From Clostridia bacterium (lineage in GTDB: Bacteria > Bacillota > Clostridia > Oscillospirales > Acutalibacteraceae): a stretch of 58,300 bases of DNA. This document shows positions 1 to 58,300 of this stretch, piece after piece. Positions within the stretch are counted from its first letter, which is position 1, and each line of letters begins with the position of its first letter. The DNA lies in the NCBI GenBank assembly GCA_017452785.1, contig JAFTLT010000053.1, positions 1 to 58,300 on the forward strand, in the 5' to 3' direction. The translations under genes were made by a program, and so were the position numbers. The notes beneath the pieces were generated by a model. The model searched no databases, was not told where the DNA came from, and worked only from the letters and a program-made list of their open reading frames with translations.

Positions 1-137
1 AATATGTAGACCCGTTTACGGGTAACAAGTAACAATCTTTTGCATTTGGTAGTCGTAGGGTACGCCTTGAGGCGATGCCAGTATCATAGGGCTTTGCCCG
101 CATATGAAGAACCCCCGGCTTAGCCGGGGGGTTACTA
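1..137 (+). mobile_element. Probable right end of an IS200/IS605-like (TnpB-type) element
   Basis: A short open frame enters from the left edge and stops at 30-32 (last residues YVDPFTGNK). After it comes a non-coding stretch with small hairpins (GCC TTGA GGC near 64-73, GGGC TTT GCCC near 89-99) and a GC-rich hairpin at 110-132, CCCCGGC-TTA-GCCGGGG, ending GGGGTTAC. There is no T-run, so it is a poor intrinsic terminator. IS200/IS605 elements are known to end in such a subterminal hairpin, and TnpB guide RNAs (reRNA/omegaRNA) derive from this end. I infer that this is the 3' remnant of such an element and that the contig breaks inside it. The alternative is a plain repeat with a hairpin. Confidence 0.45.
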
Positions 138-533
138 TTATGAGTTATGAATGACGCGGGAAAGGCTTGGCAAGGAAACTGCTTTTTTTCCGCCGAGGGG
201 GTTGGGTTGAAGTGACGAAGGGAGATCCGGTTTTATCAAACCAAAGGTGTTGTGACTTTCTTATTTTCACCTCAGCTTTACTCGTACAAAAAAGCGTTTT
301 GGCAAAATTCGTCTAATCTCACAAAATGCATACCATTATTTTTACATTTCAAACTATTTACATTTTTCTTCGATTGTGATACTATTAACAGGATAGAGAA
401 ATCGGTGAGAGTGTTATCTCATTATCAAGCAGTCTTGCCGCAAAGCAGGACTTTTTTTCTGCAAACTTTTGGTAAAAATATGCCTGAGGGTGTATCTTTA
501 TAAATATCTGACTAAAAATCAGGAGGTCAAATT
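138..533 (+). promoter_or_regulatory. Leader region of the uracil permease gene
   Basis: About 400 bases without a convincing gene. An 83-codon open frame at 252-503 has no proper ribosome binding site and spans an intrinsic terminator, so I do not call it. The stretch before the terminator (about 375-430) is purine-rich and can pair in several ways, for example GGATA near 391 with TATCT near 416. This fits a transcription-attenuation leader. Uracil permease leaders in Firmicutes often bind PyrR, but I could not match the PyrR loop consensus well and name no ligand. Confidence 0.5.
431..458 (+). terminator. Intrinsic terminator (attenuator) before uraA
   Basis: Eight-bp stem AGTCTTGC (431-438) with GCAGGACT (445-452), loop CGCAAA, one G-T wobble, and a run of seven T from 452. 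It lies 76 bases upstream of the permease start and well inside its leader, so read-through must be controlled for the gene to be expressed. Confidence 0.75.
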
Positions 534-1904
534 ATGAAACTTTATTACGACATTCACGACAAACCCAAGTTCCCGCAGCTGGTTATCTATGCTTTCCAGC
601 AGCTGCTTGCAATTATGGCTGCAACAATAGCAGTTCCTGCAATTGTAGGTAACGGAATGACAGCTTCTGCAGCACTTTTCGGTGCAGGTGCAGGCACTAT
701 CATCTATCAGCTTTTCACAAAATTCAACAGCCCTGTTTTTCTTGGCTCATCATTTGCATTTATCGGCTCAATGGTTGCTGCCTTTGCAGGTGCAGTGTCA
801 GTTCAGGCAGGTTATTTAGGTCTTATCCTTGGTGCAATCTTCGCAGGTCTTGTTTATGTTATCATCGCTCTTGTAGTTAAGTTTGTCGGTGTTGGCTGGA
901 TTAATAAGCTTATGCCCGCTGTTGTTATCGGCCCCACAGTTGCCCTCATCGGTCTTTCACTTGCAGGCGCAGCTATCAAGGATGTTTTCTCATACGGCCC
1001 TCAGGACAGTAACGGCTCATTTATTATGACAACAGATATATGGGTTTCTCTTGTCTGTGCTCTTGTTACTCTTTTCGTAGTTGTTATCTGTTCAACCTAC
1101 GGCAAGAAAATGGCTAAGCTCATTCCTTTTATTATTGGTATCCTTTCAGGCTATGCAGTGGCACTTGTCTTCACTCTTATCGGCAAAGCTACAGGTAACG
1201 AAGCTCTTATGGTTATTGATTTTGCTCCCTTTGAGGCTCTTGTTGCAGATGGCGTTACACTTAAAACATTCTTTGCAGTGCCTGAATTTACATTCCTGAC
1301 TGCAATTGAAGGAGTTAAGGATTTTGACGCTTCTTATCTTGCGACGGTCGCTGTTGCTTATGTTCCTGTTGCATTCGTTGTTTTTGCAGAGCATATTGCT
1401 GACCACAAAAACCTTTCAACAATTATTGAAAAAGACCTTCTTGAGGAGCCCGGTCTTCACAGAACACTCCTTGGTGACGGTGTAGGTTCAATTGTAGGTG
1501 CAATCTTCGGTGGTTGTCCCAACACAACTTACGGCGAATCAGTTGGCTGCGTTGCTATCACAAGAAATGCATCTGTTGCAACAATCACAGCAACTGCTAT
1601 CCTTTCAATGCTTATTGCATTTATCTCACCTTTTGTTGCTTTCCTTGATTCAATCCCCGGCTGCGTAATGGGTGGTGTTTGCATTACTCTTTATGGCTTT
1701 ATCGCAGTCAGCGGTCTTAAGATGATACAGAAGGTTGACCTTGAAGATAACGCAAACCTTTTCACAACATCCGTAATTCTTATTACAGGTATCGGCGGCA
1801 TGGCTATTGCAATCGGCAAGGTAACAATTACAGCTATCGCTTGTGCACTTATTCTTGGCATCATCACAAATATAGTTCTTGGCAAGAAAAAGAAAGCGGA
1901 ATAA
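534..1904 (+). CDS. uraA: Uracil permease, NCS2 family
   Basis: 456-residue integral membrane protein with the many hydrophobic segments expected of NCS2 (UraA/PyrP) nucleobase:cation symporters. It imports uracil across the cytoplasmic membrane for salvage. The substrate-site acidic residues of the uracil branch are visible: E286 in FAEHIADH and E335 in the TTYGESVG motif, followed by AITRNAS. The start ATG sits 9 bases after AGGAGG. It is monocistronic: the attenuator at 431-458 precedes it and a 13-bp hairpin follows. Uracil is the best substrate call from the TTYGE motif, and xanthine/guanine transport cannot be fully excluded. No other pyrimidine gene is adjacent. Confidence 0.88.
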   Translation: MKLYYDIHDKPKFPQLVIYAFQQLLAIMAATIAVPAIVGNGMTASAALFGAGAGTIIYQLFTKFNSPVFLGSSFAFIGSMVAAFAGAVSVQAGYLGLILGAIFAGLVYVIIALVVKFVGVGWINKLMPAVVIGPTVALIGLSLAGAAIKDVFSYGPQDSNGSFIMTTDIWVSLVCALVTLFVVVICSTYGKKMAKLIPFIIGILSGYAVALVFTLIGKATGNEALMVIDFAPFEALVADGVTLKTFFAVPEFTFLTAIEGVKDFDASYLATVAVAYVPVAFVVFAEHIADHKNLSTIIEKDLLEEPGLHRTLLGDGVGSIVGAIFGGCPNTTYGESVGCVAITRNASVATITATAILSMLIAFISPFVAFLDSIPGCVMGGVCITLYGFIAVSGLKMIQKVDLEDNANLFTTSVILITGIGGMAIAIGKVTITAIACALILGIITNIVLGKKKKAE

Positions 1905-1910
1905 TTTAAG

Positions 1911-2227
1911 TGCAAAACGCAGAGTGCAGAACGCAGAACGGCGGTCGCAACTTCATCCAGCGCAACCGAAAGCTTCTCCCCGCGCAGATGAAGCTAAAAA
2001 GCGGTAAATTTTATCAATCTAAATTAATCGGCAGGTTACTACTGAAAATCGGTAGTGACCTGCCTTATTTATGCCTTCCCCTTTTGAAGGGGAAGAGGGA
2101 CCGCTTGCGGTGGAGGAGGATTATAAGCTACAGAGTGGGCATTTGATACCAACTCTATTTGCGGGAGAAAGCTGTTTATCGGTAAAAGCTTCCCCGCCGT
2201 TCTGCGTTCTGCACTCTGCGTTTTGCA
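1911..2227. repeat. Element bounded by perfect 34-bp inverted repeats
   Basis: The 34 bases at 1911-1944 (TGCAAAACGCAGAG..., ending ACGGCGG) recur as an exact reverse complement at 2194-2227. The arms are built of hexamer-like GCAGAR units also seen at 7475-7513 and 57818-57848. The interior holds the uraA terminator, a CCCCTTTTGAAGGGG hairpin near 2077-2091 related to the repeats at 22945 and 57893, and no open frame with a ribosome binding site. It is non-coding and could be a MITE or two repeat copies inserted head to head. Confidence 0.75.
2030..2070 (+). terminator. Terminator after uraA
   Basis: Thirteen-bp stem GGCAGGTTACTAC (2030-2042) with GTAGTGACCTGCC (2052-2064), one wobble, nine-base loop, followed by TTATTT. 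It lies inside the inverted-repeat element. Confidence 0.65.
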
Positions 2228-2268
2228 TTAAATCAGTAATTAGCACTTTGCTAATTGCTGATTTCCCC

Positions 2269-2308
2269 TTGACAATAGCGTGGTAATGTGTTACTATATT
2301 ACCACGCT
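2269..2308 (+). promoter_or_regulatory. Promoter with palindromic operator for the amino acid ABC operon
   Basis: TTGACA at 2269-2274 and TACTAT at 2292-2297 with a 17-base spacer. A perfect 11-bp inverted repeat, AGCGTGGTAAT (2277-2287) and ATTACCACGCT (2298-2308), covers the spacer and encloses the -10. Transcription would start at about 2304, so the palindrome cannot form in the mRNA as a whole and is better read as a repressor site. The cognate regulator is unknown. A second small inverted repeat AGTGA/TCACT lies at 2311-2326. Confidence 0.75.
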
Positions 2309-2360
2309 AAAGTGATAAAAGTCACTTAAAAATCAAATCCCGAAAGGAAGTAATTTAGTT

Positions 2361-3242
2361 ATGAAAAAGAAAACCATTGCTCTTATTATGGCGGTACTTA
2401 TGGTAGTTCTCTGCTTCGGTCTTGCAGCTTGCGGCGATAATAAAGACCCCAACGCAGACGTAGGCCCCTCAAATGATGTAGAAGCTACAAACGGTGCAGA
2501 AGAAAGCACAGACGCTAACGACGAACCCAAGGCAGTTGAAGACCTTGCAGCTATCAAAGCAGCAGGCAAAATGGTTATCGGTATCACAATCTATGAGCCC
2601 ATGAACTACTATGCTGACGAAGCTAAGACAGAGCTCACAGGCTTTGACACAGAATTTGCAGAAGCTGTTTGTGAAAAGCTCGGCGTTGAGCCCGAATTTT
2701 TCATCATCGAATGGACAAGAAAGTTCCAGGAGCTTGATGCAAAGACAATCGACTGCGTATGGAACGGTATGACAATCACAGATGAAGCTCTTGCTAACTC
2801 AAGCGTTTCAGATCCCTACATCAAGAACGCTCAGGTTCTTGTTATGAAGAAGGATAAGATCGCTGATTACACAACAGCAGACAGCATTAAGGATCTCACA
2901 TTTGCAGTTGAAGCAGGCTCAGCAGGTGAAAGCGTACTCAAGGATCTTGGCATAGAGAACGTAACAGGCGTTCTCGACCAGTCAAAGGCTCTGCTTGAAG
3001 TTTCAAGCGGTGTTGCAGATGCTTGTGTTATCGATATCACAATGGCTAAGTCAATGACAGGCGAAGGCACATCCTATGCAAACCTTGCATACGGTCTTGA
3101 GCTTTCAACAGAAGAATACGGTATTTCTTGCCGTGAAGGCTCAGACCTTACAGCAGAAATCAACAAGATTATGGCTGAAATGAAGGCAGACGGATCACTT
3201 CAGGCTATCGCTGACAAGTACAGCCTCAACCTCGCTGACTAA
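2361..3242 (+). CDS. Polar amino acid ABC transporter, substrate-binding lipoprotein
   Basis: 293 residues. The N-terminus is a lipoprotein signal with lipobox LAAC (Cys about 24), then a low-complexity Asp/Asn/Glu-rich linker (about 27-52). The family 3 solute-binding domain follows, starting near GKMVIGITIYEPMNYYAD and including TGFDTEFAEAVCEKLGV. It captures an amino acid outside the membrane and delivers it to the permease encoded downstream. The start follows GAAAGGAAG. It is the first gene of a three-gene operon, with a strong hairpin between it and the permease gene. Residues alone do not fix the substrate; Cys, Gln or another polar amino acid is possible. Confidence 0.88.
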   Translation: MKKKTIALIMAVLMVVLCFGLAACGDNKDPNADVGPSNDVEATNGAEESTDANDEPKAVEDLAAIKAAGKMVIGITIYEPMNYYADEAKTELTGFDTEFAEAVCEKLGVEPEFFIIEWTRKFQELDAKTIDCVWNGMTITDEALANSSVSDPYIKNAQVLVMKKDKIADYTTADSIKDLTFAVEAGSAGESVLKDLGIENVTGVLDQSKALLEVSSGVADACVIDITMAKSMTGEGTSYANLAYGLELSTEEYGISCREGSDLTAEINKIMAEMKADGSLQAIADKYSLNLAD

Positions 3243-3264
3243 TTTAAAACTTATAGCGTACTGT

Positions 3265-3297
3265 AAAGACAGAAGGCGCAAAAGCCTTCTGTCTTTC
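3265..3297 (+). terminator. Intra-operon hairpin after the binding-protein gene
   Basis: Thirteen-bp perfect stem AAAGACAGAAGGC (3265-3277) with GCCTTCTGTCTTT (3284-3296), loop GCAAAA, with only a short T tail. Placed between the binding-protein and permease genes, it is likely a partial terminator or mRNA-stabilising end that keeps the binding protein in excess, as is common for ABC importers. Confidence 0.65.
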
Positions 3298-3332
3298 AAT
3301 CGGTTAATCGGGATTTAAGAAAGGTAAAAGAT

Positions 3333-4028
3333 ATGTTTTGGAATGTTACGCAAAGCCTTATGGAAGGCTTCGGAAAAACACTTGAAATATTCATACTCAC
3401 ACTGCTTTTTGCTCTGCCCTTAGGCCTTGTTATAGCCTTCGGCTCAATGAGCAAGTGGAAGCCGCTTAAGGCTGTTTCAAAGGGTCTTGTGTGGGTTATC
3501 AGGGGCACTCCGCTGATGCTGCAGCTCATTGTCATTTTCTACGGCCCCGGTCTTATAGGTGCATGGGCAAGTCAGCTTGAGAGCACAAACTCTCTTATTC
3601 AGTGGCTTGCCACATGGGAATGCTTTGACCGCTTCACAGCTGTTATCGTGTCGTTTGTTATCAACTATGCCTGCTATTTCTCAGAGATTTACCGTGGCGG
3701 CATAGAGAGTATACCAAAGGGACAGTACGAGGCAGGTCAGGTGCTTGGTATGACAAAGAGCCAGACCTTCTTTAAGGTTGTGCTTTTGCAGGTTATCAAG
3801 CGCATTATTCCGCCTATGAGCAACGAAATCATTACACTTGTCAAGGATACCTCACTTGCAAGAACTATTTCAGTTTATGAGGTTATTTGGAACAGTGAAA
3901 TTTTCATAAGAACAGACGGTCTTCTCTGGCCTCTTTTCTACACAGGCCTTTTCTATCTCATATTCAACGGCCTTCTCACCGTTGTTTTCGGCAGAATAGA
4001 GAAGAAGCTCAGTTATTTCAAAGCGTAA
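3333..4028 (+). CDS. Polar amino acid ABC transporter permease
   Basis: 231 residues of the HisM/GlnP type. Hydrophobic segments lie near residues 13-33, 51-73, 103-123 and 190-215. The cytoplasmic EAA loop is seen as GQYEAGQVLGMTKSQTFF, about residues 130-147, and couples to the ATPase. The single permease suggests a homodimeric channel. The start ATG follows AAGAAAGG. The ATPase gene begins 13 bases after the stop, so the two are cotranscribed. Confidence 0.88.
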   Translation: MFWNVTQSLMEGFGKTLEIFILTLLFALPLGLVIAFGSMSKWKPLKAVSKGLVWVIRGTPLMLQLIVIFYGPGLIGAWASQLESTNSLIQWLATWECFDRFTAVIVSFVINYACYFSEIYRGGIESIPKGQYEAGQVLGMTKSQTFFKVVLLQVIKRIIPPMSNEIITLVKDTSLARTISVYEVIWNSEIFIRTDGLLWPLFYTGLFYLIFNGLLTVVFGRIEKKLSYFKA

Positions 4029-4041
4029 GGAGGGAAATGCA

Positions 4042-4824
4042 GTGGCTATACTTGAAGTTAAAGATATTAAAAAGAGCTTTGGCAAAACTAAGGTGCTCAA
4101 AGGTGTTTCCTTCTCGCTTAACGAAGGTGAGGTGCTGTCAATTATCGGCTCATCGGGCAGTGGCAAGACAACACTTCTTCGCTGCATAAATTTCCTTGAA
4201 ACAGCGGACAGCGGCAAAATTACCGTTGACGGCGATGTGATTTTTGACGGTGAAGACCATTCAAAGAAAAAGGCAAAGGAAACAAGAGAAAAGCAGCTGA
4301 AAATAGGTCTTGTTTTTCAGCAGTTCAACCTTTTTCCTCAGTACAATGTGCTTGACAATGTGACCCTTGCTGTCAAGCTTAAGGCAAAGGAAAGACCCGA
4401 CTACAAGCAGAATAAGAAACAGATTTTAGCCGAAATTGAAGAAAAGGCGCTGAAGCTTCTTGGTGAAATGGGTCTTAGCGACAAAATAAACAACTATCCC
4501 TGCGAGCTTTCGGGCGGTCAGCAGCAGAGAGTTTCCATTGCCAGAGCTATGGCACTTGAGCCCAAGATTTTATTCTTTGACGAGCCGACCAGTGCCCTTG
4601 ACCCTGAGCTTACGGGTGAAATTCTCAAGGTTATCAGAGAGCTTGCAAAGAGCAATATGACTATGGTTATTGTTACTCACGAGATGAACTTTGCCAAAGA
4701 GGTAAGCGATTACATTGTGTTTATGGATGACGGTGTAATTGCTGAGGAAGGCAAGGCGGAGGAAATTATAAATAATCCGAAGACGGAGAGACTCAAAGCA
4801 TTTTTGAGTAAGATAAGCGACTGA
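4042..4824 (+). CDS. Amino acid ABC transporter ATP-binding protein
   Basis: 260 residues, GTG start behind AAGGAGGG. Walker A is GSSGSGKTT (about 36-44), the signature is LSGGQQQR, Walker B is ILFFDEPTSALDPE, and the switch His is in VTHEMNFA. This is the GlnQ/HisP type, powering uptake with the permease and binding protein encoded upstream. An insertion of about 25 Lys-rich residues (near KKKAKETREKQ and AKERPDYKQNKKQ) around the Q-loop makes it slightly longer than the usual 240. The operon ends in the terminator at 4927-4954. Confidence 0.9.
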   Translation: MAILEVKDIKKSFGKTKVLKGVSFSLNEGEVLSIIGSSGSGKTTLLRCINFLETADSGKITVDGDVIFDGEDHSKKKAKETREKQLKIGLVFQQFNLFPQYNVLDNVTLAVKLKAKERPDYKQNKKQILAEIEEKALKLLGEMGLSDKINNYPCELSGGQQQRVSIARAMALEPKILFFDEPTSALDPELTGEILKVIRELAKSNMTMVIVTHEMNFAKEVSDYIVFMDDGVIAEEGKAEEIINNPKTERLKAFLSKISD

Positions 4825-4926
4825 AAAAATTATGAATTGCAGGTCGCTTCGCTCCGATTGTATCCCTTTGGATTTGAATATAAGACGGCATCTCTTCCCG
4901 GCAAATAAGACAGAAAAATAATATTA

Positions 4927-4954
4927 AGCAGACTCTTGAACGGGTCTGCTTTTT
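4927..4954 (+). terminator. Terminator of the amino acid transporter operon
   Basis: Seven-bp stem AGCAGAC (4927-4933) with GTCTGCT (4944-4950), then TTTT. The loop contains the -35 element of the next promoter. Bases 4825-4926 hold no recognisable gene. Confidence 0.6.
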
Positions 4955-4964
4955 GTTATATAAT
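4936..4964 (+). promoter_or_regulatory. Promoter of the unknown membrane protein gene
   Basis: TTGAAC at 4936-4941, 17-base spacer, TATAAT at 4959-4964. It overlaps the terminator of the preceding operon. The expected start of transcription is about 4971, only 22 bases before the ATG at 4993. Confidence 0.65.
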
Positions 4965-4992
4965 AAGTGAAATGATGCCTGAGGAGAATAAA

Positions 4993-5805
4993 ATGAAGAA
5001 AAGTTTTGCCATAGATAAAATGAATATCTATAATTTATTTGCCATTATTTTTATGGCTTTTATTATGTTAATTCCTCCTGAGCAAATTGCAGGTGTATTG
5101 ATTTTTGAGTCTGTTGTTCTTTTGATAATGGTTGTATCATTTTTAATGGGTCCTAATTATTATGTTGCCGACAGTGACGGTATAGCAGTATACTATTTTC
5201 TTTTTATCAAAGATTATTATAAATGGGATGAAATTAAATCAATTGAAGAATACCTTGCAGGAAGTTCTAAATTCTATTATACAGCATATTGGATTGAAAC
5301 AAAAACGACAAAAAAGAAACCGTTTTATATGGATTATAAAATAACAAAATCCATATGGACAAAAAGGCTGATAAAAAAATATTGGGACGGTGAAATCAAA
5401 GGAGATGACTTTGAAGCCTTTAAAAAGAAATTGAGAAAGAAAAAAGCGGAATCTTTTGAGCTTGGTAAAAAACAGGCTATAAAAAGTGAAAGCGAAGCCA
5501 GAACGAGAATTGCTGAGATACTAAGAGAATACAGATCCACGGCTAAGAGGCAGGGATTATTTGTCAAAGCTACATACAGTTATGAGATTGAGAATAGAAC
5601 CTATGACAAAAGACCGGATGAAAGCTATTCATTCGTAGTTAAAATTGAGATGGGTAAAATAGGCTGTTCGGAAGATGATAAATTATATATTATATCTGAA
5701 TTGCTTTTTGTAAGATATGGTGTGGCATCTGTTAAGGTGATTGAAAAAGATGGAAATATTTATAATGAGATTTCTCAGAAAGTTGGAGAATTTGTTTCAT
5801 TATAA
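4993..5805 (+). CDS. Hypothetical membrane protein
   Basis: 270 residues from the ATG at 4993, chosen because GAGGAG lies six bases upstream; an in-frame ATG at 4936 lies upstream of the transcription start predicted from the promoter. Two hydrophobic segments (about residues 11-31 and 36-56) are followed by a region resembling a small beta-rich PH-like domain (VADSDGIAVYYFLFIKDYYKWDEIKSIEEY). A very basic helical stretch (FKKKLRKKKAESFELGKKQ) and an alpha/beta tail come next. I do not recognise the family. The gene is more AT-rich than its neighbours and stands alone between two terminators, which fits later acquisition. Confidence 0.6.
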   Translation: MKKSFAIDKMNIYNLFAIIFMAFIMLIPPEQIAGVLIFESVVLLIMVVSFLMGPNYYVADSDGIAVYYFLFIKDYYKWDEIKSIEEYLAGSSKFYYTAYWIETKTTKKKPFYMDYKITKSIWTKRLIKKYWDGEIKGDDFEAFKKKLRKKKAESFELGKKQAIKSESEARTRIAEILREYRSTAKRQGLFVKATYSYEIENRTYDKRPDESYSFVVKIEMGKIGCSEDDKLYIISELLFVRYGVASVKVIEKDGNIYNEISQKVGEFVSL

Positions 5806-5813
5806 AAACGCAA

Positions 5814-5854
5814 ACAGCAGAGCGATTGTAATTTTCACTCTGCTGTAATTTTTT
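5814..5854. terminator. Bidirectional terminator
   Basis: Nine-bp stem ACAGCAGAG (5814-5822) with CTCTGCTGT (5838-5846), followed by AATTTTTTG. It serves the plus-strand gene ending at 5805 and may also serve argH on the minus strand. Confidence 0.65.
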
Positions 5855-5859
5855 GTTAT

Positions 5860-5902
5860 GTGGGACTCTGTCCCACGCCCTGCAAGCTTTTGCAAAAGCT
5901 TG
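5860..5902. repeat. Two palindromes downstream of argH
   Basis: GTGGGAC-TCT-GTCCCAC at 5860-5876, then a perfect 20-bp palindrome CAAGCTTTTG/CAAAAGCTTG at 5883-5902, ten bases from the argH stop. Either could shape the argH 3' end; the second looks like a dispersed palindrome. Confidence 0.6.
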
Positions 5903-5911
5903 AGCAAAACT

Positions 5912-7285
5912 TTACTTGCTTAATTCTTTTCTCAGGGCTTCAATTTCTATTTTTACACACTCAGGTGAGGGGCCGCCCTTTACAGTACGTTTGCTAACAC
6001 ACTCGTCAAGGTCAATTGCCTTATAAACATCCTCCTCAAAGAGGTCGCAAACTGCCTTATACTCCTCGATAGGCAGTGTCTCAAGGGTAACACCCTTGTC
6101 AATGCAAAGAGCCACAAGCATGCCAGTAGCCTTATATGCATCACGGAAGGGGAGTCCTTTGTAAACAAGATAGTCAGCGCAGTCGGTGGCATTGATAAAG
6201 CCTCTTGCTGCTGCGTTTCTCATGTTATCACGCAGTACCGTTGCAGTCTCTAACATAGGAGCAAAGGTGTCAAGGCACATGATAACTGTGTCAAGGGCAT
6301 CAAAAACAGCTTCTTTGTCCTCCTGCATATCCTTGTTATAGGCAAGGGGAATGCCTTTCATAACGGTCAGAAGTGTCTGCAAATCACCGAAAACTCTGCC
6401 AGCTTTGCCACGTACCAGCTCTGCAATATCCGGGTTCTTCTTCTGGGGCATAATGCTTGAGCCTGTTGAGAAGGCATCGTCAAGCTCAATGAATTTGAAT
6501 TCCCATGAGCACCATGCAATGACCTCTTCGGCAAAGCGTGAAAGATGCACCATAACAATTGAAAGCATGGAGAGAAGCTCAAGAGCATAGTCTCTGTCTG
6601 AAACGCCGTCAAGGCTGTTGCTGCTCACACTGCTGAGACCTAAAAGCTCAGCAACATATTCTCTGTCAAGGGGATATGTAGTGCCTGCAAGAGCGCCTGA
6701 GCCGAGAGGTGACACAGCCATTCTCTTTTTGCAGTCATAAAGGCGGTCTAAGTCACGCATAAGCATACTTGCGTACGCCATAAGATGATGACCGAAGGTA
6801 ACAGGCTGAGCACGCTGAAGATGTGTGTAGCCGGGCATAACTGCATCATAGTTTTCCTCTGCTTTATTGAGAATAACCTCAATAAGAGCTTTGATGGATT
6901 CCTCAAGAACATCACACTGGTCAAGGAGATAAAGTCTCAGGTCAAGAGCAACCTGATCGTTACGGCTTCTTGCAGTGTGAAGACGCTTGCCGCTGTCGCC
7001 GATACGCTTTGTCAGCTCACCCTCAACGAAGGTGTGGATATCCTCAGCTGTCATATCTATTTCGAGGCTGCCGTTTTCAAGGTCGGCGGCAATCTCTTTA
7101 AGTGAAGCTACAATTTTATCACTTTCACTTTTGTCGATTATGTTCTGTTTGCCGAGCATTGTTGCGTGTGCAACGGAGCCTCTTATATCCTGCTGCGCCA
7201 TACGGCAGTCAAAGGGGATTGATGAATTGAAATCATTTGTTTTTTTATCAAGGGACTTTTTAAAGCGTCCTGTCCAAAGTGGCAT
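5912..7285 (-). CDS. argH: Argininosuccinate lyase
   Basis: 457 residues, usual length for ArgH. It splits argininosuccinate into arginine and fumarate, the last step of arginine synthesis, in the cytoplasm. The fumarase/aspartase superfamily signature GSSIMPQKKNPD (about 278-289) carries the catalytic Ser. TARSRNDQVALDLRLY and the GYTHLQRAQPVTFGHH block (catalytic His) are also present. The N-terminal PLWTGRFKKSLD is typical. The ATG follows AACAGGAGG. It has its own promoter at 7326-7354 although argG lies just upstream on the same strand, and a terminator and repeats separate the two. Confidence 0.95.
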   Translation of the reverse strand: MPLWTGRFKKSLDKKTNDFNSSIPFDCRMAQQDIRGSVAHATMLGKQNIIDKSESDKIVASLKEIAADLENGSLEIDMTAEDIHTFVEGELTKRIGDSGKRLHTARSRNDQVALDLRLYLLDQCDVLEESIKALIEVILNKAEENYDAVMPGYTHLQRAQPVTFGHHLMAYASMLMRDLDRLYDCKKRMAVSPLGSGALAGTTYPLDREYVAELLGLSSVSSNSLDGVSDRDYALELLSMLSIVMVHLSRFAEEVIAWCSWEFKFIELDDAFSTGSSIMPQKKNPDIAELVRGKAGRVFGDLQTLLTVMKGIPLAYNKDMQEDKEAVFDALDTVIMCLDTFAPMLETATVLRDNMRNAAARGFINATDCADYLVYKGLPFRDAYKATGMLVALCIDKGVTLETLPIEEYKAVCDLFEEDVYKAIDLDECVSKRTVKGGPSPECVKIEIEALRKELSK

Positions 7286-7325
7286 AACTATTACCTCCTG
7301 TTAATTTGTAATATAATACCTGTTA

Positions 7326-7354
7326 ATTATCCTAAAAAAACGTGGTTTTGTCAA
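7326..7354 (-). promoter_or_regulatory. argH promoter
   Basis: On the minus strand TTGACA (plus 7349-7354), 17-base spacer, GATAAT (plus 7326-7331). Expected start at about 7319, 34 bases before the ATG. No ARG-box-like sequence is visible here, in contrast to argG. Confidence 0.7.
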
Positions 7355-7382
7355 TAGTTAAACAAATCATTTTCTGCGTATT

Positions 7383-7440
7383 GCCCTCGCCGGGCAGGCA
7401 TTCTTTTTGCTGGCGCCCAAAAGAATCAAAAATGCGCTGA
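7383..7440 (+). repeat. Structured dispersed repeat, copy A
   Basis: First stem GCCC-TCGCC-GGGC at 7383-7395. A conserved AGGC follows, then the second stem ATTCTTTT (7400-7407) with AAAAGAAT (7419-7426), loop TGCTGGCGCCC, and a tail ATCAAAAA...GCGCTGATG. Three further copies are at 20932-20976 (minus), 22911-23025 and 47554-47639 (minus). Confidence 0.75.
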
Positions 7441-7474
7441 TGTTGCGGTATCAGATTCTATTTTTGTCCGCCTT

Positions 7475-7513
7475 GCTCGCAATTCTGCATTTTGCACTCT
7501 GCATTCTGCATTA
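7475..7513 (-). repeat. GCAGAR-type simple repeat
   Basis: Read on the minus strand this is a run of TGCAGAATGCAGAGTGCA-like units, the same motif as the arms of the element at 1911-2227 and the run at 57818-57848. It is non-coding. Confidence 0.6.
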
Positions 7514-7543
7514 AAAAAAGGGTGTCTTCCGACACCCTTTTTT
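7514..7543 (-). terminator. argG terminator (bidirectional)
   Basis: GGGTGTC (7520-7526), loop TTCC, GACACCC (7531-7537), flanked by A6 and T6. It is a textbook intrinsic terminator in both directions, starting four bases after the argG stop on the minus strand. It separates argG from argH. Confidence 0.85.
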
Positions 7544-7546
7544 GTC

Positions 7547-8764
7547 TTATTTATCCCATTCCTTTGAGAGCATTGCTCTGACCTTGAGGGGAAGACCAAA
7601 GAGATTAATGAAGCCCTTTGAATCTGCCTGATCATAGCAGTCATCCTCATCGAAGGTTGCAATTTCTTCACTGTAAAGTGAATAGGGTGATGTCATACCT
7701 GCACCGATGATGTTGCCCTTATAGAGCTTGAGCTTAACTTCACCTGTAACAGTTTCCTGAGTCTTGTCAACGAAAGCTGAAAGAGCTTCACGGCAGGGTG
7801 TGAACCACTGACCGAAGTAAACAAGCTCTGAGAACTTAGTAGCAAGCTGCTGCTTTAAGTGCTGAGTGTCTCTGTCAAGAGTGATCTGCTCAAGCATTTC
7901 GTGAGCCTTGTAAAGGATTGTTCCGCCCGGTGTTTCATAAACGCCACGGCTCTTCATACCAACGAGACGGTTCTCAACCATGTCAATGATACCGATACCG
8001 TTTGCACCGCCGATTTCATTAAGAGCCTTAACCATTTCAACACCGCCGAGCTTTTTGCCGTTGAGTGATACGGGAACACCCTTCTCGAAGCCGAGAGTGA
8101 TATATGTGGGAACATCGGGAGCCTTTTCGGGTGTTACACCCATTTCAAGGATTTCGTCATACTTGGGCTCGTTTGCAGGATTTTCAAGGTCGAGGCCTTC
8201 GTGTGAAAGATGCCAGATGTTCTTATCCTTTGAGTAGTTTGTTTCTCTTGTAATTTTAAGAGGAATATTCTTTTTGATAGCGTATTCGATTTCGTCTTCA
8301 CGGCTCTTGAATTCCCATGTTCTCCAAGGAGCGATGATTTCCATTTCAGGAGCAAAAGCCTTGATAGCAAGTTCGAAACGTACCTGGTCATTACCCTTAC
8401 CTGTGCAGCCGTGGCAAATTGCATCTGCGCCCTCAGCCTTAGCAATTTCAACAATTCTCTTAGCAATGAGAGGACGTGCAAAAGCTGTGCCGAGAAGATA
8501 CATACCTTCGTAAACTGCGCCTGCCTTAAGTGTGGGGTAGATGTAATCTTCAACGAATTCCTTGTTGAGGTCTTCGATGTAAAGCTTGCTTGCGCCTGTC
8601 TTGAGAGCCTTTTCTTCAAGACCTTCAAGCTCTGAAGCCTGACCTACGTCACCTGAAACTGCAATAACCTCACAGCCTTCATAGTTTTCCTTAAGCCAAG
8701 GGATAATGATTGATGTGTCAAGTCCGCCTGAATAAGCAAGGACAATTTTCTTAATTTCTTTCAT
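7547..8764 (-). CDS. argG: Argininosuccinate synthase
   Basis: 405 residues from the ATG at 8764; an ATG five codons upstream (8779) is less likely because GGAG lies eight bases before the inner one. It joins citrulline and aspartate with ATP to give argininosuccinate. Seen: the PP-loop AYSGGLDTS (about 8-16), [27 protein letters not shown], and the end [13 protein letters not shown] typical of ArgG. The substrate-contact region [16 protein letters not shown] is intact. Regulation is likely by ArgR through two ARG-box-like sites at 8811-8867. With argH it makes arginine from citrulline; no other arg gene is in the window. Confidence 0.95.
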
Positions 8765-8804
8765 TTTTACTATCTCCATTCATTTTTGTTTTAGACTATG
8801 CTAC

Positions 8805-8867
8805 ATTATACGCATTTTTATGCAAAAGTCAATAGGCAACTTTTAAGTTTATTGAATTTTTATGCAT
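8805..8867 (-). promoter_or_regulatory. argG promoter with two ARG-box-like operators
   Basis: Minus strand -35 TTGACT (plus 8827-8832), 16-base spacer, TATAAT (plus 8805-8810). The spacer is filled by TTTGCATAAAAATGCG (operator 1, core centred about 8817.5). A second site, ATGCATAAAAATTCAAT (plus 8851-8867, centre about 8859.5), lies 42 bp upstream, four helical turns. Both resemble the TGNATWWWWATNCA ARG box bound by ArgR/AhrC. Arginine repression is inferred. Confidence 0.75.
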
Positions 8868-8908
8868 AAAATGATGAATATCGCTGTATTATATGCAAAA
8901 TCACTAAT

Positions 8909-10312
8909 TTATGACTTAAAGAACTCATAGCAGGCTCTGTAAGTGCTGTAAACATCGGCCTTTGAAACTATTTCATAGGGAGCATGCATTGAGAGTACAG
9001 GTACACCAAGGTCAACAACGTCAACATTGAGGTTGGCAACATATTTTGCAACGGTTCCTCCGCCGCCTTCGTCAACTGCACCGAGTTCACCAATCTGCCA
9101 TGAAACATTTGCACTGTCAAGAATACGGCGAATCTTGCCCATAAATTCAGCACTCGCATCTGATGTGCCGCTTTTGCCTCTTGCACCTGTGTATTTTGTG
9201 ATTACACAGCCGTGGTTGAGAGTGCAGCAGTTATATTTGTCATGCACTGAGGGGAAGGTGGGATCAAAGCCTGCGTTAACGTCAGCTGAAAGACATTCAG
9301 ACATTGAAAGAACATCTCTGCCTTCAAGACCTTCCATTTTTGCAAGGTCATAGATGAAGTATTTCATAAATGCCGAGTTAAGACCAGTGTTGCCGTCTGA
9401 GCCGATTTCCTCTTTGTCAGCAAGAACTGAGATGAGAGTATGCTCCGGCTCTTCAACATTGAAAGCGGCAATTGCGGCAGGGTACGCACAGACTCTGTCG
9501 TCGTGGCCGTAAGCACCGATAAGGCTTCTGTCAAAGCCGATGTCACTCACTTCGAGGGCGGGTACTAATTCAAGCTCTGCTGAAATGAAGTCTTTCTCTG
9601 TCACACCGTATTTTTCATTGAGGATTTTGAGCACGTTGAGCTTGACAAGCTCACTGCCGCTGTCACTCTTAAAGGGTCTTGAACCGATAAGAATGTTGAG
9701 CTCCTCACCCTTTATGCCCTCAAGAAGAGGTCTCTTTGACTGCTCCTTATCAAGATGGGGCAGCAGATCAGTAATGACGAACTTGGGCTCGCCTTTCTTT
9801 TCACCGATATTTATTTTAACGCTTGTGCCGTCTTTTTTAATCATAACGCCGTGAAGTGAAAGAGGCATGGCAACCCATTGATATTTTTTAATTCCGCCGT
9901 AGTAGTGGGTCTTGAAGTAGGCAAGATCACTGTTTTCATAAAGGGGAGTGGGTTTAAGGTCGAGACGAGGTGAATCGATATGAGCTGCAACGATTTTTGC
10001 ACCCTCGCTTACGCCTTTTTTGCCCATAACTGCAAGTATAATGCTCTTGCCTCTATTGTTATAGTAAACCTTGTCACCTGCTTTATAGGCTTTTTTGCTG
10101 TCAAAGGGCAAAAAGCCTTTTGCTTCTGCCTTTTCAATCATATAGTCTACGCATTCTCTCTCTGTTTTTGCAGTGGCAAGAAAATCCTTATAGCCTTCGC
10201 AGAAATCATCTGCATTTTTAAGCTCTTCATCGCTCATCTGCACGCTGAAGTGCTTTTTTTCGAAGCAGAGCTCTTCTTTAAGAAGGTCTGCTGCACTTTT
10301 TTCATTTGACAT
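8909..10312 (-). CDS. M18 family aminopeptidase
   Basis: 467 residues, the usual length of the M18 (aspartyl aminopeptidase) family, which removes acidic or neutral N-terminal residues from peptides in the cytoplasm with two metal ions. Metal-site motifs are visible: AAHIDSPRLDLKP (His), GAYGHDDRVCAYPA (Asp), ADKEEIGSDGNTG (Glu pair), and near the C-terminus SMHAPYEIVSKADVYST (His). It is the last gene of the housekeeping run that begins at 13801, two bases after the lytic transglycosylase stop. The exact peptide preference cannot be read from the sequence. Confidence 0.9.
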   Translation of the reverse strand: MSNEKSAADLLKEELCFEKKHFSVQMSDEELKNADDFCEGYKDFLATAKTERECVDYMIEKAEAKGFLPFDSKKAYKAGDKVYYNNRGKSIILAVMGKKGVSEGAKIVAAHIDSPRLDLKPTPLYENSDLAYFKTHYYGGIKKYQWVAMPLSLHGVMIKKDGTSVKINIGEKKGEPKFVITDLLPHLDKEQSKRPLLEGIKGEELNILIGSRPFKSDSGSELVKLNVLKILNEKYGVTEKDFISAELELVPALEVSDIGFDRSLIGAYGHDDRVCAYPAAIAAFNVEEPEHTLISVLADKEEIGSDGNTGLNSAFMKYFIYDLAKMEGLEGRDVLSMSECLSADVNAGFDPTFPSVHDKYNCCTLNHGCVITKYTGARGKSGTSDASAEFMGKIRRILDSANVSWQIGELGAVDEGGGGTVAKYVANLNVDVVDLGVPVLSMHAPYEIVSKADVYSTYRACYEFFKS

Positions 10313-10314
10313 AT

Positions 10315-10875
10315 TTATGCATCCTTTCTGTCATATAATTTTTCATATATATTTTTGGTTTTTATAACATTTTTAACATATTTTGCCGTGGTGGGGAAAG
10401 GGATAGTATGAAGACTTTCACCGTCAGCGGAATATCTTTCATCTTTCAGCCACTTGTCCACATTGCCCGTTCCTGCATGATAGGCGGCAATTGCCACCTC
10501 TTCACTTTTATATTTTTCTGTCAGGTACCCGTATAAGTAGCAGCCGTATTTTATTGAAACCTCCGGCAACACAGCCTCGCTGTAATCTTTTTCTTCATCA
10601 AGCTTGCCGCTTATCCATGCGAAGGTGTCGGGCATAATCTGCATAAGTCCAGTTGCGCCCACATGAGACACTGCCTCAGGGTCAAAGCCGCTTTCACATT
10701 CAATAACGGCATAAATAAAGTAAGGTGAAAGATTATATTCTCTGCAATGTTCTTCGACAATATCTTTGTAGGTGCAGGGATATAATGTTTTAAGCACAGA
10801 CAAGGAGCCGAAGTAAAAAAGCGTAGCAGTGAGTGACAATATAAGAATGAGGGCGATAAATCTTTTTATTTTCAA
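10315..10875 (-). CDS. Membrane-anchored lytic transglycosylase (SLT domain)
   Basis: 186 residues. One N-terminal hydrophobic segment (about 5-24) anchors or exports the protein. The SLT domain has the catalytic Glu in ECESGFDP (E61) and the family motifs GATGLMQIMPDTF and AIAAYHAGTGNVDKWL. It cleaves peptidoglycan glycan strands outside the membrane. Its start overlaps the coaE stop by four bases, so translation is coupled. It is shorter than the E. coli soluble Slt and matches the small MltC/YjbJ-like group of Firmicutes. Confidence 0.9.
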   Translation of the reverse strand: MKIKRFIALILILSLTATLFYFGSLSVLKTLYPCTYKDIVEEHCREYNLSPYFIYAVIECESGFDPEAVSHVGATGLMQIMPDTFAWISGKLDEEKDYSEAVLPEVSIKYGCYLYGYLTEKYKSEEVAIAAYHAGTGNVDKWLKDERYSADGESLHTIPFPTTAKYVKNVIKTKNIYEKLYDRKDA

Positions 10876-11471
10876 CCTATCAGCTCCTCAAGTTCTTTAT
10901 ATCTGTTATCATCCTTATCATATGGAGGGTAGTTTCTTATTATTATATCAGCCTGACTGAAATAATATTCGTCATCCTTTTGTGCTTTTATTCTTGTTGT
11001 TGCCTGCTCATGAGTTATTCCGTCACGGCTGAGAATTCTTTCAAGGCGGATTTCTTCGGGAGCAGAAACCACAACAAATTTTTCGCAAAGCTCCTTGCAG
11101 TTGCTTTCAAGCAGTGCGGCTGCATCTATAACCGAAACAGTGTAACCTTCTTTTTTTGCCTTTTCAATTTCAGCTTCACATCTCTTTTTTATAGCAGGAT
11201 GTGTAATGCTGTTGAGAAGTGCAGTTTTCTGTGGTGAAGCAAAGGCTCGCTCAGCAAGACGCTTTCTTATGAGTTCGCCGTTTTCGTCGAGAATATCTTC
11301 GCCGAAAGAAGCCTGAAGCTGAGGAAGAGTATCGCTGCCTTTTTCGGTTATCTGCCTTGCAATAACATCACCGTCAATAATATAGCAGCCTTTTTCTTTC
11401 AGATAGAGGGCAACGGTGCTTTTGCCTGCACCTGTTTTGCCTGTGAGTCCTATTGTAAGCATATTTTTCAC
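10872..11471 (-). CDS. coaE: Dephospho-CoA kinase
   Basis: 199 residues, normal for CoaE. It phosphorylates the 3'-hydroxyl of dephospho-CoA, the last step of coenzyme A synthesis. The P-loop is GLTGKTGAGKST (8-19); IIDGDVIARQI and the DAAALLES/LSRDGITHEQA blocks follow. It is packed in the operon, one base after tsaC and overlapping the transglycosylase gene. Confidence 0.93.
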   Translation of the reverse strand: MKNMLTIGLTGKTGAGKSTVALYLKEKGCYIIDGDVIARQITEKGSDTLPQLQASFGEDILDENGELIRKRLAERAFASPQKTALLNSITHPAIKKRCEAEIEKAKKEGYTVSVIDAAALLESNCKELCEKFVVVSAPEEIRLERILSRDGITHEQATTRIKAQKDDEYYFSQADIIIRNYPPYDKDDNRYKELEELIG

Positions 11472-11472
11472 C

Positions 11473-12489
11473 TCAAAGCTCGATTATGTTGAAAGCTGCA
11501 GCACGCACAAGACGGTTGAATACTGCAAGACCTATGCCTTCCTTTTCGGGGAAACGGGCAAAAACTGTTTTTGCCTTTGCTTTATCAACCTGCCTGAGTG
11601 CATCAAAGATATGCTTTGCCTGAGATGAGGGATCATCTTTTTTGCCGTAGGTTATGCATTTTATGCTAAGATCGCTTACCTCTTCCTCGAAACAAAGAGC
11701 AACATCGTCAGAAGTTCCGTTTTCGTCTATATATTTTTTATATTGCTCAAAGCTGCTTTTGATAATAACAACCTCTGCATCGGGGGAGTAGTGCTTATAT
11801 TTCATACCCGGTGAGGCGGCAACAGCGCCGTCTGCAAGCTTGTTATAAACAGCATCGTCAATAACAATTTCGCCCAGAACCTCAGTGAGCATTTCAGGGG
11901 TTATTCCGCCGGGACGAAGAAGTCTCGGCACTTCATCTGCAAGAGAAATAACAGTTGACTCAATGCCTACACTGCATTCACCGCCGTCAACTATTGCATC
12001 CACTCTGCCGTCAAGGTCGGCTCTCACATGGCTTGCCGTGGTGGGACTGGGCTTGCCTGAGGTGTTTGCAGAGGGTGCCGCAAGAGGAAAGGAGCACGTA
12101 TCAATTATGGCTCTTGCAGTTTCGTCTGAGGGCATTCTGACTGCCACAGTGTCAAGCTTGCCGCAGATTTCCTTTGGTATTATATCGGATTTCGGCAGGA
12201 TAACAGTAAGAGGACCCGGCCAGTATTTTTCTGCCAATGCCATGGCACTTTCGGGTATAGACTTAACCAGCGGCGCCCACTGAGATATATCACTGATATG
12301 AACTATCAGCGGATTGTCAGAGGGCCTTCCCTTGGCATCAAATATCTTTTTAACGCAGTCACCCCTAAGGGCATTTCCTGCAAGACCGTAAACGGTTTCT
12401 GTGGGAATTGCAACTATGCCGCCGTTTCTGAGTATTTCGGCAGCTCTGGCAATATCCTGCTGATCATTGCTTAAATAAAGGGTTTTCAT
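11473..12489 (-). CDS. tsaC: L-threonylcarbamoyladenylate synthase (Sua5 type)
   Basis: 338 residues. It has the YrdC domain (about 1-200) with TETVYGLAGNA, KGRPSDNPLIVHI and the SANTSGKPSPTTASHV motif, plus a C-terminal Sua5 domain (about 210-338). It is therefore the long Sua5/YwlC form rather than short TsaC. It makes threonylcarbamoyl-AMP from Thr, bicarbonate and ATP for the t6A37 modification of ANN-decoding tRNAs. It sits nine bases after prfA, an arrangement common in Firmicutes. Confidence 0.93.
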   Translation of the reverse strand: MKTLYLSNDQQDIARAAEILRNGGIVAIPTETVYGLAGNALRGDCVKKIFDAKGRPSDNPLIVHISDISQWAPLVKSIPESAMALAEKYWPGPLTVILPKSDIIPKEICGKLDTVAVRMPSDETARAIIDTCSFPLAAPSANTSGKPSPTTASHVRADLDGRVDAIVDGGECSVGIESTVISLADEVPRLLRPGGITPEMLTEVLGEIVIDDAVYNKLADGAVAASPGMKYKHYSPDAEVVIIKSSFEQYKKYIDENGTSDDVALCFEEEVSDLSIKCITYGKKDDPSSQAKHIFDALRQVDKAKAKTVFARFPEKEGIGLAVFNRLVRAAAFNIIEL

Positions 12490-12497
12490 TTTATCAC

Positions 12498-13568
12498 TTA
12501 GCTTTCACTTTTGAGCTTTTCGGCAGTGTCATAGGTTATGAGTGCATCAATAACCTCATCAAGAGCGCCGTTTAAAAACTGCTCAAGTTTATATATAGTC
12601 AGACCTATTCTGTGGTCAGAAATTCTTCCTTGGGGGTAATTGTATGTTCTTATTCTTTCACTTCTGTCACCTGTGCCCACCTGAGATTTTCTCTCGTCGG
12701 CTATTGAGGACATCTGCTTCTCTCTTTCCGCCTCAAGAATTCTTGAACGGAGAATTTTCATAGCCTTATCCTTGTTTTTGTGCTGACTTCTTTCGTCCTG
12801 ACACTCAACAACGGTGCCTGTGGGCAAATGAGTAATTCTGATAGCTGATTCGGTTTTGTTGATATGCTGACCTCCTGCGCCGCTTGAACGGAAGGTGTCT
12901 ATCTGCAAATCCGTGGGATTTATTTCAACATCGACGTCCTGAGCTTCGGGCAGCACTGCAACGGTTGCCGTTGAGGTGTGAATTCTGCCCTGAGTTTCTG
13001 TTTCGGGCACTCTCTGCACACGGTGAACGCCGCTTTCAAACTTAAAGCGTGAATAAGCACCCTCACCGCTGACCATAAAGCTGACTTCCTTAAAGCCGCC
13101 AAGCTCTGTGGGATTTGAGGAAAGCACCTCTATTTTCCAGCGTCTTGCCTCAGCGTACATAGAATACATTCTGTAAAGCACGCCTGCAAAAAGTGCAGAT
13201 TCTTCTCCGCCTGCACCGCCACGGATTTCAACGATGACATTTTTATCGTCATTGGGGTCTTTAGGCAAAAGCAGAATTTTCAGTTCTTCATAAATTCTTG
13301 CTGTGTCTTCCTTTGCTTTTTCAAATTCCTCCTGCACCATTTCACGAAAGTCTTTGTCAAGCCCGCCCTCGTCAAGAAGGGATTTAGACTCCTTGAGTGT
13401 TTCCTCAGCTGCTTTGTATTCTCTGTATTTTTCAACTATAGGCTGAAGATTTTTATGCTCCTTTAAAAGGGCACTGTAATTGTCTAAGTCTGCTATAACA
13501 GCAGGGTCATAAAGCATTTCACTTACCCGTTCAAAGCGTTCTTCAACCAAAACTAATTTATTAAGCAT
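12498..13568 (-). CDS. prfA: Peptide chain release factor 1
   Basis: 356 residues from the ATG at 13568, chosen because AGGGAGA precedes it and because 356 is the typical RF1 length; an in-frame ATG seven codons upstream would place the ribosome binding site inside the gene. The GGQ peptidyl-hydrolysis motif is in [13 protein letters not shown] (about 230), and the stop-codon tripeptide is PET in [14 protein letters not shown], the PxT form that marks RF1. It terminates translation at UAA and UAG. Its Gln is normally methylated by PrmC, which is not in this window. Confidence 0.95.
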
Positions 13569-13609
13569 AATATTCTCCCTGTCGGTCAATTATTATTAAA
13601 GTGGCAGCC

Positions 13610-13801
13610 TTACAGCTGTTCACCGTCTCTGATAACTTTTTTTATGTTTTTTTCAGCTTTGAGTCTCGGAACCATAACAACATGACCGCATTTTTTACAT
13701 TCCAGCTTAAAGTCCATTCCCGAACGCAAAACAGAAAATTCGTTATTGCCGCAAGGGTGGTTTTTTTTCATCATTAATGTGTCACCGACTCTGATATCCA
13801 T
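13610..13801 (-). CDS. DUF951 family small protein
   Basis: 63 residues matching DUF951: DIRVGDTLMMKKNHPCGNNE followed by CKKCGHVVMVPRLKAEKNIKKV. Two Cys pairs (HPCG near residue 17 and CKKCG near 35-39) suggest a small zinc-ribbon-like fold, but the biochemical role is unknown. The gene is the first of the minus-strand operon with prfA and tsaC. Confidence 0.85.
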   Translation of the reverse strand: MDIRVGDTLMMKKNHPCGNNEFSVLRSGMDFKLECKKCGHVVMVPRLKAEKNIKKVIRDGEQL

Positions 13802-13838
13802 TATTTCACCTCAGAATGAAAGAGCATTTTATCAATAT

Positions 13839-13868
13839 ATTATAGCACATTACTCTTAGGAATATCAA
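13839..13868 (-). promoter_or_regulatory. Promoter of the DUF951-prfA-tsaC-coaE operon
   Basis: Minus strand TTGATA (plus 13863-13868), 18-base spacer, TATAAT (plus 13839-13844). It is the only strong promoter upstream of the six-gene run, so all six genes are probably cotranscribed. Confidence 0.6.
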
Positions 13869-13970
13869 CCTAAAAAGAACATAACTTAATAAAATCGCCG
13901 CTGAAAATATATTTCAAGGCAAAGAAGCATATAAATTTAATTGCAATTATAAACAGAAAGGGTTATAAAA

Positions 13971-14924
13971 ATGAAAAAGTATTATCCTGAAAACTACCTT
14001 ATCAACACTGTCGAGAATAAAAATATTCTCTCTTCAAGAGCCGCAATAAAAGAGGCTTACTACAGCGGCAGGGTACTGGAAGCAAGAGCAACGGTTTGCG
14101 ACAAGGACCACAATCTGCATGTGGATTTAGGCGTAATGAAGGGAATTATCCCAAGAGATGAGGGCGCAATCGGAATAGATGACGGCTCTGTACGTGACAT
14201 TGCCATAATATCAAGAGTGAATAAACCTGTTGTGTGCCGCATAATCGACTTTAAAACAGATGAAAAGGGCGAGGTATATGCAGTTCTCAGCCGAAAAAGT
14301 GTGCAGCAGGACTGTATGCGTGAATATATTTCCTGCCTTGTGCCCGGATGTGTGATTGATGCCACCGTTACTCATATGGAATCCTTCGGCGTTTTTGCAG
14401 ATATAGGTGCAGGCATTTCTGCACTCATGCCCATTGACAGCATTTCTGTTTCAAGAATTCCTCATCCCTCGGCAAGATTTTCTCCGGGACAAAAAATAAA
14501 AGCCGTTGTCAAGGCTATAGACGAAAGCGGCAGAATTACTCTCAGCTATAAAGAGCTTCTCGGCACTTGGGAAGAAAATGCCGCTGACTTTGCACCCGGT
14601 GAAACGGTACCCGGCATAGTGCGCTCCGTTGAGAGATACGGCATATTTGTGGAGCTGAGACCAAATCTTGCAGGTCTTGCCGAATATGTGCCGGGAGTAG
14701 TGCCCGGACAGCACGCAAGTGTATATATAAAAAATCTCATCCCCGAAAGAATGAAAATCAAGCTGATTATTGTGGATTCCTTTGATGCGGAATATCCCAA
14801 TGATGCAGTTAAATATTATAACGAAAGCGATTTTATAGATCACTGGGTTTATTCGCCTGAGAGCTGCAGCAAAAAGATTGAGACAGTTTTTTCGCCTTAT
14901 CAGTTGACGGAAGACGCAATTTAA
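13971..14924 (+). CDS. S1 RNA-binding domain protein
   Basis: 317 residues with about three S1-type beta-barrel repeats: near 33-110 (diverged, VCDKDHNLHVDLGVMKGIIPRDEG), 125-196 (GCVIDATVTHMESFGVFADIGAGISALMPIDS, the clearest) and 202-265 (GETVPGIVRSVERYGIFVELRPNLAGLAE). It should bind RNA. It is shorter than ribosomal protein S1 and resembles the S1-like proteins of Clostridia, so ribosomal or regulatory use is open. The ATG follows AAAGGG. It heads a plus-strand group with the two genes that follow. Confidence 0.82.
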   Translation: MKKYYPENYLINTVENKNILSSRAAIKEAYYSGRVLEARATVCDKDHNLHVDLGVMKGIIPRDEGAIGIDDGSVRDIAIISRVNKPVVCRIIDFKTDEKGEVYAVLSRKSVQQDCMREYISCLVPGCVIDATVTHMESFGVFADIGAGISALMPIDSISVSRIPHPSARFSPGQKIKAVVKAIDESGRITLSYKELLGTWEENAADFAPGETVPGIVRSVERYGIFVELRPNLAGLAEYVPGVVPGQHASVYIKNLIPERMKIKLIIVDSFDAEYPNDAVKYYNESDFIDHWVYSPESCSKKIETVFSPYQLTEDAI

Positions 14925-14967
14925 GGTACAATATAGGATAGTCAATTATTTACAGGAGGAAATTCAT

Positions 14968-15792
14968 ATGAAAATCAAGGAAACAATAAGAAAACGTAAC
15001 AACTCCCTTAAATTTGTTGCAACTAAAAAGGTTGCCGAGGCAGCAACTGCTGCGGCTGACCTTCTTTGTGCACCGCCCGATTTAAGCAAGTGTAAAAAAG
15101 TGCTTTTTGTTCAGCCTCATCCCGACGATAACGAAATCGCAGCAGGCGGCACAATGGCTTGGCTTCGCTCAATTGGTGTTGAGGTTTATGAGCTGACAGT
15201 AACAGATGACAGATATGCTGACCCCAAATATATAGGCAAAGAAAATAATGTGCAGACCACACGTCAGAAGGAAGCACTTGCTGCACAGCGTGCTCTTGAT
15301 GTTAAAAATGCAGGCTTCTTAGGCTTTGCGGATAAAAACGATAACTCCGTAAGAGAAATCTCTCTTAAGATTATGGAAGTTATCAGAAGAATTCAGCCCG
15401 ATTTCGTTATCACTGCAGACCCAAATCTTGCAACGGAATGCCACAGTGACCATATTAAGGTTGGCATGGCTGTTAAATATGCATGCATGGATGCAGAGTG
15501 CAACTTCTATCCCGAATTTATTGACGGCAAAGTCCGTGACGATGCATGGAAAGTTGGTGGTATTGGCTTCTATTACACCGATAAGCCCAACACAATCATT
15601 GACATCACAGAGTTTGAAGAACTTAAGATGAAATCCATCAAGTGCCACAAGTCACAGGCTGAAATCGGCTTGCTCGCTTCAGTTATGCTTCTCAATCAGG
15701 TTCACGCTGAGGGCACTCCCTTTAAGGCTGCAGAGCCACTGAGACTTCAGAGCGGACTGCATATGCATTGCTTCAATCTGCCTATCGAATAA
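14968..15792 (+). CDS. PIG-L/LmbE family deacetylase
   Basis: 274 residues. It has the zinc-binding motif HPDDNEIAAGG (about 51-61) and the distal HSDH (about 162-165), the two signatures of LmbE-type N-acetylglucosaminyl deacetylases. The substrate is probably an N-acetyl sugar or a sugar conjugate, but nothing in the neighbourhood names it. There is no signal peptide. The ATG follows AGGAGG. The N-terminal 40 residues are a basic extension (ETIRKRNNSLKFVATKKVAE) not needed for the fold. Confidence 0.85.
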   Translation: MKIKETIRKRNNSLKFVATKKVAEAATAAADLLCAPPDLSKCKKVLFVQPHPDDNEIAAGGTMAWLRSIGVEVYELTVTDDRYADPKYIGKENNVQTTRQKEALAAQRALDVKNAGFLGFADKNDNSVREISLKIMEVIRRIQPDFVITADPNLATECHSDHIKVGMAVKYACMDAECNFYPEFIDGKVRDDAWKVGGIGFYYTDKPNTIIDITEFEELKMKSIKCHKSQAEIGLLASVMLLNQVHAEGTPFKAAEPLRLQSGLHMHCFNLPIE

Positions 15793-15810
15793 TATAAAGA
15801 GGAAGTTAAA

Positions 15811-16296
15811 ATGATATCAATAGTGTATGTAACAAACACAGGCTCGTCTAAGGCCTATGCCCAAATGCTCAGCGAAAAAACAGGCTATGCTGCATATAGT
15901 CTCGCAGACAGCGGCAGTGTACCCGAAGAAAGCGAAGTTATCTTCATCGGCTGGGTCATGGCAGGCTCTTTGCAGGGCCTCAAGGAAGCCAGAGAAAGGT
16001 TTGGAAATCTCAAGGCTGTTATCGCCGTCGGCATGATGAAAAGCGAAAAGCAAGACAAAGACCTCAAGGAAAAGAACGGCATCACAGAGCCATTTTTCTC
16101 ACTTCCCGGTGCTTTTGATATGAAAAAGCTCACGGGCATGCACAAAATGATGATGGGCATGATGGTCAAAATGATGAAAAGTAAGCTCAAGGAAACTGAC
16201 GACCCAAAAGCAAAAGAGGTTGTCGAGAAGTTTGAAGAGGGCTTTGACATGATAGATGAAAAGCATCTCTCAGAAGTGCTTGAGTTTCTTGGATAA
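15811..16296 (+). CDS. Flavodoxin-like protein
   Basis: 161 residues. The N-terminal phosphate loop YVTNTGSSKAYAQML is the flavodoxin FMN-binding site, and FIGWVMAGSLQG corresponds to the flavodoxin_5 type core. A Met-rich basic helix (GMHKMMMGMMVKMMKSK, about 110-126) is unusual. It probably carries electrons or acts as a small flavoenzyme. It is 18 bases after the deacetylase gene and is the last gene of the group. Confidence 0.75.
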   Translation: MISIVYVTNTGSSKAYAQMLSEKTGYAAYSLADSGSVPEESEVIFIGWVMAGSLQGLKEARERFGNLKAVIAVGMMKSEKQDKDLKEKNGITEPFFSLPGAFDMKKLTGMHKMMMGMMVKMMKSKLKETDDPKAKEVVEKFEEGFDMIDEKHLSEVLEFLG

Positions 16297-16305
16297 AAAT
16301 ACTTT

Positions 16306-16336
16306 GCGGACGCAGGAAAGACCTGCGTCCGCTTTT
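16306..16336 (+). terminator. Terminator after the flavodoxin gene
   Basis: Perfect 11-bp stem GCGGACGCAGG (16306-16316) with CCTGCGTCCGC (16322-16332), loop AAAGA, then TTTT. Confidence 0.88.
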
Positions 16337-16357
16337 ATCTTTTGCCCGCCCCCAAAA

Positions 16358-16390
16358 AACAAAGCGGTAGGTTCGACCTGCCGCTTTGTT
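16358..16390 (-). terminator. Terminator of the XRE gene
   Basis: Fifteen-bp stem (16358-16372 with 16376-16390, one wobble) with a TCG loop. On the minus strand it is followed by TTTTTTGGGG. It overlaps the stop codon of the XRE gene by two bases. Confidence 0.8.
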
Positions 16391-16607
16391 ATGTTATAGG
16401 ATTTGAATTGTCTGTTCTTTCTAAAATGTAATCGGTTGTGGTGTTATATAAATCTGCAATGGCTATCAGCACATCAGATGGAATATCACGGTAACCTTTT
16501 TCGTAACGGTTGTATTGAGGCTGCTTCATTTTGAGATAGTCGGCAACCTGTTGTTGTGTCATATCGTTATCCTCTCGTAAATCCCGTATTCTTTTATAAT
16601 ATCCCAT
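16389..16607 (-). CDS. XRE family transcriptional regulator
   Basis: 72 residues, a minimal Cro/C1-type helix-turn-helix: RIRDLREDNDMTQQQVADYL then QPQYNRYEKGYRDIPSDVL. There is no second domain. It is divergent from the zinc-ribbon gene, and the shared intergenic region holds two copies of an 18-bp palindrome, so it probably regulates itself and that gene. The size and the neighbouring lysis genes suggest a phage-derived regulator. Confidence 0.88.
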   Translation of the reverse strand: MGYYKRIRDLREDNDMTQQQVADYLKMKQPQYNRYEKGYRDIPSDVLIAIADLYNTTTDYILERTDNSNPIT

Positions 16608-16629
16608 AAAATCACCACTAAAAGAAAAA

Positions 16630-16704
16630 TATAACCGATTGATTATATTGACATTCTACAATAATGGTGATAAAATAATTGTAATTTATAATCGTTTGGT
16701 TATA
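16630..16704 (+). promoter_or_regulatory. Promoter with two XRE-type operators
   Basis: TATAACCGATTGATTATA (16630-16647) and TATAATCGTTTGGTTATA (16687-16704) share the palindromic pattern ATAAYC-N4/5-GRTTAT. Between them is a plus-strand promoter, TTGACA (16648-16653), 17 bases, TAAAAT (16671-16676). Site 1 abuts the -35 and site 2 covers the start of transcription. The centres are 57 bp apart, so looping is possible. Confidence 0.8.
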
Positions 16705-16731
16705 AAAGCATTTATTAAGGGAGGAATTGCA

Positions 16732-17994
16732 ATGTCAAGTTTTTGCAACAAATGTGGAAAAGAAGTAGAGGAAAACAAAATACTGTGTGAAGAATGTGAA
16801 AGGAATCAGTCACCGCAGATTTTTTCTAATGTTCAGGTTAAAAGAAAAAAGAAAATCAGCAAGAAAAAAGCAGTTATAATGGCCATTTGCGTTTTTGTTG
16901 TATTGCTTTTTATGATGATAATGTCAACTCCTGATATTATTTCTATTGAAGCAAAGTATTGCGGACATACCAAAGCCGGAGTAGCACTTAATGAAGCAAA
17001 TGAAGGTATTATAGTAACCGGAACAGATGAAAATGGTGAGAAAAAAGAGCTTAGTTCTTGGAAAATTGAAAATCCGGAAATACTTGTTGCTGATGAAACG
17101 GCTACAGTTATAATCAGTTATGGTGAATTGGAAACATCTTTAGAAGTTGAATGCTCAACGAGCAAAGTTAAAGAACTGATCGTTGAATACACAGGAGATT
17201 GCGAAGAAGGTGTAATAGTAACAAAAAAATCATCGGGATTAAAAGTAACCGCACTTCACAAAAACGGTGAAAAAACTGATGTAACTGAACAATGTAAACT
17301 ACTTAATGAAGTAGAATTCAAAGCTGATAAGAGTGTAAAAATAGAAGTAAGTTATACAGATCCTGTTGACGGAGAAGAATTTATAGAAAGCAAAACGGTT
17401 AAATGTTCTACATTCTCAATTGAAAGCATTTCTGCAAAGTATACAGGAAGTAAAGCAGAGGGAACGGTGCTTGATGAAAAAAATAGTGGAATTGTTGTAA
17501 CTGCAAAATATAAAGACGGAAGCAAGGAAGAAGTCAAGGGCTGGAAAGTAAAAGAGGCTGTTTCTTTAAAGGCTGACAAAACATCAAAAATAACAATAAC
17601 TTACGAAGATAAGAAGTGTACTTTAGAGGTTGTTTGCTCTACAATGTCAAAATCAGCTTATATGTCAAAATGTAAGTCTATTTCATATAAAGAGCTTGCA
17701 AGAAATCCGGGTAAATATGAGGGTGAGCTTGTAAAATTTACAGGTGAGGTTTTCCAAGTACAAGAAGGAACTTTTTATAACATTTACATGATAAGTGTAA
17801 CACATCAAGGTTATGGAATTTATGATGATAATGTATATGTAACATATTTTAGTAGTGAGGATAATCCCAGAGTCTTAGAGGATGATATTGTAACATTTTA
17901 TGGTGAATTTGAAGGCTTGAAGACTTATGAAACGGTGATGGGTGCAAGCAGAACAATACCTGAGGTAGATGCAAAATATATAGTACTCAAATAA
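16732..17994 (+). CDS. Zinc-ribbon membrane protein with three Ig-like repeats
   Basis: 420 residues from the ATG at 16732, preceded by AAGGGAGG. A zinc ribbon comes first (CNKCGKE...CEECE, residues 5-24), then a basic linker and one transmembrane helix (about 50-68). Three tandem repeats of 75-85 residues follow (about 71-147, 148-230, 231-308), each ending in a CST motif (ECST, KCST, VCST) and carrying KYTGxxxxGxxL...G(I)xVTAxxxDG. A distinct C-terminal domain (about 315-420, SYKELARNPGKYEGELVKFTGEV) resembles an OB-like fold. The repeats look like bacterial Ig-like cell-surface domains. Function is unknown. Codon use is more AT-rich than in neighbours. Confidence 0.7.
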   Translation: MSSFCNKCGKEVEENKILCEECERNQSPQIFSNVQVKRKKKISKKKAVIMAICVFVVLLFMMIMSTPDIISIEAKYCGHTKAGVALNEANEGIIVTGTDENGEKKELSSWKIENPEILVADETATVIISYGELETSLEVECSTSKVKELIVEYTGDCEEGVIVTKKSSGLKVTALHKNGEKTDVTEQCKLLNEVEFKADKSVKIEVSYTDPVDGEEFIESKTVKCSTFSIESISAKYTGSKAEGTVLDEKNSGIVVTAKYKDGSKEEVKGWKVKEAVSLKADKTSKITITYEDKKCTLEVVCSTMSKSAYMSKCKSISYKELARNPGKYEGELVKFTGEVFQVQEGTFYNIYMISVTHQGYGIYDDNVYVTYFSSEDNPRVLEDDIVTFYGEFEGLKTYETVMGASRTIPEVDAKYIVLK

Positions 17995-18002
17995 AACAAC
18001 AA

Positions 18003-18030
18003 TCCCGCCGATTTTCGGCGGGATAAATTT
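18003..18030. terminator. Bidirectional terminator between converging genes
   Basis: TCCCGCCGA (18003-18011) with TCGGCGGGA (18015-18023), TAAATTTTT on the plus side. It serves the zinc-ribbon gene (plus) and the holin gene (minus). Confidence 0.85.
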
Positions 18031-18033
18031 TTC

Positions 18034-18333
18034 CTATTCTGCAGCTTCTGTCAGCTTATAAACCTCACTTTCAATAAGTGCCGTTACCTCGTCAATATCA
18101 ACGACTATGCCCTTTGACAACAAAAATGCTACAACATATTCCTTCTTTTGTTGACCTGTTTTGCTGCCGAAAAGCTGCTCAGCAGCCTTGACAGCTGTCT
18201 TAACCCAGAAATTCAGATGTGAGCGCTTGTTTTCGCTGAGCTGATTTTTTATATATGGAATGAGAAACGCACTGACTATTGCGCTGAGAAGTGCAATCAC
18301 ACATTCAATTATATCGGTTAAATCGAAATTCAT
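18034..18333 (-). CDS. Phage holin, LL-H type
   Basis: 99 residues. One strong N-terminal transmembrane helix (about 7-27, IIECVIALLSAIVSAFLIPYI) is followed by a charged amphipathic region with WVKTAVKAAEQLFGSKTGQQKKEYV, the signature of LL-H family phage holins. It would open the membrane for endolysin release. It is last in a cassette with a coiled-coil protein and an endolysin. No other phage structural or replication gene is near. Confidence 0.82.
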   Translation of the reverse strand: MNFDLTDIIECVIALLSAIVSAFLIPYIKNQLSENKRSHLNFWVKTAVKAAEQLFGSKTGQQKKEYVVAFLLSKGIVVDIDEVTALIESEVYKLTEAAE

Positions 18334-18346
18334 AATAATACTCCTT

Positions 18347-18598
18347 TTAATTTATTTGCATTGCCGCCTTTTCAAGAGTGCCTACTCTTTGCTCCACCAG
18401 GCGGATTTTTTCCTGACCAATTGAGGTCTGTTTTTCAAGGTTGTGGGTCTTTTCAATCAGGCTGCTGAGCTTATCAACTCTCTTTTCAAGCTCACCTATG
18501 CGATAGTTTGTCAGCTTGCCCGAAGTGACAATTCCTGCAAAGCTGCCGAAAAGGGTACCCAAAAGGCTGATGAGGGCGATTATTACAGTTTCGCTCAT
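18347..18598 (-). CDS. Holin-associated coiled-coil membrane protein
   Basis: 83 residues: an N-terminal transmembrane helix (about 4-24) then a heptad-patterned coiled coil (IGELEKRVDKLSSLIEKTHNLEKQT, about 33-80). It resembles the small XhlA-like or DUF-type proteins encoded beside phage holins. Its start overlaps the endolysin stop by four bases, so it is translationally coupled. Role inferred: it modulates or anchors the lysis complex. Confidence 0.7.
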   Translation of the reverse strand: MSETVIIALISLLGTLFGSFAGIVTSGKLTNYRIGELEKRVDKLSSLIEKTHNLEKQTSIGQEKIRLVEQRVGTLEKAAMQIN

Positions 18599-19356
18599 TT
18601 TACCGCCTCGCAGTAGTCAAGGCAGACCCATTTGTTTTTTGCAAAGCTGCCCCAATTACCCTTGATCTGAGTGATTGAGAGCTTTTTGCCTTTCAGCAGA
18701 GTCCCCGTTTTTTTATAACCGGTACCTGCACCGCTTCTGACATTGAGCACGGCAGTGTTCACCTTATAGTACCCTGCCGTATAGCTTTCAGGCAGTGGCT
18801 TGAATTTAAGTGAAGCTGACGATATGACCTTAGTGAAATCAGGGTCAATATAAAAGAGCTGCTGAGGTCTGAAGGCTCCGTTTGATGTGGTGAGTACCCA
18901 TTTGCCCTTTGTGTTTTTCACCCAGCCGTTACCCGTCATTTTGCCTTTGCCGCAACTGATGTGGAAATGATAAGCCGAAGCTCCGTCTTTTCCCTCACGG
19001 CATATAGGCTCATATCTTGCATAAATATCTCCCACTTTGATTTTTGCAAGATCACTGTCATCAGGGTGGGTTATCAGCATCGTGAAAAAGTCCCTTGTGC
19101 CGTCAGCGAATGAAACCTTGTCAGTACTTTCAAGCCACAGAGTGTTGGTGCCTTTTGTGCCTACACCGTAAATGCGTTTGACTTTCATCTTGTCACAGGG
19201 GCAGTATATATAGCACCTGCCCATATCAGCACAGCCTTCGTCTATGGGGTAATCTTTAAGCGAACCCACAGTGTGAGGCTTGTGTGAGGTTTTGCCTGAA
19301 TAGCTCTGGGTTATACGCATAATTTTGCAAGGGTAAATAAGATAGTTATCAGTCAT
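18595..19356 (-). CDS. Phage-type endolysin, M23-like peptidase plus SH3 domain
   Basis: 253 residues. The N-terminal half resembles an LytM/M23 zinc peptidase: a His-rich HKPHTVGSLKDYPID segment (about 26-40) and the HxH motif YHFHISCG (about 139-146). A C-terminal bacterial SH3 domain (about 195-253, VLNVRSGAGTGYKKTG) binds cell wall. It cuts peptidoglycan peptides. There is no signal peptide, so export needs the holin. A 29-residue open frame overlaps its start. The metal-site assignment is by motif only. Confidence 0.8.
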   Translation of the reverse strand: MTDNYLIYPCKIMRITQSYSGKTSHKPHTVGSLKDYPIDEGCADMGRCYIYCPCDKMKVKRIYGVGTKGTNTLWLESTDKVSFADGTRDFFTMLITHPDDSDLAKIKVGDIYARYEPICREGKDGASAYHFHISCGKGKMTGNGWVKNTKGKWVLTTSNGAFRPQQLFYIDPDFTKVISSASLKFKPLPESYTAGYYKVNTAVLNVRSGAGTGYKKTGTLLKGKKLSITQIKGNWGSFAKNKWVCLDYCEAVK

Positions 19357-19438
19357 AAAACACCTCCTGAAAAAACATTGCTGCCATAAAGAATGCTGCA
19401 GCTATATAAAGTGCTGTTAAATTAAAAAGTCTATACAC
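19349..19438 (-). CDS. 29-residue hydrophobic peptide overlapping the endolysin start
   Basis: GTG start at 19438 with AAAGGAG five bases upstream, reading YRLFNLTALYIAAAFFMAAMF then FQEVFYD. The stop TGA overlaps the endolysin ATG region (ATGACTGA), so the two frames are coupled. Residues about 6-24 form a single transmembrane helix. Size, position and hydrophobicity suggest a mini-holin, antiholin or coupling peptide. No homologue is recalled. Confidence 0.55.
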   Translation of the reverse strand: MYRLFNLTALYIAAAFFMAAMFFQEVFYD

Positions 19439-19602
19439 AGTTGCTCCTTTCCTACAGCGGTTTTAAAAAATAAAAACTGCCCTGTCACCTCATAAGCGAG
19501 GGCAAAGCAGAAAAAATATATGACCTTTGCGGTTGTCATGCTTATAATTTTACACCTGAAAATTAAAACTGTCAACACTTTTTAGAACATTTGTTCGTTA
19601 AA
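19439..19602 (-). promoter_or_regulatory. Intergenic leader of the lysis cassette
   Basis: On the minus strand a GCCCT...AGGGC stem (plus about 19480-19503) is followed by a GTTTTTATTTTTT tract before the 29-codon frame. It looks like a terminator or attenuator in front of the cassette. I found no clear promoter for the cassette. Confidence 0.35.
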
Positions 19603-19603
19603 T

Positions 19604-19632
19604 TTGACTTTTTTTCAAAAATGAAGTATAAT
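19604..19632 (+). promoter_or_regulatory. Promoter of the 3D-domain gene
   Basis: TTGACT (19604-19609), 17 bases, TATAAT (19627-19632). The start of translation is 31 bases downstream of the -10. Confidence 0.75.
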
Positions 19633-19662
19633 ATACCGGATTTTTCAGAAAGGGGGATAACA

Positions 19663-20907
19663 ATGAAAGCAAGAGTTATTACTGCTGACGAAGGAATAAA
19701 ACATTTCAGGCTCAAGGTTATAATTGCCGTTATTGTGCTTATCCTTCTTTCCTGCGGCACTGTTGCTGCAACGGAAACTGTGGTGAAAACTACGGTTATG
19801 TGCGAAGGCGAAGCCAAGACAGTGATTACACTTTCAGGTGAACCTGAAACCATAATTGCACACACCCCTTATAAAATTGAAGAGGGTGACAGGCTTATTA
19901 CCGATTACTTCAGTGCTGAAAATGGCGGATTTCTTATCATTGCAAAGCCACATCAGGTTCTTTTATATGACGAAGATGAGTTGATAAAAATACTTACAGT
20001 TACCGGTACTGCAGGGGATGCTGTGGCTCAGGCAGGTGTGGAGCTTAAAGACGGTGACGAGCTTAGCATAGGTGAGCACATCGTGCTGTCATCTGATATG
20101 AAGCTGAAAATAGAAAGAGCATTTACGGTTAAGGTTACAGTTGACGGTGAGACTAAAAAGATAAACACTGTTGGCGGCACAACTGAAAAGGTGCTGAAAA
20201 AAGCAGGGATTATCTTAGGTGAAGATGACATTGTTTCACCTGCCAAGGATGAGGAAATAACCAAAAGCCGCAAAATCAAGGTGCAGCGAGTTACATATAA
20301 AACCTATAAAAAAACAGAGGTCATCCCTTTTGAAACCAAGATTGAGTATGACGAAGATAAGTATTATGAAGAAGTAAGCGTAAAGCAAAAGGGTAAAGAC
20401 GGAAAAGCTGTTAATTATTATAAAGAAACTTATATCGACGGCAAAAAAACTAAAACCGAGATAACCGAAACCAAGATAAAAAAAGAAGCAAGGGATAAAA
20501 TTATTCTTAGAGGCTCCAAGGGCAGCCTTTACGGCGGCAAGGTTTATGATAAGGTTATTTCAGAGGTAGTGCCGCCTTACAGAATAGACCTTGATGAAAA
20601 CAACAGACCCATCAATTACAAAAAGAAGATAACGGGTAAGGCAACAGCTTATTGCACCGGCACAATCACTTCCACAGGCAGACGTGCTCAGCCGGGTGTG
20701 GTTGCTGTTGACCCAAGAGAAATTCCCTATGGAACAAAGCTATATATTGTTTCAAGTGACAACAGATATGTTTACGGCTATGCCATAGCAGGTGACACGG
20801 GCGGCTTTATCCACAATAGCTCAACGGTGGTTGACCTTTATATCCGAGGCTATGATGCCTGTAAGCAGTTTGGCAGAAGAAATGTGGATATTTATGTGCT
20901 TGAATAA
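19663..20907 (+). CDS. Cell wall protein with DUF348/G5 and 3D domains
   Basis: 414 residues from the ATG at 19663 (AGGGGGAT upstream). A membrane-anchoring hydrophobic segment (about 17-38) is followed by ubiquitin-like DUF348 repeats (AGDAVAQAGVELKDGDEL; GTTEKVLKKAGIILGEDD). A G5-type segment (KVQRVTYKTYKKTEVIPFETKIEYD) and a C-terminal 3D domain follow, with AYCTG, VAVDPREIPYGTKLYI and GDTGGFIH...VDLYI. This YabE/Rpf-like architecture belongs to secreted peptidoglycan lytic or resuscitation-promoting proteins. The 3D Asp residues needed for transglycosylase activity are present. Confidence 0.88.
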   Translation: MKARVITADEGIKHFRLKVIIAVIVLILLSCGTVAATETVVKTTVMCEGEAKTVITLSGEPETIIAHTPYKIEEGDRLITDYFSAENGGFLIIAKPHQVLLYDEDELIKILTVTGTAGDAVAQAGVELKDGDELSIGEHIVLSSDMKLKIERAFTVKVTVDGETKKINTVGGTTEKVLKKAGIILGEDDIVSPAKDEEITKSRKIKVQRVTYKTYKKTEVIPFETKIEYDEDKYYEEVSVKQKGKDGKAVNYYKETYIDGKKTKTEITETKIKKEARDKIILRGSKGSLYGGKVYDKVISEVVPPYRIDLDENNRPINYKKKITGKATAYCTGTITSTGRRAQPGVVAVDPREIPYGTKLYIVSSDNRYVYGYAIAGDTGGFIHNSSTVVDLYIRGYDACKQFGRRNVDIYVLE

Positions 20908-20931
20908 ACCAGTGAAGGAAAGCGTGTTTTG

Positions 20932-20976
20932 GTTACTTTTTCACGCCAGGAAAAGTAACGCCTGCCCGGCGAGGGC
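20932..20976 (-). repeat. Structured dispersed repeat, copy B
   Basis: Minus strand: GCCC-TCGCC-GGGC (plus 20964-20976), then GTTACTTTTC...AAAAGTAAC (plus 20932-20940 with 20951-20959). The second stem differs from copy A at several positions, but both arms changed together so pairing is kept. Confidence 0.75.
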
Positions 20977-20996
20977 AATAAAAGAAAAAATCAGGC

Positions 20997-21026
20997 GAGG
21001 AAAGCAGAAATCTTTCCTCACCTTTT
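20997..21026. terminator. Bidirectional terminator
   Basis: GAGGAAAG (20997-21004) with CTTTCCTC (21012-21019), loop CAGAAAT, then ACCTTTTA. It lies between the 3D-domain gene (plus) and the DUF2812 gene (minus). Confidence 0.7.
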
Positions 21027-21033
21027 ATTTTTG

Positions 21034-22392
21034 TCAGCTTTCAAACAGCTTTTCATAGGCAGTCTCAAACAGATCTGCACCTTTGGTGTCAACCATAATG
21101 TCAACGACGAAAACAGTGCTGCCTTTTACCGCAAAGCCTGCCCAGCGGTCTTGACCTGATTCGTCAGTTTCTCTGTAACAAATGTCCCATGAGGTTTCAC
21201 TGCTGTCGAGGGACTTTATTTCATAGCCGTATTTTTCATATTTTTTCAGCTTTGTGTTTATATATTTCTCTCTTATGTGAGGATAGTCCGAAACGAAAAC
21301 CTCATAAAACAAATATTCATTTTTTTCTTCATATTCCTCAGGCGGTGCATTTTCTGCACCGTCAGCTTCATAGTCTGAGGAATAAAAATAGTGCTGCGCA
21401 AACCGTGTTATGTTGTGTCTCATACATTTGTCGGTGCAGTCTTTTTCATCATAACCTAAATCAGACAGTGAAAAGGGAATATTTATGGTGTTATATATTT
21501 TTGTCGTGTATTCAAAATGCTGACGGCTCACCTTAGCTGACACATATGTTCCTGATAACAGCACTTCCATAATAAGAATGAAAGTCAGAATTTTCACCGA
21601 TTTGCCGTAGGCTGTTTTTGCTTTGAACTGCGACATCAGAGAGAATAAAGCCGATGCAATAAACACAATGATAAACAAATATGCTATGCCGTATTCCTCA
21701 CATTGACCGGCGTCAGCTATGCACACAAAGGCAAGGGACATAAAGCAGTAAATAAGAAAAGCTATAGCTTCTGTCATCCTTCGTGCTTTAACACTTCTGA
21801 GGCTTGTGTATTTTACCTTTTCACCTTTTTTCAAAGCTGATTTTGCTTTAAAAAGCCAGATGAAATAGTCAGTGAGAATAAATATGGGACTGAAGGCAAA
21901 AATGCCTATGATTATCCACCACAGCCAATACTGCATTCTGCTCTCATTAAGACCTATATCCACATCCATAATGAATTGAAGTGCTTTGAAAAATATCAGT
22001 ATAAAGCAGAATATATTTCCCGGCTTTAAAAGAGCTCTTTTCTTTATTGTTTTCATTTTCTGAGCTTCATCGGTCATTATGTCTGTAATGTCGTTTTTCT
22101 GAGTTCTGAAAATATAAAGCTCATCGTGATACACACCACAGCTTTCCCAACCCTCCTGCTCACAGGAAGCAACAAAGTCATCGCCTAAAGAGCCCGAATA
22201 TATTTCGGCACAGTAGCGTATATTTTCCCTCGGCTCGGCTTTTTTGAAGACCATATTCTCATCGTCTATTTCTTCAAGCCTCAGACCTTCTTTTTCTTTT
22301 AAGGTGAGATATTCTTCAATAGCTGTCAGATCTGTATAGTTAAAGTTAAAGATTTCTTTAACTTCGTCTTTGTTCTTTTTTCTGAATATCAT
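21034..22392 (-). CDS. DUF2812 membrane protein (PadR partner)
   Basis: 452 residues. The N-terminal third is the soluble DUF2812 module (LEEIDDENMVFKKAEPRENIRYCAEIY ... CEQEGWESCGVYHDELYIFR). Four hydrophobic segments follow (about 122-140, 155-180, 212-232, 237-258), then another near 270-285 and a soluble C-terminal part. DUF2812 proteins are usually encoded with a PadR regulator, as here: the ATG overlaps the padR stop by four bases. It is thought to act at the membrane in an unknown stress response. Confidence 0.8.
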   Translation of the reverse strand: MIFRKKNKDEVKEIFNFNYTDLTAIEEYLTLKEKEGLRLEEIDDENMVFKKAEPRENIRYCAEIYSGSLGDDFVASCEQEGWESCGVYHDELYIFRTQKNDITDIMTDEAQKMKTIKKRALLKPGNIFCFILIFFKALQFIMDVDIGLNESRMQYWLWWIIIGIFAFSPIFILTDYFIWLFKAKSALKKGEKVKYTSLRSVKARRMTEAIAFLIYCFMSLAFVCIADAGQCEEYGIAYLFIIVFIASALFSLMSQFKAKTAYGKSVKILTFILIMEVLLSGTYVSAKVSRQHFEYTTKIYNTINIPFSLSDLGYDEKDCTDKCMRHNITRFAQHYFYSSDYEADGAENAPPEEYEEKNEYLFYEVFVSDYPHIREKYINTKLKKYEKYGYEIKSLDSSETSWDICYRETDESGQDRWAGFAVKGSTVFVVDIMVDTKGADLFETAYEKLFES

Positions 22393-22715
22393 ATTAGCAC
22401 CTCCATTATTTTTTCTCCGTCAAGAATAAGAGTGCCAAGACGTGCGTATTCCTCTTTAAGGGCTCTTTTTCCGTCTGCGGTTATTATGTAGCTTTTGGTT
22501 GCAAGTCCCTGATTTGTTCTTTTGATAAGACCGGCAGTTAAAAATTTGTCAAGCATTGTGTAAAGGGTTCCCGGACCTATTTTAATTCTGTCAGAGGATA
22601 TGCGTCTTACCTCATTCATAATCTCTGTGCCGTAAAGCTCTTTTGTCAAAGCCAGCAAAACATAATACATAGGCTCAGAGAGAGTCTGCATAGATTTTCT
22701 GGGCAAAAAAATCAC
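22389..22715 (-). CDS. PadR family transcriptional regulator
   Basis: 108 residues, the winged-helix PadR domain: SEPMYYVLLALTKELYGTEIMNEV, GPGTLYTMLDKFLTAGLIK and SYIITADGKRALKEEY. It is short (type 2 PadR without a long C-terminal helix). It probably represses its own operon, since two identical-pattern palindromes flank its promoter. The ligand is unknown. It is cotranscribed with the DUF2812 gene. Confidence 0.9.
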   Translation of the reverse strand: MIFLPRKSMQTLSEPMYYVLLALTKELYGTEIMNEVRRISSDRIKIGPGTLYTMLDKFLTAGLIKRTNQGLATKSYIITADGKRALKEEYARLGTLILDGEKIMEVLI

Positions 22716-22733
22716 ATCCTTTCAGAAGGGAGT

Positions 22734-22788
22734 ATCGTTTAACGATATTTCCTGATCTGATTATAACATCGTTTATCGATATTGTCAA
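22734..22788 (-). promoter_or_regulatory. padR promoter with two palindromic operators
   Basis: Minus strand TTGACA (plus 22783-22788), 17 bases, TATAAT (plus 22760-22765). Operator 1, ATCGATAAACGAT in minus sense (plus 22768-22780), lies in the spacer. Operator 2, ATCGTTAAACGAT (plus 22734-22746), lies just past the start of transcription. The centres are 34 bp apart and the shared pattern is ATCG-N5-CGAT. This is a clear autoregulation layout. Confidence 0.82.
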
Positions 22789-22870
22789 TACGGTTTTGTA
22801 ACGGGCACATCGGCGACAAAAAAAGCAGGACACGGACAAACATTAACGCGTACAAAAAATCTATAAAAAA

Positions 22871-22896
22871 ACCGAGCTGACTTTAATCAACTCGGT
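22871..22896. terminator. Hairpin in the padR/phosphoesterase gap
   Basis: ACCGAG (22871-22876) with CTCGGT (22891-22896) and inner TGA/TCA pairing. It is preceded by A-rich and followed by mixed sequence, so terminator strength is moderate. The 324-base gap 22716-23039 otherwise holds the padR promoter and a nested repeat, with no gene. Confidence 0.5.
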
Positions 22897-22910
22897 AAAT
22901 CTTAGTTTTA

Positions 22911-23025
22911 GTCCTCGCCGGACAGGCATTCTTTTTGCTGGCGTGAGAACCCCTCAGTCAAAATCGCAAGCGATTTCGACAGCTCCCCTTTCAGGGAGAG
23001 CCAAGACGAATCAAAAAAACGCTGA
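22911..23025 (+). repeat. Structured dispersed repeat copy C, interrupted by a second repeat
   Basis: The first stem is GTCC-TCGCC-GGAC (22911-22923) and the left arm of stem 2 is ATTCTTTTT (22928-22936). After GCTGGCG the copy is broken by about 58 bases carrying ACCCCTCAGTC, a CGCAAGCG hairpin and CTCCCCTTTCAGGGAG. It then resumes as CCAAGACGAATCAAAAAAACGC. The insert belongs to the family seen whole at 57893-58042. Confidence 0.65.
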
Positions 23026-23039
23026 AGTTTTTACTCAGA

Positions 23040-24329
23040 TCACTTGGATGCGTATGTAACTTCCTGCATCTCTACAGCTTCTTTTTCATAAACGCTCTCA
23101 TATTTATCCTGATAGTAGTTTTCCTGAATACACTCAAAGCTGCCGTCAGGTGAGAAGGTTATCATTGTGCAGCCACGCTGTGAGCCCATCTTATAAATGC
23201 CCGGATAAGCAAGATAGTCAACGCTCATGCCATAAGTGAATCGGATGCCCTTATAGTCAACTGAGAAGTTGTTTTCGTGGTCGTGACCGCAGAAAACAGC
23301 CTTGGTTGAGTCAAGCTCAAGCATTGTTTCAAAGAGGTTATCTTCGTGAATACCGCAGAAAACAATGTCTCCGCCTTCGCCTGCAACACCGTGGTGGAAT
23401 TTTACATTTTCAGTGTCCTGATAGCCTGCATCTCTGTATTCATACCATGCATCTCTGTGCTCTGTGAGAGGAATGTGGAAGAAAGCTGCTGATTTAATAT
23501 GACTGTTTTCTTCCTTGCCCATTTCTTTAAGCAGAGCGTTATTCTGTGCGTTGAGAGTGGTGAGAGTGTCCTTATACCACTGAACCTGATTTTCGTGAAT
23601 GTTGTCATACTTCCACATTATGCCGAGAATGTCGCCGTCAACATAGGAGTGTGAGTCAATCATAAACAGGCTCTGAGTTATAATTCCCTCTGAATTCTTA
23701 ACATTGACAACCTGATTGCCGTAGCCGTCAACCTCTTCGGGACCTGCCTCAAACAGACAGTATTTCATATCCTCGCCTGAATAGAAATCTGAAATATCCT
23801 CACGGCTGTAATATGAATAAGCCTCAGTGTCGTGGTTGCCGAAGGAAAGAGTCCAGTAAACGCCCAGCTGTTCCATAAGAGCAGCGAATACCTTGGCTGA
23901 TGACAGGTTGTTAAAGGTGCCTGCCTGGAAGGGTACAGGGTAAGCGATATCGCCTGTGACAACAACAAGGTCAGGCTTTTCTGCAGCAACCATAGCTGCA
24001 ACGGCGTTGAGTGCCATAGCGTCCTTTTTAAGACTCATCCAGCCACCGCCGATATGTACGTCTGTCAGCTGCATAACCTTGAAATCTTCATCAGTTGTGA
24101 AGGTCCAGTAGCCGTTTTCGTCCTTTTCGGGAACAAGCTGCTTTTCTGTTTCAACTTTGGGGAATGCGGCAATTTTTTCAATGTTTGCCTTGTTGCCCAC
24201 AACGCTGATAACTGCCGTCACGGCAACAAAAACGAGGATAACTGCCAAAATTGCACCGAGAACCTTAAGTGCAATTTTCCCTCTTTTTTTCTTGGGTGCG
24301 GACTGCACCGGTTTTTCTTTAGCTTTCAT
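23040..24329 (-). CDS. Membrane-anchored metallophosphoesterase
   Basis: 429 residues. A basic N-terminus and one transmembrane helix (about 20-43) put the catalytic domain outside the membrane. Calcineurin-like motifs in order are DVHIGGGW (DxH), VVTGDIAYP (GD), SFGNHDTEAYSYYS (GNHD), FHIPLTEH, and VFCGHDHENNF (GHDH). The substrate is unknown; phosphodiesters or cell wall phosphates are possible. The start overlaps the end of the CDF gene by 11 bases, so it is coupled to it. Confidence 0.9.
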   Translation of the reverse strand: MKAKEKPVQSAPKKKRGKIALKVLGAILAVILVFVAVTAVISVVGNKANIEKIAAFPKVETEKQLVPEKDENGYWTFTTDEDFKVMQLTDVHIGGGWMSLKKDAMALNAVAAMVAAEKPDLVVVTGDIAYPVPFQAGTFNNLSSAKVFAALMEQLGVYWTLSFGNHDTEAYSYYSREDISDFYSGEDMKYCLFEAGPEEVDGYGNQVVNVKNSEGIITQSLFMIDSHSYVDGDILGIMWKYDNIHENQVQWYKDTLTTLNAQNNALLKEMGKEENSHIKSAAFFHIPLTEHRDAWYEYRDAGYQDTENVKFHHGVAGEGGDIVFCGIHEDNLFETMLELDSTKAVFCGHDHENNFSVDYKGIRFTYGMSVDYLAYPGIYKMGSQRGCTMITFSPDGSFECIQENYYQDKYESVYEKEAVEMQEVTYASK

Positions 24330-25188
24330 TCTTCATTTCACACAGATTTTCTGTGTTCTCCTTTCCTTTGATTATATGAACAGTGATTCCTGTTTCATTT
24401 TTGATTTGTGTCAGCACCTCATCGCTTATGTCGGTACGTGCTGAAAGCTCTGCAAAGGCTGAGAGCTCATCTCCGCCACTGAAAAAAGAGATATTTTTAA
24501 TGCTGTCATTATTGGCTGCATCAAAAAGTATAGCTTCAACCTTTTCTCTTTTATCCTTCGGCAAATAGCCTATAAGCTTTGCTGCCGAAGAAAAAATCAT
24601 CTTAACAGACGAAACAATAATTATAAGGCTTATGACTATGCCGCAGAGAGCATCTATGCTATAGCTGCCGTAGCCTGAGACAATCAGACTCATAACCGTT
24701 ACTGCCGTTATAAAGAAGTCCAGCACAGAGTCAAAGGCCATTACCCTGAGAACGGGAGAGGAGCTTTTCTTGCCCAGAGCCTTGAAAATAAAATGCATGC
24801 ACAGCTTTGTCGCTGCTGTGGCTATAAGCAGATAAAGATACTTTTTGCGGTACAGCACCGGTGTGGGATACATGAGCCTTTCAACTGAGGAATAAGCAAA
24901 GGCAAAGCCTGCTATGCCCACAATAACTGACATTATAAAGCTCAGAAGATTTTCACAGCCTTTTATTATGGTGGCGGAGCTGACGGATTTATCTGCGCCG
25001 AGAATCATAAGGCAAGTGAGGGCCAGACCGCCTGACAAGCTGTCGAACAAATTGTTTATGCCGTCTGAATAAATGCTTATGCTGCCCGATGAAAGACCGA
25101 TATACAGCTTCACCGCAAAGAGAATAAGATTTGCTGTCAGTGCAAAGGCGGTGGCAGATGTGAGATGTTTATCTTCTATATTTTTCAT
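24319..25188 (-). CDS. Cation diffusion facilitator family transporter
   Basis: 289 residues with about six transmembrane helices and a short C-terminal cytoplasmic domain (about 205-289). The metal-site motif in TM2 reads SDGINNLFD and in TM5 AFDSVLD. The His usually found in the zinc-transporting HxxxD of TM2/TM5 is replaced by Asn (TM2) or Asp (TM5). This fits a manganese or iron CDF better than a zinc-specific one, though metal choice is inference. It is four bases after pth. Confidence 0.82.
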   Translation of the reverse strand: MKNIEDKHLTSATAFALTANLILFAVKLYIGLSSGSISIYSDGINNLFDSLSGGLALTCLMILGADKSVSSATIIKGCENLLSFIMSVIVGIAGFAFAYSSVERLMYPTPVLYRKKYLYLLIATAATKLCMHFIFKALGKKSSSPVLRVMAFDSVLDFFITAVTVMSLIVSGYGSYSIDALCGIVISLIIIVSSVKMIFSSAAKLIGYLPKDKREKVEAILFDAANNDSIKNISFFSGGDELSAFAELSARTDISDEVLTQIKNETGITVHIIKGKENTENLCEMKNES

Positions 25189-25192
25189 AGGC

Positions 25193-25795
25193 TCAGCTGT
25201 TATAGTCGCTCATGGCTTTGTCGATGTTACCGCAGACCATATATTCAACTGAACCGATAACTTTTTCTGCAGCCTCTTTTATGAGCTTTGCCTCAGAGGC
25301 TGAAAAGCGTGAAAGCACCCAGTCAGCAAGGTCATATTCGGGGTTGGGCTTTGCCCCCACCCCCACTTTAATGCGAGGGAAGTTGTCGCTTTTAATGTGA
25401 TAGAGTATATTTTTCATTCCGTTGTGGCCACCGTCTGAGCCCTTGCGTCTTATGCGCAATTTGCCCGGTTCAAGGCTTATGTCATCATAGATAACTATAA
25501 TATTTTCAGGCGGAATTTTATAAAACTCAGCTGCATCTCTCACAGCTTCACCGCTTAAATTCATAAGAGTCTGCGGCTTTAAAAGCAGACAGCGCTTGCC
25601 CTCAATTCTGCCTTCACCCATAAGAGATCTGAATTTGAGTTTTTTGACGCTTATTGAGTGTTTTTCTGCCAAAAGGTCAAGGCATATAAAACCAGCGTTG
25701 TGTCTTGTGCTCTCATATTGTTTTCCCGGGTTTCCGAGGCCTACAATCATATAATCAAAATTTGACGGAAAATCTTTATTTTTTCTGAATATCAT
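25193..25795 (-). CDS. pth: Peptidyl-tRNA hydrolase
   Basis: 200 residues. After a 13-residue extension comes the Pth core YMIVGLGNPGKQYESTRHNAGF with catalytic His in RHNAGF (about H33). LLKPQTLMNLSG, VIYDDISLEPGKLRIRRKGSDGGHNGMKN and GVGAKPNPEYDLADWVL follow. It frees tRNA from dropped-off peptidyl-tRNA. It is the first gene of a three-gene minus-strand group with CDF and phosphoesterase genes; the functional link is not evident. Confidence 0.95.
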   Translation of the reverse strand: MIFRKNKDFPSNFDYMIVGLGNPGKQYESTRHNAGFICLDLLAEKHSISVKKLKFRSLMGEGRIEGKRCLLLKPQTLMNLSGEAVRDAAEFYKIPPENIIVIYDDISLEPGKLRIRRKGSDGGHNGMKNILYHIKSDNFPRIKVGVGAKPNPEYDLADWVLSRFSASEAKLIKEAAEKVIGSVEYMVCGNIDKAMSDYNS

Positions 25796-25999
25796 TTTTT
25801 CACCTGTTACTATTTTTTCTAATCTCTATTATGCCAACAAATCAGAAAAGTTTCAAGATGTTTTTAGGTTTTTATTTTATAATATATTAAAATTTTTTTA
25901 TATCCCTTACAGTATTAATTATAATTCTGAATTGTAAATAACATTCAAATTTGCTGTGATATAATTAATCGATTATAAGTATAATTCGGAGGTTTCCGT

Positions 26000-26767
26000 A
26001 TGGAAAAGAAAATTGACCGTGAAAATACAGATTTAATTATCGGCAGAAATGCTGTTTCAGAGGCACTCAGAAGCGAAAGAGCAATTGACACTCTGCTCGT
26101 TGTCAGAGGCGAAAGAAACGGCTCAATAGGCAGAATAATTGCCGAATGTAAAGACAAAGGCATTGTGGTTAAAGAGGTTGACAAAAAGAAGCTTGACTTC
26201 ATGTGCGGTCAGGGCAACCATCAGGGTGTTGCAGCCTATGCCGCAGTGCATGAATATGCAGAGGTTGAGGATATTTTTGCCCTTGCAAAAGAGAGAGGCG
26301 AGGAGCCCTTTATCATAGTGTGCGACGAGCTTGAAGACCCTCATAACTTAGGCGCCATTATCCGTACTGCAGAGTGCACAGGCGCTCACGGAGTTATTAT
26401 CCCGAAAAGAAGAAATGCATCACTTACATGGGCAGTGGGCAAGGCTTCTGCAGGTGCAGTTGAATATGTGCCCGTGGCAAGAGTAGGTAATCTTGCCTCA
26501 ACTCTTGAAGATCTTAAAAAGAGAGGCCTTTGGGTTTACTGTGCAGATATGGACGGCTCAAATTGGTGCGAGACTGATTTCTCAGGTGGTGTTGCACTTA
26601 TTGTTGGCTCAGAGGGCTCAGGCGTAAGCCGTCTGATAAAAGAAAAGAGTGATTTCGTGCTTTCTCTTCCTATGAGAGGCAAGATAACCTCGCTCAATGC
26701 CAGTGTGGCCGCAAGCATACTTATGTATGAGGTGGCAAGACAACGTCTTGGTATAAAGGCAAAATGA
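26000..26767 (+). CDS. rlmB: 23S rRNA 2'-O-methyltransferase (RlmB/TrmH family)
   Basis: 255 residues. The N-terminal substrate-binding domain (about 8-90, IIGRNAVSEALRS) is followed by the SpoU trefoil-knot domain with DELEDPHNLGAIIRTAECTGAHGV, IVGSEGSGVSRLIKE and LPMRGKITSLNASVAASI, the three SAM-binding motifs. It methylates a ribose in 23S rRNA (G2251 in E. coli numbering). YacO-type proteins of Firmicutes share this form. The ATG follows CGGAGG. The downstream gene is 15 bases away. Confidence 0.92.
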   Translation: MEKKIDRENTDLIIGRNAVSEALRSERAIDTLLVVRGERNGSIGRIIAECKDKGIVVKEVDKKKLDFMCGQGNHQGVAAYAAVHEYAEVEDIFALAKERGEEPFIIVCDELEDPHNLGAIIRTAECTGAHGVIIPKRRNASLTWAVGKASAGAVEYVPVARVGNLASTLEDLKKRGLWVYCADMDGSNWCETDFSGGVALIVGSEGSGVSRLIKEKSDFVLSLPMRGKITSLNASVAASILMYEVARQRLGIKAK

Positions 26768-26782
26768 AAGGATTAATATAAA

Positions 26783-29065
26783 ATGTCTGAAGAAATAAAA
26801 GAGCTTGAGGAAATAGTAGAGGACACCGGTTCTGAAAATACCTCTGATGCCTTTTCGGGTGTTTTTTCTTCGGCGGCAAGCGATGCGGTTTTAGGCGGCA
26901 GTGAATATATAGGTTCCTTTGACGAATTACTTAAAAGTCTGGGAATTGAGCCCATAACGGGAAAACAGGCTGAAGATATTCCCCTAAGCGATGAAGCGGA
27001 AAAGAGACTGTTTGTAAGTGCCCCTGACAGTGAAGATAAGCAGGAATATGTGCCTTATAATGAGGATACCTATCTTGAAAATGCCAAAAAGCAGTCGAAA
27101 AACAGTCAGAGTAAAAAGTTTATGCAAAACTTCAGGGTGCTTTCAAAAAAGACAGGTGACCGCACCTTGCTTGAGGCAGCTCCCACAGGTAAGGCAAAAG
27201 GTAATGTTGCTGACAGTGTAAAGCCTGAAGAAGGCGAGGATATATTTGAGGCTGTTGAAAGAGCTGAGTCAAAAAAGAAAAAAGGCGTTTTTAATGCCAA
27301 GGGCAAAAGCGCAGGTCATATGATTGACAAGGCAAACAAAAAGAAAAAGGAGGAAGTGCTGATGAAAGCAAAGGAACTTGCAGCAGTGCTTGCAAAACAA
27401 ACATCAAAACAAAAAATTCAGCTTATACTTTTGGGAGTAATTGCCCTTGTGAGTGCAGTATTTTGCTTCTTGCCCTCACTTTACACTCCCGAAGGCCCTC
27501 TTGAAATTCTCTTTGGGGACGGCGGCAGAGTTTTTGTCATAGTGAATATAGTGCTTCTTTTGCTCGGTGCAGCGGCAGGGTACGACAGACTCTTTGAGGC
27601 GTTTAAAACAATTAAAGGCGGAAAGCTCAGCAGCAGCACAGGTCTTTTTATAATGTTTGTGTTGGTGCTTGTTCACAATATTGTGCTCTTATTCCTCAAA
27701 AAGGCTCAGGGTGCAGATATAAAAGTTTACACTGTCTATTTTGTTTTTTCGCTCATTGCAGCGGTGATAAGTGAAAATCTTAAAGCAAAAACAGCTCTGA
27801 GAAACCTGAGTGTTGTGGTTAAAAGCGGTGTGCTTGAGAGTGTGCACACAGTTGAAAATAAACTTGACAGCTCAGTGCTGTCAAAGGGTCTTAATAAAAA
27901 AGGTGCAGATAAGGTGCTTTACTGTGCTCAGGCGGACTCAATAAAAGGTCTTAACGGTAATCTCGGCAAGAGAACAGGGGAGGATAAGTTTTATAACTTC
28001 CTTCACCTGACAGTGCTTGCTGCAAGTCTTATTGCAGGCATTGTGGTTGTTGTCAGAAGCAAGGATGCAGCAATGTTTGTCACGGCAATAGTTGCCTGCA
28101 TATGCCTTTGCGGTCCTATAATGTGTGAGCTTGCAAGAACGGTGCTGCTCTATATTGAGAATAAAAAGCTCAACAGTAATTTTGCAGCGGTAACATCCTA
28201 TGAGGGACTGAAAACTATGGAAAAGGCATCGGCTGTTGCTATGGATGCATCTGATGTTTTTACTGCAAAGGTTACTAAATTCCGTGCCGTAAAAGGCAGC
28301 AGACTTTCCACCCATGACTGTGCAGTGCTTGCAGCGGCAACCTTAAAAGACAGCGGCAGCCTTATGTGGTCAGGCTTTGCCGGTTTTGAAAATGATATTG
28401 AAGGTGAGCTTCCTGAGGCAGAGGATCTGCAGTATGAAAGCAAAAGGGGCTTTTCGTGTGTTTGTGCAGGCAGAAATGTTATGGTGGGTAACCGTAGGAT
28501 GCTGCTTAAAAATGAAATAGAAGCTCCGAGTAAGGAAGAAGAAAAACAGTACGCAAGAAATAAATGCGCTATGTATGTTGTGGTTGACGGCATACTTTCA
28601 GCAACCTTCCTTGTTTCATATAATGTTATACCCTCTCTTCAAAGGGCAGTGGTAGGCTTTAATAAAACAGGTCTTGTGCTTCTTCTTACAGCGAAGGATC
28701 CCGGTCTTAATGAAAACCTTATTTCTCTTAAGCTGGGCTGCGATATTTCCTGCGTCAAGGTGCTTTCTGAGGATGCTTCAGAGCTTATGGATGAATACAG
28801 ACTCAACAGATCAATGCGTCAGGCAAACTCACTAGTCTGCTCCAAGCGTAAAAAAGGTCTTTTTGAGCTGGTTGTCAAGGCAAGAAACCTTGCAGAAGGG
28901 GATAAGTTTGTGCTTTATATGCACGTGGCAGGTCAGGTGCTTGCATTTATGATGCTGCTGCTTTCGGTAATAGTGAATGTACCTGCATTTATGAGCCCCT
29001 TTGTTATAATGGCACTTCAGCTTATATGGGGAGCTATATCAGTGTTTATCACAACAAGAAAATAA
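26783..29065 (+). CDS. Degenerate P1B-type ATPase-like membrane protein
   Basis: 760 residues. An acidic then Lys-rich cytoplasmic N-terminus (1-210) precedes transmembrane segments near 216-236, 247-268, 284-304, 314-334, 402-424, 430-452, 705-727 and 733-756. Between the sixth and seventh lies a P-type ATPase-like soluble part. The CPx position reads CICLCGP (439-445), and 43 residues on comes AMDASDVFT (D488), the place of DKTGTLT. AGRNVMVGNRRML matches the nucleotide-domain VGN motif and LLLTAKD (636-639) sits where MLTGDN should be. The GDGxND hinge, TGE and HP motifs are absent. The Asp is kept but Lys and Gly of the signature are lost, so pumping is unlikely. Role unknown. Confidence 0.65.
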   Translation: MSEEIKELEEIVEDTGSENTSDAFSGVFSSAASDAVLGGSEYIGSFDELLKSLGIEPITGKQAEDIPLSDEAEKRLFVSAPDSEDKQEYVPYNEDTYLENAKKQSKNSQSKKFMQNFRVLSKKTGDRTLLEAAPTGKAKGNVADSVKPEEGEDIFEAVERAESKKKKGVFNAKGKSAGHMIDKANKKKKEEVLMKAKELAAVLAKQTSKQKIQLILLGVIALVSAVFCFLPSLYTPEGPLEILFGDGGRVFVIVNIVLLLLGAAAGYDRLFEAFKTIKGGKLSSSTGLFIMFVLVLVHNIVLLFLKKAQGADIKVYTVYFVFSLIAAVISENLKAKTALRNLSVVVKSGVLESVHTVENKLDSSVLSKGLNKKGADKVLYCAQADSIKGLNGNLGKRTGEDKFYNFLHLTVLAASLIAGIVVVVRSKDAAMFVTAIVACICLCGPIMCELARTVLLYIENKKLNSNFAAVTSYEGLKTMEKASAVAMDASDVFTAKVTKFRAVKGSRLSTHDCAVLAAATLKDSGSLMWSGFAGFENDIEGELPEAEDLQYESKRGFSCVCAGRNVMVGNRRMLLKNEIEAPSKEEEKQYARNKCAMYVVVDGILSATFLVSYNVIPSLQRAVVGFNKTGLVLLLTAKDPGLNENLISLKLGCDISCVKVLSEDASELMDEYRLNRSMRQANSLVCSKRKKGLFELVVKARNLAEGDKFVLYMHVAGQVLAFMMLLLSVIVNVPAFMSPFVIMALQLIWGAISVFITTRK

Positions 29066-29092
29066 AACATCAGACAAAGAAAGGTGAAAACT

Positions 29093-29783
29093 ATGTCAGC
29101 TATCATTAAAGCTCAGAGACTCAAAAAGTCCTATGGCAAAAAGGTTGTTCTTGACGATGTAAATTTCGAGATTGAAGAAGGATCAATTGTGGGTCTCTTA
29201 GGTCCTAACGGCTGCGGCAAGACAACGCTTATTAAAATTCTTACCGGTCTTATCAAAGACCACACAGGCATGATCAAAATTGCAAATGAGGAGCCCGGCC
29301 CTTACACAAAGAGTATTGTGGCTTTCCTTCCCGATAAATCCTATTTGCCCGACTGGATGAGGCCGACAGATGCTATTAAGTACTTTGCCGATTTTTACAG
29401 CGATTTCGATAAGGATAAGGCAGAACGAATGGTGAGAGATTTCGGACTTGACCCCTCACAGAGGCTTAAGACTATGTCAAAGGGTCAGCAGGAAAAATTA
29501 AACCTTATTCTTGTTATGTGCCGTCAGGCAAAGCTCTATATTCTCGATGAGCCTTTAGGCGGACTTGACCCTGCAGCGAGAAGTGCAATTCTTGACCTTA
29601 TTATGAGTAACTATGCTCAGAATGCAACAGTGCTTCTTTCCACACACCTTATAAACGATGTTGAGAGAATATTTGATCGTGTGCTTATGATAAGCGGCGG
29701 CAAGGTTATTGTTAACTCTCATGTCAATGAAATAAGAGAAAAGGGTCAGACAGTTGAGGATGTATTCAAGGAGGTATTCTCTT

Positions 29784-29794
<11 letters not shown>
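29093..29794 (+). CDS. ABC transporter ATP-binding protein
   Basis: 233 residues from the ATG at 29093; a GTG three codons earlier leaves no room for the AAAGG site. Walker A is GPNGCGKTTL, the signature is MSKGQQEKLNL (a diverged LSGGQ with a Lys), Walker B is LYILDEPLGGLDP, and the switch His is in LLSTHL. It is the GldA/YtrB-type exporter ATPase and pairs with the membrane protein encoded next, whose gene overlaps its end by 11 bases. Confidence 0.9.
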
Positions 29795-33676
<3,882 letters not shown>

Positions 33677-33689
33677 GGAGAGAAAATCA

Positions 33690-33800
33690 ATGAAAAAACA
33701 AGGTGAACCCATTGCAGCAGCATGTGCATTAATTACTATGATTTCTCTGACTTTTGCAATAAAGCGCATGGTCAAGAGATATTCAGGAGTTAAACTTTAA
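33690..33800 (+). CDS. 36-residue single-helix membrane peptide
   Basis: ATG at 33690, with AAGGAGA overlapping the lacZ stop. The peptide starts MKKQGEPIAAACALITMISL and ends KRMVKRYSGVKL: a hydrophobic helix (about 8-24) between basic ends. A terminator follows directly, so it is the last gene of the lacZ transcript. No family is recalled. The good ribosome binding site and tight spacing support translation. Confidence 0.6.
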   Translation: MKKQGEPIAAACALITMISLTFAIKRMVKRYSGVKL

Positions 33801-33808
33801 TAAAACCG

Positions 33809-33838
33809 GAAAGGCGGAGAAAATCCGCCTTTCGTTTT
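33809..33838 (+). terminator. Terminator of the lacZ operon
   Basis: Perfect 10-bp stem GAAAGGCGGA (33809-33818) with TCCGCCTTTC (33824-33833), loop GAAAA, then GTTTTAA. Confidence 0.82.
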
Positions 33839-33853
33839 AAAGGAGTTATGATT

Positions 33854-34225
33854 ATGTATAAAAGTGAATTTTGCGAGGTGCATTATGAAGAACAATATAA
33901 TGTTGTCTTTGTAAAATGGAAAAAGTATTGTTGTTTCAACGATTACCGTGAGCCGTTAATGTTTGCGCTTGAAATTATAGGGTTACATAAAGATTGTAAT
34001 TATTGTGCGGATACCCGTGACGGATTTGAGGATCATCCTGAGGATACAAAGTGGGTAGCGGAATATTTTATGCCTGAGGCAGTAAAAGCAGGATGCAAAA
34101 TAATCTGGTTCATTATTGACGAAAACAACTCTCTTAAAGATGAACTTGAAGGTCAGGCAAATGACTCAAAGGAAATTATCGAATTTAAGTATATATATGA
34201 TATAAGTGAGATTAACAATGAATAA
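33854..34225 (+). CDS. Hypothetical protein, possible STAS-like fold
   Basis: 123 residues from the ATG at 33854, which has GGAG eight bases upstream; an ATG two codons earlier is too close to it. The pattern of alternating strands and helices (YNVVFVKWKKYCCFNDYREPL ... YCADTRDGFED ... KIIWFIIDE) recalls SpoIIAA/STAS-like proteins, but no diagnostic motif is seen. The stop overlaps the following methyltransferase gene, so the two are coupled. Confidence 0.6.
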   Translation: MYKSEFCEVHYEEQYNVVFVKWKKYCCFNDYREPLMFALEIIGLHKDCNYCADTRDGFEDHPEDTKWVAEYFMPEAVKAGCKIIWFIIDENNSLKDELEGQANDSKEIIEFKYIYDISEINNE

Positions 34226-35429
34226 TAAGCCTCAAATAAAAAAATCTAACCGCCCCTCTCGGCAGAGTACAACGAAAAAGGTGGGGAAAGGCAATGCCTG
34301 CCCTCTTTATAAAAAGTGTGGCGGCTGTCAGCTTCAGAATATGACATATGATGAGCAGCTGTCATTCAAGCAGGCAAAGACCATCAAATATTTAGGCAGA
34401 TTTGGTCATGTGGAAGAAATTATCGGAATGGATGAGCCCTATCACTACAGAAACAAGGTGCAGGCGGCTTTCGGCACAACACGGGGCGGCAAGATTATTT
34501 CCGGTGTTTATCAGTCATCAAGCCACAATATTGTTATGGTTGATGAGTGTATGCTTGAAGACAAAATTGCCGATAAAATCATTACTGACATAAGGAAGAT
34601 GCTGCCGAGGTGGAAGCTTACCGCCTATAATGAAGACACGGGCAAGGGCTTCCTTCGTCATGTGCTTGTAAAGAGAGGCTTCTGCACAGGTGAAGTTATG
34701 GTGGTGCTTGTGACGGGTACTAACATCTTCCCTGCTAAAAAAGAGTTCCTTCGGGCACTGCTGAAGTCTCACGAGGAAATTACCACAGTTGTTTGGAATA
34801 TCAATCCATCAAAAACAAGTCTAGTTCTCGGAAACAGAGAAGAAGTTCTTTTCGGCAGCGGTTATATTGAGGACATTCTCTGTGGCAAACGCTTCAGAAT
34901 ATCGGCAAAGTCATTCTATCAGATTAATCCCGTTCAGACTGAAAAGCTTTACAGCACCGCTATTGAGTTTGCCGGTCTAACTGGTAAAGAAACTGTTCTT
35001 GACGCTTACTGCGGAATAGGCACAATCGGTCTTGTAGCACTTGATAAGGCAAAGCGGGTTATCGGTGTTGAGCTTAATTCGGACGCAGTCAGGGATGCGA
35101 AAATGAATTCAAAGATTAATTCCGCTGAGAACATCCGCTTCTTCTGTGCAGATGCAGGCAAGTTTATGGTTGGCATGGCAGAAGAAAAGGAAAAAGTGGA
35201 TGTAGTTTTTATGGACCCACCCAGAGCCGGCAGTGATATACCCTTCCTTAAAAGTATAGCTACACTCAAGCCCGAAAGGGTGGTTTATGTCTCCTGCAAT
35301 GTTGAAACTCAGGCGAGAGATCTTGCATATCTTTGCAAAAGCGGCTATAAGGTGAAGAAAATACAGCCCGTCGACATGTTTCCGCACACGAATCATGTGG
35401 AAACGGTTGTTCTTTTAAATCGGAAATGA
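34218..35429 (+). CDS. rlmD: 23S rRNA (uracil-5)-methyltransferase, RlmD/RumA type
   Basis: 403 residues from the ATG at 34218. The Fe-S ligands CPLYKKCGGCQ (C-x5-C-x2-C) near the N-terminus and CMLED near 110 mark the [4Fe-4S] RumA group. SAM-binding motifs are VLDAYCGIGTIGLVAL and VFMDPPRAGSD. The catalytic Cys is in VVYVSCNVETQARDL, and HTNHVETVVLL closes the protein. It methylates U1939-type positions of 23S rRNA. The TRAM domain found in some members is not evident. Firmicutes usually carry one or two such genes (RlmCD). Confidence 0.88.
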   Translation: MNNKPQIKKSNRPSRQSTTKKVGKGNACPLYKKCGGCQLQNMTYDEQLSFKQAKTIKYLGRFGHVEEIIGMDEPYHYRNKVQAAFGTTRGGKIISGVYQSSSHNIVMVDECMLEDKIADKIITDIRKMLPRWKLTAYNEDTGKGFLRHVLVKRGFCTGEVMVVLVTGTNIFPAKKEFLRALLKSHEEITTVVWNINPSKTSLVLGNREEVLFGSGYIEDILCGKRFRISAKSFYQINPVQTEKLYSTAIEFAGLTGKETVLDAYCGIGTIGLVALDKAKRVIGVELNSDAVRDAKMNSKINSAENIRFFCADAGKFMVGMAEEKEKVDVVFMDPPRAGSDIPFLKSIATLKPERVVYVSCNVETQARDLAYLCKSGYKVKKIQPVDMFPHTNHVETVVLLNRK

Positions 35430-35770
35430 ATGTGCATAATATGAAGCTGAATTCTTATCCGTTTGAAATGATAAAGAGCGGACAAAAAACAATCGAATTG
35501 CGTTTGTTTGATGAAAAACGTCAGCAAATCAGATTGGGTGATAAAATTGTTTTTACAAATAGGGACACTGGAGAAATACTTAACACTACAGTTGTAAAAC
35601 TACATAGGTTTGATACATTTGATGAATTGTATCAATCTTTACCTTTGTTAAAATGTGGGTACACAACTGATAATCTTGATAAGGCAACAGCTGCCGATAT
35701 GGAGAAGTATTATTCTGCAGAAAAGCAGAAAAAATACGGAGTTATAGGTATTGAACTATGTCTGATGTAA
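35426..35770 (+). CDS. ASCH domain protein
   Basis: 114 residues. The ASCH RNA-binding-like fold is seen in MKLNSYPFEMIKSGQKTIELRL and RLGDKIVFTNRDTGEILNTTVV. The N-terminal Lys and the KTIELR signature are present. ASCH proteins act as RNA-binding or amidohydrolase-like modules. The start overlaps the rlmD stop by four bases, which places it in the same operon and hints at an RNA-related role. Confidence 0.8.
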   Translation: MNVHNMKLNSYPFEMIKSGQKTIELRLFDEKRQQIRLGDKIVFTNRDTGEILNTTVVKLHRFDTFDELYQSLPLLKCGYTTDNLDKATAADMEKYYSAEKQKKYGVIGIELCLM

Positions 35771-35810
35771 GAAACACATAAAGTTTATTTAAAAAATAAG
35801 GAGCAAAAAA

Positions 35811-36308
35811 ATGAAAAAAGGTATAACAAAACGAGAACGTGAAGTAACTGACATAAAGGAGATTAAAGAAATTCTTGACAAATCAATGATTGTGCACATA
35901 GGCATGATTGACGGGGATGAGCCTTATGTAGTGCCGATGAACTACGGTTACACACTTGAAGACGGAGAGCTTTGCCTATATCTTCACGGTGCAACTGTGG
36001 GCAGAAAGACAGATATAATGAAGGCAAATCCAAAGGTCTTTTTTGAGATGGAATGTGATGTAAATCCCTTTGAGGGAAAGGTTGCCTGCCAGTACGGTAC
36101 CTCTTATGCCAGTGTAATGGGTCTTGGTATGGCAGAGATATTAGAGGATGTTGAGGCTAAAAAAGAGGGTCTCAGCAAATTTATGAAAACGCAGACAGGC
36201 AAGGATTTCGTTTTTGAAGATAGAATGATGAGTATGGTCAATGTTATCAAAATCACTGCAACTGAATTCACGGCAAAGAAAAGACCTGTGCCTGTAGGTC
36301 TTAAATAA
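35811..36308 (+). CDS. PNPOx-like flavin protein (NimA-like)
   Basis: 165 residues. The split-barrel pyridoxamine-5'-phosphate-oxidase-like fold is shown by SMIVHIGMIDGDEPYVVPMNYGYTLEDG, LYLHGATVGRKTDIM, and VACQYGTSYASVMGLGMAEIL. It probably binds FMN. Members reduce nitroimidazoles or scavenge flavins, but the physiological substrate is not known. The ATG follows AAGGAG. The gene ends in the terminator at 36324-36361. Confidence 0.82.
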   Translation: MKKGITKREREVTDIKEIKEILDKSMIVHIGMIDGDEPYVVPMNYGYTLEDGELCLYLHGATVGRKTDIMKANPKVFFEMECDVNPFEGKVACQYGTSYASVMGLGMAEILEDVEAKKEGLSKFMKTQTGKDFVFEDRMMSMVNVIKITATEFTAKKRPVPVGLK

Positions 36309-36323
36309 AACTAATGCACAAAA

Positions 36324-36361
36324 GAACGACGGCATCTTAAGTGATACCGCCGTTCTTCTTT
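36324..36361 (+). terminator. Terminator after the PNPOx gene
   Basis: GAACGACGG (36324-36332) with CCGCCGTTC (36347-36355), one mismatch, then TTCTTTTTT. Confidence 0.75.
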
Positions 36362-36383
36362 TTTGAGGAAACAAAATTATATG

Positions 36384-36572
36384 TTAATGCTTGGTGTCTT
36401 TGTTGTCCGGTTTGTTTTCCGGATGGCAAAAGCCTTTGTTTGCACAGCCGTCACAGCCGCAGCCGCAACCTGATTTGCCTTTTTTCTTATTTCTGACATG
36501 TGAGAAAACTATGGCAAAGAAAATTGCTGCTATGATTAATGTGCCGATTATTGTCGGTAAGTTCCACTCCAT
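36384..36572 (-). CDS. FeoB-associated Cys-rich membrane protein
   Basis: 62 residues: one transmembrane helix (about 6-24), a basic linker and a Cys-rich tail, CGCGCDGCANKGFC (about 36-49), then a polar end. This matches the FeoB-associated Cys-rich family found at the end of clostridial feo operons. It may hand iron to or from FeoB. It is 16 bases after the feoB stop. Confidence 0.88.
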   Translation of the reverse strand: MEWNLPTIIGTLIIAAIFFAIVFSHVRNKKKGKSGCGCGCDGCANKGFCHPENKPDNKDTKH

Positions 36573-36588
36573 AATTTTCCCTCCTTAA

Positions 36589-38796
36589 TTAAACATATTT
36601 ATTTTTTCTGACAAGAAGATAGATGAGACCTGCCAGTGCTGCAAAAGCAACTACTGTGCCAATTGTGAATACGCCTGTCACAAGCATACCCAGCTGATAA
36701 ACAATAAATGATACCACATAAGCGAAAATAGTCATGTAACCGATTGCTGCAGCTGTCCATTTCCAATTGTTCATCTCTCTTTTGATAGCACCCATAGCTG
36801 CAAAGCAGGGAGCACACAGAAGGTTGAATATGAGGAATGAGAAAGCTGAAAGCTTGCTGCCACCGAAAAATTCTTGGCCGATGAGTGCGATTTCTGCAAC
36901 TTCGCCCTCCATTGCACCAAGAAGGTCTGCTGCTGCATCGGGGTTAGCACTTGCCAGCATGCTGGAGAGTGAACCGAATACGCCAACAACCTCTTCTTTA
37001 GCAACGAGACCTAGAACAGTTGCAACTGCTGCCTGCCATGAACCGAAGCCAAGGGGTTTGAAGATAACAGCTACTGCTGAACCGATAACATTGAGAAGTG
37101 AATTTTCTTCTCCTGTAATAAAGTGGAAGCCGCCTTCAAATGTGAAGGAGTTAAGAAGCCAGATAACAATGCTTGAAGCTAAAATAACTGTGCCTGCACG
37201 CTTGATGAATGACCAACCACGTTCCCATGTAGCACGAAGCACATTGTTAGCTGTGGGAAGGTGATATGCGGGAAGTTCCATAACGAAGGGAGCAGGATCG
37301 CCTGCAAAGACCTTTGTTTTCTTGAGAATAATGCCCGAAACAACAACTGCTGCAACGCCGATAAAGTATGCTGCTGTTGCTATTAGTGGTGATTTATCAA
37401 AGAGGGCTGCTGCAATAAGACCAACAATAGGCATCTTTGCTCCGCAAGGGATGAAGCCTGTGGTCATAATGGTGATTTTTCTGTCACGATCCTGTTCGAT
37501 TGTTCTTGAAGCCATAATACCGGGTACACCACAGCCTGATGCAATGAGCATAGGGATGAATGACTTGCCTGAAAGACCAAACTTACGGAAGAGTCTGTCC
37601 ATAATGAAAGCTACACGAGCCATATAGCCTATGTTTTCAAGGATGGAAAGAAGAAGGAAGAGGATGAGCATCTGGGGTACGAAGCCGAGAACTGCGCCTA
37701 CACCACCTACGATACCGTCCTGAATGAGACCGTAGAGCCAGTCAGCAACTACGGGAGTACCTGTAGCATCAAGCAGAACCTTGTCAAAGAGATCGGGGAT
37801 GCTGGGCCATGAAGCCATAAATGTGTCGGGGAAGGTTTCAGCAAATGAACCGAAAAGACCGTCGTTCATAAATACAACTGTCCAGTCGCCTATTGTGCCA
37901 ATGGATAAGGTGTAGACAAGATACATAATTGCAACAAAGATGGGAAGAGCAAGGATACGGTTTGTTACTATCTTGTCAATCTTGTCTGAAATCGTAAGAC
38001 CTGCTGTGCTCTTTTTCTTATAGCAGCCCTTGATAACATCAGCTATGTAAACATATCTTTCGTTTGTGATAATGCTTTCTGCGTCATCGTCCATTTCTTC
38101 TTCAACATGGGCAATGTCTTTTTCGATATGTGAGAGAACGTCAGCACTGATAGAAAGTTTTTCAATGATTTTTTCATCTCTTTCAAAGAGCTTTACTGCG
38201 TACCATCTCTGCTGTTCGTCGGGGAGGTCGTGAAGAACAGCCTCTTCAATGTGAGCTATAGCATGCTCAACTTCACCTGAGAAGCTATGCTGAGGAATTG
38301 TCTTAGCACCTTTTGCAGCTTCGATTGCTTTATCAGCAGCTTCTGTAATACCTGTACCCTTGAGAGCTGAGATTTCAACGATAGGGCAGCCGAGTCTCTT
38401 TGAGAGCTGAGCAATGTCGATTTTATCACCGTTTTTCTTAACAATATCCATCATGTTGATTGCAATAACAACAGGGATGCCGAGTTCGGTGAGCTGAGTT
38501 GTGAGGTAAAGGTTTCTTTCGAGGTTTGTGCCGTCAACAATATTAAGAATTGCATCAGGTCTTTCGTCGATAAGGTAATTTCTTGCTACAACCTCTTCGA
38601 GCGTATAGGGTGAAAGTGAATAAATGCCGGGAAGGTCAACTACTGTAACATCCTTTTGCTTTTTAAGCTTACCTTCCTTTTTTTCAACGGTAACACCGGG
38701 CCAGTTACCTACAAACTGGTTTGAACCGGTAAGAGCGTTGAAAAGTGTTGTTTTACCGGAGTTAGGGTTACCGGCAAGTGCGATTTTAATACTCAT
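36589..38796 (-). CDS. feoB: Ferrous iron transport protein B
   Basis: 735 residues. The N-terminal GTPase domain has GNPNSGKTTLFN (G1), DLPGIYSLSPYT (G3) and INMMD (G4). A helical GDI-like spacer (about 170-270) is followed by the membrane part with gating motifs GCGVPGIMASRT and GFIPCGAKMP. It imports Fe2+ across the cytoplasmic membrane under anaerobic conditions. It lies downstream of two feoA genes. A DtxR-like palindrome sits 34 bases before its start. Confidence 0.95.
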   Translation of the reverse strand: MSIKIALAGNPNSGKTTLFNALTGSNQFVGNWPGVTVEKKEGKLKKQKDVTVVDLPGIYSLSPYTLEEVVARNYLIDERPDAILNIVDGTNLERNLYLTTQLTELGIPVVIAINMMDIVKKNGDKIDIAQLSKRLGCPIVEISALKGTGITEAADKAIEAAKGAKTIPQHSFSGEVEHAIAHIEEAVLHDLPDEQQRWYAVKLFERDEKIIEKLSISADVLSHIEKDIAHVEEEMDDDAESIITNERYVYIADVIKGCYKKKSTAGLTISDKIDKIVTNRILALPIFVAIMYLVYTLSIGTIGDWTVVFMNDGLFGSFAETFPDTFMASWPSIPDLFDKVLLDATGTPVVADWLYGLIQDGIVGGVGAVLGFVPQMLILFLLLSILENIGYMARVAFIMDRLFRKFGLSGKSFIPMLIASGCGVPGIMASRTIEQDRDRKITIMTTGFIPCGAKMPIVGLIAAALFDKSPLIATAAYFIGVAAVVVSGIILKKTKVFAGDPAPFVMELPAYHLPTANNVLRATWERGWSFIKRAGTVILASSIVIWLLNSFTFEGGFHFITGEENSLLNVIGSAVAVIFKPLGFGSWQAAVATVLGLVAKEEVVGVFGSLSSMLASANPDAAADLLGAMEGEVAEIALIGQEFFGGSKLSAFSFLIFNLLCAPCFAAMGAIKREMNNWKWTAAAIGYMTIFAYVVSFIVYQLGMLVTGVFTIGTVVAFAALAGLIYLLVRKNKYV

Positions 38797-38829
38797 ATCT
38801 TTGTTCCTTTCGTTGCTTGTGTGGCTTAA

Positions 38830-38847
38830 GATTAGTCGGGACTAACC
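38830..38847 (-). promoter_or_regulatory. DtxR/IdeR-like iron box before feoB
   Basis: GATTAGTCGGGACTAACC: palindromic TTAGTC-ggg-ACTAA, near the DtxR/IdeR pattern TTAGG-TTAGSCTAA-CCTAA. It sits between feoA2 and feoB. The -10/-35 here are weak, so it could also be a hairpin in the operon mRNA. Confidence 0.5.
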
Positions 38848-38871
38848 GAGTGCGCTAAAAAAGAAGTTGTA

Positions 38872-39093
38872 TTATTCAACTTCAATCATATTAGCATCTT
38901 CTTTACGCAGTGAGAGTTCATAGCCTCTGACAGTGATTTCAACGGGGTCGCCTAAGGGGGCAACTTTTCTTACATAAACTTCAACGCCTTTTGTAAGACC
39001 CATATCCATGATTCTGCGCTTAACAGCACCCTGGCCGCCAATCTTTGTCACCTTAACGGTTTCGCCGATTTTAACATCTTTAAGAGTTCTCAT
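38872..39093 (-). CDS. feoA: FeoA family protein (second copy)
   Basis: 73 residues, SH3-like FeoA fold: TLKDVKIGETVKVTKIGGQGAVKRRIMDMGLTKGVEVYV and a VEITVRGYELSLRKEDANMI end. FeoA assists FeoB-dependent Fe2+ uptake. This copy is nearer to feoB than the copy at 39163 and differs clearly in sequence. The two copies are a common clostridial arrangement. Confidence 0.9.
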   Translation of the reverse strand: MRTLKDVKIGETVKVTKIGGQGAVKRRIMDMGLTKGVEVYVRKVAPLGDPVEITVRGYELSLRKEDANMIEVE

Positions 39094-39162
39094 GCCGTTT
39101 ACCTCTTTTCTATTTAATTTTAAATTTACCTTATTATTCTATTGCAAATCTAGACGGGAATA

Positions 39163-39375
39163 TTACACCATGATTTTGCTTGCCATTTCTTTGCTTATGG
39201 CAACACGTGCTTCTTTGACTTTAACTATAAGATTTCCGCCGTTTTCTGTTATGACAGTGACGTTGCCGCCGGGCACGAAGCCAAGGTTTTCAAGGTGAGC
39301 ACGTACATCACTTTTGCCACCGATTTTGCGGATAATATTTTCTTGTCCCGGTTGTGAAAAAGTCAAAGGAATCAT
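39163..39375 (-). CDS. feoA: FeoA family protein (first copy)
   Basis: 70 residues: MIPLTFSQPGQENIIRKIGG, then RAHLENLGFVPGGNVTVI and NLIVKVKEARVAISKEMA. It is the first gene of the feo operon, directly behind the iron-box promoter. It diverges from the 38872 copy in the N-terminal strand, so the two may do different jobs in FeoB assembly. Confidence 0.9.
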   Translation of the reverse strand: MIPLTFSQPGQENIIRKIGGKSDVRAHLENLGFVPGGNVTVITENGGNLIVKVKEARVAISKEMASKIMV

Positions 39376-39402
39376 AGAAGCATCTCCAATAACAATGATA
39401 AA

Positions 39403-39456
39403 AGTTAGTCTAATCTAACTGTGTTATATTCTACTCCGAAAAATGTCGCTTGTCAA
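39403..39456 (-). promoter_or_regulatory. feo operon promoter with DtxR-like box
   Basis: Minus strand TTGACA (plus 39451-39456), 17 bases, TAGAAT (plus 39428-39433). Directly at the start of transcription lies AGTTAGTCTAATCTAACT (39403-39420), an inverted repeat AGTTAG/CTAACT resembling DtxR/IdeR boxes. Iron repression of the operon is inferred. Confidence 0.72.
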
Positions 39457-39605
39457 GGCTTTTTTGCAAAAAAATTAAATGCTGTATATTTTATAATATT
39501 AGCTACTTTGAAAAGGGTGAATATAGTTAATTTCGACAAAAGAGGAGGCTTTTAGTGGGCGGTGGTCAAAAGGTCCGGTTACCGTTCTTTTTTTGCGTAC
39601 AAAAT

Positions 39606-39632
39606 AAGACGGCAGAACCTGTCTGCCGTCTT
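39606..39632 (-). terminator. Terminator of the 320-residue exported protein gene
   Basis: AAGACGGCAG (39606-39615) with CTGCCGTCTT (39623-39632). On the minus strand it is followed by ATTTTG. Confidence 0.72.
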
Positions 39633-39641
39633 AAAGCCTCA

Positions 39642-40604
39642 TTAATACTGGAAGTTGTTTATGTACATATAGTTATCAAGCTCTGCCTTGCCCACTGCTG
39701 AAGCGCCGACAACTGTGCCGTCCTTGATGTCAATTGTAAGGTGCATAAATTGGTCGAGTGACACGATCTGATCATTTGCAGGGTTATAAACCATTTCAAC
39801 TGTGCAGTCGTGGTAAACAAGGTCAAACTCAACATTACGGATGATGAACTTAACTGCGCCGTCATTCTGCAGAGTGTCTTTGACTGTTGCAATTTCAATG
39901 GGAGTGCAGATTGAACCGACTGCACTTGCACAGCTTGCTGCACCTGCTGCGGGGGGCTCACTGTTAAGCTCGTCATTCATAACGATTGTGATTTTTACAT
40001 TTCCGTCAGGCTGCTCGGTGCAGGTGGCTGACTTGATTGTGCTTGCGTCTGTGAGAAGGCAACCCTTATCGTTGTGATAAATGGGGAACCACTCCATGCT
40101 CTCACCCTTGAGCTTTGCTTCGGGGTTAGCTCTTGCAGTTTCTTCATCCTTAAAGAAGTTGCCGAGAAGAGGAAGAAGTGTGTTGAAAACCTTGCCCTCA
40201 AACTGAGCCTTTTCAGGGGGAATATCCTGCCATTCAATTTTGCTGAAGCCGGGGGAGTCTGTCTTAGCCTTATTCATAAGCTCAGTGTATTTTGTGAGAA
40301 TAGCAGCTGCATCTGTGGGCAGAGCATCGTCATCTTTAGTGTCACCGGAAGGAACAGTTGTTGTTACAGTGTCATTGCCGTTCTGAACGGGAGCCTGAGT
40401 TATGGGCTGTGTTGTGGTGGGTACTGTGGTAGGCTGTGTGGTTGAGGGTACCTGAGTGCCTACAACGGGAGCTGCAGCGCCTTCGAGCTTGATGTCACCG
40501 TTAACACTGAAGCCGAACTGGCCTGTGAGCACAAAAATAACAGTAACTAACAGGCAAACAACAGCTGACCACATAGCGGCAAGAGAGATGTCTGATTTTT
40601 TCAT
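39642..40604 (-). CDS. Exported or membrane-anchored hypothetical protein
   Basis: 320 residues. There is one N-terminal hydrophobic segment (about 9-31). A Thr/Pro/Gln-rich linker follows (about 50-85, TTQPTTVPTTTQPITQ), then an extracellular domain (about 95-320) with TKYTELMNKAKTDSPGF and a long series of beta strands. Cys residues in the later half (CTEQPDG, CASAVGSIC) could form disulfides or bind a ligand. I do not recognise a named family; it resembles secreted proteins of Ruminococcaceae with Ser/Thr linkers. It stands alone between terminators. Confidence 0.7.
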   Translation of the reverse strand: MKKSDISLAAMWSAVVCLLVTVIFVLTGQFGFSVNGDIKLEGAAAPVVGTQVPSTTQPTTVPTTTQPITQAPVQNGNDTVTTTVPSGDTKDDDALPTDAAAILTKYTELMNKAKTDSPGFSKIEWQDIPPEKAQFEGKVFNTLLPLLGNFFKDEETARANPEAKLKGESMEWFPIYHNDKGCLLTDASTIKSATCTEQPDGNVKITIVMNDELNSEPPAAGAASCASAVGSICTPIEIATVKDTLQNDGAVKFIIRNVEFDLVYHDCTVEMVYNPANDQIVSLDQFMHLTIDIKDGTVVGASAVGKAELDNYMYINNFQY

Positions 40605-40674
40605 TTTGATTTCTCCTTTGTTTCAAAATATTTACAAATGAATAATAGCACCTTGCAAAGAAAAAGTCAATATA

Positions 40675-40698
40675 AAAGAGGCGGATGACCGCCTCTTT
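40675..40698 (-). terminator. Terminator of the TRAP transporter operon
   Basis: Perfect 10-bp stem AAAGAGGCGG (40675-40684) with CCGCCTCTTT (40689-40698), loop ATGA. It lies downstream of the TRAP permease on the minus strand. Confidence 0.82.
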
Positions 40699-40713
40699 AG
40701 AAAGTTCTTTTTT

Positions 40714-42843
40714 TTACGCAGCTTTTGCTGCATCTATATTTGCAGGGGGAGTCTGCTTCTTTTCGCTGAGTTTCTGAAGAACAATAACAATTGCGAGCAG
40801 TGCAATGCCTGCAAGGTCTGTTGCTATGCCGGGGATGATGCAGAGAAGACCGCCGCCGAGAAGCATAATTCTCTGCCACCAAGGGCATTTAACATACATA
40901 TAGCCTTCCATACCTGCTGAAACTGCGTAGATGCCTACAAGGGCTGTGATTACTATAAGCACAACATCATACCACTTAGCATCGATAAGCAGCATTTCGG
41001 GGCTATATGCGAAGATATATGGAACGATAAAAGCGGTGATTGCAAGTCGTGTTGCCGTGACACCTGTTTTCATCGGATTGGATTTTGCAATAGCTGAGCC
41101 TGCATAGGCTGCAAGTGCAACGGGCGGTGTAATGTCTGCAACTATGCCGAAGTAGAAAACAAACATATGAGCTGCCAGAACGGGAAGTCCCATTTTAATA
41201 AGGATGGGAGCTGTAATGGTTGCCATGATAACATAGTTAGCTGTTGTGGGAACACCCATACCGAGCACGATGCAGCAAACCATTGTCAGGAACAGAGCAA
41301 GGAACATGCTGTTTTCTGCAACGGGAACAAGTGTGTTAATAAGAAGCTGACCGAGAGCTGTCATCGTTACAACACCTGAGATAAGACCTGCCATACCACA
41401 GGCAACTGCAACACCTACTGTGTTTTTTGCACCGTTTTCAAGTGATTCAACAACAACCTTTGGTGTGAGTGTTGCTGTGTCCTTTGTCAGGAATGAGAGA
41501 ACAACACATGTAACCATTGCCACAAGAATAGCTGTACTCATATTAGCCTGACCGAAAGGAAGCCATAAAACGAGGAGCACTGCAATGGGGATGAGGGGGA
41601 ATACAAGTCTCCATGCTGTCTGCTTGTTGAGTGTTTTCGGTACCAGTGAAACTATCAGTGAGCCGAGAATAGCAAAGCAAGCTGAAAGACCTGCACTGAA
41701 ATAGTTCATGGCAATAACAAGCACAAGAATGGGAAGAAGCAGATAGCCGTTCTTTGTTATGAGCTTAAAGAAGTTGGGGATAGCATCCTTGGGAAGACCC
41801 TTGAGGCCTAACTTCTTTGCTTCAAAGTGAATCATCATAAAGATGCCTGTGAAGTAAAGCACAGCAGGAAGAATAGCTGTAACTGCAATTGTTGAATAGG
41901 GAGTTTCAGTGATTTCTGACATAAGGAATGCGGCTGCACCCATAATCGGGGGCATAATCTGACCGCCTGTTGATGCGGCAGCTTCAACAGCAGCAGCAAA
42001 TTCCGGCTTATAGCCTGTCTTTTTCATCATGGGGATTGTGATTGAGCCTGAGCCTACAGTGTTAGCAACACTTGAGCCTGAATACATACCCTCAAGAGCA
42101 CTTGAGATAACGGCAACCTTAGCAGGTCCGCCTATTGATGAGCCTGCAATTGAATTTGCAAGATCAACAAAGAATGTGCCTATGCCTGTTCTTTCGAGCA
42201 GAGCACCGAGAATGATAAACAGCACAATAAAGGTGGTGCACACATAAACGGGGGTTGAGAAAAGGCCGTTTGATACATCATAGAAAAGACCGTACATAAG
42301 GCTTCTCAGTGCTGTATCCGGATTTTTACTTATTGCATTGAATGCTGCATAAGCCACGAAACAGCCAGCAACTATAATAATAGGCCAGCCAACAGCTCTT
42401 CGGCAGAGTTCAACAAGAATGAGAATTGCAACGAGAGCAACTGCTATCTGCACAGGGCCTATACGGCGTGACATAAAGATGATGTCCTGCTGAAAAATTG
42501 CATAGTACAGGAAAGAACCTGCACCCACAACTGACAGGATAATGTCATAAAAGGGAACATAGTTGATTTTCTTGCTTTGCTTTTTGTATGCGGGGAAAAT
42601 GATGAAACCTATAAATACAATAAAGGCAAGAAAGGTGGTGAGCTTGGTGTACTTTGTGGCGTTCTGAAAAACGAGAGCCATAGAAATCATATAAACACTG
42701 AAAAGTGACATAATAGCTGTGATAACTTTCTTTCTCCAGCCTGTGAAAATACGTGTGTTACTTTCTCTGTCGAACTCAGCCATAATGGCATCGGCGTCTA
42801 CTGCTTCGTCTTCTGTCTGTAAAGAAACTTTATTTTCGTCCAA
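40714..42843 (-). CDS. TRAP transporter fused permease (TAXI type, DctQM fusion)
   Basis: 709 residues with about 16-18 hydrophobic segments, the size of 4TM/12TM fused TRAP permeases. It has the M-subunit signatures GGQIMPPIMGAAAFLMSE and GMGVPTTANYVIMA, and AYAGSAIAKSNPMKTG. It moves an organic acid inward using an ion gradient, with a TAXI-type binding protein encoded just upstream (42949-43935). Substrate is not predictable from sequence alone; TAXI systems include glutamate and alpha-ketoglutarate transporters. Confidence 0.92.
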   Translation of the reverse strand: MDENKVSLQTEDEAVDADAIMAEFDRESNTRIFTGWRKKVITAIMSLFSVYMISMALVFQNATKYTKLTTFLAFIVFIGFIIFPAYKKQSKKINYVPFYDIILSVVGAGSFLYYAIFQQDIIFMSRRIGPVQIAVALVAILILVELCRRAVGWPIIIVAGCFVAYAAFNAISKNPDTALRSLMYGLFYDVSNGLFSTPVYVCTTFIVLFIILGALLERTGIGTFFVDLANSIAGSSIGGPAKVAVISSALEGMYSGSSVANTVGSGSITIPMMKKTGYKPEFAAAVEAAASTGGQIMPPIMGAAAFLMSEITETPYSTIAVTAILPAVLYFTGIFMMIHFEAKKLGLKGLPKDAIPNFFKLITKNGYLLLPILVLVIAMNYFSAGLSACFAILGSLIVSLVPKTLNKQTAWRLVFPLIPIAVLLVLWLPFGQANMSTAILVAMVTCVVLSFLTKDTATLTPKVVVESLENGAKNTVGVAVACGMAGLISGVVTMTALGQLLINTLVPVAENSMFLALFLTMVCCIVLGMGVPTTANYVIMATITAPILIKMGLPVLAAHMFVFYFGIVADITPPVALAAYAGSAIAKSNPMKTGVTATRLAITAFIVPYIFAYSPEMLLIDAKWYDVVLIVITALVGIYAVSAGMEGYMYVKCPWWQRIMLLGGGLLCIIPGIATDLAGIALLAIVIVLQKLSEKKQTPPANIDAAKAA

Positions 42844-42948
42844 AGTTTTTCCTCCTTATCTTCTTATTATAAAACTTAAATAAATGCTGCATTTTTATGT
42901 GCAGCATTTATTTGAAGTAAATATTTACTTATTTAACTGCGAAAGGAT

Positions 42949-43935
42949 TTATGCGATAACGCCGATTTCCTTGTAGTATTTTGCTGCACCGGGATGAAGG
43001 GGAACCTTACCGATAGCGGCAGCTGCTGCATCCTTGCTCATTTCCTTACCTTTTGCGTGAGCAGTTGCAATTTCTTCCTGCTTTTCCCAAAGGTTCTTTG
43101 TGATTTCATAAGCCTGATCTTCGCTCATATCGTTTGTTGCGATGAATGTAGCCATGATAGCAACTGTTGTTGCTTCACCGTCTGTGATGAAGTCGTAGTC
43201 ATCGCTTGTGTATTCGTGCTTTGCATAGAAGGGATAATCAGCCATAAGCTTATTGATTACATCTTCGCCAAGGTCAACAGCAACGATGTCTGTTGATGTT
43301 GCAAGGTCTGAAACAGCGGGAGTGGGTGTGCCTGCTGTGATGAATGCTGCGTCAATAGCACCGTCCTTAAGAAGAGTGGCTGAATCGCCGAAGGAAGCTG
43401 CTGTAGCGTTGATGTCTGTGTTGATATCAAGACCTGCTGCTGCAAGAATCTGAGTTGCGTTGTAGTAAACGCCTGAACCTGCGTCGCCTACTGCTACATT
43501 TTTGCCCTTAAGGTCAGCAATTGTCTTGATGCCTGAGGACTTGGTTGCGATAACCTGACAAACCTCTGCATATACACAGCCGATAGCTGAGAAGCATGTA
43601 ACAGGAGCAGTAAAGCCGTTTGTGCCTTCATAAGCGTAATTCATAACGTCATTCTGAACGATAGCGAACTGAGCTTCACCGTCTTCGATCATTTCGATGT
43701 TAGCCTGTGAGCCGCCTGTTGACTGAACAGTGAACTTATAGTCATCTGTGCCGAGAAGAGTGCCGACAGCTGTTGTGAAAGCATAGTATGTGCCTGTGTT
43801 GCCGCCTGTGCCTGTAACGATGTTTGTGATTAATTCGTTGTCACCGTCTTTATTGGTGTCATCTGTGTTGCCGCCGCAAGCTGCAAGTGAAAAGAGCATA
43901 AGGGCAGCGAGAAGAACTGCGAGAATTTTTTTCAT
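42949..43935 (-). CDS. TAXI family TRAP solute-binding lipoprotein
   Basis: 328 residues. The lipobox is LAACGGNT (Cys about 20). Characteristic TAXI motifs are NIVTGTGGNTGTYYAF, VQSTGGSQANIEMI, FAIVQNDV and LKGKNVAVGDAGSGVYYNA. It is the extracytoplasmic receptor of the TRAP system encoded next, and its order (receptor first) matches a receptor-permease operon. Confidence 0.93.
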   Translation of the reverse strand: MKKILAVLLAALMLFSLAACGGNTDDTNKDGDNELITNIVTGTGGNTGTYYAFTTAVGTLLGTDDYKFTVQSTGGSQANIEMIEDGEAQFAIVQNDVMNYAYEGTNGFTAPVTCFSAIGCVYAEVCQVIATKSSGIKTIADLKGKNVAVGDAGSGVYYNATQILAAAGLDINTDINATAASFGDSATLLKDGAIDAAFITAGTPTPAVSDLATSTDIVAVDLGEDVINKLMADYPFYAKHEYTSDDYDFITDGEATTVAIMATFIATNDMSEDQAYEITKNLWEKQEEIATAHAKGKEMSKDAAAAAIGKVPLHPGAAKYYKEIGVIA

Positions 43936-44168
43936 TGTAATTTCCTCCGTTTAAATATTTTAATGAGATAATTTTAATATATCAAAGCACTTTTTGTCAA
44001 GGGTAATTGCGTATTATTAAGAAAAAATTATTAATATAATGTATAAATATTACATTTTTAGCTCATAATATCCGAAAAAATGCATATTATATTGACTTGC
44101 ATTGCAAAAATTAACAAAACGGATATATTTTTGGTGTAAAATAACACAAAACAAAGGAGGAATGCCAT

Positions 44169-45263
44169 ATGAAAAAATTAGGCTTCGGATGTATGAGACT
44201 GCCTTTAAAGGTTAAAAAAATTAACGGTAGTGTGGATCTTATAAAAACAAAGGAAATGGTTGACTATTATCTCGATGAGGGCTTTACATACTTCGATACT
44301 GCTTATATGTATCACGACGGCAGAAGTGAAAGGTCGGTAAGAGAAGCACTGGTCAGCAGATATGAAAGGGAGCGTTTTATTCTTGCGGACAAAATGCCCG
44401 TCGGCATGCTTGTTACAAAGGGTGACACCTCAAGAATTTTCCGTCACCAGTTAAAAAGATGCGGAGTGGAATATTTTGACTATTATCTTCTGCACGCACT
44501 CAATGCCAAATATCTTGAAAAAGCTGAAAAGTTAGGTGTTTTCCGGTACCTTGCCAAGAAAAAAGTCGAGGGAAAAATCAAAAAGCTGGGCTTTTCTTTT
44601 CACGACTCTGCCGAGGTGCTTGACAATATTCTCACAAAGCACCCTGAAATGGAATTTGTTCAGCTGCAGATAAACTATCTTGATTGGGAGGATGCAAATG
44701 TTCAGTCACGCCTTTGCTATGAGATTGCAAGAAAGCATGGCAAGGATATAATTGTTATGGAGCCCGTTAAGGGTGGCAAGCTTGCCGATGTGCCTGAGAA
44801 GGTCAGAGAGCTCTTTGCAGGTGAGCATCCCGATTGGTCGCCTGCTTCGTGGGCAGTACGCTTTGCTGCGAGTCTTGAGGGCGTTATCTGCGTACTCAGC
44901 GGAATGTCAGATATGAGTCAGCTCAGAGACAACACGGGATATATGAAAGATTTTGCACCTTTGACAGAGAAGGAAACCGATATTGTAAAAAAGGCTGCTG
45001 CAATCATAAACAACAGCGAAACTATTCCCTGCACATCCTGCAGATATTGCACTGCTTCATGCCCGATGAATATTGCAATTCCCGAATACTTTACTGCCTA
45101 TAATAAAAAAGCAGGCGGTGAAGAGTATAAAACTTATCTTGAACAAAATGCCAAAGACAAAGGCAAAGCAGACGAATGCATAAATTGCAAAAAATGTGAG
45201 GAGGTTTGTCCTCAGCATATTTCCGTTACAGAAAAGCTATCCCTTGTAACAAAAACACTGTAA
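44169..45263 (+). CDS. Aldo/keto reductase with C-terminal ferredoxin domain
   Basis: 364 residues. The AKR TIM barrel (about 1-275) shows the catalytic Tyr in FDTAYMYHDG, Lys in ILADKMP, and His in YYLLHAL. The C-terminal part carries two [4Fe-4S] motifs, CTSCRYCTASCP and CINCKKCEEVCP. This is the Fe-S-AKR type common in gut anaerobes; it reduces a carbonyl or passes electrons to or from ferredoxin. The ATG follows AAAGGAGG. It is divergent from the TRAP operon. Confidence 0.92.
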   Translation: MKKLGFGCMRLPLKVKKINGSVDLIKTKEMVDYYLDEGFTYFDTAYMYHDGRSERSVREALVSRYERERFILADKMPVGMLVTKGDTSRIFRHQLKRCGVEYFDYYLLHALNAKYLEKAEKLGVFRYLAKKKVEGKIKKLGFSFHDSAEVLDNILTKHPEMEFVQLQINYLDWEDANVQSRLCYEIARKHGKDIIVMEPVKGGKLADVPEKVRELFAGEHPDWSPASWAVRFAASLEGVICVLSGMSDMSQLRDNTGYMKDFAPLTEKETDIVKKAAAIINNSETIPCTSCRYCTASCPMNIAIPEYFTAYNKKAGGEEYKTYLEQNAKDKGKADECINCKKCEEVCPQHISVTEKLSLVTKTL

Positions 45264-45332
45264 AAGCTAATTTGTTAGTGGTCATATTGCACAGAGTTTT
45301 GTTGAGCTTTGCACAAAATAAAAAGTGAAATA

Positions 45333-45361
45333 TTGACTTTTTTGTTAGAAAGAGTTATCAT
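45333..45361 (+). promoter_or_regulatory. Promoter of the pyrophosphatase gene
   Basis: TTGACT (45333-45338), 17 bases, TATCAT (45356-45361). Expected start at about 45368, leaving a 63-base leader before the ATG. Confidence 0.65.
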
Positions 45362-45431
45362 ATAAGTTACAACATAGTCAGTGAAATTGGAGAAGAAAGC
45401 TATGTAAAATACCGGAAAAGGAGTTTTTTAA

Positions 45432-47465
45432 ATGGATACTTTAGTTTATCTCACCCCGGTTGTCGGTGTCGTCGGCTTGCTTTTTGCTCTCATTCTTGCA
45501 ATGAGAATTAACAAGCGTGATCCGGGAACCGAAAAAATGCAAGAGATTTCCGCTGCAATTCATTCAGGCGCAAAAGCCTTCCTTTTTGCAGAGTACAGAA
45601 TTCTTGTATTTTTTGTTCTTGCTCTTTTTGTTGCAATCGGTTGTTTCATCACATGGGGCACAGCAGTTGCTTTCCTCATCGGTGCAGTCTTCTCAATTAT
45701 TGCAGGCTACTTCGGCATGAATGTTGCAACTAAGGCAAATGTAAGAACAACAAATGCCGCTGCAAAAGGCGGCATGAAGTCTGCACTTTCCGTTGCTTTT
45801 TCAGGCGGTGCAGTTATGGGCATGTGCGTTGTAGGTCTTGGGCTTCTCGGAATTGCAGGCATTTATGCTGTAACAAAGGACGCTGACCTTCTCTTCGGAT
45901 TCAGCCTCGGCGCATCATCAATTGCACTTTTTGCCCGTGTTGGCGGTGGCATATACACAAAGGCTGCCGATGTGGGCGCAGACCTTGTAGGCAAGGTTGA
46001 AGCAGGCATTCCCGAAGATGACCCCAGAAACCCTGCCGTTATTGCCGATAATGTTGGTGATAATGTTGGTGACGTTGCAGGTATGGGTGCAGACCTCTTT
46101 GAGAGCTATGCAGGTGCAATTATTTCTGCTGTTTCTCTCGGTATTGCTGCTTTTGCCGCAAGTGACAGATCACATCTTGGTGCTGCATATCCTTTATTTA
46201 TTGCTGCTATCGGTGTGCTTGGCTCAATAATTTCCACATTCTTTGTGCGTGGCAGTGAAAAGAGTGACCCTCACAAATCACTTAAGGTTGCAACTTATGT
46301 TGCCTCAGCTGTTGTGCTTGTTGCAGGTCTTTTTCTTAGCCATGTTATGTTCGGCACACTTATATACGGTTTTGCAATTGTTGCGGGCATCGCTGTTGGT
46401 ACTCTTATCGGTACGCTTACAGAAATTTATACCTCTGACAGTTACAGAGCGGTTAAGAAAATAGCTGAGCAGTCAGAAACAGGAACGGCAACAAATATTA
46501 TTTCAGGCATTGCCGTAGGTATGAAATCAACTGCTATGCCCATCATTCTTATATGTGTAGGAATTTTTGTTTCATATTTCTGCTGTAAAGACGGCGGAGA
46601 CGGTGCCGGCATCTACGGTGTAGCTCTTGCAGCTGTAGGTATGCTCTCAACAACAGGTATCACCGTAGCTGTTGACGCATACGGACCTATTGCTGACAAT
46701 GCAGGCGGCATAGCTGAAATGTCAGGTCTTGATAAGTCAGTCAGAGAAATCACTGACAAGCTTGACTCAGTAGGTAACACAACAGCAGCTATCGGTAAAG
46801 GCTTTGCTATCGGCTCAGCTGCACTGACAGCTCTTGCACTGTTCTTCTCATATGCAGAAGCGGTAAATCTTGAAGAAATCGGCATTGACCTTCTTAACTA
46901 TCAGGTTGTTATCGGTCTTCTTATCGGCGGTGTGCTTCCTTTCATTTTCTCAGCTTTCACTATGGAATCAGTAAGTAAAGCAGCTTATGAAATGATTGCA
47001 GAAGTCCGCAGACAGTTCAAGACCATTCCCGGCATACTTGAAGGCAAGGCAAAGCCTGACTATAAAAAGTGTGTTGCAATTTCAACAACCGCTGCACTTA
47101 AGGAAATGATTATTCCCGGCATTTTAGCTGTTGCATCACCTCTGCTTGTTGGCTGCATTTTAGGTGTAAGTGCACTTGGCGGTCTGCTTGCAGGCTCACT
47201 CGTAACAGGTGTTCTGCTTGCAATATTCATGTCAAACTCAGGCGGTGCTTGGGATAACGCAAAGAAGTTTATCGAAAGCGGTGTTCACGGCGGCAAGGGC
47301 AGCGAAGCTCACAAGGCATCTGTTGTCGGTGACACAGTCGGCGACCCCTTCAAAGATACTGCAGGTCCCTCAATCAACATTCTTATCAAGCTTATGACAA
47401 TTGTGGCTCTTGTGTTTGCACCTTTATTTATGATGATAAATGCAGGTCAGGGATTCCTGATGTAA
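45432..47465 (+). CDS. hppA: K+-dependent membrane pyrophosphatase
   Basis: 677 residues with about 16 transmembrane helices. Substrate and metal sites are present: the [11 protein letters not shown]-type motif in [21 protein letters not shown], the [20 protein letters not shown] loop, and the C-terminal [22 protein letters not shown]. The sequence [19 protein letters not shown] has Ala where K+-independent enzymes have Lys, so this is a K+-requiring form. It couples PPi hydrolysis to H+ and/or Na+ export. The Na+ versus H+ question is not settled by sequence reading alone. It stands alone with its own promoter. Confidence 0.93.
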
Positions 47466-47494
47466 TTAGGAATTCGGAATTAGGAATTAGGAAT
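47466..47494 (+). repeat. Short AATTAGG tandem repeat
   Basis: AATTAGG-AATTCGG-AATTAGG-AATTAGG-AATTGCG, immediately after the hppA stop. Unit length is 7 bases. It is too short and regular for CRISPR and resembles simple repeats near gene ends in this genome. Confidence 0.7.
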
Positions 47495-47553
47495 TGCGCT
47501 TGGGTTTCGTCAAAGGATGAAATGACAGACCGCAGAAGGAGCAAAGTTCTTTG

Positions 47554-47639
47554 ATTCTTTCTTATTACGTCAGTAACAAGGTTCTTGAGTGCAACGCACG
47601 AAAGGTTCTTACAAGAAAGAATGCCTGTCCGGCGAGGAC
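47554..47639 (-). repeat. Structured dispersed repeat, copy D (long form)
   Basis: Minus strand: GTCC-TCGCC-GGAC (plus 47627-47639), then a 10-bp stem ATTCTTTCTT/AAGAAAGAAT (plus 47554-47563 with 47613-47622). The loop is larger (49 bases) and contains its own direct repeat GGTTCTT. Stem 2 has again changed on both sides together. Confidence 0.7.
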
Positions 47640-47670
47640 AAAAAAAGACAAATTTAATATAACGATAACA

Positions 47671-47702
47671 AAAAGAGGACTGCAGAAATGCGGTCCTCTT
47701 TT
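47671..47702. terminator. Bidirectional terminator
   Basis: AAAAGAGGAC (47671-47680) with GTCCTCTTTT (47693-47702), loop TGCAGAAATGCG. It lies between hppA (plus) and the HIRAN gene (minus). Confidence 0.8.
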
Positions 47703-47741
47703 CAACAAAGAAAGTAGAAAGGTATGAACAAAGGGTAGTAA

Positions 47742-48062
47742 TCATATAATTTCTTTCGCTTCGTCATCACTGAGAATCCTTGCAATAACACTGCTGTGAG
47801 TGATAAACATAACCTCGATAAAGGCGGTGTCGCCGATTTTATCATAAAGTCTGCCTGCGCTGTGGGTACCTTCATAAACCGTGTGTATACTGTTTGCAAC
47901 ATAACCGACTGTGCCGATAAGCGGGTGAGAGACCTTTATGGCTTCGCAGTCAAAGCTGTTGTCAGGTTCTTTTTCGAGCTTGAAGGCTCTGCCGATTTTA
48001 AAGGGTGCCTTGCCGAAATAATTATTTGCACCTGTGATTGTGATGTAGATTGATTTTTCCAT
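47742..48062 (-). CDS. Stand-alone HIRAN domain protein
   Basis: 106 residues comprising one HIRAN domain: ITGANNYFGKAPFKIGRAFKLEKEPDNSFDCEAIKVSH followed by IGTVGYVANS. In HLTF/Rad5 and bacterial helicase or nuclease proteins the HIRAN domain binds single-stranded DNA 3' ends. Here it is not fused to an enzyme. The ATG follows AAAGGAG. A role in DNA repair or replication-fork recognition is inference only. Confidence 0.78.
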   Translation of the reverse strand: MEKSIYITITGANNYFGKAPFKIGRAFKLEKEPDNSFDCEAIKVSHPLIGTVGYVANSIHTVYEGTHSAGRLYDKIGDTAFIEVMFITHSSVIARILSDDEAKEII

Positions 48063-48162
48063 ATTGGTACTCCTTTCGTTTGTGTTATGCTTACATTATA
48101 CATATTCAAAGTCCACATATTTGGATTTTGGTTGATTTCTACAGATGATTTTATGAAAAACT

Positions 48163-48226
48163 AAGACCTGCCCACACGGACAGGTCTTATCTATTATCTA
48201 TTAGTTATTATCTATTATCTTAGCGA
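48163..48226 (-). terminator. yebC terminator with adjoining ATTATCT repeat
   Basis: AAGACCTG (48163-48170) with CAGGTCTT (48181-48188), preceded on the minus-strand exit by AGTTTTTC. Right next to it (48189-48226) is a run of ATCTATTATCT-type units, an AT-rich simple repeat of unknown meaning. Confidence 0.65.
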
Positions 48227-48247
48227 AGCGCTCGTGCTGACTGAAAA

Positions 48248-48988
48248 TCAGGGTAAGTCCTCTTCATTTGCAAGGTTGTGCCATACATTCTGCACGTCAT
48301 CATTGTCCTCAAGCATCTCAAGAAGCTTGCCCATGCACTTAAGGTCGTCTTCGTTTGTCAGCTCTGTTTCTGTGTTGGGTACATATTCAACCTCGGCGGA
48401 AACGAATTTATAACCCTTCGCCTCAAGGTCATCGCGTACAGCACCTAAATCGTTGGGCTCTGTGCGGATAACGAAAACATCCTCGTCATCGCTGAGGAAG
48501 TCAACTGCACCTGCTTCAAGTGCATCTTCCATAAGCTTTTCTTCGTCGGTGTCTTCCTGCTCAATAACAATTACACCGTAGCGTGTGAACATAAAGGAAA
48601 CGCAGCCCTGCTGACCCATGTTGCCCTTGTTTTTATCGAAGTAGTGGCGCATTTCGCCTGCGGTACGGTTACGGTTGTCTGTGAGAGTTTCAACAATAAC
48701 TGCAATGCCTGAGGGGCCGTAGCCTTCATACATAATTTCTTCGTAGTTGTTGCCGCCTGCTTCGCCGCTTGCCTTTTTGATAATTCTTTCAATGTTGTCA
48801 TTGGGTACGTTGTTAGCTTTAGCCTTAGCGATAACATCCTTGAGCTTTGAGTTTGAAGCGGGGTCGGGGCCACCGTCACGAACTGCAACGGAAATTTCTC
48901 TGCCTATTTTAGTGAAGACCTTTGCTCTGGCACCGTCGGTCTTTTCTTTTTTTCTTTTAATGGTGCTCCATTTTGAATGGCCTGACAT
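48248..48988 (-). CDS. YebC/PmpR family protein
   Basis: 246 residues from the ATG at 48988; an in-frame TTG four codons earlier is less likely. The N-terminal [23 protein letters not shown] and the [40 protein letters not shown] and GCVSFMF motifs are those of the YebC/TACO1 family. These proteins bind DNA or assist translation of difficult stretches. The target here is unknown. It is a single gene with its own terminator. Confidence 0.93.
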
Positions 48989-49066
48989 GTAATTCACCAA
49001 TCCTTTTATTATATTTCATACAGTTATATAATCTATCACTTTTTTGCTGTTTTGTCAAGTAAAAAG

Positions 49067-49099
49067 GGGACTCGGCAGAGGTTTTGTCTGCAAAGTCCC
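49067..49099 (-). terminator. Terminator of the two-component system genes
   Basis: GGGACT (49067-49072) with AGTCCC (49094-49099) and inner GCAGA/TCTGC pairing. On the minus strand it is followed by CTTTTT. Confidence 0.75.
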
Positions 49100-49104
49100 T
49101 TATA

Positions 49105-50349
49105 TTACAGAGTTATCTTAAAGGTTATTCCTGTTGTGCCCGTGGTAAAGACTTTAATTTTGCCTTTGTGGCGCTGAACGATAGCCTGCGCAATGGAAAG
49201 GCCTATGCCATAGCCTCCGACCTTTTCGTCTCTTGCTCTTGAAGCGTCGCCTCTGTAAAAACGGTCAAACAGACGTGAAACCTTATCAGGGTCAACATAT
49301 TCGCAGGTGTTAAAGCTCTCAATGATAACGCTTTTGCCTGATTTATAAAGGCTCAGCTTAATGTGACCGCATTCGTCGGTGTACTTGATAGCGTTGTCGC
49401 AAAGGATAGTGATGAGCTGTCTGATTTCAGCCTCATTGCCATAGTAGTACAGGTTGTCAGGTGCTGAATAAGAAAAGTTCTTATTGGCAACAGCAGCACT
49501 TGTTTCAAAGTTTGCGGCAGTTTCGAGCAGTGCCTCACTTATATTAAAGGTGTTGCGGCTCTCATCGTCCTGCACTTCGTTAAGCTTTGTCAGCTCCACT
49601 AATTTTTTGACAAGATGATTCATTCTTGTGGTCTGATTTTTTATGCTTGTCAGCCACTCATTTTCGCCGTCACACATTTCCAGCACCTCGGCATTGGCAG
49701 AGATTATTGCAAGAGGTGTTTTCAGCTCGTGGCTGGCATCTGTGATAAACTGTTTTTGCTTTTCCATACTGTCAGCAACGGGCTTCATAGCTTTTTTAGA
49801 CAGCCAATAGACTAAGAGAACAAGGACGGTAATTGTTATTATATTAACGAAAACCGATATTGTGGCAAGGGCGGCCACCTGAGCAATATCTCTTGTCATA
49901 TCAATAAAAACCATCATAGATTTTCCACCGGGATTTTCTGTATAATAATATCTGTAAAAATCCACCATGCCATAGCCGGGTTCGCTGTTATATATCTGTG
50001 AGGCATAGTTGAAGGCAGTTTTATCATCAACATCCTCTGCATTTTCTGTGGAAATCTTTGTTACAACATTGTCCATCATTTCAACAACAAAATAACGGGT
50101 GGAATAGGGTGTTTCTATGTTAATGCGGTATTCACCGAAAGGGTTAAGCAAAGCCCCTATGTCATATTCATCATCAAATTTATTTGGAAGAACACCTTTA
50201 TTTGCAGATATAATTTTAAGCACTGAGCGAATATCAGAATCACGCTGATAGACATTTATAAGGTTAACGCCTATGGTCTGCACTATTGTCAGTGAAGCCA
50301 AAGCAAATAAAGCAATTGCCATAAAGCGTCGCTGCAATTTTTTCAGCAT
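49105..50349 (-). CDS. Sensor histidine kinase
   Basis: 414 residues. Two transmembrane helices (about 11-31 and 158-180) flank an extracellular sensor of about 125 residues. The dimerisation His is in DASHELKTPLAI (about 205-216). The ATPase domain has the N box LCDNAIKY, the F box DRFYRG and the G2 box GGYGIGLSIAQAI. The G1 box is weak (FNTCEYVDPDK in place of DNGxG), so ATP binding may be altered. It pairs with the OmpR-type regulator encoded 45 bases upstream. The signal is unknown. Confidence 0.9.
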   Translation of the reverse strand: MLKKLQRRFMAIALFALASLTIVQTIGVNLINVYQRDSDIRSVLKIISANKGVLPNKFDDEYDIGALLNPFGEYRINIETPYSTRYFVVEMMDNVVTKISTENAEDVDDKTAFNYASQIYNSEPGYGMVDFYRYYYTENPGGKSMMVFIDMTRDIAQVAALATISVFVNIITITVLVLLVYWLSKKAMKPVADSMEKQKQFITDASHELKTPLAIISANAEVLEMCDGENEWLTSIKNQTTRMNHLVKKLVELTKLNEVQDDESRNTFNISEALLETAANFETSAAVANKNFSYSAPDNLYYYGNEAEIRQLITILCDNAIKYTDECGHIKLSLYKSGKSVIIESFNTCEYVDPDKVSRLFDRFYRGDASRARDEKVGGYGIGLSIAQAIVQRHKGKIKVFTTGTTGITFKITL

Positions 50350-50394
50350 AGTAATTGCCCCTGAGCACAGAAGTGCTTTTTCCTTTCCTGATTT

Positions 50395-51069
50395 TTATGC
50401 GGTTTCTTCAAGGGTATATCCAACGCCTCTGACAGCCTTTATTTCTAAGTTTGCACCGAGAGAGGAAAGCTTTTTGCGAAGGTAAGATATATATACCCAC
50501 ACAACATTGATTTCTGCTTCTGTTTCATATCCCCATATTCTTTCCATAAACTGCTCTGTTGAAATCAGTCTGCCGGGGCTGCTCATAAGAAGCTCAATCA
50601 TCTGAAATTCCTTGTTGCCGAGACGAAGGGACTTATCGCCCACACTCAGCTCAAAGGTTTCTCTGTTAAGTGAGAGATTGCCTATTGTCAGCAGGTTGGG
50701 TGAAAATTCTGACTTTCTTCTTGTGAGGGCTCTTATGCGTGCTAAAAGCTCACCCATAGAGAAGGGCTTTGTCAGATAATCGTCTGCGCCGGTGTCAAGG
50801 CCGAGGATTTTATCGTCGGTTTCTGACTTTGCCGTGAGAATTATAACAGGGGTGTCAACACCCTGCTGTCTGAGCTCACTGAGAACCTCAAGGCCGTTTT
50901 TCTTTGGCATCATTATATCAAGTATTATTGCATCATAGTTTTCACAAAGACCGTAATCAAGGGCATCCTGACCGTTGAAAACAGGGTCAACAGAATAGTT
51001 GTTATGCTTGAAAACAGCACAAAGAGCCTTTGATAAATCTTTTTCATCCTCTGCAAGTAAAAGTCTCAT
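50395..51069 (-). CDS. OmpR/PhoB family response regulator
   Basis: 224 residues. The receiver domain has the acidic pair EDEKD, the phospho-acceptor Asp in DAIILDIMMPKKNG (D51 region), Thr in VIILTAK, and Lys in DYLTKPF. A winged-helix domain follows (about 127-224) with NLSLNRETFELSV and VWVYISYLRKKL. It would control genes in response to the kinase encoded next. It is the first gene of the pair. Confidence 0.94.
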   Translation of the reverse strand: MRLLLAEDEKDLSKALCAVFKHNNYSVDPVFNGQDALDYGLCENYDAIILDIMMPKKNGLEVLSELRQQGVDTPVIILTAKSETDDKILGLDTGADDYLTKPFSMGELLARIRALTRRKSEFSPNLLTIGNLSLNRETFELSVGDKSLRLGNKEFQMIELLMSSPGRLISTEQFMERIWGYETEAEINVVWVYISYLRKKLSSLGANLEIKAVRGVGYTLEETA

Positions 51070-51192
51070 ATTTTTTACCTCCGTAAAGTCTTTATCTATT
51101 ATATATCAAAAAGCAAACAATTGCAATGAAAGTATTGCCTGACTTGTATTAAGATAATATATTCTTAACTTTAAATAAACTAAAAATAAGCA

Positions 51193-51218
51193 AGGCGACA
51201 CCTTATAAAGTGCCGCCT
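51193..51218 (-). terminator. Terminator of the SH3 protein gene
   Basis: AGGCGACAC (51193-51201) with GTGCCGCCT (51210-51218). On the minus strand the one A-C mismatch becomes a G-U pair, and TTGCTTATTTTT follows, so it is oriented for the minus-strand gene at 51232. Confidence 0.75.
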
Positions 51219-51231
51219 CAGGAGTGATATT

Positions 51232-52182
51232 TTACATTTTTATGACATAATTGCCGTTTACATAACCCTTTTGTTCTTTAAACTCAATATAAACCCACAT
51301 TGGGTTGCTTTGGCAAATTTCTATAACAGACACCTCTTCGTCTTTTCCGATAACGGTAACAGCCTCAAAATCCACACCGGGTCCGACCCTCATGTAAAGC
51401 CCTTTTTCAGCTGTAACTTTTGCCCTATAAGAGCCTTCTGACAAGGTCTGCTTGCTTTCCTCACTCTTTTTACTTTCATCGGTTTCGGCTGAGGTGCTTT
51501 CGCTTGTCTCTTGCTGTGAGGGCAAGGTGGTGCTGTCAAGGGCAGCGTCTGTTGTCAGATATGAGGCTGAAAGCCAGCCGTAAACATCCATAGACGGAAC
51601 ATAGACATAAACCCAGATGTCACTGTCTAAGGAGCCGCCTGTTATCTGCAATCTGGTTCCGCCTTGTACACTGCCGAGGGGAGCGTAGCTATCACCGGGT
51701 CCTTTTCTCAATGGCAAGGATTTTTGTGATATAACAGTGCAGAGAGCCGGCTTATAGTTTATTTCGGGCGGCAACAGACCTTCAGTGCCGCTGAGCTCTG
51801 TCTGTATTGTTGTTTCGGGCTCTGCCGAAGTTGAGGCTTGCTGAGAGATGAAGGATGAAATTGCGGGTGCAAGGTCAAAATATTCTGCTGCCGTGTAAGC
51901 TGCTATGATGATAAGCACAAACACAAGCATTGACACAAGAGTAATAGCAGCTTTTCGTCCTGACTTGTTTTTTTGCAAAGGCTCTTCTTCTGAGGTGACA
52001 ATGACGGTGTCACTGTCAAATATTGAGCTGCTTTTGCTTGCCTTAGGCAGGTCCGTGACATTTTGAGATAAATCAATATCTTCTTTTGTGATTTCTGTTT
52101 CCTGTGTTTTTGTGGCTTGTCCGCAATGAGGGCAAAAGTCCTCTTCGCCGCTTAAAATATAATTGCAGTTTCGGCAAAGCAT
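51232..52182 (-). CDS. Zinc-ribbon membrane protein with two SH3 domains
   Basis: 316 residues. The N-terminal zinc ribbon (CRNCNYILSGEEDFCPHC, residues 3-20) and an acidic segment are followed by a transmembrane helix (about 80-103). A linker leads to a first SH3-like domain (about 145-208, SLPLRKGPGDSYAPLG). A Ser/Glu-rich spacer and a second SH3 domain come last (about 255-316, GLYMRVGPGVDFEAV). The SH3 parts should be outside and bind cell wall. The architecture parallels the Ig-repeat protein at 16732. Substrate or partner unknown. Confidence 0.78.
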   Translation of the reverse strand: MLCRNCNYILSGEEDFCPHCGQATKTQETEITKEDIDLSQNVTDLPKASKSSSIFDSDTVIVTSEEEPLQKNKSGRKAAITLVSMLVFVLIIIAAYTAAEYFDLAPAISSFISQQASTSAEPETTIQTELSGTEGLLPPEINYKPALCTVISQKSLPLRKGPGDSYAPLGSVQGGTRLQITGGSLDSDIWVYVYVPSMDVYGWLSASYLTTDAALDSTTLPSQQETSESTSAETDESKKSEESKQTLSEGSYRAKVTAEKGLYMRVGPGVDFEAVTVIGKDEEVSVIEICQSNPMWVYIEFKEQKGYVNGNYVIKM

Positions 52183-52285
52183 AATAAAACTCCTTTACTG
52201 TGAATATGATAAAAGAAGTCTATCACGCTCAATGGGCAAAGTTTGTCACATAGAGGAAGCGAGGGAAAAAATAATTAAACAGGAA

Positions 52286-52415
52286 AGAAGCCATGCACCT
52301 GACTAATGCATAGCTTCTTTTCGTACATATTTGAAAGGAGAGGGGAGTGCGGTGGGAAGGAGGGATGAAGTGTGAAAAATCGGAAAAAAACACACTTCAA
52401 TTCCCATCGCACAAT
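52286..52415 (-). ncRNA. Candidate C-rich small RNA
   Basis: In the 378-base gap 52183-52560, minus-strand TATAAT (plus 52419-52424) points to a start at about 52412-52415, where a long hairpin begins (52347-52412: GTGCG, TGGGAA and TGAAGTGTG arms). Its bulge reads TCCCTCC on the minus strand. A C-rich single-stranded run CTCCCCTCTCC follows. A 12-bp hairpin (52286-52297 with 52307-52318) ends it; this one pairs better on the minus strand (G-U in place of A-C). No good -35 is seen, and the long hairpin pairs slightly better on the plus strand. So a small RNA is only a candidate. Confidence 0.35.
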
Positions 52416-52518
52416 CACATTATAGGGGAGTAACTTTAAAGATAGCTTAAAGTCATTTTAAATCCGTGTGCTGATTTTGTAAACAATTTTTTAGGTCAAT
52501 TTCACACATATTACACAA

Positions 52519-52548
52519 AAGAAGCGACCCATTTCAGAGTCGCTTCTT
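52519..52548 (-). terminator. Terminator of the hydrogenase operon
   Basis: Perfect 10-bp stem AAGAAGCGAC (52519-52528) with GTCGCTTCTT (52539-52548), loop CCATTTCAGA. On the minus strand TTGTGT follows, so the T-run is short. Confidence 0.68.
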
Positions 52549-52560
52549 GAGATATTCAAA

Positions 52561-54312
52561 TTATTTATTGAACATAGGTCTTGCCACATATGATGTGTGC
52601 AGAAGCTCATGTGCCTTGTGGCTGTTGGGTTCGCCAAGGAATTCAGCATAAATCTTCTTGACATCTTCGCTTTCGTGGCTCTTACGAAGAGGACGGTTTT
52701 CGTCATTCTTATAAAGAGCAGCAGCTCTGAGAGATTTAAGGTCTGTGAAGTTACGAACTGTTGCACTCTGAACAGGCTGACCGCCACCGTTGATACAACC
52801 GCCGGGGCAACCCATGATTTCGATGAAGGTGTAATCAGCTGTGCCGTTCTTAACCTTATCCATGAGCACCTTAGCGTTCTTTGTACCGCTGGCAATTGCA
52901 ACCTTAACGTCCATATCGCCAAGCTTGTAGGAAGCTTCCTTGATGCCTTCCATACCACGAACTTCGTTGAATTCAACCTTTTCAAGAGTAGTGCCTGTGA
53001 TTACTTCGGCAGCTGTACGAAGAGCAGCCTCCATAACACCGCCTGTTGCACCGAAGATAACAGCAGCACCTGTGCCCTGACCGAGAGGAGCATCGCACTC
53101 TTCATCGGGAAGCATCTGGAAGTTGATGCCTGCTGACTCGATCATTCTGCCAAGCTCTCTTGTTGTAAGAACATAGTCAACATCAGGATAGCCTGCACCG
53201 TTTTCGTCGTCACGGCCGCACTCAAACTTTTTAGCTGTGCAAGGCATGATAGCAACAGAAACAATGTTCTTGGGGTCGATGCCGTTCTGCTGGGCAAAGT
53301 AGCTCTTGATGATTGCGCCCTGCATCTGCATGGGTGACTTACAGCTTGAAAGGTGGTCGAGCTCTGTGGGATAGTAGTGTTCGCAATATTTGATCCAGCC
53401 GGGTGAGCAGGATGTAATCATGGGAAGAACGCCGCCGTTCTTTACTCTTGAAAGAAGCTCTGTTGCTTCTTCCATAATTGTAAGGTCAGCACCGAAGTTG
53501 GTGTCGAATACCTTTTTGAAGCCGAGTCTGCGAAGAGCTGCAAACATCTTGCCTGTTACATCTGTGCCAACGGGCATGCCGAAGCATTCGCCGAGAGTTG
53601 CACGAACAGCAGGAGCAGCCTGAACAACAACATACTTTTCGGGGTCGCTGATAGCGGAGAATACCTTTTCTGTGTCGTCCTTTTCATAGATAGCACCTAC
53701 GGGGCAGTTAACGATGCACTGACCGCAGGAAATACATGATGTTGCGTTAAGGGGGAGCTCAAATGCTGAGCCGATGTGTGTGTCGATACCACGTGCATTT
53801 GCACCGATAACGCTGATGCCCTGCTGCTGACAGGCAGCTACGCAGCGGCGGCAAAGGATACACTTATTGTTATCTCTTACCATGTGAGCAGCTGAGTAGT
53901 CAAGCTCATAAACAGGCTTGTCACCGTCAAATCTGCCTTCATCGTCAACGCCGTATTCCTTGCAGAGCTTCTGAAGCTCGCAGTTACCGCTTCTTACGCA
54001 TGAAAGGCACTTTCTTTCGTGTGTTGAAAGGATAAGCTCAAGAGTTGTCTTTCTTGCCTTACGAACTCTTTCGCTGTTTGTGAAAATTTCTGTTCCGTCT
54101 CTTTCGATGGGGAATACGCAAGCTGCAACGAGGCTTCTTGCACCTGTTACCTCAACAACGCAGAAACGGCAAGCACCGATTTCGTTGATTTCCTTAAGGT
54201 AGCAGAGAGTGGGAATTTCAATGCCGAGCTGTCTTGCAGCTTCGAGAATTGTTGTGCCGTAAGGTACGCTGCAGGGCATACCGTTGATTGTAATATTAAC
54301 CATTTTATCCAT
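52561..54312 (-). CDS. hydA: [FeFe] hydrogenase catalytic subunit (HydA, group A)
   Basis: 583 residues. The order is a plant-type [2Fe-2S] domain (about 5-80, CYLKEINEIGACRFC), a His-Cys [4Fe-4S] site (HERKCLSCVRSGNCELQ), a 2x[4Fe-4S] ferredoxin domain (CILCRRCVAAC; CISCGQCIVNCP), then the H-cluster domain. H-cluster motifs are L1 TSCSPGWIKY, L2 MPCTAKKFE and L3 EIMGCPGGCINGGGQP. L1 has Ser where most enzymes have a second Cys (TSCCPGW). It makes or uses H2 in the HydABC complex, joining NADH and ferredoxin electrons. GGAGG sits nine bases before the ATG. Confidence 0.95.
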   Translation of the reverse strand: MDKMVNITINGMPCSVPYGTTILEAARQLGIEIPTLCYLKEINEIGACRFCVVEVTGARSLVAACVFPIERDGTEIFTNSERVRKARKTTLELILSTHERKCLSCVRSGNCELQKLCKEYGVDDEGRFDGDKPVYELDYSAAHMVRDNNKCILCRRCVAACQQQGISVIGANARGIDTHIGSAFELPLNATSCISCGQCIVNCPVGAIYEKDDTEKVFSAISDPEKYVVVQAAPAVRATLGECFGMPVGTDVTGKMFAALRRLGFKKVFDTNFGADLTIMEEATELLSRVKNGGVLPMITSCSPGWIKYCEHYYPTELDHLSSCKSPMQMQGAIIKSYFAQQNGIDPKNIVSVAIMPCTAKKFECGRDDENGAGYPDVDYVLTTRELGRMIESAGINFQMLPDEECDAPLGQGTGAAVIFGATGGVMEAALRTAAEVITGTTLEKVEFNEVRGMEGIKEASYKLGDMDVKVAIASGTKNAKVLMDKVKNGTADYTFIEIMGCPGGCINGGGQPVQSATVRNFTDLKSLRAAALYKNDENRPLRKSHESEDVKKIYAEFLGEPNSHKAHELLHTSYVARPMFNK

Positions 54313-54326
54313 TATGGCGTACCTCC

Positions 54327-56114
54327 TTATTTCTTAATAATAGCTTTAAACTTACATGAATCCATACAAACACCGCACTTGATACATTTAGCGGGGTCGA
54401 TGGTGTGGGGCTGCTTAACTGTGCCTGAAATAGCACCAACAGGACACTTCTTAGCGCAAAGAGTACAGCCCTTACACATATCAGCAACGATTGAGTACTG
54501 AAGAAGGTTCTTACAAACACCTGCAGGACACTTCTTATCAACAACGTGAGCAATATATTCGTCACGGAAGAACTTGAGAGTAGCAAGAACGGGGTTGGGA
54601 GCTGTCTGACCGAGACCGCAAAGGGAGTTATCCTTAATATAGTGGCAAAGCTCTTCGAGCTTGTCAAGGTCTTCGAGAGTTGCGTTGCCGTCAGTAATTT
54701 TGTCAAGCATTTCACGAAGTCTCTTTGTACCTACACGGCAGGGAGTACATTTACCGCATGACTCATCAACTGTGAAATCAAGGAAGAACTTAGCAATGTC
54801 AACCATACAGTTGTCTTCGTCCATAACGATAAGACCGCCTGAACCCATCATGCAGCCGATAGCTGTAAGGTTATCGTAGTCAATGGGAGTGTCGATAAGT
54901 GAAGCAGGGATACATCCGCCTGAGGGACCGCCTGTCTGAGCAGCCTTGAACTTCTTGCCACCCGGTATACCGCCGCCGATTTCATAGATGATATCACGCA
55001 GTGTTGTACCCATGGGAATTTCAACAAGACCTGTGTTAGCAATTTTACCGCCGAGAGCGAATACCTTTGTACCCTTTGACTTCTCTGTGCCCATTGAAGC
55101 GAACCAATCGCCGCCGTTACGGATAATAGCAGGGATATTTGCAAATGTTTCAACGTTATTTTCTGTTGTGGGTTTGCCGAAAAGACCCTTAACTGCAGGA
55201 TAGGGAGGACGGGGTCTGGGCTCACCACGGTTACCTTCGATTGATGTCATAAGAGCTGTTTCTTCACCGCAAACGAAAGCACCTGCACCAAGCTTGATGA
55301 AAAGATCAAAGTCAAAGCCTGAGCCGAAGATGTCTTTGCCGAGAAGACCCATTTCTCTTGCTTGATTAATAGCAATCTGAAGACGAGCAACAGCGATGGG
55401 ATATTCAGCACGAACATAAACATAACCTTCTGTAGCACCTGTAGCATAGCCGCAGATTGTCATAGCTTCGATAAGGCAGTGGGGGTCACCTTCAAGAACT
55501 GAACGGTCCATGAATGCACCGGGGTCACCTTCGTCAGCGTTACAAACTACATACTTCTGGTCAGCTTTGTTAGCAGCTGTGAAGCTCCACTTAAGACCTG
55601 TGGGGAAACCGCCGCCGCCACGGCCACGAAGACCTGAATCCTTGACTATCTGAATAACCTGTTCGGGAGTGAGCTCTGTAAGACACTTAGCAAGAGCCTG
55701 ATAGCCGTCATATGCAATATACTCATTGATATCTTCAGGGTTGATAACACCGCAGTTAGCAAGTGCAACACGCTTTTGCTTTCTGTAGAAAGCTGTGTCG
55801 TGAAGGCCTTTGATTTCAGTGGGAGTTACTGTCTCACTGTAAAGAAGGCGCTTAACCATACGGCCTTTGAGAAGGTGCTCTTCAACGATTTCGGGAACAT
55901 CCTCAACCTTAACCTCTGAATAGAAGCAGCCTTCGGGATAAACTATCATAATGGGGCCGAGTGCGCAAAGACCGAAGCAACCTGTGCGGATAACCTGCAC
56001 TTCGTTTTCGAGACCCTTTGCCTTGAGCTCAGCTTCCATAGCTTCGATGATTTTCTGTGAATTTGAGGAGGTACAACCGGTACCGCCGCAAACAAGCACA
56101 TGGGAACGATACAT
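54327..56114 (-). CDS. hydB: NuoF-like hydrogenase subunit (HydB)
   Basis: 595 residues. It has an N-terminal thioredoxin-like [2Fe-2S] domain (VCGGTGCTSS, GCFGLCALGP), the NuoF core with FMN/NADH-binding LRGRGGGGFPTGLKW and CNADEGDPGAFMDRSVLEGDPH, a SLBB part, and the [4Fe-4S] site ESCGKCTPCRVGTKRL. Two C-terminal ferredoxin clusters (CKGCTLCAKKCP, CIKCGVCMDSC) complete it. It oxidises or reduces NADH in the electron-bifurcating/confurcating hydrogenase. It lies between the [2Fe-2S] gene and hydA, 14 bases from hydA. Confidence 0.95.
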   Translation of the reverse strand: MYRSHVLVCGGTGCTSSNSQKIIEAMEAELKAKGLENEVQVIRTGCFGLCALGPIMIVYPEGCFYSEVKVEDVPEIVEEHLLKGRMVKRLLYSETVTPTEIKGLHDTAFYRKQKRVALANCGVINPEDINEYIAYDGYQALAKCLTELTPEQVIQIVKDSGLRGRGGGGFPTGLKWSFTAANKADQKYVVCNADEGDPGAFMDRSVLEGDPHCLIEAMTICGYATGATEGYVYVRAEYPIAVARLQIAINQAREMGLLGKDIFGSGFDFDLFIKLGAGAFVCGEETALMTSIEGNRGEPRPRPPYPAVKGLFGKPTTENNVETFANIPAIIRNGGDWFASMGTEKSKGTKVFALGGKIANTGLVEIPMGTTLRDIIYEIGGGIPGGKKFKAAQTGGPSGGCIPASLIDTPIDYDNLTAIGCMMGSGGLIVMDEDNCMVDIAKFFLDFTVDESCGKCTPCRVGTKRLREMLDKITDGNATLEDLDKLEELCHYIKDNSLCGLGQTAPNPVLATLKFFRDEYIAHVVDKKCPAGVCKNLLQYSIVADMCKGCTLCAKKCPVGAISGTVKQPHTIDPAKCIKCGVCMDSCKFKAIIKK

Positions 56115-56127
56115 TTTTACTTCCTCC

Positions 56128-56499
56128 TTATTCTGTTACTGCGCCGATTGTGTATTCAGCAACGGGTACACCGTTAACAATGTGATCGGCAACTATTCTT
56201 GCAACCTTTTCTTCAGTGAGCTGAACATAGGTTACCTTTTCTTTACCGGGAACGAGAACCTCTGCGATGGGTTCAAAGCGGCACATGCCGATGCAGCCTG
56301 TCTGAGCAACTGTAACGTTTGTGAGGCCACGTTTTGCTGTTTCTTCAACAAACTTTGCCATAATGGGTCTTGCACCTGCTGCAATACCGCAAGTAGCCAT
56401 ACCTACAACAATACGTGTAACTTCTGATGAATCGTCACGAGCTGTCAGGTTAGCTTTAGCAGCATCTCTTAATGCCATAAGTTCTTCAAGAGTTTTCAT
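56128..56499 (-). CDS. Thioredoxin-like [2Fe-2S] ferredoxin
   Basis: 123 residues. After a helical start (about 1-27) comes the ferredoxin-like fold with ATCGIAAGARP and QTGCIGMCRFEP. Only three Cys line the expected site (one in the first motif, two in CIGMC), while the classical fold uses four. It is similar to the N-terminal domain of HydB and is probably a small extra electron carrier of the hydrogenase complex. It lies 13 bases upstream of hydB. Confidence 0.85.
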   Translation of the reverse strand: MKTLEELMALRDAAKANLTARDDSSEVTRIVVGMATCGIAAGARPIMAKFVEETAKRGLTNVTVAQTGCIGMCRFEPIAEVLVPGKEKVTYVQLTEEKVARIVADHIVNGVPVAEYTIGAVTE

Positions 56500-56503
56500 A
56501 TTA

Positions 56504-57049
56504 TTACACCTCCGTGAGTTGTTTTGTGTTTTCGTTTATGTAATCTGTGATCCATAAAGCAATGCTCGGTTCGTTTAAAGGAACATCGCCGAGAATAGCC
56601 TTTAGCTGTCTTGTGTCAACGGTGAATTCTTTATCATTGAGCTTTCGTCTGTAAAGAAAGTCAATATGAAGATTCATTGTGATAAGGGAAATCATGGTAG
56701 AGGTCATATCACCTATAGGGGTGAAGTCAAGGTGATTTGTTTTGAAATAAGCTCTGACTCTTGTGCCCACACCCACTTCACTTTCAATTTCAAAACTGCC
56801 GCCGGTCATTTCCGCAGCAAACCTGAAAAGGGGAATGCCCATGCCTACTTTTCTTGTGGTACGGGTGGTGAAGAATGGGTCACGCACGTTTTCAACCTGC
56901 TCTTTGGTCATACCCTTGCCGTTGTCATAGATACCGATTAATAAATCGTTTGTTTTACTGTTTTCTATAAGTTCAATTTCAATGAGTGAAGCATTGGCCG
57001 ACACGCTGTTCTGAGCAATGTCAAGCACATTAAGTGAAAGCTCTCTCAT
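56504..57049 (-). CDS. Histidine-kinase-like ATPase (HATPase_c) in hydrogenase operon
   Basis: 181 residues. It has the GHKL ATP-binding fold with N box LDIAQNSVSA, G1 DNGKGMT, and G2 VGMGIPLFRFA. There is no histidine phosphoacceptor domain or transmembrane segment, so it is not a classical sensor kinase. Its ATG overlaps the hydC stop in TAATG. Such proteins recur in clostridial HydABC clusters; a regulatory or assembly role is inferred. Confidence 0.85.
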   Translation of the reverse strand: MRELSLNVLDIAQNSVSANASLIEIELIENSKTNDLLIGIYDNGKGMTKEQVENVRDPFFTTRTTRKVGMGIPLFRFAAEMTGGSFEIESEVGVGTRVRAYFKTNHLDFTPIGDMTSTMISLITMNLHIDFLYRRKLNDKEFTVDTRQLKAILGDVPLNEPSIALWITDYINENTKQLTEV

Positions 57050-57546
57050 TATTCAGCGTATTTTGCGAGAATACCCTTAATATCAGCTGCTGTGATTTTA
57101 CCGTAAACATCTTCGTTAACAGTAAGAACGGGAGCAAGACCGCAAGCACCGATACAGCGGCAGGCTGTGAGTGAATATTTACCGTCGGGGGTACATTCCT
57201 CGGCGCCGATACCAAGCTGAGCTGAAAGCTCATCAAGAAGCTCCTGAGCGCCCTTAACATAGCAAGCAGTACCGAGACAAACGGAGATGTCGTATTTACC
57301 CTTGGGTGAAAGAGCAAACTGTGCATAGAATGTTGCTACGCCGTAAACCTTTTCAAGGGGTACATTCATACCGTCAGCGATTTTCTGCTGCACCTCAAAG
57401 GGGAGGTAGCCGTAGATGGACTGTGCTTCCTGCATTACGTGCATAAGCATGCTCACATCGCCTGTGCATTCAGCAATAACTGCATCGAGCTTAGCTGCCT
57501 GTTCAGGTGTGTCTGTGAACGGGATTGTGCTGATTTTCTTAAGCAT
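57049..57546 (-). CDS. hydC: NuoE-like hydrogenase subunit (HydC)
   Basis: 165 residues from the ATG at 57546, preceded by AAAGGAGG; in-frame codons further upstream have no such site. It is the NuoE thioredoxin-like [2Fe-2S] protein: helical N-terminus, YLPFEVQQKIADGMNVPLEKVYGVATFYAQF, then Cys ligands in VCLGTACYVKGA and CRCIGACGLAPVL (pattern C-x4-C ... C-x3-C). It passes electrons between HydB and the complex. It is the first gene of the operon hydC-ATPase-[2Fe-2S]-hydB-hydA. Confidence 0.93.
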   Translation of the reverse strand: MLKKISTIPFTDTPEQAAKLDAVIAECTGDVSMLMHVMQEAQSIYGYLPFEVQQKIADGMNVPLEKVYGVATFYAQFALSPKGKYDISVCLGTACYVKGAQELLDELSAQLGIGAEECTPDGKYSLTACRCIGACGLAPVLTVNEDVYGKITAADIKGILAKYAE

Positions 57547-57763
57547 TAACTTTCGTCCTCCTTTAAACGGATTTATCCGTCTGGTTTGTAAGATGTGAGT
57601 CATCAGCGTATAAAAACTCACTATAATCCATACTGTTTAACTATAGCACAAAGTGCCAAAAAAATCTACAAAAAATGAGATATTTCCACTGCAAAATAAT
57701 GGTTTTTCCTATTTGAACAAAAATCATAAAATTTTTTTGAAGATATTTAACAATATAACGATG
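57547..57763 (-). promoter_or_regulatory. Upstream region of the hydrogenase operon
   Basis: 217 bases without a gene. A small palindrome ACGGATTTATCCGT (57567-57580) sits just before the AAAGGAGG site and could fold beside it. Promoter-like TATAGT elements occur but with no good -35. I saw no Rex-type TTGTTAA...TTAACAA palindrome. Confidence 0.4.
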
Positions 57764-57814
57764 AAAAAAGCCTCTTAAAATCCACTGAAACAGTAGGAAT
57801 TTAGGGGCTTTTTT
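57764..57814. terminator. Long hairpin upstream of the hydrogenase operon
   Basis: AAAAAAGCC (57764-57772) with GGCTTTTTT (57806-57814) and further pairing inside. It would terminate transcription entering from the right side of the window. Confidence 0.6.
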
Positions 57815-57817
57815 GAG

Positions 57818-57848
57818 TGCAGAACGCAGAGTGCAGAGTGCAGAAACG
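57818..57848 (+). repeat. GCAGAR-type simple repeat
   Basis: TGCAGAACGCAGAGTGCAGAG-like units, the same family as the arms at 1911-1944 and 2194-2227 and the run at 7475-7513. It sits between a hairpin and the MITE-like element. Confidence 0.6.
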
Positions 57849-57892
57849 CGGGTCGGTTTGTCGGCGAAGGAAAGTTTCGAGCCGCTGAACAG

Positions 57893-58042
57893 ACCCCTCT
57901 GTCAAGTCCACATAAATGTGTCCTTGACATCTCCCCTTTCAGGGGCGACAAGCTGACGAAGCAGTAAGTCGATATCGCAAATCTCGTCGCCCCTGAAAGG
58001 GGAGATGTCACAGCAGAGCTTGCGAAGCTGTGACAGAGGGGT
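57893..58042. mobile_element. 150-bp palindromic MITE-like element
   Basis: Terminal inverted repeat ACCCCTCTGTCA (57893-57904) with TGACAGAGGGGT (58031-58042). An inner perfect 25-bp inverted repeat (57925-57949 with 57986-58010) has arms that themselves contain CCCCTTTCAGGGG. Small hairpins fill the arms (CACAT/ATGTG at left, AGCTT-GCG-AAGCT at right). It is non-coding. A half copy is inside the repeat at 22911-23025 and a diverged piece is near 2077. The end-to-end symmetry suggests a non-autonomous element. Confidence 0.75.
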
Positions 58043-58243
58043 ACAAACACCAAGACCCACAGACGGTCAGTGCCTGTGAGTCCCAGTGGGCTTCTTTAGA
58101 TAAGGAGAATCTGTGTGTTGGAGAGAATATCCATCCGTGGCGTCACCTGTAGGTAGACACCTAAAGCCTTTTATGTTACTTGCCGGTCAAGCTATAGCTG
58201 ACTACGAGCATCATAAACCTAAATCAACAAAAGGTGCGTCATA
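58043..58243 (+). ncRNA. Structured non-coding stretch, candidate HEARO/omegaRNA
   Basis: 201 bases with nested pairing (CCCAC/GTGGG enclosing CACAG/CTGTG near 58063-58098; AGGT-AGAC-ACCT near 58152-58163) that end directly before a start codon. A HEARO RNA (IscB guide scaffold) is about this length and sits just upstream of an IscB-like gene. No reading frame fits here. I compared it from memory only, without a covariance model, so the call is tentative. Alternatives are a leader RNA or part of an IS end. Confidence 0.3.
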
Positions 58244-58300
58244 ATGCAGATTACCGCAATCGCAGTATTGCTGAATGCCGAAGAGCCTCTGAAGGAATGT
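58244..58300 (+). CDS. Start of an unknown protein, cut by the window end
   Basis: ATG at 58244 with AAAGGTG seven bases upstream. Nineteen codons are visible, reading MQITAIAVLLNAEEPLKEC. The segment VLLNAEEPLKEC resembles the N-terminal PLMP motif of IscB/IsrB proteins (VLNxxxxPLMPC) with changes at the last residues. Too little is present to be sure; any hydrophobic-start protein could look like this. Confidence 0.4.
   Translation, partial: MQITAIAVLLNAEEPLKEC

Follow-up and report, generated by a model that had tools for sequence, protein, structure and literature searches.

The window, as we call the whole stretch of 58,300 nucleotides of Clostridia DNA analyzed here, encodes a protein of 760 residues that, by its sequence, is a full-length descendant of a CopA-like P1B ATPase, and this protein is close to certainly a dead pump. 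We propose, at a rough probability of 0.55, that it works as a stand-alone pseudo-P1B-ATPase, acting as a membrane receptor or scaffold and not as a pump. It also appears reasonably probable that this stand-alone receptor or scaffold arose from a copper pump by one early event in a single order of Clostridia, its gene becoming near-core and its ATP-binding domain being remade as a binding module.

Layout of the pseudo-P1B-ATPase gene

The gene and its immediate neighbors occupy the following positions in the window.

26000..26767, + strand: rlmB-type (SpoU family) rRNA methylase gene, identified by Pfam, 15 bases upstream
26783..29065, + strand: pseudo-P1B-ATPase gene, 760 aa; open reading frame with homology to CopA-type pumps
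26783..27388, + strand: charged N-terminal tail, residues 1-202, defined by composition, at the usual place of the metal-binding domain
26915..26956, + strand: tail motif SFDELLKSLGIEPI, residues 45-58, the window's form of the family motif, found by pattern match
27395..27787, + strand: helices MA, MB, M1 and M2, residues 205-335, from hydropathy and alignment with true pumps
27788..27991, + strand: remnant of the actuator (A) domain without the TGES loop, residues 336-403, from alignment and a deletion
28097..28117, + strand: CICLCGP in M4 at the CPC place, residues 439-445, from motif position
28244..28258, + strand: DASDV at the DKTGT phosphorylation place, residues 488-492, from alignment
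28298..28558, + strand: N-domain, residues 506-592, region of highest family conservation, with borders that we set
28559..28822, + strand: second part of the P-domain, residues 593-680, with the GDGxND stretch deleted, from alignment
28898..29053, + strand: helices M5 and M6, residues 706-757, from alignment
29084..29794, + strand: ABC transporter ATP-binding subunit, identified by Pfam; adjoins in the window's genus only
29754..30605, + strand: probable ABC permease, no Pfam match, label taken from the original prediction; adjoins in the window's genus only

The tail of the window protein contains 32 K/R and 40 D/E in its 202 residues, in agreement with the claim that a long charged N-terminus replaces the metal-binding domain, and its composition suggests that it is disordered. 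Elsewhere in the window, at 21034-22715 on the minus strand, a gene for a large membrane protein lies behind a small gene that, by its look, we take to encode a PadR-type regulator.

Descent from CopA-type P1B ATPases

Searched alone, the window protein gave nothing significant in Pfam (best E 0.14) or NCBIfam (best E 0.022), so that its link to the pumps becomes visible only by phmmer and by profiles. phmmer against PDB sequences returned a single match at E<=10, to CopA (3rfu), with an E-value of 3.6e-5 over residues 434-673. A profile of 90 homologues matched the same CopA at 2.9e-41, and the family profile aligned with a profile of 19 CopA-like pumps from relatives in the same order over 555 columns (E 1.1e-37), including all eight helices. 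In this profile-profile alignment the pseudo family lacks, through deletion, both the part of the A-domain core that carries TGES and the stretch around GDGxND, and the first Gly of GxG is lost. The NCBIfam CopA model matches 69 of the 90 members at E<=0.01. By its fold, the P-domain of P-type pumps belongs with the HAD-like hydrolases (PF00702), a model matched by 8/90 members at the same threshold; the nucleophile Asp of that fold is kept in only 70/124 family members.

The original prediction had noted that the spacing from the CPx place to the Asp is that of heavy-metal pumps, and we indeed count 43 residues between Pro445 and Asp488, as in 19/19 CopA-like pumps. In a tree, a single branch (support 100/100, length 2.62) separates 34 pseudo rows from 19 true ones; as the tree samples 34 of 124 members and carries long branches and long-branch warnings, we used it solely for the split between pseudo and true sequences. 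P1B descent was thus borne out by the end-to-end profile alignment together with this branch, and the eight helices were found with A, P and N parts, the A part being shortened (median 67 aa across the family).

Loss of catalytic and metal-site motifs

We then counted the signature motifs in 124 members, one per genome and some of them partial frames, taking the last 600 residues as the core. The catalytic motifs are lost in all members examined, as their sequences show. DKTG is found in 0/124 cores and occurs by chance in the tails of two members; at the DKTGT place, Asp stands first in only 70/124 and Lys second in 0/124. The invariant Asp claimed to be kept is therefore kept in the window protein and is not invariant in the family. 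TGES is missing from the window protein, where its stretch is deleted, and the lone TGE[SP] match in the 124 cores falls at the TGDN place. The GDGxND stretch is likewise deleted, with a lone GDG..[ND] match among the 124 cores at another place. No member has a SEHP-like string (0/124), and the His of that place is present in 5/124; in true pumps the Glu and His of SEHP bind ATP. The HP motif is missing in the window protein as well, so that the predicted loss of GDGxND, HP and TGE was correct throughout, TGES and GDGxND being lost through deletions.

The metal site has fared no better. The CPC string is found in 0/124 members, and looser forms anywhere in the core are rare ([CST]P[CH] in 6/124, CP[CSH] in 5/124). 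The M5 YN and M6 MxLSS places, which are metal-ligand sites in true pumps, have drifted. What persists is the M4 Pro of the CICLCGP place (105/124), the M6 Trp (W749; 103/122) and the Asp at the TGD place (106/123). Cys residues precede the M4 Pro in the window protein and some relatives, with CPP in L054 and L066. In the window protein itself, CICLCGP (439-445), DASDV (488-492), VGN (568-570) and TAKD at the TGDN place (636-639) were all confirmed as predicted.

All of DKTGT, TGES, CPC and GDGxND are present in 19/19 control CopA-like pumps, and SEHP in 17/19. These controls derive from 23 loci offered as true pumps, of which 21 gave frames matching the family profile (the failing loci, L002 and L003, are other ATPases of the window's genome); two of the 21 proved to be family members and were moved, leaving 19. 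Judged by these motifs, the pseudo-P1B-ATPase should no longer form a phospho-aspartate, be dephosphorylated or hold a transported metal. We looked for family homologues with an intact DKTGT, which would have refuted the prediction, and found none. Sequence thus lends strong support to a P1B-type ATPase without catalytic power: DKTG is missing, homology runs end to end, one branch parts pseudo from true rows, and orthologues with rlmB upstream exist as predicted. The family joins what defines a pseudoenzyme: homology to an enzyme, catalytic residues gone and a gene kept by selection.

Distribution of the family

We searched 119 genomes at the protein level, that of the window among them. At E<=0.001, 108 had a match, which in some was to true pumps alone. 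The family profile was built from the matching frames of 90 loci (L004-L093), one per genome, at places resembling full relatives, and was used to search again 29 genomes (28 of the 119 plus G400) with no match, a weak match or an unfetched one. Long family matches were obtained in all except G026, G038, G066, G076, G096, G098, G104 and G400. G026 carries a C-terminal fragment of the family gene and G083 a gene in two pieces; counting both, the gene is present in 113/119 genomes. Of those that lack it, G076, G096 and G104 are 55-77% complete, while G038, G066 and G098 are 90-94% complete. The gene is also missing from G400, which lies outside the 119 and is 99% complete. The pseudo-ATPase is thus not indispensable, given its absence from G038, G066, G098 and G400.

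Across the class, a sample of 393 genomes gave 21 matching ones at E<=1e-45, a cut-off at which remote relatives elsewhere may score too weakly to register, and 21/21 belong to the window's order. No match fell outside that order among the genomes listed, the 352 non-matching ones not being listed singly. The CopA-like pump of the window's genome scored 71.9 bits, against 613.6 for the pseudo-ATPase. A further 28 loci came from named genomes, some probably the same as genomes already in our set. These MAGs bear the labels Oscillospiraceae, Ruminococcaceae, Clostridiaceae or Clostridia, many derive from ruminants, and DKTG[TSA] was found in none of their frames. We found no dedicated Pfam or NCBIfam model for the family.

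Four loci (L118, L119, L120, L121) encode an extra acidic C-terminal tail of ~370-430 residues with Asp/Glu runs. In L053 (G094:C38) an in-frame TGA splits the gene, with an rlmB-type gene before the first half.

Selection and the shift of conservation

The sequences show that the gene is under purifying selection. Between the window and its nearest relative (L005), dN/dS is 0.10 over the whole gene, 0.11 in the tail and 0.10 in the core; among eight whole-gene pairs it lies at 0.08-0.18 in seven and reaches 0.24 in one (L004/L006).

Mean column identity in the family is highest in the N-domain (0.283), followed by the P-domain (0.230-0.244), the membrane parts (0.167-0.191) and the A remnant (0.163). 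The 19 true pumps rank otherwise: their N-domain scores least (0.385), and the top values belong to M3-M4, P1 and M5-M6 (0.66-0.69). Since 124 diverse rows are set against 19 close ones, within borders that we placed, the rank order of regions alone is comparable; on these alignments, the peak of conservation, which in true pumps lies in the membrane parts and P-domain, has moved to the N-domain. Residue G569, of VGN, is found in 124/124 members and residue G556 in 123/124; a Trp follows four residues past residue G556 in 73/107, the window protein not being among them. Those of the 32 best-conserved columns that fall in membrane parts hold neither charged residues nor Cys. With strong selection falling most heavily on the former ATP-binding domain, the protein probably has a new, non-pumping job.

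Gene neighborhood

An rlmB-type gene with SpoU_methylase and SpoU_sub_bind domains (Pfam) lies on the same strand, no more than about 170 bases upstream, in 82/90 genomes. The eight exceptions comprise three contig edges (L011, L042, L062), the split gene of L053 and four loci with other content (L061, L065, L077, L080). Within loci L034-L093, three of which are from the window's genus, the rlmB-type gene is upstream in 53/60, spanning 19/21 families. Among 40 later rows, some of them repeat genomes, it is upstream in 30; nine of the ten without an rlmB match have no more than 81 upstream bases, and the tenth (L252) has 868 bases with no match. Going by the spacing, the pseudo-ATPase is probably made from a transcript common with the rlmB-type gene.

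Downstream, an ABC ATPase gene directly follows in 33/33 loci of the window's genus and in 0/57 loci of other genera, and the other downstream genes are variable. The expectation that orthologues share a neighborhood thus stood for rlmB and failed for the ABC pair, which we rejected as a general partner beyond the genus.

The charged tail and its short motif

Across the family, Glu (14.2%), Lys (9.6%) and Asp (7.4%) abound in the tails, and Cys and Trp are scarce, at 0.2% each. The pattern [STADN][LIVMF][DE][DE][IL][ILDN] matches 58/103 tails, against a mean of 1.6 in 20 shuffling rounds, and is missing from 45/103.

We also searched for the motif in other proteins. An initial, stricter pattern yielded 6 matches across 10 genomes, of which 5 were in pseudo-ATPases. 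A looser one gave 21 matches in 12 genomes: 11 are pseudo-ATPases by their place, one is the N-terminus of an ABC-2 permease, and in the other 9 the motif is internal or near the C-terminus. One of these 9, near the end of a protein that we presume to be DUF3794-type, was set aside as likely chance. Over 147 genomes of the order, 19 matches were found and assigned by our own reading to 11 pseudo-ATPase tails (L198 judged by its tail alone, its locus being cut), 4 N-termini of VanW-domain proteins and 4 places elsewhere.

In one genus, four VanW/PG_binding_4/G5 proteins (L207-L210, from genomes G556, G508, G534 and G568) start with ISVDDIL.EY, like pseudo-ATPase tails. An ABC-2 type permease (L206:2927-4249, minus strand, genome G459) has a long charged N-terminal tail opening with KFSIDDILAE, and four LytR-CpsA-Psr proteins (L216, L217, L228 and L229, from G102 and G498) have N-termini that look loosely similar by eye (DINDIIAEAM, SLNDLIASAI). 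VanW proteins elsewhere (11 VanW matches in 8/18 genomes, of which 7 N-termini were read by eye) did not display the motif, and it was found in 0/26 LytR-CpsA-Psr frames, at least three of them on the wrong strand. Strict forms thus open a few other envelope proteins. As the motif is not generally present in such proteins, its value as a sign of an envelope hub is only that of a lead.

Discussion

The role that we propose would divide the protein into three working parts. The eight helices would serve as a membrane anchor, the P/N module beneath the membrane would be a binding domain for a protein or a nucleotide-like ligand in an altered pocket, and the tail, long, charged and bearing the short motif, may recruit a cytosolic partner. 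Several observations sit uneasily with a receptor or scaffold: the gene can be missing from nearly complete genomes, the sole conserved neighbor, an rRNA methylase, hints at no specific scaffold role, and nearly half of the tails lack the motif by the pattern used.

The protein could instead be a nucleotide sensor, its N-domain binding ATP, ADP or a signalling nucleotide unhydrolysed and reporting its level. The best-conserved domain, its two near-invariant glycines and the Trp that often follows residue G556 speak for such a sensor; the ATP-binding SEHP string is gone from every member, its His nearly so, the first Gly of GxG is lost and the window protein lacks the Trp, and we regard this reading as possible but unlikely. 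The steady presence of rlmB upstream, on the same strand and across families, would suit a membrane tether for RlmB or maturing ribosomes whose charged tail binds the methylase or rRNA. We consider such a tether doubtful, since rlmB is not there in L061, L065, L077, L080 and L252 and an upstream housekeeping gene may merely share its promoter. All eight helices are kept, with their M4 Pro and M6 Trp, and together with the A-domain remnant this makes a transport-like role without ATP conceivable. Even so, we see a slim chance that the P-type membrane fold works as a passive ion or lipid channel or carrier: conservation in the membrane parts ranks among the lowest of all regions, and their top columns hold neither a charged residue nor Cys.

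The suggestion that the protein is a metal sensor or a partner of the ABC pair encoded next finds some footing in the constant adjacency of that pair within the genus and in the Cys before the M4 Pro. Neither half of it held up: CPC is missing in 124/124 members with the M5/M6 ligand places drifted, and the pair does not adjoin the gene in any of 57 loci outside the genus, making this role very improbable. Finally, lost catalytic motifs and the in-frame TGA of L053 might also come from a pump gene in decay or from faulty assembly; a gene held by 113/119 genomes at the dN/dS values given above leaves that explanation a negligible likelihood.

Compared with CopA-type P1B ATPases (3rfu; PRK10671, TIGR01525, TIGR01511), the pseudo family has the same eight-helix layout and A/P/N order and shares the M4 Pro-Asp spacing, VGN and the Asp at the TGD place. 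It differs by the loss of DKTGT, TGES, GDGxND, SEHP and CPC, by its shortened A-domain, by a charged tail instead of the N-terminal metal-binding part and by the move of conservation to the N-domain. P-type ATPases rank with the most intensively studied enzymes; to our knowledge, dead relatives with the whole architecture kept are hardly documented, and we know of no other free-standing bacterial pseudo-P-type-ATPase family. Our literature search, covering few subscription papers, found no report of a bacterial family like this one. Plasmodium guanylate cyclase beta has a degenerate P4-ATPase-like domain, most of whose signature residues could not be identified in the study that describes it (PMC6592433). 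The two are alike in keeping a P-type-like domain in a protein that is not a pump; the Plasmodium protein is eukaryotic, of the P4 type and fused to a cyclase output, whereas the family described here is a stand-alone bacterial P1B descendant.

Altogether, a pseudo-P1B-ATPase appears to be a near-core gene in one order of gut bacteria, with a role that we infer from its sequence. Kept by almost the whole order, the family lends itself naturally to testing what else the P-type fold is capable of when it no longer pumps.
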